This document shows positions 1 to 34,146 of a DNA stretch of 34,146 bases, one piece after another. The stretch is from Acidobacteriota bacterium (GTDB taxonomy: Bacteria > Acidobacteriota > Vicinamibacteria > Vicinamibacterales > UBA8438), in the NCBI GenBank assembly GCA_021296485.1, contig JAGWAI010000003.1, positions 1 through 34,146 of the forward strand. The letters are read 5' to 3'. A program made the position numbers and the translations under genes. Each line of letters starts with the position of its first letter. Within the stretch, counting starts at the first letter, position 1. The notes under the pieces are model-generated. The model was not told where the DNA came from and did not search any database. It saw only the letters and a list, made by a program, of their open reading frames with translations.

Positions 1-74
1 GCCGCGCCGACGGCGACGGCGCCGACCGCCTGTGGCGGCAACTGGCCGAGCTCGCGGCCGGGGACGCGGCCTGA
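1..74 (+). CDS. 3' end of an unidentified upstream gene (partial)
   Basis: Reading from base 3, an open frame runs to a TGA at 72-74 and encodes about 23 residues ending LAELAAGDAA. The window edge cuts off the rest, so no family can be named. It is read as a real C-terminus because it is open to the edge, it stops just before the rpmE promoter, and it runs in the same direction as rpmE. It could also be a chance open frame, since GC-rich DNA has few stops. Confidence 0.35.
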   Translation, partial: RADGDGADRLWRQLAELAAGDAA

Positions 75-87
75 AGCTGGCGGTAGC

Positions 88-96
88 TGCTATACT
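88..96 (+). promoter_or_regulatory. extended -10 promoter of rpmE
   Basis: TGC followed by TATACT (TATACT at 91-96) matches the extended -10 pattern TGnTATAAT in five of six core bases. No good -35 hexamer lies 16-18 bp upstream, which is tolerated for extended -10 promoters. A start near 102-104 would give a leader of about 25 nt carrying the purine-rich ribosome site at about 113-120, just before the GTG at 129. Assignment is by motif only. Confidence 0.45.
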
Positions 97-128
97 GGGT
101 AGCTTATGTTGGCGAGGAGGAGCAGGCG

Positions 129-398
129 GTGAAGCAGGGGATCCATCCGAAGTATTTCGACGTCGAGGTCAGGTGCGGTTGCGGCGCGACGTGGACCACG
201 CGATCCACGAAGCAGGAGCTGCATCTCGAAATCTGCTCGCACTGCCATCCGTTCTTCACCGGCCGCCAGAAGCTGGTCGACACCGAGGGCCGCGTCGAGC
301 GATTCACGAAGAAGTACGGCCAGGTCACCGTGGCTGGCCGCCTGCAGCAGGAAGCGGACCGGAAGCGGCGGGCCGCCGTCCGCGCGGCGACCTCCTGA
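129..398 (+). CDS. rpmE: 50S ribosomal protein L31
   Basis: Encodes an 89-residue L31, a large-subunit protein near the central protuberance. The N-terminus [20 protein letters not shown] is typical. Cys16, Cys18, Cys36 and Cys39 form the zinc-binding set of the C+ type, so this is the zinc-containing form rather than the Cys-free paralogue made under zinc starvation. Translation starts at GTG 129 behind a strong GAGGAGGAG ribosome site. The core ends near the KKYGQ segment; a basic, Ala/Arg-rich tail of about 20 residues follows, so the protein is longer than the usual 66-75 residues. It has its own promoter and is followed by an inverted repeat. Confidence 0.97.
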
Positions 399-443
399 GC
401 GCCGCGCCGCAACCCGACTGCCCGTGGCAGGCCGTCGCGGCGC
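399..443 (+). other. nested inverted repeat downstream of rpmE
   Basis: GCGCCGCG at 399-406 is the exact reverse complement of CGCGGCGC at 436-443. Inside the loop, CTGCC (418-422) and GGCAG (426-430) pair across a 3-base loop. The structure begins directly after the rpmE stop codon. There is no T-run after it, so it is not a classical intrinsic terminator. It may protect the 3' end of the rpmE mRNA or act as a Rho-linked stop. It could also be chance pairing in GC-rich DNA. Confidence 0.4.
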
Positions 444-482
444 GCCCGGACCACACAGCATATCCCCCGAGGAGACATGCGA

Positions 483-1289
483 ATGACCAGACCACTTCTC
501 GCCCTTCTCCTCGTTGCCACGGTCAGCCTCGCGGCGGTCTCCGGATGCACATCGGCGGAGCCCGAAATGCCCGCCGCGGCCCAGGAAGCAACGCCGTCGA
601 CGCCGTCCCTCACCGATCTGTATGCCGGCTCGCCGTATCTTCGCGAGCTGCGGGATTCATTGGTGTACGGGGAGATCTGGGAGCGGCCCTACCTGTCGAA
701 GCGTGACCGCAGCCTGATCACGATTGCCGTGCTGCAGGCCCTGACACGCGAAGAGATTTCGATCCATATTCCGCGCGGGCTCGAAAACGGCCTGACGGCG
801 GAGGAGATCTCGGAAATCATCCTCCACGTGACGTTCTATGCCGGCTGGCCGACGGGCGTGCAGGCATCGCTGACGGCGGCCGCGGCTTTCGAGGAGCGCG
901 GGCTGACGCTGGGCGATCTGCCGCGCTCGCCGACGCTGGAGGAAGCGGTCACCACGCCCGGCGGCCTCAGCGACGCATATGCCGGGGTGCCGCGCCTCGG
1001 AGCCCTCAGGAACAGCCTGCTCTACGGCGACATCTGGGAACGCCCGCTGCTCTCCAAGCGCGACCGGAGTCTCATCACGGTGGCGGTCAACCAGGCGATG
1101 TACGTCACCAACGAGCTGCGCCTGCACATCGACCGCGCACTGGATCAGAACGGCGTCACCCCGCAGGAACTCTCCGAAGTGGTCCTGCACGTGACGTTCT
1201 ACGCCGGCTGGCCCGCGGCGGTGAACGCCGGCCGGCTGCTCACCGCGGCCTTCGAAGCGCGCGGCGTGGATTTCGAAGCGCTCCAATAG
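483..1289 (+). CDS. lipoprotein with two carboxymuconolactone decarboxylase (CMD)-like domains
   Basis: A secreted lipoprotein of 268 residues. The signal peptide ends in a lipobox (AVSGC, Cys22), predicting a lipid anchor. Two domains follow, at about 43-145 and 160-266. They are clearly an internal duplication: both carry an IWERP.LSKRDRSLIT segment and a later HVTFYAGWP segment. This is the all-helical CMD/AhpD fold. No Cys pair (CxxC) is present, so AhpD-type peroxidase activity is unlikely. Members of the wider family include gamma-carboxymuconolactone decarboxylase; the substrate here is unknown. An ATG at 477 is also in frame, but the GAGGAG ribosome site at 469-474 lies only 2 nt before it and 8 nt before the ATG at 483, so 483 is preferred. 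Confidence 0.85.
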   Translation: MTRPLLALLLVATVSLAAVSGCTSAEPEMPAAAQEATPSTPSLTDLYAGSPYLRELRDSLVYGEIWERPYLSKRDRSLITIAVLQALTREEISIHIPRGLENGLTAEEISEIILHVTFYAGWPTGVQASLTAAAAFEERGLTLGDLPRSPTLEEAVTTPGGLSDAYAGVPRLGALRNSLLYGDIWERPLLSKRDRSLITVAVNQAMYVTNELRLHIDRALDQNGVTPQELSEVVLHVTFYAGWPAAVNAGRLLTAAFEARGVDFEALQ

Positions 1290-1313
1290 CGCCGCCGGGG
1301 CTCGCGGGCGGGC

Positions 1314-2087
1314 TCAGAACAGCGACCGCGACTGGCAGCCGTCCACCGTGACAGACGCGCCGCTGATCCAGCTGGCGCGCGGCGACGCCAGAAACGCCAC
1401 GACGTTACCCACCTCTTCCGCCCGGCCGAAGCGGCCGAATGGCAGGTTGTCGCGCACGAACGCGGCCATGCCGTCCGGATCTTCCTGCTGCCGCCGGTGC
1501 CAGGAGCCGCCCGGGAAGGAAATGGATCCGGGAGCGACGCTGTTCACCCGGATGTTGTCGCCGGCAAGCTGCTGCGCCAGCGCCTTGGCGAGGCTGATCT
1601 CCGCCGCCTTCACGGCGTTGTAGGTCATGCGGCCGCCGGATTCGCGCCCCCAGATCGACGCAATCATGATGATCGCCCCGCCGCCGGCGCGCTGCATGTG
1701 CGGCACGGCGAGCCGCGATGCGCGGATGGCCGGGTATAGCGTTTCGTCGAACGCGCTACGCCAGTCGTCGTCGGTCGCCTCGAGCAACCCGCCGCCGCCG
1801 GCGCGGCCCACGTTGTTGACCAGGACGTCGAGGCGGCCGAACGTGTCCGTGGCCTGGCGCACGAGCCGCGCGATGTCGTCCGGAACGGTGAGGTCGGCCT
1901 GAATCGCCAGCACACGCCCGCCATCGCCGGTCCGTTTCTCCAGCGCCGCCGCGGCGGTGGCAAGCCGCTCCGTACCGCGCGCGCAGATACAGACGCGGCA
2001 GCCCTCCCCCGCCAGCGCCATTGCGCTGGCGAGCCCCCGCCCAGGGCTCGGGCCGGTCCCCAGCGCAACCTTGTGGGCGAGGTGCAA
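1314..2087 (-). CDS. SDR family NAD(P)-dependent oxidoreductase
   Basis: A classical short-chain dehydrogenase/reductase of about 257 residues. The Rossmann nucleotide-binding motif TGxxxGxG is at 11-18 (TGPSPGRG), followed by NNVG at 91-94 in place of the usual NNAG. The catalytic Ser144, Tyr156 and Lys160 (YNAVK) are all present. A PG segment after the active site and a C-terminal SGASVTVDG segment are typical of the family. The substrate cannot be read from sequence. The start shown is TTG at 2087; no ATG or GTG lies close upstream in frame and no strong ribosome site is seen, so the N-terminus is uncertain by several residues. The gene converges on the CMD lipoprotein, with 24 bp between the stops. 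Confidence 0.88.
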   Translation of the reverse strand: MHLAHKVALGTGPSPGRGLASAMALAGEGCRVCICARGTERLATAAAALEKRTGDGGRVLAIQADLTVPDDIARLVRQATDTFGRLDVLVNNVGRAGGGGLLEATDDDWRSAFDETLYPAIRASRLAVPHMQRAGGGAIIMIASIWGRESGGRMTYNAVKAAEISLAKALAQQLAGDNIRVNSVAPGSISFPGGSWHRRQQEDPDGMAAFVRDNLPFGRFGRAEEVGNVVAFLASPRASWISGASVTVDGCQSRSLF

Positions 2088-2176
2088 GTCGATGTGGTCG
2101 ATCCCAGGGTTTCGGTGCGGCCTCCGCGCGCGCGCGTAGCCGGGCGGCCGGGGGGCTGAGCGCCGCCGCGATTGGA

Positions 2177-2545
2177 ATGCTGATCTACGGCCTGCACGAC
2201 ATAGTCGCCGGCGCGGCCGACCTTTTCGGCGGCACCGTTCCCGAGTGGTGGGCTGCCGCCTGGCGCATCCTGGCGGGCGCGTCGCTCGCGCTGGCGGCCC
2301 TGTTCGTGCGCGCGTCGGTACCCGGCGGCCTGGCGCTCGCCGTCGCCGGGCTGCTCGGACTGCAGTCCATCAGCCTGCACAACGACCCGCACATCTACGG
2401 CGATCTGTTGCTGTGGCCCCAGGTGTCGCGGGCGGTCTTCTCCGCCGCCCTGGTGGCCCTTGCCTGGCTCGGCTGGAACAGTTCCGAAGACGCCGCCGCC
2501 GGGAGCGACGACCTCACGGAACGGGGCACGGACGGGCGCCCCTGA
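2177..2545 (+). CDS. putative small integral membrane protein
   Basis: An open frame of 122 residues with three or four hydrophobic segments. They lie around the ATG start, the WWAAAWRILAGASLALAALFV stretch minus its ends, a GGLALAVAGLLGLQ stretch, and a SAALVALAWLGW stretch near the C-terminus, followed by an acidic tail. No family is recognised. The frame is open upstream to 2021 but there overlaps the SDR gene on the other strand, so the first ATG outside that gene, at 2177, is chosen. The ribosome site is poor. It fills an otherwise empty 480-bp gap and has membrane-protein-like amino acid content, which favours a real gene. It could still be a chance open frame. Confidence 0.42.
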   Translation: MLIYGLHDIVAGAADLFGGTVPEWWAAAWRILAGASLALAALFVRASVPGGLALAVAGLLGLQSISLHNDPHIYGDLLLWPQVSRAVFSAALVALAWLGWNSSEDAAAGSDDLTERGTDGRP

Positions 2546-2567
2546 GCCGGTCGACTCCCGGCGGACC

Positions 2568-5366
<2,799 letters not shown>

Positions 5367-5415
5367 GCACCCTCTCTAGGAAAACGGCTTTCTCAGGAAT
5401 TCGACGTCGGGATGC

Positions 5416-5443
5416 GGGCATGCTGTGGAACGACGGCATGCCC
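5416..5443 (-). other. hairpin in the nrdJ 5' leader
   Basis: GGGCATGC at 5416-5423 is the exact reverse complement of GCATGCCC at 5436-5443. On the plus strand the stem can extend to 11 bp with one G-U pair and a six-base loop. In the nrdJ transcript the hairpin would sit about 50-77 nt before the start codon. No T-run follows on either strand, so it is not a standard terminator. It may be a leader stem affecting mRNA stability or translation. The pairing is seen; the function is inferred. Confidence 0.5.
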
Positions 5444-5546
5444 CAGGAAATCAGCCGGCGCAGGCAGATCGTTGAAGGGGATCAGTGCAGGAAACTCCCT
5501 CTTGTTTGTGCCAGAAGACAACAATATGGAGTCCTTGATTCCCTCG

Positions 5547-5565
5547 CCACTACAACATGTAGTGG
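5547..5565. promoter_or_regulatory. 19-bp palindrome, candidate operator for nrdJ
   Basis: CCACTACA (5547-5554) and TGTAGTGG (5558-5565) are perfect inverted 8-bp arms around the three bases ACA. It lies just downstream of the -10 of the candidate nrdJ promoter, where a repressor would block initiation. The half-sites resemble halves of the NrdR box (roughly acaCwAtA / TaTwGtgt) at about six of eight positions each, but three extra central bases make it differ from a standard 16-bp box. Another repressor, or an RNA hairpin at the transcript 5' end, is equally possible. Confidence 0.4.
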
Positions 5566-5574
5566 TGTCCGACG

Positions 5575-5604
5575 AAAATACATGAAACCCCACCATGAAG
5601 TAAA
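5575..5604 (-). promoter_or_regulatory. candidate sigma-70 promoter of nrdJ
   Basis: On the minus strand, TTTACT (5604-5599) and TATTTT (5580-5575) are separated by 18 bp. Each matches the -35 and -10 consensus at four of six bases, and the element sits in an AT-rich island. The predicted start near 5568 would give a leader of about 200 nt containing the palindrome and the hairpin. Support is by motif only. Confidence 0.3.
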
Positions 5605-5705
5605 GTGTTGCTGCCAGAAAATACCAGGGGCCAATTCACGACTATTCCGATCTCTAGTCGAGCCGCCCACAAAAAGACAAGAGCAGAAGATACAGCCCCG
5701 GGCCC

Positions 5706-6500
5706 ATGGAAAAAGAGCGACCCACCGTCGCCGTAGAACCGGCCGAACCGGAAGTACAGCCCGCTCCCGCGCCGGCGCCGCAACCGCCCGGACCGGGGCG
5801 CACCGCCGCGCTCGTGGAGGTCATCCTCTGCTCCGGCTTTCCCACGCAGCTCGCGGTCGCCGCGGGCCTCGTAATGGTGGGCATCACGCCAGGCGCCGGG
5901 GGCGCCGGCGTGCTCAGCCTGTCGTACGTCGTTGCCCTCTCCCTCACCGACACCGTCCTGTTGATCGGTCTGATTGCCTATTGCCTGCGGCGCCACGGGG
6001 AACAACCGACCGCAGCCTTCCTCGGCGCGCGGCCGCAGCTCCGCGAGGTGCGACTCGGACTGCTGCTCGTGCCTGCGGCCGTCGTGCTGGCGACGGCCAC
6101 CCTGGGCATGCTGCACACGTTCTGGCCCTGGATCAGCAACGTGCCCGAAAACCCCATCGAAGCGCTCATCCGCTCGCCCCGCGACGCCCTGATCCTGCTT
6201 GCCGTGGCCGTCGTGGCGGGCGGGATCCGCGAGGAGGTGCAGCGAGCCTTCATCCTGCGCCGCTTCGAGCAGCGCCTCGGCGGCGGCTGGGTGGGTCTCG
6301 TCGTCTTCAGCGCCGCCTTCGGCCTGGGACACTACATCCAGGGCTGGGACGCCGCGATCGTGACGGCGATGCTGGGAGCGCTCTGGGGGGCGCTGTTCCT
6401 GTTGCGGCGCAGCGTCGTGGCGCCGATGGTCAGCCACGCTGGTTTCAACGCGACCGAGATCCTGCTCGCGCTCGCCGGCGCCGGCGCACTTCAGGGTTGA
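5706..6500 (+). CDS. CPBP family intramembrane glutamic protease (Rce1/ABI-like)
   Basis: A multi-spanning membrane protein of 264 residues. A Pro/Ala/Glu-rich cytosolic N-terminus of about 30 residues precedes about seven hydrophobic segments. The three CPBP motifs are intact: EExxR (Glu176, Glu177, Arg180), FxxxH (Phe205, His209) and HxxxN (His244, Asn248). These residues form the active site in the ABI/Rce1 superfamily, which includes the CAAX prenyl protease Rce1 and bacterial bacteriocin self-immunity proteins. The native substrate is unknown. The ATG at 5706 has no clear ribosome site. The gene ends 10 bp inside the 3' end of the convergent SurA-like gene. It stands alone on its strand. 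Confidence 0.9.
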   Translation: MEKERPTVAVEPAEPEVQPAPAPAPQPPGPGRTAALVEVILCSGFPTQLAVAAGLVMVGITPGAGGAGVLSLSYVVALSLTDTVLLIGLIAYCLRRHGEQPTAAFLGARPQLREVRLGLLLVPAAVVLATATLGMLHTFWPWISNVPENPIEALIRSPRDALILLAVAVVAGGIREEVQRAFILRRFEQRLGGGWVGLVVFSAAFGLGHYIQGWDAAIVTAMLGALWGALFLLRRSVVAPMVSHAGFNATEILLALAGAGALQG

Positions 6501-7213
6501 TTTCCGGCCGGCGGCAGACGGTTCACCTGCCCGCGCCGGACGAGTCCCTCGACCCACTCGCCGACCAGTGCGGCCCGGTGCTCCTCCGCGTAGCTGCGCA
6601 GCACAAACGGACGCGCCTCTCCGAATGGCAGCGGACGGCCGCCTTCGACGAATTCGTCGCGGCGCTCGTCATAGTACGCGCGGAGCTGTTCCTCGCTCGG
6701 AGCCGGCACGGCCCCGAACCGATTCTCCAGATACACTTCCAGCCGCAGGTCGTCCCGCAAGACCTGCAGCAGGTCGTCGCGGGAGAACCCCACGCGCGCG
6801 AGCGCGGCCTCGAACGCCGCCTCCGAGGGAAAGCGCTCGGCTACCGCGGCCATCCGGCGCTCCACACCGGCGGGCGGCGGGTCGGCGGCGACGTAGCGGT
6901 CGACTTCGTCGAGCACGAGACGGCGCTCGATCAGGTAGGTCAGCACATCATCCTGCGAGCCGCCTCCAACCCCGTTGTCCGCGGCCGGCAACTGGAGATC
7001 GACGAAGGCCCGCACGTCCGACTGCAGGATCACGTGGCCCGCGACAATCGCCAGGATCTGATCGAGCGCCTCGGCCTGGCCCGTCCACGCGACCGCGGGA
7101 CCGCCGGCGAACGTGATGCATCCGCAGAGGAGGACGAACAGGCGGACGCTAGAACGCCTGTCCGATGCTGATGTGCAACGCGGTGAGCCGTTCTCTTTCG
7201 CGGTTCGGACCAC
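6491..7213 (-). CDS. SurA-like periplasmic chaperone domain protein without PPIase domain
   Basis: About 240 residues. A basic n-region and a hydrophobic stretch (VRLFVLLCGCITFAGG) form a signal peptide. The mature part begins with a DQILAIVAGHVILQSDV segment typical of the N-terminus of SurA-family chaperones, followed by helical repeats and a YYDERRDEF segment. The parvulin PPIase domains of full SurA are absent. GTG 7213 is chosen because AGGAA lies 8 nt upstream; it overlaps the 3' end of the Omp85 gene by 65 bp. The position right after tamB and omp85 suggests a helper role for outer-membrane proteins in the periplasm. The family call is good; the exact function is inferred. Confidence 0.75.
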   Translation of the reverse strand: MVRTAKENGSPRCTSASDRRSSVRLFVLLCGCITFAGGPAVAWTGQAEALDQILAIVAGHVILQSDVRAFVDLQLPAADNGVGGGSQDDVLTYLIERRLVLDEVDRYVAADPPPAGVERRMAAVAERFPSEAAFEAALARVGFSRDDLLQVLRDDLRLEVYLENRFGAVPAPSEEQLRAYYDERRDEFVEGGRPLPFGEARPFVLRSYAEEHRAALVGEWVEGLVRRGQVNRLPPAGNQP

Positions 7214-10115
7214 TGCCGAGTTCCTGCCGGTCGAGCTTGAAACCGAGGTCGACACGGATCGGCCCGACCGGTGACCGGTAGCGGACGCCGAAGCCGATGC
7301 CACCCCGAATACGACCCAGGCTTATGTTGCTGATGTGATCGTACACGTTACCGCCGTCGAGAAATCCGACCACGCCGAGTTCGCGCGTGACCGGCACGCG
7401 CACCTCGCTGTTGAGGATGACGACGGCGTTCCCGCCCTGCGGAAACCCGTCGGCGTCAATAGTGGCGCCCGGCCGGCCGGCTGGAATGCCGAGCCGGTCG
7501 AATGCGTAGCCGCGCACGGTCGTGTCGCCGCCCGCGAAGAACCGCTCGCTGATCGGCAGCAGCGGGTTCGAGCCCACCGCTCCCTGCGGAAAGCCTACCG
7601 CGATCCCGAGGCGCACGCCGGCGGCGAGGACGATGCGCCGCATGCCGGGCATCCGCCGGTAGATGAATGCCTGCGTGAACGCCTTGGCGAATCCCACCTC
7701 GGAACCGATGGCGCGCGCCGCCACCCGCGCGTCGATGCTCAATACCTCCCCGGCGGTCGGGTCCACCACATCGTCGCGCGTATCGCGGAGCAGACTGCCG
7801 CTGAAGGACGACAGCCGCACCTTCTCGAAGAGCCGATCGACGAGCGGCACGTCCTCCGGGTTCAACTGCACGTTGGACGTGTCGTTCTTGCCCCACGAGT
7901 AGCCGACGCTCGTGCTCAGCCAAGGCGTCACCTGACCGCGCGTCTCGGCGTTGAATCCGCGGCTGAACAGGTCGAATCCGGGTCGGATTGCTTCCTCGAC
8001 GAATCCGGTCACGAACAGATCCAGGTCCGACCCGAACGCCCGCGGCTCGGTGTACGTGCCGAGGACGCGGTACTCGTTGAAGCCGAATCCGGCGTTCGCC
8101 TCCGCGGGTGCGAGCAGCACCGGGTCGTTCTGGCGGCGCACGCTGACGCGCGTGAACAGGTCGATCGACCGGTTCTTGCCCCACAGGTTGCGGCGGCCAA
8201 TCTGCACGAAGCCGCGCGGCGCGAACTCGAGCTGCTCGACCGCCTGGCTCACGCCCCGCCCGGCGTCGGTGACGCGCCGCAGGCGCTGCGACACCTCGAT
8301 CCCGCCACCGTACGCGAGCCGCGTGGCGGCAGCCTCCTCGACGACCACCACGACATCGCGGCGGTCGCGGCGGCCGTGACTGAACTCCCGGATATCGATG
8401 CGGCGGAACAGCCCGAGCGCATTGAGCCGCCGGCGCGTCTCCGCCACCGCCGAGAGACCGAGCGGCTCACCCTCCTCCAACGTGATCTCGCGGCGGATGC
8501 TGGTCGGCGAGATCGTCTCGTTGCCGGCTATGAGGATGTGCTCGACGAGGGTCTGCGGCCCCTCCACGATGCGGTACGCCAGATCGACAGCGGTAAGGCT
8601 GTCGTCGAAGCGCGGCTCGACCGTCACGACCGCCCGGTCGTACCCGGCATCGAGGTACAGCGCGTGGATGCGATCGCGGTCCGCGGCCACCTGGCGGGCG
8701 AAGTACGCGCCCCCGGCCTCCGATTCCATCGTCGCGACCAGTTCGCTGCCGCTGCGGAACCGGCTGCCTTCGACCACTATCGACTGCACGGTCGCCCGCG
8801 GACCCTCCACGATGTCGATCGTGCAGACCACGCGGACGATTGCGTCGGGCGCATCGCCGGCCGACGGCAACTCCACGACGCGCGGCTCGACCCGCACCGT
8901 GGCGTACCCGAGGCGGCGATAATGCTCGGCGACCAGGTCCGCGCTGACGTCGAGATCCCGCATCACGAGCGGGGAGTCCGGCTCCACCGCCACCAGCGGC
9001 AACAACTCCAGCTCGGGGACGGCGGCGTTGCCGGCGAACGCGATTCGCTCGATCCGGTAGGGGCGCCCCTGCTCCACCGTGAACACGAGCGACAACCCCT
9101 CGCCCGCTGCCTCGCGGGCATGCGTCACGACCGCGTCCCGGTAGCCGCGGTCCTGCAGCAGACCCGAGATGCGCCGGTCGGCGTCCTCCAGCAGGTCCTC
9201 GTCGACGGAGCCTTCCCGCTCGATCGGCACCAGCACGTCGAGGTCCGCGTCCACCACCTCGTCTCCGGCCAACTCGACGGTGATTTGCGGGCCATGCCGC
9301 ACGTCGAGAATCAGGTGCACGAGCCCGCCGCCGTCCATCACCTCGATCTCGTGCCGCAGACCGATCTCGTAGTAGCGGCGGCGGCGCAACTCCGCTTCGT
9401 AGTCGCGCAGGCGGCGGTCGATGTCCCGGCCGTCGTACGGCATCCCGCGTTCGAGTCCAAGACGATCCAGGATCAGCGGATACATGGTGGCCGAGACGCC
9501 GCGGACGGTGAACCGATCGATCCGCACGCGGCTCCCCGGGCGCACCTCCACCCGCAACGCCGGCTGGGCGCCGCGGCGTTCGACGCGGGTGTCCACGGCC
9601 GCCGAGAGGAAGCCGCGCTCGCGGTAGAAGCGCCTGAGCGTATCGGCCACCGCCGGCGCCTGATCGGGGCGGAACACCGGCCCGTGCGCATCGGTGACGG
9701 CGCGCCGCACCGCGGCGGCGGAGACCCCCGCCCGCCCGTCGATCTCGATGCGCTCGATGATCTGCAGCGGCGCCAGGGAATATCGCAGCACGACGCCGTC
9801 GGTCCCCACGCGGCCGTCGACCGCGACGTTTTCGAAGCGGCCGAGGCTGAACAGATGGGTAACGCTCTCGCGGACCTGGCGCATCGAGAGCGGCTCGCCG
9901 ACGCGGGTCTCCACGAGCTCGAGGATCGCCTCGTCGCGCAACGCGATGCCGTCGCTCACCAGTTCGACATCGACCACCGGCTTGCCGACAAGATCGTCGA
10001 GCCCCGCCGCCGACGCGGGGACGGCGCCGGCCGCGGTCAGCAGCACGCCGAGCGCAATGGCACGCCACGGCGAGCGCCGCGGGAGCGCACACGGAAGGCG
10101 AACCGCGGTGCGCAT
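7149..10115 (-). CDS. Omp85-family outer membrane assembly protein (BamA/TamA type) with seven POTRA domains
   Basis: A 988-residue outer-membrane protein. The signal peptide ends near PASAAG (about 37). Seven POTRA-like units follow, at about 45-115, 117-194, 196-275, 277-350, 352-438, 440-518 and 520-594. Each closes with a pattern like 'V.V..G' and opens with '..I..I.I.G'. The Omp85 barrel covers about 600-988 and carries the signature VRGY (867-870) in a GGDTTVRGYAF context. The chain ends in Phe, as expected of an outer-membrane beta-signal. E. coli BamA has five POTRAs and TamA three. The ATG at 10115 overlaps the tamB stop (TGATG). The tamB neighbour suggests a TamA-like role, but size and domain count are closer to BamA. 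Confidence 0.93.
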   Translation of the reverse strand: MRTAVRLPCALPRRSPWRAIALGVLLTAAGAVPASAAGLDDLVGKPVVDVELVSDGIALRDEAILELVETRVGEPLSMRQVRESVTHLFSLGRFENVAVDGRVGTDGVVLRYSLAPLQIIERIEIDGRAGVSAAAVRRAVTDAHGPVFRPDQAPAVADTLRRFYRERGFLSAAVDTRVERRGAQPALRVEVRPGSRVRIDRFTVRGVSATMYPLILDRLGLERGMPYDGRDIDRRLRDYEAELRRRRYYEIGLRHEIEVMDGGGLVHLILDVRHGPQITVELAGDEVVDADLDVLVPIEREGSVDEDLLEDADRRISGLLQDRGYRDAVVTHAREAAGEGLSLVFTVEQGRPYRIERIAFAGNAAVPELELLPLVAVEPDSPLVMRDLDVSADLVAEHYRRLGYATVRVEPRVVELPSAGDAPDAIVRVVCTIDIVEGPRATVQSIVVEGSRFRSGSELVATMESEAGGAYFARQVAADRDRIHALYLDAGYDRAVVTVEPRFDDSLTAVDLAYRIVEGPQTLVEHILIAGNETISPTSIRREITLEEGEPLGLSAVAETRRRLNALGLFRRIDIREFSHGRRDRRDVVVVVEEAAATRLAYGGGIEVSQRLRRVTDAGRGVSQAVEQLEFAPRGFVQIGRRNLWGKNRSIDLFTRVSVRRQNDPVLLAPAEANAGFGFNEYRVLGTYTEPRAFGSDLDLFVTGFVEEAIRPGFDLFSRGFNAETRGQVTPWLSTSVGYSWGKNDTSNVQLNPEDVPLVDRLFEKVRLSSFSGSLLRDTRDDVVDPTAGEVLSIDARVAARAIGSEVGFAKAFTQAFIYRRMPGMRRIVLAAGVRLGIAVGFPQGAVGSNPLLPISERFFAGGDTTVRGYAFDRLGIPAGRPGATIDADGFPQGGNAVVILNSEVRVPVTRELGVVGFLDGGNVYDHISNISLGRIRGGIGFGVRYRSPVGPIRVDLGFKLDRQELGSGPNRERERLTALHISIGQAF

Positions 10116-13100
10116 CAGAATGCGTGTCTCACGCGGAAGTCGAGAGCGTAGGTGCGGTCTTCGTTCTGCGAAAGGACCCACGACAGGCGGTCGTTCTGGT
10201 CGTACTCGAGCACGACGATGATGTGCTGGTTGGCGCCGGTGAGGGTGCGGGACAGCGTCACGTGCGCCCGCTCGGAGATCCGCTTGCCGATGAGCAGGCG
10301 TGCGGTCGGCAGCAGTTGGGCCGACTGCTGCGCCGACGGATCCACCAGCGACGGCGTTATCTGGAAGGTGTCGATGCCGAACGAATTCCTGACGACCCGG
10401 CCGACACCCGACGAAAGCGGCGTGGTCAGCAGCCGCGCGGCGCCGGCCTGGAACAACTCCTGCCTAGACGCGTCCTGCGCCCGCAGCGTGCGCAACTCGG
10501 CCGCCTGCGGATCCCGGATATTGCCCAGCAGCAGCGACATGATTTCGAATTCGGGCAGCGGCGGGTCGGACGAGAGCTCGAATTCGAGGCGGTCCATCGT
10601 TCCCGCCAACCCCAGCGTCACGCGGTACGTCTGGCCGGGGGTGCGCACGTCGGTCTCCGCCTCGACGTCGAACACCGGTTCGATTTCAGTGGGATCGGCG
10701 AACGCGATGCTGCCGCGCGTGACGCGATAGCGATTGCCCTCGAAGAACACCTCGCCGTTCTCGATCTCGGCGTTGCCGAACAACAGCGGACGCGTATACG
10801 TGCCGCCCAGCGTGAGCTCGGCGCTCGACACCACCCGCGCGGCGTTGTCGCTGATGCGCAGGCTCGAAGGGGCGCTGATCCGGACGTCGAGCTGGAGCGG
10901 GAAGGCCGGTTCGATGGGATCGGGCGCCGCAACCGCTTCATCCGCGCCGACGTCGAACAGACCCGGGCCCGAACCGAACAGCTCCAGCAGGATCGCGTCG
11001 CGCACGCTCACCGCGCCGGAGAGCACGGGCGCCTCCAGCCCGCCCCCGAGCGTCAGCTCGGCGTCCACCAGCGAGCGGATGCCCTCCGGGAAGCGCAGTC
11101 GCATCCCCGTGCCGACAGCGGTGACGTTCATGCCGCCCACTTCGTATCCCTGCACGTCGACGCGCCCGCCGAAGCGGAGCGTCCCCGTTCCCAGTTCGCC
11201 GCTCAGGTCGTCGAGCCGGATGCCGCCCGGCTCGAACACGATGTTCCCCTCGATGTTCTCGAGACTGTGCGGAAACGACAGGTGGCGCAGCCGGCCGCCG
11301 TCCAGCACGGCCTCCCCGCTTACCTGCGGCTGGTCGAACGTGCCGCCGATCTCCGCAACGAGCGTGGCGTTACCCGAGCTGCGCACGTCCGGAAAGAACT
11401 CCTCGAACAGCGCGAGACCGGTGTCGCCGCTCAGGCTCAGGTCCAGGCGCTGGTCTCCCAGGCCGATCTCGCCCGCCAGATCCAGCACCGTACCGTCACC
11501 CGCCAGCCGCATCTGCTCGATGCCGACCACGTTGCGGTCCAGCTCGAAACGCACCGTGCCGGCGTTGCGCACGGAATAGCCGTAGATGTCGAGACCCAGC
11601 TGCTCGACGGTGGCGACGACCTGCAGTTGCTCCATGTCGCGCAACACGCCGGTCACCTCCAGCGTGCCGCTCACCTCGGCGGCGAGCCGGTCCGACAGCT
11701 CGGGTCGAAAGGCGCGGATGTACGGGTCGATCGTCGTGTTCGTGAAGCGGAACAGCAGTTCCGATTGCGTCGTTGCCAGCGCGACCCGTCCGGAGGCGGA
11801 CAGCGCGCCCTGCAGCGAGGCCGCTTCCGCCTCCAGGCCCATCACCCCGCCGCGCACGTCGAGCCGGCCGGATATCTGACCCACCTCTTCCCCGTCGATG
11901 GTCAGATCGCGGACCAGGCCGCGCACTTCGTAGCGCGGATCATCGAATGCGCCGACGCCCTCCACCGTGAACTGCGCAACGCCTCCGAGCGGCGCATCGG
12001 CGAATCGCGCAGCGTCGATGTCGGCGACGGCTATGCCGCGTCCGTCCGCGTTGAACGAGTAGGTCCCGTCCCAGCCGATAAACGCGGCGCCGGTCACCGA
12101 GCCGCCCGCCTTCTCCACCTCCAGCCCGTCGAGCCGGACGCCGGTGCCTTCGAATCGCAGGCCGGCGCTTGCCGATTCGAACGACTCGCCGTACGCCACC
12201 GGCTCGCGCAGCGTCAGCCGCCCCACGCCGTACGGACTGCGGTAGCGGCCGAACAGCCGTATCTCGCCGTTCAGCGCGCCGCTGATGTCGTAGCCGCTCA
12301 GGCCGAACGCCTGGCGCACGCGTTCGGCCGGAAACGACGCCAGACCGAAGCTGGCATCGATCTCGTCCCCGCCGTCGTCGCGGCTGCCGATCGTGAACCG
12401 TCCGTCGACCTGAAGGACCGCGGCGTCCCGCTCGAAGCGGCCGCCCATGACGTCGAGATAGGCATTCTCGACCGTGATCGTACCGCGGCCGGCGCCCCAC
12501 GACACGTTCCACGCCTCGATATCGCGTCCTTCGAACTCCGCCTCGATGCGCGGCGAAGCGAAGGTGCCGAGCATCACGCCGTCGAGGCGCCCGTGACCGC
12601 CGACGGCGATCTCGCCCGTCGGCACCCCGAACGCGGTCAGCGCCGCGGCCATCAGCCGGTCGCTCTCCTGCCAATCCGCACTCGTCACGCTGAACGGAAT
12701 GCGTGAATCGCCGCCGTACGCCGTCCATCCTTGAAACCGGATTTCCGTATTTGGCGTGGCCAGCCGCCCCGGTTCTATCTCAATCCCCTCCGGCGTGATC
12801 GAATACGTGACCTCGCCGCCCACCGGAAACGACCAGGGCGCCCCGTCCGGCGCGAACGGCGCGGCTGCATACGCCGCCCGCGCGGCGGCCGGGCGCGGCG
12901 CTGCGGCGGTCATCAGGCGCACGCCTGCGGCTGGAACGGCCGCCAGCCGCCCCTCTCCGTTGCGGTCGGCGAAGCTGCCAATCGGCCACTGCAGCAAATT
13001 GCGCCCGCTGATGCGGGCCGCCGGCCGGACACCCGATATGGCCAGCTTGTCGAGCAGCGGCTCCAGGTCCACGTCGCGGTAGCGCACATCGAATGCCGCC

Positions 13101-14380
13101 AGGCCCGGCTTCGTCTTTCCCAGGGGCTTCATCGAGTAGTCGAAGTCGAGGTCGCCCCCGTAGAAGCCGGAGCGCGCGTCGAATACCTCGAAACGATCGG
13201 GGGCCCACACGATCGAACCTTCAATCCCGGGAAATCCCAGGTCATTGAAGGTCGTGTCGGCCCCGTGGAAACGCCCGGTGAGCTCGTGCCCGCCGTCGAA
13301 GATGTGCCAGGCGCCCGTGAACGAGGCGCGGCCATCGACGGTGAAGTTGTCGCCGGCAAAGAAGATGTCCTTCATCGGCGGCAGCTCGATGTCCGACTCG
13401 ATGATCCGATACGTCTGCTCGGGCCAGTTCAGCAGGTCGACCTCGCCCGTCAGCCGCGAGGTGAATCCGGCCATGGTCAAGTTGATGCGGGTCAGGTCCA
13501 CCTGCCCGCCGTCGAGCTCGTAGCTGGCATCCATGTCCGCGGTCATCGGCTCGAACGAGCCGATCTGGATCGTGCCTCCGCTGAACGAGACATCGCCGCG
13601 GTACTGGTCCCGCTTGGCGATCGTCAGGTCGATGTTGCGCGCCGTGACGTCCCACGGCGCATCGTGGTCGCGGAAGACGAATTCGCCGTCGCTGGCGACC
13701 AGATGCCGCAGCGTTGTCACGATCAACCGCTCGGACTCCTCCGCGGCCGGTCCGGCGGCATCGGCGTCGACTACAGCCGGGGCATCGGCATCGTCGGGCC
13801 GCTGGGGAGCGAAGGGCGGAAAGCTGTGCCGGCCGTCCGGAAAGCTCTCCACCAGCATCCGCCAGTTCCGCATTTCCGCGCCGTCAACCAGGATCTCGCC
13901 GCCCAGGAGGGCAATCCACGACATCGTCACGACAATGCGTTCCGTAACGAGGAACGGCTCGTGGCCGGGCTCCAGGCCGTCGATGACCAGGTCCTCGACG
14001 AGGAAGCGGCCCGGCACCAGGTAGCTCCCGAGGCGCCCGATGCGCACCGGCCGCTCGAGCTGCGCCGACGCCGCCCGCTCGGCCTGGGCGCGCACCGCGG
14101 GCCCCAGGTCGATCGTCACGAAGGAGACCAGCGCGGCGGCGACGAGCGCGCAGACGGCGAGGACGGCGCGGCGCGTATAGCGAGGCAGGCTGGCCGCCAG
14201 CCGCGACCAGCGGCTCCGCGGACCAGGTTCCGGCTCCGACTCCGATTGCGGCTCCGGCTCCGGCTCGGGTTCCGCCACCTGCGCTTCCGGAGGATCCGCG
14301 GCGGGCGGATCACCCGCCGGCGCGGCGTCCGACTGCGGGGTCGGATCTCCGATCGGCTCGTCAGTGGGTTCGTCCGGCAT
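10115..14380 (-). CDS. tamB: translocation/assembly module protein TamB (AsmA-like, DUF490)
   Basis: A 1421-residue envelope protein, longer than the 1259 of E. coli TamB. A Pro/Glu-rich cytoplasmic tail of about 60 residues precedes one transmembrane helix (about 72-91). A very long region of repeating beta-strands then spans the periplasm, and the conserved DUF490 C-terminus follows, with LLLGNIRDPQ, SFGIDTFQI and a terminal Phe. Such proteins form hydrophobic-groove bridges proposed to move lipids, and partner with TamA/BamA-type Omp85 proteins. The neighbouring omp85 start overlaps its stop, so the two are probably made together. The start at ATG 14380 follows an AGGGG ribosome site and overlaps the TAA of the biotin carrier gene (TAATG). 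Confidence 0.93.
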   Translation of the reverse strand: MPDEPTDEPIGDPTPQSDAAPAGDPPAADPPEAQVAEPEPEPEPQSESEPEPGPRSRWSRLAASLPRYTRRAVLAVCALVAAALVSFVTIDLGPAVRAQAERAASAQLERPVRIGRLGSYLVPGRFLVEDLVIDGLEPGHEPFLVTERIVVTMSWIALLGGEILVDGAEMRNWRMLVESFPDGRHSFPPFAPQRPDDADAPAVVDADAAGPAAEESERLIVTTLRHLVASDGEFVFRDHDAPWDVTARNIDLTIAKRDQYRGDVSFSGGTIQIGSFEPMTADMDASYELDGGQVDLTRINLTMAGFTSRLTGEVDLLNWPEQTYRIIESDIELPPMKDIFFAGDNFTVDGRASFTGAWHIFDGGHELTGRFHGADTTFNDLGFPGIEGSIVWAPDRFEVFDARSGFYGGDLDFDYSMKPLGKTKPGLAAFDVRYRDVDLEPLLDKLAISGVRPAARISGRNLLQWPIGSFADRNGEGRLAAVPAAGVRLMTAAAPRPAAARAAYAAAPFAPDGAPWSFPVGGEVTYSITPEGIEIEPGRLATPNTEIRFQGWTAYGGDSRIPFSVTSADWQESDRLMAAALTAFGVPTGEIAVGGHGRLDGVMLGTFASPRIEAEFEGRDIEAWNVSWGAGRGTITVENAYLDVMGGRFERDAAVLQVDGRFTIGSRDDGGDEIDASFGLASFPAERVRQAFGLSGYDISGALNGEIRLFGRYRSPYGVGRLTLREPVAYGESFESASAGLRFEGTGVRLDGLEVEKAGGSVTGAAFIGWDGTYSFNADGRGIAVADIDAARFADAPLGGVAQFTVEGVGAFDDPRYEVRGLVRDLTIDGEEVGQISGRLDVRGGVMGLEAEAASLQGALSASGRVALATTQSELLFRFTNTTIDPYIRAFRPELSDRLAAEVSGTLEVTGVLRDMEQLQVVATVEQLGLDIYGYSVRNAGTVRFELDRNVVGIEQMRLAGDGTVLDLAGEIGLGDQRLDLSLSGDTGLALFEEFFPDVRSSGNATLVAEIGGTFDQPQVSGEAVLDGGRLRHLSFPHSLENIEGNIVFEPGGIRLDDLSGELGTGTLRFGGRVDVQGYEVGGMNVTAVGTGMRLRFPEGIRSLVDAELTLGGGLEAPVLSGAVSVRDAILLELFGSGPGLFDVGADEAVAAPDPIEPAFPLQLDVRISAPSSLRISDNAARVVSSAELTLGGTYTRPLLFGNAEIENGEVFFEGNRYRVTRGSIAFADPTEIEPVFDVEAETDVRTPGQTYRVTLGLAGTMDRLEFELSSDPPLPEFEIMSLLLGNIRDPQAAELRTLRAQDASRQELFQAGAARLLTTPLSSGVGRVVRNSFGIDTFQITPSLVDPSAQQSAQLLPTARLLIGKRISERAHVTLSRTLTGANQHIIVVLEYDQNDRLSWVLSQNEDRTYALDFRVRHAF

Positions 14381-14922
14381 TACGACCCCTGCTCGATAAT
14401 AACCAGCAGCGCGCCCGCATCGACAGGATCTCCCTCCGATACGGGCACGTCGGCGACGCGGCCGGTGCCTGGAGCGCCCAACTCGTTCTCCATCTTCATC
14501 GCCTCGACGACGACGACTGCCTGGCCGGCGGTGACCTCGTCGCCGGGTTGGACGAGAATGCGGGTGATCTTGCCCGGCATCGGCGCCGTCACCTGCCCGC
14601 CGCCGGCCGCCGCGGCGCCGCCGGGCGCCTGACCGCCCAGCCACGTCCGCCCGTCATCGACGCTGGCGCGCAGCACCGAGCCGCCGACATGCACATCGAC
14701 CACGTCCGGTCGGCCGGTGCTCACGCAGCGCACCTGATGGCTCCCGGATCCACCTTCCACTAGCACCAGCGACAACGTCTCCGCGTCGAGGCGTCGGGCG
14801 TCGACGACGCGCACGATGTCGTCCCAGGCGATCCGGTAGCGGCCGGGCGTCTCCGCCAGCGGCTCGACAGCCACGCGGCGGATGCGGTCGTTCACCGAAA
14901 TCTCGATCGTGGTGACAGGCAT
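14380..14922 (-). CDS. biotin carboxyl carrier subunit of acyl-CoA carboxylase
   Basis: A 180-residue protein with a C-terminal biotinyl/lipoyl domain (about 110-178). The attachment site is Lys143 in EAMKMEN, and the upstream APMPGKI segment is diagnostic. The N-terminal 90 residues form a beta-rich region like the segment that joins carrier and carboxylase in propionyl-CoA-type enzymes; an Ala/Gly linker (about 99-109) separates the two parts. Biotin on Lys143 would carry carboxylate from the AccC-like subunit to the PccB-like subunit, both encoded immediately upstream. The ATG at 14922 lies 8 bp after the carboxylase stop and follows AGGAG. An in-frame opening continues upstream but overlaps the carboxylase gene and is not used. 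Confidence 0.93.
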   Translation of the reverse strand: MPVTTIEISVNDRIRRVAVEPLAETPGRYRIAWDDIVRVVDARRLDAETLSLVLVEGGSGSHQVRCVSTGRPDVVDVHVGGSVLRASVDDGRTWLGGQAPGGAAAAGGGQVTAPMPGKITRILVQPGDEVTAGQAVVVVEAMKMENELGAPGTGRVADVPVSEGDPVDAGALLVIIEQGS

Positions 14923-14930
14923 GCCCCGCG

Positions 14931-16448
14931 CTATCTCCTCAGGCCGGCCGCGCGGGCCGCCTGGCGCCATGACGATTGCGGTGCGCCGGCCGCTGCCGCC
15001 GGGCGTCCCGAAGCTGCCCGTGTAACCGCGTGTATCGCCGCCACGAGCAGCGCGACCTCCTCGGCCTCCGCCGGGGGCGCCTGGAGCGGCGTCGGCGGCC
15101 GCCCGGCGAGCGTGCGGTCCAGGTATCCGGTATCGAAACGGCCGGCCAGGAAGTCGGGGTGGCGCAGCATCCACCGGAAGAGCGGAATCGTCGTGCGCAC
15201 GCCGCCGATTTCGTATTCCGTCAATGCGCGCGCCATGCGGTCGATGGCTTCCGACCGGTTCTCGCCCCACGCCACCAGCTTCGAGAGCATCGAGTCGTAG
15301 AACAGCGGCACCTCGTAGCCCGCCGCGACGCCGCTGTCGTCCCTGATGCCCGGCCCGTCCGGCGTCCGCAGCGTCGTGATGCGGCCGGGGCACGGCACGA
15401 AACCGGCCTCCGGGTCCTCGGCGTACACCCGGCATTCAATCGCGTGGCCGCGCGGCGTCAGCATGCGTTCCGCGTCCAGGGCCAGGCGCTCGCCGCGTGC
15501 GATGCGCAACTGCCAGCGGACCAGGTCGACGCCGGTAACCATCTCCGTGATCGGATGTTCCACCTGCAGCCGGGTGTTCATCTCGAGGAAATAGAACCGG
15601 CCGCTGTCGTCGAGCAGGAATTCGACCGTGCCGGCATTGGCGTAGCCCACGCCGCGCGCGAGATTGGCAGCCGCCTCGCCGAGCGCCCGTCGGGTGTCCG
15701 TGTCCACGGCCACCGACGGCGTCTCCTCGATCACCTTCTGGTGGCGGCGCTGAATCGAGCATTCCCGCTCGACGAACGGGACGACGTTGCCGTGCTCGTC
15801 CCCCAGCAGCTGCACCTCGATATGGCGCGCCACGGCGACATAGCGCTCCAGGTAGACCGCGGGGTTGCCAAAGGCGGTGCCCGCCTCGGAGCGCGCCGCG
15901 CGGACCGCGCCGAGCAGCGCATCCGGCTCCTGGACGAGGCGCATACCCTTGCCGCCGCCGCCGGCCACCGCCTTGACGAACACCGGATAGCCGATGGACG
16001 CGGCCATCCCGTGCACCTCGTCGTCGGGCAGATCCGCCGCGAGCGGGCCATCGGTGCCGGGCACGACCGGCACGCCGGCCGCCTGCGCCGCGGCGCGGGA
16101 CGCCGTCTTGCCGCCCATCAGCTCGATGACATCGGCCGAGGGTCCGACGAAGCGCAGCCCCGCCGCGCGGCAGGCGGCGGCGAACTCCGCGTTCTCCGCG
16201 AGGAATCCGTAGCCCGGGTGAACGCTGTCAGCGCCGGTGCGGCGCGCGGCGTCGATCAGCTTGCCGATGGCGAGGTAGCTTTCAGCCGGCCGGTCGGCGC
16301 CGAGTCCGATCGCCTCGTCCGCGTAGCGCACATGCGGCGCCAGCCGGTCGCTGGGCGAGTACACGCCGACGGACGGCACGCCCATCTCGCGGCAGGCGCG
16401 CATGATCCTGACGGCAATCTCCCCGCGGTTGGCGACCAGAACTTTCAT
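14931..16448 (-). CDS. biotin carboxylase subunit of acetyl/propionyl-CoA carboxylase
   Basis: A 505-residue ATP-grasp enzyme that carboxylates biotin with ATP and bicarbonate. The N-terminus is a typical carboxylase pre-ATP domain ([19 protein letters not shown]). Lys159 and the Gly-rich loop GGGGKGM (163-169) bind ATP. The catalytic [11 protein letters not shown] block near residue 295 is intact, followed by the C-terminal biotin carboxylase domain. It is longer than E. coli AccC (449), as is common for AccC/PccA of propionyl-CoA type enzymes. The ATG overlaps the pccB stop as ATGA, so the two subunits are coupled. Whether acetyl-CoA or propionyl-CoA is used cannot be decided from this subunit. 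Confidence 0.95.
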
Positions 16449-17989
16449 AGCGGAATATTGCCATGCTTCTTGGGAGGGTTCGTGTCCCGCTTGCCGTCCA
16501 GGCTGCGGAGAGCGGCTATCAGCCGCGGCCGGGTCGTGCTCGGCTCGATCACCTCGTCGATGAATCCCCGCGCGGCGGCCACGAACGGGTTGGCCAGCTT
16601 CTCCCGGAACTCCCGGACGCGATCCGCCCGCACGGCGGCCGGATCGGAGGCTTCCTGCAGCTCCTTGCGGTACAGGATGTTCACGGCGCCGTCGGGTCCC
16701 ATCACCGCAATCTCCGCAGTGGGCCACGCCAGATTCAGGTCGGTGCGGATGTGCTTGCTCGCCATGACGCAGTACGCGCCGCCGTACGCCTTGCGGGTGA
16801 TGACGGTCACCTTCGGCACGGTCGCCTCCGCGAAGGCGAACAGCAGCTTGGCGCCATGGCGGATGATGCCGCCGTATTCCTGCTGCGTGCCCGGCAGGAA
16901 TCCGGGCACGTCCTCGAACGTGACCAGCGGAATGTTGAACGCGTCGCAGAAGCGCACGAAGCGCGCGCCCTTTACCGACGCGTCGATATCGAGCGTGCCG
17001 GCCAGGTGCGCCGGCTGGTTCGCGACGATGCCGACCGACCGCCCGCCGAGCCGCGCGAACCCGACGACGATGTTGCGGGCATAGTGCCGGTGCACCTCGA
17101 GGAATGCCCCGTCGTCGGCCACCGAGCGGATCAGATCCAGGATGTCGTACGGCTGGTTCGGCGCTTCGGGGATCAACGCGTTCAGCCGCTCGTCCTCCCG
17201 ACTGTCGGGGTCCGCGGTCTCGACGCGCGGCGCGTCATCGAGATTGTTGCTCGGCAGGTAGCCGAGCAGCGTGCGGATCAGCGCAAGGCATTCGCGATCG
17301 TCCTCCACGGCGAAATGCGCGACCCCGCTCCGCTCGTTGTGGGTCATGGCGCCGCCCAGCTCTTCCTTCGACACCTCTTCGTGGGTGACGGTGCGGATCA
17401 CGTCGGGGCCGGTGACGAACATGTAGCTCGACTCGCGCACCATGACGTTGAAGTCCGTAATCGCCGGAGAGTACACGGCGCCGCCGGCGCACGGGCCCAT
17501 GATCGCCGAGATCTGCGGTATCACGCCCGAAGCCAGCGTGTTGCGAAGGAAGATGTCCGCGTAGCCGCCGAGCGACAGCACGCCTTCCTGGATCCGCGCG
17601 CCGCCCGAGTCGTTCAATCCGATGATTGGGGCGCCGTTGCGCACCGCCAGGTCCATGATCTTGACGATCTTCGACGCGTTCGTCTCGGAGAGCGACCCCC
17701 CGAAAACGGTGAAGTCCTGCGCGAACGCGTAGACGAGCCGGCCGTCCACGCGGCCGTGTCCCGCCACGACGCCGTCGCCCGGGATCAGCTCGCCGTCCAT
17801 GCCGAAATCGCGGCAGCGGTGGGTCACGAGCTTGTCGATTTCCCGGAAGCTGCCGGCGTCGAAGAACAGCTCCATCCGTTCGCGCGCCGTCAGCTTGCCC
17901 GCGGCGTGCTGCCGTTTCAGCCGTGCCTCGCCGCCGCCAAGCTCGGCGCGGCGTTCGTAGTCCTTCAATACTTGACGTGTGTCGTTCAT
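16445..17989 (-). CDS. pccB: acyl-CoA carboxylase carboxyltransferase (PccB-type) subunit
   Basis: A 514-residue carboxyltransferase that transfers CO2 from biotin to an acyl-CoA. Both crotonase-like halves are present. The first has SGGARIQEG (128-136) and [11 protein letters not shown] (165-175), which form the acyl-CoA oxyanion pocket; the second has [14 protein letters not shown] and [13 protein letters not shown]. The sequence resembles propionyl-CoA carboxylase beta subunits most; a methylmalonyl-CoA decarboxylase alpha role is less likely, because a biotin carboxylase gene follows directly. The ATG at 17989 has a weak ribosome site and lies 16 bp after the transaldolase stop. With the next two genes it gives a complete three-subunit carboxylase. 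Confidence 0.94.
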
Positions 17990-18005
17990 TGTTGGATGGG
18001 GGCTG

Positions 18006-18655
<650 letters not shown>

Positions 18656-18659
<4 letters not shown>

Positions 18660-19447
18660 CCTGCGAAACTCCTTGACAGTCCGGCGACCACCTCGTTCTT
18701 CAACTCACCCACTCCGGGGATCCGGATCTCGATGCGATCCCCGGCCGCGAGCGGGCCGACGCCCGACGGCGTGCCGGTGGAAATCACGTCGCCCGGCAGC
18801 AGCGTCATTACCGACGTGACGAACTTCACCAAGTGACCGATGTCGAAAATCAGCTCGCGCGTGTTAGACGCCTGGCGCCGCTCGCCGTTGAGCCAGCCCT
18901 GCACATCCAGCGCTTTCGGATCGACCCCGACCGCCACGGCCGGACCGAGCGGCGCGAACGTATCGAACCCCTTGGCCCGCGTGTACTGTACGTCGAGCCG
19001 CTGCAGCTCTCGTGCGGTGACGTCGTTGACGCAGGTAAGACCGAGTATATAGGCCGCCGCGTCGGCGGCTGCTACATGCGACGCGCGCCTGCCGATCACG
19101 ATCCCGAGCTCCGACTCGTAGTCCACGCGGCCGACCCCCGGCGGCAGCGTGATCGCTTCGCCGGGTCCGATGACCGCCGTCGAGGGCTTCAGGAATATCA
19201 GCGGCTCACGCGGTAGCGGCTTGTTCATTTCCGCCGCGTGGTCGCGGTAGTTCAGGCCGACCGCCACGATCTTGGACGGCTCCACCGGTGCCAGCAGCCG
19301 GAGTCCGGCGGGGTCGAACCGCGCGCCCGCCGCGTAGTCGCCGTACAACTCACCGTCGAGCCGATGCCAGTTGCCGCCGCTCTCGATGACGTGCGCCGGG
19401 CCGCCCGCCTGCTCCACCCGGAATATGCGATGTGCCGACTCGATCAT
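18656..19447 (-). CDS. fumarylacetoacetate hydrolase (FAH) family protein
   Basis: A 263-residue enzyme of the FAH superfamily, which cleaves or decarboxylates small dicarbonyl acids using Mg2+ or Mn2+. Metal ligands are seen as Glu111 and Glu113 (YESELG) and Asp142 (NDVTARELQ). GLNYRDHAAEM (65-74 area) and the Lys in FLKPST are also conserved, and a TGTPSGVG segment is near the C-terminus. Single-domain relatives include acylpyruvases, HpcE-type isomerases and oxaloacetate decarboxylases; the substrate here is unknown. The ATG at 19447 follows GGAG and overlaps the stop of the FnIII lipoprotein gene (ATGA). Confidence 0.92.
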
Positions 19448-21023
19448 GGCGCCAGCTCCGTAATCTGCTGGGAGGCCTCGCTGACGTTCGGCGGGTCGGC
19501 GCCGTCGAGCGCCTGGACCGCGTACACGTAGCTGATCCCCGTCTCCACTGCCGTGTCCTGATAATTCGTCACCGTAATTGGCTCCGGCGTCAATGGCTCG
19601 AGCGATGCGTCCGGGCCAATTCCGCGCAGGATGATGTACCCCGTTACATCCGCTTCCACATTGGCGGTCCAGGTGAGGCTGATGGCGCCGCCGCCCGCAA
19701 CCGCAACCAGGCCGGCCGGCGAGGCGGGCGGAAATATGTCCTCCAGCAACACGCAGGTGGTCTCCGACGCCACGCTCCGGAGCGCCAGCCTGTCAATGGG
19801 ATCCACCGTGTCGACCGTCCGCACGAGGAAGCAGCGCTCGACGCCCAGCGTCGCCTCTACGCCGGTGTGCGAGGTGGCATTGAGCGGTTGGTCGTTGAGC
19901 GGACCGGGGATCCCGGTGTCGTCGACGTCGGGCTCGCCGCCTTCCTCGCCGGCATCCTCGGTCGGCGGCGACACGTCGTAGACATCATAGCGCGTGGGCG
20001 TCTGCAGCGGGAGCAGCGTCACCGCGGACAACGCCGTGAGCTCGGTCTCGGCCGGCTCGGTCTCGGTCTCGGCCGGCTCGGTCTCGTTCGGCTCGGTTTC
20101 GACCGGCTCGGTGTCCAGCGGCTCGGTCCCGGTCGGCTCGGTCTCTACCGGCTCCGTCTCGGTCGGCTCGGTCTCGGCCGGCTCGGTCTCCAGCGGCTCG
20201 CTTTCCTCGGTGCCGCTATCCGCCGCCGGGACGTCCGGCGGGGCATCGGCTACCGGCGCCAGCACCGGCGCCTGAACCGGCAACCGCGCCGTGTCGGGCG
20301 CCGACCACTCGATTGTGACGGACGTCTCGGTGTACGTCAGAACCGGACGCCCGGGCGGATCCGGAGCCGGCTGCACCGGTACCGGCGGCGCGGTGGCCGC
20401 CGCGCTCTGCCGGTTTCGCCGCGAGGCCGCAACGGCTATGTACGTGCGGCGCGGCACACGCGGCAGCGGCGGCGAGAGGAGCGGCCCGGCCAACGCCGGC
20501 TCTTCGCTGTCGGCCGCCGCATCGGCCTCATCGAGCTCCTCGTCCTCGTCTTCGTCTTCCTCGTCCGACTCGATCTGCACCGGTTCGACGGCATCCGGCG
20601 TCAATTCCTCGATCACTATCACCGATTCGCCCGGGCTCAGGATGTCGTCGTCCGCGGCGCCCGCCTCCGACTCGGCTTCTTCGCCCGCCTCCGGCTCCAC
20701 CGGCAAGACGACGTCGAAGGTGAAGATGGGATCGGCCGATTCGAGCCACTCGTCGAGCACGGGCGCCACCCCACCCTCCTCCGGCAGCGTCGTGACGGCA
20801 AAGATGTCGACCCGGCTGATGTCAGGCGGCCGCGATCCGTCGGCGTTGGCCTCCGGAACCGTGAATTGGAGATGAACCTCGTTGCCGAGGCGCACCGCAG
20901 CCAGGTCCGAGACGACCGCCGGCACGATGATCAGCGGCGCCTGCGGCCGGCCGCGAATGCCGCAGGCCAGCAGCGTCGCCGCGAGCATCAGCGCGGACAG
21001 TCCGACGGCGAACTGGTGGCGGG

Positions 21024-21027
<4 letters not shown>
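19444..21027 (-). CDS. FnIII-domain lipoprotein with acidic and ETEP-repeat linkers
   Basis: A 527-residue exported lipoprotein. The signal peptide ends in LLAC (Cys22). An N-terminal beta-rich region (about 30-110) is followed by an acidic stretch (about 120-170, with a run of Glu/Asp). A partial FnIII-like region around 225-250 ([13 protein letters not shown]) comes next, then about ten copies of the pentapeptide xETEP (about 277-330). A full fibronectin type III domain (about 430-525) closes the chain. The repeats are Pro/Glu/Thr-rich and look like an extended surface linker. Function is unknown. It starts with GTG at 21027, overlapping the hslU stop (GTGA), without its own clear ribosome site. 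Confidence 0.85.
20041..20199. repeat. 15-bp tandem repeat coding for ETEP pentapeptides
   Basis: About ten imperfect 15-bp units built on GGCTCGGTCTCG on the plus strand lie inside the FnIII lipoprotein gene. They are read as xETEP on the minus strand, with variants [10 protein letters not shown] and one ETETEP length change. The unit is a multiple of three, so copy changes keep the frame. This is a slippage- and recombination-prone array, and copy number may vary among strains. Confidence 0.9.
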
Positions 21028-22403
<1,376 letters not shown>

Positions 22404-22438
22404 GGCTGGCCGGCGGAGAAACCCGCCGCGGCGGTGTC

Positions 22439-22975
22439 CTACAACTCTTCGATCGTGACACTGGCATTCGTGTAAATGCAAATGTCGGAGGCTATGCTCA
22501 TCGCCTCCGCGGCGATGGCCCGCGCGTCGAGATCGGTATGCCGCGAGAGCGCCTTCGCCGCCGCCGCCGCATACGCCCCGCCGGAGCCGATGGCCACTAT
22601 CCCGTCGTCCGGCTCGATCAGATCGCCGGTGCCGGAAAGGACGAACGTCGAGGTGGCGTCGACAACGATCAGCATCGCTTCCAGCCGGCGCAGCAGACGG
22701 TCGGTACGCCAGTCCTTGGCCAGCTCTACCGCGGACCGCTCGAGGTTGCCGCGATACTGCTCGAGCTTCGTCTCGAAGCGCGCAAACAGGGCGAACGAGT
22801 CGGCGGACGACCCCGCGAAGCCCGCCAGGATCCGGTCCTGGTACAACCGCCGTATCTTGCGGGCGGTCTGCTTGACGATGGTGACCCCCAGCGTGACCTG
22901 GCCGTCCGCCGCCATGACGGCCCGGCCGCCGTGGCGCACGGCGAGCACCGTGGTGCCGTGAAAGTTCTGCGACAT
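22439..22975 (-). CDS. hslV: HslUV protease peptidase subunit HslV (ClpQ)
   Basis: A 178-residue N-terminal-nucleophile threonine protease; two hexamers stack to form the HslUV chamber. A seven-residue propeptide (MSQNFHG) precedes the catalytic Thr. Counting that Thr as 1, Asp17 and Lys33 fall exactly at the catalytic positions, in ADGQVTLG and [15 protein letters not shown] and [11 protein letters not shown] segments are also conserved. The ATG at 22975 follows GAGGGG by about 6 nt and lies 3 bp after the permease stop. It pairs with hslU, which follows it. Confidence 0.97.
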
Positions 22976-22978
22976 GCG

Positions 22979-24391
22979 TTACCCCTCGGATCGGTGGGCG
23001 CGCCGGCTGAAGAAGAGATAGACCGGCACGCCGGCGGCAATGATGAGCAGACCGGCCGCGGACGGGCCGGGGTCGCGCCAGATGGCGTTGCCGACCATCA
23101 GCGCGCTGGCCGCGGCGAATACGAACGGCGCCACGGGATAGCCCCAGGCCCGGAACGGACGCGGCGCATCGGGCGCGCGGCGGCGCAGCACGAACACCGC
23201 CGTCACCGCGACGCCGGCGAACAGCACCACGGCGAATCCGGTGTACGACACGAGCTGCTCGAACGTCCCGGTCAACACGAGAACGCCCGCCCAGGCGCTC
23301 TGGGCGATGATGGCGGCCGCCGGTGTCCGGAACCGTGGATGAATGCGGCCCAGCCTGGAAAAGAACTGGCCGTCCTGGGCCATTGCGTAGTACACGCGCG
23401 GGCCGGCCAGCACCATCGCGCTGATGCTGGCGGCGATCATCACGACCGAAGCGGCGGCGAGCGGCGCCGCCACGAGCGGCCCGAACAGACGCTCGGCGGC
23501 TGCATCCACCACCCGCACTTCGACCGTTGCCAGCTCGGCGACCGGCAGCGCGTAGATATACAGCATGTTCAACAGCAGGTACAACACCACCACGGTGACG
23601 GTGCCGATGCCCAGCGCGAGGGGCACGTTGCGCCCGGGATCGCGTATCTCCCCGGCGACGTACGCGGCGGCGTTCCATCCCGAATAGCTGAACATCACGG
23701 GGATCAACGCCAGCACCCAGCTCGAAGGCGCCACCATGCCGGCGCCGCCGCCGAAGTTCGCCGGCGACCCGACGCCGATGGTGAACCCGAACGCCACGAA
23801 GGCCACCAGGACCAGCACTTTCAGCGCGGCGAGCACGTTCTGGACGATGCGTCCCGGCCCGATTCCGACGATGTGCACGACCGAAAAGCCGGCAATGGCC
23901 GTCAGCGCGACGACCGACTGCGGGGACAGCGTGAGCGTCAGCGGGCCGAGCGGCGCCTGAACGAGCGGCGTCGTGTCGCCCGCGGCCGGCAGGAAGCGGC
24001 CGAGGTAGCTCGCGAGACCGACGGCGCTGGCCGCGATAGCGCCCGAGAATCCGGCGACGAAGGATGTCCATCCGGTGAGGAAGCCGGCGACCGGACCGAA
24101 TGCGTCGCGCAAGTAGACGTACTCGCCGCCGGCGCGCGGCTTGAGCGTCGCCAGCTCCGCGTACGCCATCGCGCCGGCGAACGCCAGCAGGCCGCCGGCC
24201 AGCCATACCGCGAGCATCCCCCGAGCGTCCGGAACGCCCTGGGCGACGAATGCCGGCACGATGAAGATGCCGCTGCCGATGACGTTCGAAACCACCAGCG
24301 CCGCGCCGTCGATGGGTCCGAGCCGCCTGGGCAGCTGCGCTGCGGCGCTGTCGGCGGCGGAAGACGGGAGCGGGCGTTGCACGGGAGGCAC
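22979..24391 (-). CDS. APC family amino acid permease
   Basis: A 470-residue membrane transporter with about 12 hydrophobic helices. GSGIFIVP (about 39-46) in helix 1 is the substrate-binding signature of the APC superfamily, and [20 protein letters not shown] is typical of helices 2-3. By family it takes up amino acids or polyamines by proton coupling or exchange; the substrate is not resolved. The start is GTG at 24391; a second in-frame GTG follows three codons later. No strong ribosome site is seen, and the gene begins 3 bp after the lipoprotein stop, which suggests coupling. It is one of the genes separating hslVU from xerC. Confidence 0.92.
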
Positions 24392-24394
24392 CCG

Positions 24395-24979
24395 CTACTG
24401 CGCGAGCAGTTGGCGATCGATCGGGTACTCGCTCAGGCTGGTCCAGGGATCGGCCCGGTGACGGACGTACAGCTCCACCTTGACGTCCACGAACATGCGG
24501 TGCTGCAGCATCTCTATGCGCGGCTGTTCCCCGGTATATCCGAGCCCGGACTCCATCGTGAACGGACCGGCGGCGGCGCCCGGCTCCAGCCCCTCGCGCC
24601 CGACGGCGCGACCGAGAAAGGCATTGCCCCACTCCTGGTCCTCACCGGCGCACGTGCCTGCCTCCAGGTCTGCCGGTGACACCGACGGCGCGGGCGCCGA
24701 GGCGTCGGTTCCGGGCGGCGCGCAGCGGCGGAACACGCCGTTGAGCTGAAGCGTGCGCACCGGGTCGTCGGAGATGTTCACGAGGCGGAACGAGATGGTC
24801 GGGACGAGCTTGGTGCGGCCGAGCGCATCGATACCGGTATCCAACCACCCGGACGTGACGTCGGTCACGGCGAGTGTCGCGGGCACGTCGAGCGGCTGCG
24901 AGCACCCGGCCGGCAGCGTGACCAACGTCGCGGCGCACGCCAGTTGCGCCGCGCGCCCGCGCAATCGGGACCCGAACAT
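24395..24979 (-). CDS. hypothetical lipoprotein
   Basis: A 194-residue protein with a signal peptide ending in LPAGC (Cys26), predicting a lipid anchor. The mature part is probably beta-rich ([19 protein letters not shown]). It contains a Cys in RRCAPPG and another in [10 protein letters not shown] that could form a disulfide. No family is recognised. Two further ATGs upstream (25021, 25000) are in frame; 24979 is preferred because the signal peptide then has a normal basic n-region and a TATA-like element sits 20-25 bp upstream. It is followed within 3 bp by the APC permease. Confidence 0.7.
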
Positions 24980-24995
24980 GGGCTGATTGTAGATC

Positions 24996-25006
24996 ACCAT
25001 ATAAAT
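24996..25006 (-). promoter_or_regulatory. AT-rich -10-like element before the lipoprotein-permease-hslVU run
   Basis: On the minus strand the sequence ATTTATATGG stands out as an AT island in GC-rich DNA between the gene ending at 25049 and the lipoprotein start at 24979. TATATG could serve as a -10, but a convincing -35 at 16-18 bp is lacking. If real, it would start a transcript near 24990 that could run into the APC-hslVU operon. Confidence 0.3.
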
Positions 25007-25048
25007 GGGACTGCGCCCCAAACCCGCGGCAGGCGCTAGCGGGGACGG

Positions 25049-25888
25049 CTAGCGGACCTCGATGCGGTCGCGCGTATCCTCGACCGACAGCCGGCCGTCC
25101 CGGAGCGCGCTCAGATGTCCGCCGCGAATGCGGAGCTGCAGCGTCCGCCGCGCGCCGGCGCGCCGGCCGCGACCGTCCCGTGCAGCCACGCTCAGCCAGT
25201 CCCCGTCGGCAAGCGCACCCGGCGGCATCGCGCCGCCGTAGGCGACCAGCGCATCCGCCAGCGCGCCCTGCAACGCCGCGTGGTAGAAGGCCTCGAGATC
25301 CGCTGCCTCCGTCGGCAACGGCCGCTCGTCGCGTGCGCCGGCCGGCGGTTCGGCATCGGCCGCGGTCTCCGGCACCGCCGCCGGCGGTCGCGTCAGGCGC
25401 TCCAGCTCGCGCAGCGCCTGCTCCAGCGCGGCGCGCGCAGGCCCCGCGGGCATCTCCAGCACGCGCCGCCGCAGGTTCGCCAGCGATTGCGCCATGCCGC
25501 CGTCGAAGTGCTCGATCGCGCCGATGGACCAGAGGATGCTGCGGCGGACCACCGGAAATTCGACGTCGAAGAACAGGCCGTAGCCGTCCACCACGAAACC
25601 GCGCGCCTGAATCGTTCCCGCAAAGAAGATCAGGCCGGGAACCGGCGCGCGCAGGCGCTGCTCCACCGCGTCCACGCCGCGGCGCACCGCCTGCTCCAGC
25701 GCCTGCTCCATGAGACGGATCTGCCGCTCGGCATCGGAGACGCCGCTATCCGTCCGGGGCTGCGCCGCCGCCGGACCGGCGATCAGCAGCAGCGCCGCGG
25801 CGATGATGAACGACGCCGGCAGCGGAGCGGCGTCCGTCCCGCCGGGTGGGCGGCCCTCAACTCCGCGGATGTGCGACTGCCGTTTCAC
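25049..25888 (-). CDS. secreted protein of unknown function, encoded with a sigma/anti-sigma pair
   Basis: A 279-residue protein. A long basic n-region and a hydrophobic core (FIIAAALLLIAG) end in PAAAQ near residue 42, predicting periplasmic export. A helical stretch rich in Gln/Arg/Glu (about 50-75) follows. A beta-containing middle (LIFFAGTIQARGFVVDGYG, FFDVEFP) comes next, then further helices and a C-terminal beta-rich part (RTLQLRIRGGHLSALRDG). No known family is recognised. The GTG at 25888 is chosen because AGGAG lies 8 nt upstream. It lies 32 bp after the anti-sigma gene, so it is probably co-transcribed and part of the same response. Confidence 0.75.
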   Translation of the reverse strand: MKRQSHIRGVEGRPPGGTDAAPLPASFIIAAALLLIAGPAAAQPRTDSGVSDAERQIRLMEQALEQAVRRGVDAVEQRLRAPVPGLIFFAGTIQARGFVVDGYGLFFDVEFPVVRRSILWSIGAIEHFDGGMAQSLANLRRRVLEMPAGPARAALEQALRELERLTRPPAAVPETAADAEPPAGARDERPLPTEAADLEAFYHAALQGALADALVAYGGAMPPGALADGDWLSVAARDGRGRRAGARRTLQLRIRGGHLSALRDGRLSVEDTRDRIEVR

Positions 25889-25920
25889 GCCATGCGCTCC
25901 TGACTCCCAACTCCTGTCTT

Positions 25921-26664
25921 CTAACGCTGCGAGACCCGCACGAGATAGTCCGCAAAACCCTCGAGCGCCCCGAGCTCCTGTTGAAACTGCTGCCGGTCGG
26001 CGCGGCGCTGCATGTCGAGCTCCTGGGCGAACTCGGTCAGCCACAGCGCGCGCTCCTGCTGCTGTCGCAGCTCGCTCTGCGATATCAGCCCGCGGACCTG
26101 CTCCAGCAGCACCTCTCGATCTGCCGCCGGCGCGGCGGCCACATCCGGCGCCAGATCGCGGCGCAGCTCCGATTCGAGCTGCGCCAGCTCCACGCGCCAG
26201 GGCTCCCCGTCGCCGGACGGACCGGCGGATATCGCCAGCCCCGGCGCCGCTGCGGCCACCGCGGCAGACGATTCCCCGTCCTCCGACGGCAGCGGGTATC
26301 CGACCTGGACGATGAACCCGCCGTCCACGACCCGCATCTCGACGCCGCCGAGCGCCAACCCGATTCCGAACACCAGACCGGCCGCCGCCGCCAGACCCCA
26401 CGCGGGGCGCAGCGCGAACGACCACCATGGGCCGCGCAGCGCGTCGCGCTCGGACACCACGCGAATGCCGGATGACGGCCGCGGGACGTCCCACGCCGCC
26501 AGCGTGCCGCGCACGGCGCCGAATGACTCCGCCTCGGCCGCGCAACGGCTGCACGTCGCCAGATGCGCCTCCACCGTCTCCCGTTCTTCCGGCTCGCACT
26601 CGCCGTAGAGGTATGCGACGAATGCGTCGTTGTCCAAGCCGCTGCACGGAGAAACCTTGTCCAT
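25921..26664 (-). CDS. anti-sigma factor with zinc-finger (zf-HC2) domain
   Basis: A 247-residue membrane protein. An N-terminal HxxxCxxC motif (His34, Cys38, Cys41) is the zinc-binding anti-sigma domain (ZAS/zf-HC2). One transmembrane helix lies at about 86-106. The C-terminal half (about 150-247) is rich in Gln/Glu/Arg/Leu and looks like a coiled coil on the far side of the membrane. It sits 29 bp after the sigma gene, the usual arrangement in which this protein holds the sigma factor inactive. The sensed signal is not visible. The ATG at 26664 has GGGAG 5 nt upstream. Confidence 0.9.
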   Translation of the reverse strand: MDKVSPCSGLDNDAFVAYLYGECEPEERETVEAHLATCSRCAAEAESFGAVRGTLAAWDVPRPSSGIRVVSERDALRGPWWSFALRPAWGLAAAAGLVFGIGLALGGVEMRVVDGGFIVQVGYPLPSEDGESSAAVAAAAPGLAISAGPSGDGEPWRVELAQLESELRRDLAPDVAAAPAADREVLLEQVRGLISQSELRQQQERALWLTEFAQELDMQRRADRQQFQQELGALEGFADYLVRVSQR

Positions 26665-26693
26665 GACTACTCCCGCGCCGGTCGCGCCGACAA

Positions 26694-27293
26694 TCAGCCC
26701 GAGCGAACGGCCAACGGCGCCCGCAGGCCGTTGCGCTCCAGATGTTTCCGCAGTACGCTCAGTCCCTGATACAGCCGAGTCTTGACCGTGCTGAGCGGGC
26801 AGCCCACCAGCTCGGCTATCTCCCGAAATGTAAGGTCGTGATATTCCTTGAGAACGATGACCGTCCGCTGTTCCGGCGGCAGGTGCGCCATGGCCTTCGA
26901 CACGGCCTGCCCGAGCTCGCGGCGAATAATCAGGTCCTCGACGGTCTCGTTGATGGGATCGACGGCCGCGCGGTCGGTCGACTCGAAATCGTCCTGCGGC
27001 TGGACGAAACCGACGCGCCGCTCGCGGCGCAAGCGGTCGTTGCACAGGTTGAGCGCGATCCGATAGAGCCACGACGAGAATTTCGCCTGCCCCTTGAACC
27101 GCGACAGGCCGCGGAACGCACGCAGGAACGCTTCCTGGCAGACGTCGCGCGCGTCCTCGTCGCGGCCGAGCACACGATAGGCCAACGCGTGGATGGGAAC
27201 CTCCCAGCGCGCAACCAGCTCGTTGAACGCGTCCGTGTCGCCGCGCGCGGCGCTGCGGACCAGCTCTTCGTCGGTCTTCTGCATGGATGACAT
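26694..27293 (-). CDS. ECF-type RNA polymerase sigma factor
   Basis: A 199-residue sigma factor. Region 2 (about 10-85) has RDEDARDVCQEAFLRAF and FSSWLYRIALNLCNDRLRR; region 4 (about 135-185) has LPPEQRTVIVLKEYHDLTFREIAE plus a helix-turn-helix. No region 1 or 3 is present, as in extracytoplasmic function sigmas. The first ATG (27293) has AAGGAGA about 12 nt upstream, longer than ideal; a second ATG (27284) is in frame but further off. It is encoded with its anti-sigma factor and a secreted protein, and an ECF-like promoter lies in front, suggesting autoregulation. Confidence 0.95.
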   Translation of the reverse strand: MSSMQKTDEELVRSAARGDTDAFNELVARWEVPIHALAYRVLGRDEDARDVCQEAFLRAFRGLSRFKGQAKFSSWLYRIALNLCNDRLRRERRVGFVQPQDDFESTDRAAVDPINETVEDLIIRRELGQAVSKAMAHLPPEQRTVIVLKEYHDLTFREIAELVGCPLSTVKTRLYQGLSVLRKHLERNGLRAPLAVRSG

Positions 27294-27330
27294 GCCGCGT
27301 CGAATATCTCCTTCACTAGCTTAGACGAAC

Positions 27331-27357
27331 GATAACGAATGAGAGTCGGCCGGTTCT
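27331..27357 (-). promoter_or_regulatory. candidate ECF-type promoter of the sigma operon
   Basis: On the minus strand AGAAC (27357-27353) lies 15 bp before CGTTATC (27337-27331). The AAC core and CGT element resemble those read by many ECF sigma factors, which often drive their own operons. The spacing is one or two bases short of the most common value. Evidence is motif-only. Confidence 0.3.
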
Positions 27358-27391
27358 TCGTGTTCCCGATCGGGCGCTCGCCGCTTCCGCG

Positions 27392-29386
27392 ATGATTCAA
27401 CTCTCCGCCGTCCACAAGGCGTTCGGGGCGCGCGTGCTGCTTGACGCAGTCACCTGGCAGGTGCAGCCGGGCGATCGGGTAGGTCTGTGCGGCCCGAACG
27501 GCGCCGGCAAGACGACCTTGCTGCGGCTGATGGCCGGACTCGAGGAGCCGGACACGGGGCGCCTGGTGCGGCCCGCGAATCTCACCGTCGGATACCTGCC
27601 GCAGGACGGCGTTGTCCATGCCGGACGCACCCTGTTCGAGGAAGCGGCCGGCGCGTTCGACGAGCTGGCGGCCATCGAGACGGAAATGCGGGAAATCGAG
27701 GCCCGCCTGGCCGCCGCGCCCGGCCCGGACCAGCAGCAATTGCTCTCCCGCTACAGCGAGCTCCAGGACACGTTCCTGCATCAGGGCGGCTACGACGTAG
27801 AGGCGCGCGTGAACGCCGTCCTGCGCGGGCTCGGATTCCAGCAGGCGGACCTCGGCCGGCCGACCGAACACTTCTCCGGCGGCTGGCAGATGCGCATAGC
27901 GCTCGCGAAGCTGCTGCTGCGCCGGCCGCGCCTGCTGCTGATGGACGAGCCCACCAACCACCTCGACCTGGAGGCCCGCAACTGGCTGGAGGACTTCCTC
28001 ATCGGCTACCCGTACGCCGTGGTGCTCGTTTCCCACGACCGCTACTTCCTGGACAAGGTGGTTACCTCGATTGCCGAGATCAGCCTGCGCAGCATCACCA
28101 CCTGCCCGGGCAGCTACAGCGCCTACCTGGTCGAGCGCGACGCGCGCCTGGCCAAGCTGCGCGAGCGCAAGCGGCTGCAGGACGAGGAAATCGCGCGCAT
28201 GCAGGCGTTCATCGACCGATTCCGGTATCAGGCCACCAAGGCGGCCCAGGTGCAGAGCCGGGTCAAGATGCTCGAGAAGATCACGCCCATCGAGGTGCCG
28301 CCCGAACGCAAGCGCGTGCACTTCAAGTTCCCGGCCAGCGCCCGCAGCGGGCGCATGGTGCTCGAGCTGCGCGGCGTGCGAAAGGCGTACGGCCCGCTGG
28401 AAGTGTTCCGCTCCGCGGATGTGCACATCGAGCGCGGCGACCGTATCGCCCTCGTCGGTCCCAACGGCTCGGGCAAGTCGACCCTGATGCGGATGCTGTC
28501 GGGGGTGGAAGCACCGGACGCCGGCGAACGGCAGGTGGGATCGGGCGTCGTGGCGCGCTACTTCGCCCAGGACGAGGCGGCCCGTCTCGATCCCGCGCTC
28601 AACGTCTACGAGACACTGTCGGCCGGCTCCCCGATTTCCATGGTGCCGGCGATTCGCAACATCCTTGGTGGATTCCTGTTCGAGGGTGACGACATCTACA
28701 AGCGCGCCGGCGTGCTGTCGGGGGGCGAGCGCACGCGCCTGGCGGTGGCGCGCATGCTGCTGCACCCGTCCAACACGCTGCTGCTCGACGAGCCGACGAA
28801 CCACCTCGACATCGATTCCACGAACGTCTTGCTCGACGCGCTCACCGACTACGGCGGCACGCTCATCTTCGTGTCGCACGATCGCTACTTCGTGGACAAG
28901 CTGGCGACCAAGGTGCTCGACATCGGCCGCGGCGACGCGAACCTGTACCCCGGCACCTACGAGGAGTTCCGCTGGAGCCGAGAACAGCAATCCCGACGGC
29001 AGGAAACGGACGCCCGCGAGAAGCGGCCGGCGTCAAGGCCCGCGGCGCGCGAGGCGCGCGGCCGGGCCGCCAAGCCGCGCACGCCCCGGAACGAGACCCG
29101 CCGCCTGGAACGTCGGCTCAAGTCCCTGCGCGCACGGATCGCCGAGCTGGAGCAGCGGATCGGCGAGCGCGAGCAGTCCGTGCGCGGCATCGAAGCCGAC
29201 ATCGCGCAGCCCGACTTCTACAGTGATGCGGCGGGCGCCAGGGCCCGCATCGACGAGCACCAGACCCTTATGTGGGAGGTCGGCAACCTGATGAACCAGT
29301 GGGAGGCGCTGCAGTCGGAGGCCGAGGATCTGTCGCGGCAGGTCAAGCTCGATGGGGCTGCGCCGCAAACCCACGGCAAGCGCTAG
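27392..29386 (+). CDS. ABC-F family ATP-binding protein
   Basis: A 664-residue soluble protein with two ABC ATPase domains and no membrane segment. Domain 1 has the Walker A GPNGAGKT (34-41) and signature FSGGWQ. Domain 2 has GPNGSGKS and LSGGERTR, and both have DEPTNHLD and SHDRYF blocks. A helical linker with basic residues (about 245-300) joins them, and a C-terminal coiled coil (about 565-655) follows. ABC-F proteins act on ribosomes, affecting stalled translation or antibiotic resistance; the architecture resembles YheS/Uup-type members. The start at ATG 27392 has no clear ribosome site. It is divergent from the sigma operon and convergent with xerC (17 bp between stops). Confidence 0.95.
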   Translation: MIQLSAVHKAFGARVLLDAVTWQVQPGDRVGLCGPNGAGKTTLLRLMAGLEEPDTGRLVRPANLTVGYLPQDGVVHAGRTLFEEAAGAFDELAAIETEMREIEARLAAAPGPDQQQLLSRYSELQDTFLHQGGYDVEARVNAVLRGLGFQQADLGRPTEHFSGGWQMRIALAKLLLRRPRLLLMDEPTNHLDLEARNWLEDFLIGYPYAVVLVSHDRYFLDKVVTSIAEISLRSITTCPGSYSAYLVERDARLAKLRERKRLQDEEIARMQAFIDRFRYQATKAAQVQSRVKMLEKITPIEVPPERKRVHFKFPASARSGRMVLELRGVRKAYGPLEVFRSADVHIERGDRIALVGPNGSGKSTLMRMLSGVEAPDAGERQVGSGVVARYFAQDEAARLDPALNVYETLSAGSPISMVPAIRNILGGFLFEGDDIYKRAGVLSGGERTRLAVARMLLHPSNTLLLDEPTNHLDIDSTNVLLDALTDYGGTLIFVSHDRYFVDKLATKVLDIGRGDANLYPGTYEEFRWSREQQSRRQETDAREKRPASRPAAREARGRAAKPRTPRNETRRLERRLKSLRARIAELEQRIGEREQSVRGIEADIAQPDFYSDAAGARARIDEHQTLMWEVGNLMNQWEALQSEAEDLSRQVKLDGAAPQTHGKR

Positions 29387-29403
29387 GAGACCCCGTCGCC
29401 GGA

Positions 29404-30321
29404 TTATGCGCGCGGGTGGAACTTCTTGTACTGGCGCGTGAGTTGCGCCGCGTTCACGTGGGTATAGCGCTGCGTCGTGCTGATGCGGGAGTGCCCCAGC
29501 AGCTCCTGGATCGACCGCAGGTCGGCGCCCCGCTCCAGCAGGTGCGTGGCGAAGGAATGCCGCAGCGCGTGCGGACTGATCCCGATCTTCGCGCTCGACC
29601 GGACGACGTAGCGCCGCACGAGCCGGTCGACGCTGCGCGCCGACAGCCGCCCGCCGCGGTAGTTGAGGAACAGCGCATCCCTGGCCGGCGCCTCCGGCGA
29701 CGCCGCGCGGGATGACGCCAGCAGCAGGGAGCGATCCGGCAGGTAACGCCTGATTGCATCCGCCGCGGTCCGGTTGAACGGCGCCAGCCGCTCCTTGCCG
29801 CCCTTGCCGCGCACGCGCAGCAGCCGATTGCTCAGGTTGACCTGCTCCAGGTCGAGGCTGACCAGCTCGCTCAGTCGCAGCCCGGTCGCGTAGAACAGCT
29901 CCAGGATGGCGCGGTCGCGCCGGCCCAGCGGCGTGGCGGCGTCGGGGGCCGCCAGCAACTCCTCCATCGCGGCGACATCAAGGTGCGCCGGCATCTTGCG
30001 CTCCACGCGCGGCGCCTGTAGCGGTGCGCCGGGGTCCTGCTCCAACTGTCCGGTGCGGCACAGATAGCGGCCGAAAGAGCGGATGGCCGCCAGCCGCCGC
30101 GCGGTCGAGGCGCCCGCATCGCCGCGCCGGTACAGCTCGCCCAGGAACGCCCGGATGTTCCGGTGATCGAGGTCCGAGAGTGTGGCCGAGCGCGGGGCGG
30201 CACGCTGGTCGAGGAACACCAGCAGTTGCGAAAGATCGCTGCGGTACGCCTTCACGGTGTGGACAGAGGCGTTGCGGTTGTACCGCATGTACTCAAGAAA
30301 GGACTGCAGTTGCTCTCTCAT
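29404..30321 (-). CDS. xerC: tyrosine recombinase XerC
   Basis: A 305-residue site-specific recombinase that, with a partner, resolves chromosome dimers at dif. All catalytic residues are present: Arg149 (TGLRLSE), Lys173 (RGKGGKE), His251 and Arg254 (HALRHSFATHLL), His277 (LGHSRI) and Tyr286 (TTQRYTH). The N-terminal SAM-like DNA-binding domain spans about 1-95. The placement beside trmFO and topA supports XerC rather than a phage integrase. The ATG at 30321 lies 29 bp inside the end of trmFO. No dif-like site is in the window. Confidence 0.95.
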   Translation of the reverse strand: MREQLQSFLEYMRYNRNASVHTVKAYRSDLSQLLVFLDQRAAPRSATLSDLDHRNIRAFLGELYRRGDAGASTARRLAAIRSFGRYLCRTGQLEQDPGAPLQAPRVERKMPAHLDVAAMEELLAAPDAATPLGRRDRAILELFYATGLRLSELVSLDLEQVNLSNRLLRVRGKGGKERLAPFNRTAADAIRRYLPDRSLLLASSRAASPEAPARDALFLNYRGGRLSARSVDRLVRRYVVRSSAKIGISPHALRHSFATHLLERGADLRSIQELLGHSRISTTQRYTHVNAAQLTRQYKKFHPRA

Positions 30322-31642
30322 CGTGCAACCCGAGGGCGCCGGACCACGCCGCCAAATCATTCAACGCCCTCTCGGCCAGCGCCTGCCGCCGCTCGCGGCG
30401 ATTGCGCGGCGGGCGCTCCAGGGACGGCAGCAGGCCGAACGCCACGTTCATCGGCTGGTAGTCGGACGGATTGGCGTGCGACACGTAATGCGCCAGGGCG
30501 CCCATCGCGGTCGTGCGGGGCGGCGCGATCAGCGGCCGACCCTGCACCAGCGCCGCGGCGTTGACGCCGGCCATCAGCCCGGACGCGGCCGACTCGACAT
30601 AACCCTCGACGCCCGAAATCTGTCCCGCAATCAGCAGTCCGGGATCGGACCGCGTCTGCCATGTCTCGCGCAGCACGGTCGGCGCGTTGATGTACGTGTT
30701 CCGGTGGATCATGCCGTAACGCACGAACTCACCCTGTTCCAGGCCGGGAATCATCCGCAGCACGCGGCGTTGCTCACCCCACTTGATCTGGGTCTGGAAG
30801 CCGACCAGGCTGTAGTGCTCGGCGGCCAGGTTGTCCTGCCGCAGCTGCACGACGGCGTGCGGCCGGCGGCCGCTGGCCGGATCGGTCAGCCCGACCGGTT
30901 TCAGCGGCCCGAAGCGGAGCGTGTCGAGCCCGCGCCGGGCCATGACCTCCACCGGCAGGCAGCCTTCGAAGAACCGCGCCCGATCGAAGTCGTGCACGTC
31001 CGTCAGCTCCGCGGTTACAAGCGCCTCATGCAACGCGCGGTACTCCTCCGCGTCGAGCGGACAGTTCAGATAGTCGCCGTCCGTCGCCTGGTCCCAGCGC
31101 GATCCGCGGAACACCTTCGACCGATCGATCGACTCGGCCAGAACTATCGGACTTATCGCGTCATAGAAGTAGAGGTGGTCCTGCCCGACCAGCGCGGCGA
31201 TCTCGGCCGACAGCGCGGCGGACGTCAGGGGGCCCGTGGCCAGAATGACCGGCGCCGCCGGGCCGCCGGTCGCGGGGATGCGGGAAACCTCCTCGCGCAC
31301 GACCGTAATGCGCGGGTTGCGTTCGATCGCCCCGGTAACGCCCGCGGCGAAACGCTCCCGGTCGACCGCCAGCGCCCCGCCGGCCGGTACGCTCGTCTCG
31401 CCGGCCACCCGCATGATCAGCGAGTCGAGCCGGCGCATCTCCTCCTTGAGCAGGCCGACGGCGTTCTCCAACTTGGCGCCGCGAAACGAATTGCTGCAGA
31501 CGAGCTCGGCGAGGCGGTCGGTCTTGTGGACGGCCGTCGCCCGGACCGGCCGCATCTCGTGCAGCGTGACGGGGACTCCGCGCGCGGCGGCCTGCCACGC
31601 CGCCTCGCAGCCGGCGAGCCCGCCGCCCACGATTCGAATCAT
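30293..31642 (-). CDS. trmFO: methylenetetrahydrofolate-tRNA-(uracil-5-)-methyltransferase TrmFO
   Basis: A 449-residue FAD enzyme that makes ribothymidine at position 54 of tRNA, with methylenetetrahydrofolate as carbon donor. The dinucleotide-binding fold is at the N-terminus (MIRIVGGGLAGCEAAW). Cys49 and Cys228 fall near the two functional cysteines of the B. subtilis enzyme (53 and 226). YGMIHRNTYIN, AGQISGVEGYVESAASG and NVAFGLLP segments are typical. The start is ATG 31642 with GGTGAT nearby; the open frame extends further upstream without support. It lies 20 bp after topA and overlaps xerC by 29 bp. Confidence 0.97.
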   Translation of the reverse strand: MIRIVGGGLAGCEAAWQAAARGVPVTLHEMRPVRATAVHKTDRLAELVCSNSFRGAKLENAVGLLKEEMRRLDSLIMRVAGETSVPAGGALAVDRERFAAGVTGAIERNPRITVVREEVSRIPATGGPAAPVILATGPLTSAALSAEIAALVGQDHLYFYDAISPIVLAESIDRSKVFRGSRWDQATDGDYLNCPLDAEEYRALHEALVTAELTDVHDFDRARFFEGCLPVEVMARRGLDTLRFGPLKPVGLTDPASGRRPHAVVQLRQDNLAAEHYSLVGFQTQIKWGEQRRVLRMIPGLEQGEFVRYGMIHRNTYINAPTVLRETWQTRSDPGLLIAGQISGVEGYVESAASGLMAGVNAAALVQGRPLIAPPRTTAMGALAHYVSHANPSDYQPMNVAFGLLPSLERPPRNRRERRQALAERALNDLAAWSGALGLHDERATAVLS

Positions 31643-31662
31643 GAAATCACCGCCGCCGGCTG

Positions 31663-34074
31663 CTAGCTTGCGGCCGGCACCGCCAGCTCCTCGCTGCGCG
31701 CATAGTCGCAATCCTCATTGCGGCACAGCACCCGGCGTCCGTGGCGCTTCGTGACTTTCTCGACGAGAAACGGGGCGCCGCAGCTCGGACACGCTTCGGG
31801 GAGCGGCCGGTTCCACAGCGTGAACTCGCACTTGGGATAGTTGGCGCAACCGTAGAAGACGCCGCGCCGCGACTTGCGGACGACGATTTCGCCGCCGTCG
31901 CTCGGACAGGCGACGCCGGTGCTCTCCCGCTTGATATAGCGGCAATCCTTGTAGTCCGAGCAGGCCGTGAACTCGCCGTAGCGGCCATGCTTGACCACCA
32001 GCGGTTTCCCGCACTTGGGGCATGGCTCGTCCAGCTGCCGGTCCTCGCGCGCCGTGGCGACCCCCTGCGGCGTTGCAATCAGCTTGCGGGTCGTCTTGCA
32101 TGTCGGGTAGCCCGTGCAGGCCAGGAATTGTCCGAACCGGCCGCGCTTGACAACCATGGGGCGCCCGCAGTTATCGCATTTTTCCTCGCCCTCGGATACG
32201 GCCGCCTCGGCCTTCTCGACCTCGCGCGTGTTGCGGCAGTCGGGATAGGCGGAGCAGGACAGGAACATCCCGAACTTGCCCACCTTCATGACCATCGACG
32301 CCCCGCACTTGTCGCACGTCTCGTCGCTCGGCAGCCCTTTCGCCTTGACGTCGGGCATCGAACGGGCGGCCTTTTCCAGGTCCAGGCTGAAGGTGCGGTA
32401 GAAGCCGCCTACGGTGCTTTCGTAGTCGGCCTTGCCTTCCTCGATCCGGTCGAGCTGTTCCTCCATCTCCCGCGTGTACGCCACCTGGATGATGTCGTCG
32501 AAGCTCTTCGTCAGCAGACTGGTAACGAGCCTGCCGAGTCTGGTCGGCTTGAACCGCCCCTCCGTCTTCTCGGCGTACTCGCGCACCTGCAGCACGCCGA
32601 TGATCGAGGCATAGGTGCTCGGCCGGCCGATGCCGTTCTCCTCGAGCTCCTTGACCAGCGTCGCCTCGCTGAAACGCGGCGGCGGCTGCGTGAATTTCTG
32701 CTCGGGCTTGAGCGCGCGCCGGGTCAGTCGCTCACCCGCCGTGAGCGGCGGCAGAATGCTGGCGGCCGCGTCGTCCTCGCCGCCCGCGGCCTTCGGCGCC
32801 GGCGGGGCGGCCTCTCCATTGGCTCCGCCGTACACGGCCAGCCAGCCGTTGAACTTCGGCACCGACCCCTTCGCCCGCAGCAGATAGTCGCCGGCCGCGA
32901 TATCGACGGTCGTGTCGTCGAACGTGGCGGGCAGCATCTGCGAAGCGACGAACCGGCTCCAGATCAGTCGGTACAGGTAAAACTGTTCCGCACTCAGGTG
33001 CGCCCGGACGCTCTCCGGCGTGCGCTCGGCGGAGGTCGGCCGGATGGCCTCGTGCGCATCCTGGGCGTCCTTCTGGCGCCGGTAGCGGTTGGCCTGCGCC
33101 GGCAGGTAGCCGGCGCCGAACGCCGTTTCGATATGCTGGCGCACCTCGCCCAGCGACTGCTCGGAAACCCGCGTGGAATCGGTTCGCATGTACGTGATCA
33201 AGCCGACCGAGCCCTCGCTCGGCAACTCGATCCCCTCGTACAGCTGCTGGGCGATCTGCATCGTCCGCTTGACCGTGAACCGCGAGGCCTGCTGGAGCTT
33301 GCTCGTGATGAACGGCGGCGGCGCATGCCGCTTCCGTTCGCGCGTCACGACCGAATCGACCAGGAAGTCGGCGGCTTCGAGGTCTGCCACCACCGCGTTC
33401 GCCTCGGCGCCGCTGGTCACCTTGAACGCGCGCTTCGCCTTTTTCAGGAGCCGCGCGTCGAACTCGGGCGGCAGGCTGCCGGCCAGCCGCGCCGTGATGT
33501 ACCAGTACTCCTCGGAAACAAACCGCTCGATCTCCTCCTCCCGGTCGCAGACCAGCTTCAGCGCCACCGATTGGACGCGCCCGGCCGACAGTCCGCGCCG
33601 CACCTTGTCCCATAGCAGCGGACTGATCTTGTAGCCGACGAGGCGGTCGAGCACGCGGCGCGCCTGTTGCGCATCGACCATGCGCTGGTCGATCTCGATG
33701 GGGTTGTCGAGCGCCGCCCGTACCGCGATCTTCGTGATCTCGTTGAACATCAGGCGGCTTACCGGCCGCTTGCCGCTGCCGAGCTCCCGCGCCAGGTGCC
33801 AGCCGATCGCCTCGCCTTCGCGGTCCGGGTCTGTCGCGATGTAGACGTGACCGGCCCCGCGCGCGGCGTCGCGGAGCGTCTTGATCACCTTCTTGCGCGC
33901 CGGGATGGCCTCGTACTCGGGCGTAAACCCGGCATCGATATCGACACCCAGCTTGCTCTTGGGAAGGTCGCGGACGTGCCCCATCGAGGCCACGACCTTG
34001 AAGTCGCGCCCCAGATATTTGTTGATCGTCCTCGCCTTGGCGGGCGACTCGACAACAACAATCGATTTAGCCAT
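31663..34074 (-). CDS. topA: DNA topoisomerase I (type IA)
   Basis: An 803-residue enzyme that relaxes negative supercoils. The Toprim domain holds VESPAKA (8-14) and DPDREGEAI (82-90). The active-site tyrosine is Tyr295 in GLITYMRTDSTR. Five C-terminal zinc-ribbon repeats follow (about 590-803). Four have CxxC pairs (CDKC, CDNC, CPKC, CPSC), but the fourth in order starts CPSDGG and lacks the second cysteine, so it may not bind zinc. The ATG at 34074 has AGAGGAG just before it. It begins the topA-trmFO-xerC group; an upstream partner such as dprA would lie outside the window. Confidence 0.98.
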   Translation of the reverse strand: MAKSIVVVESPAKARTINKYLGRDFKVVASMGHVRDLPKSKLGVDIDAGFTPEYEAIPARKKVIKTLRDAARGAGHVYIATDPDREGEAIGWHLARELGSGKRPVSRLMFNEITKIAVRAALDNPIEIDQRMVDAQQARRVLDRLVGYKISPLLWDKVRRGLSAGRVQSVALKLVCDREEEIERFVSEEYWYITARLAGSLPPEFDARLLKKAKRAFKVTSGAEANAVVADLEAADFLVDSVVTRERKRHAPPPFITSKLQQASRFTVKRTMQIAQQLYEGIELPSEGSVGLITYMRTDSTRVSEQSLGEVRQHIETAFGAGYLPAQANRYRRQKDAQDAHEAIRPTSAERTPESVRAHLSAEQFYLYRLIWSRFVASQMLPATFDDTTVDIAAGDYLLRAKGSVPKFNGWLAVYGGANGEAAPPAPKAAGGEDDAAASILPPLTAGERLTRRALKPEQKFTQPPPRFSEATLVKELEENGIGRPSTYASIIGVLQVREYAEKTEGRFKPTRLGRLVTSLLTKSFDDIIQVAYTREMEEQLDRIEEGKADYESTVGGFYRTFSLDLEKAARSMPDVKAKGLPSDETCDKCGASMVMKVGKFGMFLSCSAYPDCRNTREVEKAEAAVSEGEEKCDNCGRPMVVKRGRFGQFLACTGYPTCKTTRKLIATPQGVATAREDRQLDEPCPKCGKPLVVKHGRYGEFTACSDYKDCRYIKRESTGVACPSDGGEIVVRKSRRGVFYGCANYPKCEFTLWNRPLPEACPSCGAPFLVEKVTKRHGRRVLCRNEDCDYARSEELAVPAAS

Positions 34075-34115
34075 TAACTCCTCTCGTACCCTACCATCAT
34101 CGTTCAAGTCTCATG

Positions 34116-34134
34116 AGCGGCTGAACCGGCCGCT
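34116..34134 (-). other. short inverted repeat upstream of topA
   Basis: AGCGGC (34116-34121) and GCCGCT (34129-34134) can form a 6-bp stem with a seven-base loop, 42 bp before the topA start. It might be the 3' end of an upstream gene's transcript or a leader stem. No T-run follows. A chance hairpin is quite possible. Confidence 0.25.
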
Positions 34135-34146
34135 GTCCGAACGGGC

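Follow-up and report, generated by a model that had tools for sequence, protein, structure and literature searches.

The window analysed here, a stretch of 34,146 nucleotides from an acidobacterial genome of the Vicinamibacterales, carries on its minus strand three consecutive genes, which encode a TamB protein, an Omp85 protein with seven POTRA domains and a small SurA-like periplasmic protein (Table 1). The tamB TGA and the omp85 ATG have one base in common, the ATG of tamB at 14380 overlaps the stop codon of the upstream gene in the same manner (TAATG), and the GTG of the SurA-like gene at 7147 lies one base beyond the omp85 stop. The upstream gene codes for a biotin-carrier-like product with a biotin/lipoyl-attachment domain (PF00364, E 5.6e-20). 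The start-stop overlap of tamB and omp85 recurs in 16 of 20 relatives; with the relatives' start codons picked mechanically as the nearest one, 12 of the 20 have an omp85 ATG placed exactly as in the window and four have a TTG three bases earlier. The three genes are packed as one operon, apparently translationally coupled, and the overlap links omp85 to tamB in an operon at the gene level.

Table 1. Features of the tamB-omp85 locus (positions in the window)
Feature	Positions	Strand	Details
tamB	10115..14380	minus	CDS, 1421 aa, ATG at 14380; Pfam PF04357, E 3.2e-38
TamB C-terminal domain (PF04357, formerly DUF490)	10157..11203	minus	
tamB stop codon	10115..10117	minus	last base = first base of omp85 ATG (TGATG)
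omp85	7149..10115	minus	CDS, 988 aa, seven POTRAs and barrel, TamA-type by tree
POTRA 1 (residues 46-116)	9768..9980	minus	AlphaFold2 secondary structure
POTRA 2 (residues 122-192)	9540..9752	minus	AlphaFold2 secondary structure
POTRA 3 (residues 198-274)	9294..9524	minus	AlphaFold2 secondary structure
POTRA 4 (residues 278-348)	9072..9284	minus	AlphaFold2 secondary structure
POTRA 5 (residues 353-436)	8808..9059	minus	AlphaFold2 secondary structure and Pfam
POTRA 6 (residues 442-517)	8565..8792	minus	AlphaFold2 secondary structure
POTRA 7 (residues 523-594)	8334..8549	minus	AlphaFold2; adjoins barrel
Omp85 barrel, 16 strands	7152..8324	minus	PF01103, E 2.8e-39; AlphaFold2
SurA-like periplasmic chaperone	6491..7147	minus	218 aa, GTG start

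The POTRA arm and the SurA-like protein

The AlphaFold2 model of the Omp85 protein, calculated for this protein alone (mean pLDDT 78.8, pTM 0.58), contains seven β-α-α-β-β units followed by a barrel of 16 strands, counted as strands of ten or more residues, and thus has the barrel and the POTRA arm of the TamA side of a TAM. The initial annotation had counted seven POTRA units in the sequence and pointed to structure prediction for their number; the model gives seven folds, and in the alignment every POTRA segment is filled to at least 94% in all 20 fetched orthologues (21 of 21 with the window protein). The first half of POTRA 4 is modelled with low confidence (block pLDDT 58-65), yet it is well conserved in the orthologues. 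The Pfam model PF07244 recognizes seven stretches in the window protein at E≤1 and five at E≤0.01, and at the latter threshold only 3 to 7 stretches per orthologue (19 of 20 scanned; L046 was left out of these scans and of the TamB tree).

The SurA-like protein consists of a SurA N-domain and a C-terminal strand, with no full PPIase domain. The core of the N-domain is recognized by the profile of alignment A4 against SurA from the PDB (E 6.6e-8), while the single-sequence Pfam SurA match of the window protein is under the cut-off (E 0.0097). SurA_N and SurA_N_3 are found in 5 and 4 of 25 members, correspondingly, and an NCBIfam search with the protein gives no match. Alignment A4, from which L062 and L048 were omitted, holds no stretch of the length of a parvulin PPIase domain; the only Rotamase_2 matches are short and weak, covering 46 residues in the window protein (E 0.014) and occurring at E≤0.01 in 5 of 25 members. 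The gene adjoins omp85 in every one of the 20 fetched relatives and shares its strand in 19 of them, which bears out the three-gene envelope module proposed earlier, and in four Solibacter/Bryobacterales-like loci it sits between omp85 and tamB. The retention of this third gene in relatives is a new element of the locus.

A proposed single-chain TAM and a proposed mechanism

The same genome encodes on contig C66 a TamB, POTRA domains and an Omp85 barrel in one frame of 2210 amino acids. The C-terminus of its TamB part leads through a short hydrophilic linker into the first POTRA, and the predicted structure of a close relative of this fusion has five POTRAs. The frame is uninterrupted and has no internal signal peptide, and the ends of the single polypeptide are formed by a predicted inner-membrane helix and an outer-membrane barrel. 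To our knowledge, no other protein combines these two ends. A literature search found no description of a fused single-chain TAM, and the fused TamB-Omp85 machine of this bacterium and many of its relatives is seemingly undescribed.

We consider the window locus to encode a dedicated TAM of a Vicinamibacteria-type acidobacterium, comprising TamB, a seven-POTRA TamA-type Omp85 and a SurA-like chaperone that lacks a full PPIase domain, in a genome whose second TAM is fused; the probability of this reading is put at roughly three in four. TamB would be anchored in the inner membrane, its hydrophobic groove carrying lipid and/or unfolded outer-membrane proteins, and its C-terminal domain may dock distally on the long POTRA arm, to which the SurA-like protein would pass clients. 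The Omp85 barrel would open laterally and the terminal strand of TamB, with Phe as its last residue, would augment barrel strand 1, as in the cryo-EM structure of E. coli TamAB. A terminal Phe is present in 20 of 21 separate window-type TamB proteins (the window included), as in E. coli TamB, and matches the described pairing of this strand with strand 1 of TamA (PMC12800296). Among 13 other separate TamB proteins examined, six end in Phe, two in Tyr and five otherwise, so a terminal Phe is not general.

It is possible, though doubtful, that both TAMs of the genome are mainly lipid bridges, in which Omp85 is an outer-membrane docking port and no protein insertase. The groove of TamB is hydrophobic, and for E. 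coli TamAB the transport of phospholipids is reported (PMC12800296). Moreover, in three genomes the only MlaE permease match lies about 4.6 kb (G000 and G001) or 1.6 kb (G011) away from the fusion gene, and MlaE matches are also close to the fusion in L070 and L107. This proximity is suggestive only; it is seen in just three of ten genomes tested, from two genera, and, counting duplicates, in 7 of 72 fusion loci, many of which have short flanks. The conserved chaperone-like gene beside the window copy points to protein clients.

Returning to the dedicated TAM and its fused counterpart, the fusion implies a covalent bridge from the inner to the outer membrane and a TamB without a free C-terminus. 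A natural single-chain TAM bears on the questions of whether TamA and TamB have to remain associated and whether TamB bridges the two membranes permanently. It sets their ratio to 1:1, turns the bridge into a covalent one and leaves TamB without a free C-terminal strand, and the hybrid-barrel model of 2026 can thus be tested on it as it stands in nature. On balance, we favour the view that an acidobacterial lineage runs its TAM as one covalent chain of ~2,000-2,400 residues, from inner-membrane helix to outer-membrane barrel, that this chain arose by a single fusion of a tamB-omp85 pair and reached a gammaproteobacterium by at least one transfer, and that it works without the free TamB C-terminus that makes up the hybrid barrel of E. 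coli TamAB.

Alternatively, the 2210-residue protein might be made as a precursor, with cleavage at the linker yielding an ordinary TamB and an ordinary Omp85. Like some processing sites, the linker is short and in many cases rich in Gly, Ser, Arg and Pro. However, the junctions of 70 fusion frames, duplicates counted, show no hydrophobic signal-peptide-like stretch, and the linker gap measures 11-24 residues in all but one of 60 rows (38 in L105), with no conserved motif seen in these rows. Cleavage is unlikely on these grounds, and we infer that the fusion stays uncut.

Relation to BamA, TamA and described systems

The genome has a separate BamA (P0008 on contig C46), which scores 462.7 bits with the NCBI BamA equivalog model TIGR03303 and is encoded beside an OmpH/Skp gene and a FabA-like/LpxA-like gene. 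The window Omp85 narrowly passes the same model (298.4 bits, cut-off 297.15), with the best stretch in its POTRA region, and passes neither the NCBI TamA model NF047950 (89.8 bits vs a cut-off of 625) nor the TamL model (82.5 bits, far under the cut-off). With seven POTRAs it has neither the three of the narrow proteobacterial TamA nor the five of BamA, and the position beside skp/lpx genes, a BamA trait, is that of P0008.

In a barrel tree built with a quick method, the window Omp85 belongs to a clade of 21 rows (support 100) nested in one of 58 rows (support 99). The larger clade consists mostly of TamB-linked Omp85 proteins, including the acidobacterial three-POTRA TamA rows, and contains no BamA; the window protein thereby groups with TamA/TamL and away from BamA. 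A row from Bacteroidota (Gaoshiqia), presumed to be a TamL, falls together with the three-POTRA TamA rows of acidobacteria. The branch of E. coli TamA is too long (2.58) for a sure placement, so the label TamA-type is based on the tamA-tamB copies of acidobacteria and on the rows from other phyla.

The window Omp85 is read as a TamB-dedicated, TamA-type protein. The initial annotation had weighed a TamB-dedicated role against a combination of the BamA and TamA roles, and had named a second Omp85 beside skp/lpxD and the phylogeny of the barrel as informative; the gene overlap, the separate BamA and the barrel tree all support the former. A second general assembly factor doing both jobs is quite improbable. 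The window protein has more BamA-like POTRAs than TamA does, it barely passes the BamA cut-off, and Foldseek places BamA structures above TamA, as is expected with a long POTRA arm. On the other hand, a far higher-scoring BamA adjoins the OmpH/Skp gene of the same genome, the barrel groups elsewhere and the omp85 start codon overlaps the tamB stop.

The locus is a real outer-membrane assembly operon of a largely known type. Heinz et al. 2015 (PMC4494059) had already reported that Acidobacteria possess second "BamA" copies that have seven POTRAs and are linked to TamB, which by the initial annotation's own criterion speaks against novelty. In the passages of that paper on these copies, the acidobacterial protein is, like that of the window, a second Omp85 beside TamB; it branches with TamA and has up to seven POTRAs. 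The order given there is BamA-TamB, whereas that of the window is tamB-omp85-surA-like. The same passages leave open whether POTRAs 3/4 are genuine, while the model of the window protein supports all seven as POTRA folds; this modelled answer is new and is a gain from the locus. A word search finds no SurA in the main text of the paper.

The E. coli TAM likewise has an Omp85 barrel, a POTRA arm, a TamB partner and a shared operon. Its TamA is described with three POTRAs (PMC12800296) as opposed to seven, its gene order is tamA-tamB as opposed to tamB-omp85, and it is made of two chains, whereas the second TAM of the window genome is one. The hybrid BAM-TAM described for Borrelia similarly pairs TamB with an Omp85 of more than three POTRAs; there, however, the partner is a five-POTRA BamA (PMC13382580), while BamA is separate in the window genome. 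TamL-TamB of Bacteroidota, as described in PMC12045153, also joins an Omp85 with a TamB partner, TamL being a lipoprotein with three POTRAs; the words "fused" and "fusion" are absent from the text of that paper on TamL-TamB.

Spread and origin of the fusion

Of 396 sampled genomes of the phylum, at least 88, from 34 families, carry the single-chain TAM, a lower bound given that at most two candidates were scored per genome. Two of the fusion frames lie on single-contig assemblies (G094 and G362). The gammaproteobacterium Povalibacter uvarum DSM 26723 has the fusion too, and the junction can be aligned across families. Alignment A3 includes 46 of the 54 listed fusion loci; L094 and L103, in which the TamB part is cut by a contig edge, were left out of the list. 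Although most genomes are metagenome assemblies, these uninterrupted frames, the two single-contig assemblies, Povalibacter and the alignable junction rule out an assembly or frameshift artefact for practical purposes.

Searches for full-length fusions at E≤1e-100 in other phyla gave 0 of 188 genomes in the phylum of G426, 0 of 148 in that of G425 and 0 of 198 in that of G424, where the empty answer is uninformative by itself; since no more than the top 2 to 5 first-look candidates of each genome were scored, absence in these runs is weak evidence. The phylum of G423 gave 1 of 398, which is Povalibacter itself, its sequence being part of the query. Long frames in G982 and G986 were rejected as fusions, showing separate tamB and omp85 frames on closer look, and for the 2902-aa frame of G432 the fetched stretch shows tamB and omp85 in frames of their own. 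The NCBI names Cyanobacteria (L106), Acidimicrobiia (L087) and Sulfopaludibacter (L072) were not accepted as evidence of spread, since genomes from the order to which the window belongs also contain frames of that length.

When the 22 fusions are forced into one clade, with the E. coli TamA row dropped beforehand, the likelihood is 15.5 units above that of the free tree and p-AU is 0.735, which is no proof of a single origin of the fusion. The TamB tree contains a window-type group of 20 rows (support 99), a fusion group of 22 rows (support only 18) and a classic tamA-tamB group of 8 rows (support 98), the last including three rows from other phyla besides E. coli TamB. The same three groups are present in the Omp85 tree, and the TamB and Omp85 lineages thus group in parallel.

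Organization of the tamB–omp85 operon

The span first annotated, 7149–14380, consists exactly of omp85 and tamB. The two genes share one base, which closes the tamB stop codon TGA and opens the omp85 ATG, and the tamB start overlaps in the same manner the stop of the preceding gene, whose product contains a biotin/lipoyl domain (PF00364, E 5.6e-20).

Coordinates of the window genes and of the single-frame TamB–Omp85 gene on contig C66 of the same genome
Feature	Position	Strand	Remarks
tamB	10115-14380	minus	1421 aa
omp85	7149-10115	minus	988 aa
SurA-like gene	6491-7147	minus	218 aa, GTG start
Fusion gene (C66)	L006:7607-14239		2210 aa
Fusion, TamB domain (Pfam)	residues 1101-1438		
Fusion, POTRA (Pfam)			three stretches
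Fusion, barrel (Pfam)	residues 1913-2210		

Pfam detects seven POTRA stretches in the window Omp85 at E ≤ 1 and five at E ≤ 0.01. The AlphaFold2 model (16-row alignment, mean pLDDT 78.8, pTM 0.58) contains seven consecutive β-α-α-β-β units, followed by 16 strands of at least 10 residues each by our count; confidence is low over the first half of POTRA 4 (block pLDDT 58–65). Aligned with 20 orthologues from its own genus, family and order, the protein and its relatives fill every one of the seven segments (21 of 21 rows), and POTRAs 1, 4 and 7 are the most conserved in most rows. The proposed count of seven is thus borne out by both model and alignment. Among the structures that Foldseek matches to the model (best E 6.8e-47), BamA ranks at the top and TamA is also present.

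The SurA-like gene follows omp85 directly, as the initial annotation had it, its GTG start lying one base beyond the omp85 stop. A search with its product showed that such a gene adjoins omp85 in 20 of 20 relatives' loci (L043–L062, the pairs from a 40-genome set), sharing the omp85 strand in 19; L053 and L060 have a gap of ~0.7–0.8 kb at this neighbour. The exception among the 20 is L048 (genome G006), where the match, L048:1278-2354, lies on the other strand and runs convergently towards the omp85 stop. The gene is placed between omp85 and tamB in L116, L121, L141 and L142, which are Solibacter/Bryobacterales-like loci, and L124 has the gene order of the window. A 25-row profile of the family picks out SurA structures (best E 6.6e-8); the match spans the N-domain and, with less strength, the C-terminal strand. 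Taken singly, few members are recognized by Pfam at E ≤ 0.01 (SurA_N 5/25, SurA_N_3 4/25, Rotamase_2 5/25), and NCBIfam gives no match for the protein. We read the third gene as a putative SurA chaperone core that would feed the seven-POTRA arm. Its presence beside omp85 speaks for protein clients of the window translocation and assembly module (TAM, TamB with a TamA-type Omp85).

Relationship of the window Omp85 to BamA and TamA

The genome of the window organism (G000; 2.38 Mb, 88% complete) yields four Omp85 matches, on contigs C46, C2, C66 and C8. That on C46 is a BamA (462.7 bits with TIGR03303) with an OmpH/Skp gene behind it (PF03938, E 4.9e-19), and is the second Omp85 beside skp that had been looked for. 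The match on C2 is the window protein, and that on C66 is the fusion.

In a quick tree of 75 rows built on the last 460 residues (final POTRA and barrel), the window Omp85 falls within a 21-row clade (SH-aLRT 100). The next larger clade (49 rows, 97) adds the fusions and further TamB-linked Omp85s from Acidobacteria, and a still larger one (58 rows, 99) takes in three-POTRA-size TamA together with Bacteroidota, Calditrichota and Desulfobacca rows. BamA falls outside this last clade, so that the barrel phylogeny separates the window protein from it; the branch of E. coli TamA is too long for placement. One group of the TamB tree joins three rows from other phyla to E. coli TamB (98), and from the groupings in the two trees TamB and its partner Omp85 seem to have travelled as pairs.

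The window Omp85 narrowly passes the NCBI BamA model (298.4 bits, cut-off 297.15), which counts against a TamB-dedicated, TamA-type protein; the NCBI TamA and TamL models do not accept it. Of the two roles initially suggested, TamB-dedicated or combined BamA/TamA, the former is nevertheless the best supported, given the separate BamA on C46 and the barrel tree, and the overall observation was right.

According to Heinz et al. 2015 (PMC4494059), Acidobacteria carry a second BamA that branches with TamA, has seven POTRAs in some copies and shares an operon with TamB, BamA coming first; the authors left it uncertain whether POTRA 3/4 are genuine. Because such copies are reported there, the window locus is a member of an already described kind and largely known. 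New are the reversed gene order (tamB-omp85), the structural model in favour of all seven POTRAs, and the conservation of the SurA-like gene next to omp85. A literature search for the phrase “seven POTRA domains” gave no match.

The C8 match, L007:3587-6706, was found with PF01103 (E 3.4e-8) in the genome search and is absent from separate Pfam scans. Its product has propeller-type matches (DPPIV_N, PD40), a weak barrel match and no POTRA match, and resembles the WD40-Omp85 group as outlined in Heinz and Lithgow 2014 (PMC4104836). The gene after skp, L005:6791-8062, has a product with both a FabA-like domain and an LpxA-type hexapeptide acyltransferase (PF07977, PF00132, PF13720).

A proposed single-chain TAM

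A TamB search of G000 matched two contigs, C2 and C66, and on the latter TamB and Omp85 share one frame. This single-chain TAM is the part that a specialist would not expect. Both halves share a frame in 13 genomes of the 40-genome relatives set, to which G000 belongs; two run off a contig edge, and the 11 full-length proteins align end to end, junction included. A profile built from 46 fusion halves found at least 93 near-full-length single-frame matches in at least 88 of 396 genomes of the phylum, in 34 families, at least 85 of the 93 having ≥1900 aa; at most two candidates were scored per genome, so that the count is a lower bound. In two cases, G094 (5.99 Mb) and G362 (4.11 Mb, estimated 74% complete), the assembly that carries the fusion is a single contig. 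Among the best 80 loci of 265 relatives, many being the same assemblies as the sampled genomes, TamB and barrel are in one frame in 54, with TamB cut by a contig edge in 2 more, and are separate genes in 8; no TamB was detected at the locus in 16, some cut by contig edges.

No description of a natural TamA-TamB fusion was found in the literature searched, subscription papers and preprints being mostly outside its scope. The string “fus” is absent from the main texts of PMC11014939, PMC13382580 and PMC12800296, as are “fused” and “fusion” from that of PMC12045153; “fus” occurs twice in the main text of PMC4494059, in passages that mention Fusobacteria.

The C-terminal half of L063, a close relative of the G000 fusion, was modelled with AlphaFold2 (pLDDT 80.1, pTM 0.71). 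TamB sheets extend to residue 349, followed by a low-confidence linker (353–363), five POTRAs and a 16-stranded barrel (our count). Over 70 fusion frames, some of them duplicate records, the TamB-to-POTRA profile gap is 11–38 residues (median 16), and hydropathy over 15 residues at the junction reaches at most 1.19 (median 0.23), as compared with 1.41–2.58 at the N-termini of 20 separate Omp85 proteins with mechanically chosen starts; by this measure no internal signal peptide was seen at the junction. The first 110 residues contain a hydrophobic stretch (median 2.6, lowest 0.78; 60 frames), which would fit the expected TamB membrane anchor.

TamB precedes Omp85 in the chain, an order shared with the window operon and the reverse of tamA-tamB in E. 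coli. The cryo-EM structure of E. coli TamAB (PMC12800296) shows the last TamB strand paired with strand 1 of TamA and the TamB end folded inside the barrel. TamB ends in F in E. coli and in 20 of 21 window-type separate proteins; among 13 separate TamB of other groups, one of them that of E. coli, the last residue is F in 6, Y in 2 and another amino acid in 5. In the fusion this last strand is internal and continues through the linker into POTRA 1. Either a backward bend of the POTRA arm brings POTRA 1 close to the barrel, or this TAM forms no hybrid barrel.

The gammaproteobacterium Povalibacter uvarum DSM 26723 has a 2265-aa fusion frame (L095:8818-15615; Pfam TamB, POTRA, Omp85) in addition to a separate TamB (1265-aa frame). 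Its fusion groups with an acidobacterial one in the barrel tree (SH-aLRT 100), and no further genome of its order (147) or phylum (398), itself counted in both, was above the cut-off; from these two observations we infer a probable horizontal transfer. The gene adjoins a patatin-domain gene (PF01734) on the other strand.

MlaE is a lipid permease. Its sole match in G000, in G001 (a genome of the same genus) and in G011 is about 4.6, 4.6 and 1.6 kb, respectively, from the fusion gene; MlaE is present in 8 of 10 genomes searched and near the fusion in these 3 of the 10. Of 72 fusion loci, counting duplicates, 7 contain an MlaE frame; only 36 of the 72 loci extend for 5 kb to either side of the fusion. 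This proximity weakly favours lipid traffic for the fused TAM. MlaE genes are near the fusion in several lineages (L006:2366-4006, L033:12788-14919, L070, L107), and the G000 protein has an N-terminal BON domain.

Besides the seven-POTRA pair, some relatives (L154, L155, L156, L158) have a third TAM type, in which a short Omp85 (frames of ~650–720 aa) precedes tamB. Outside Acidobacteriota, Omp85 frames of ~900–1000 aa occur in L168 and in genomes of the phylum of G425, adjoining tamB in the loci examined (L166–L169). In genome G982, a single stop codon separates the tamB frame from the omp85 frame, and the two share one phase.
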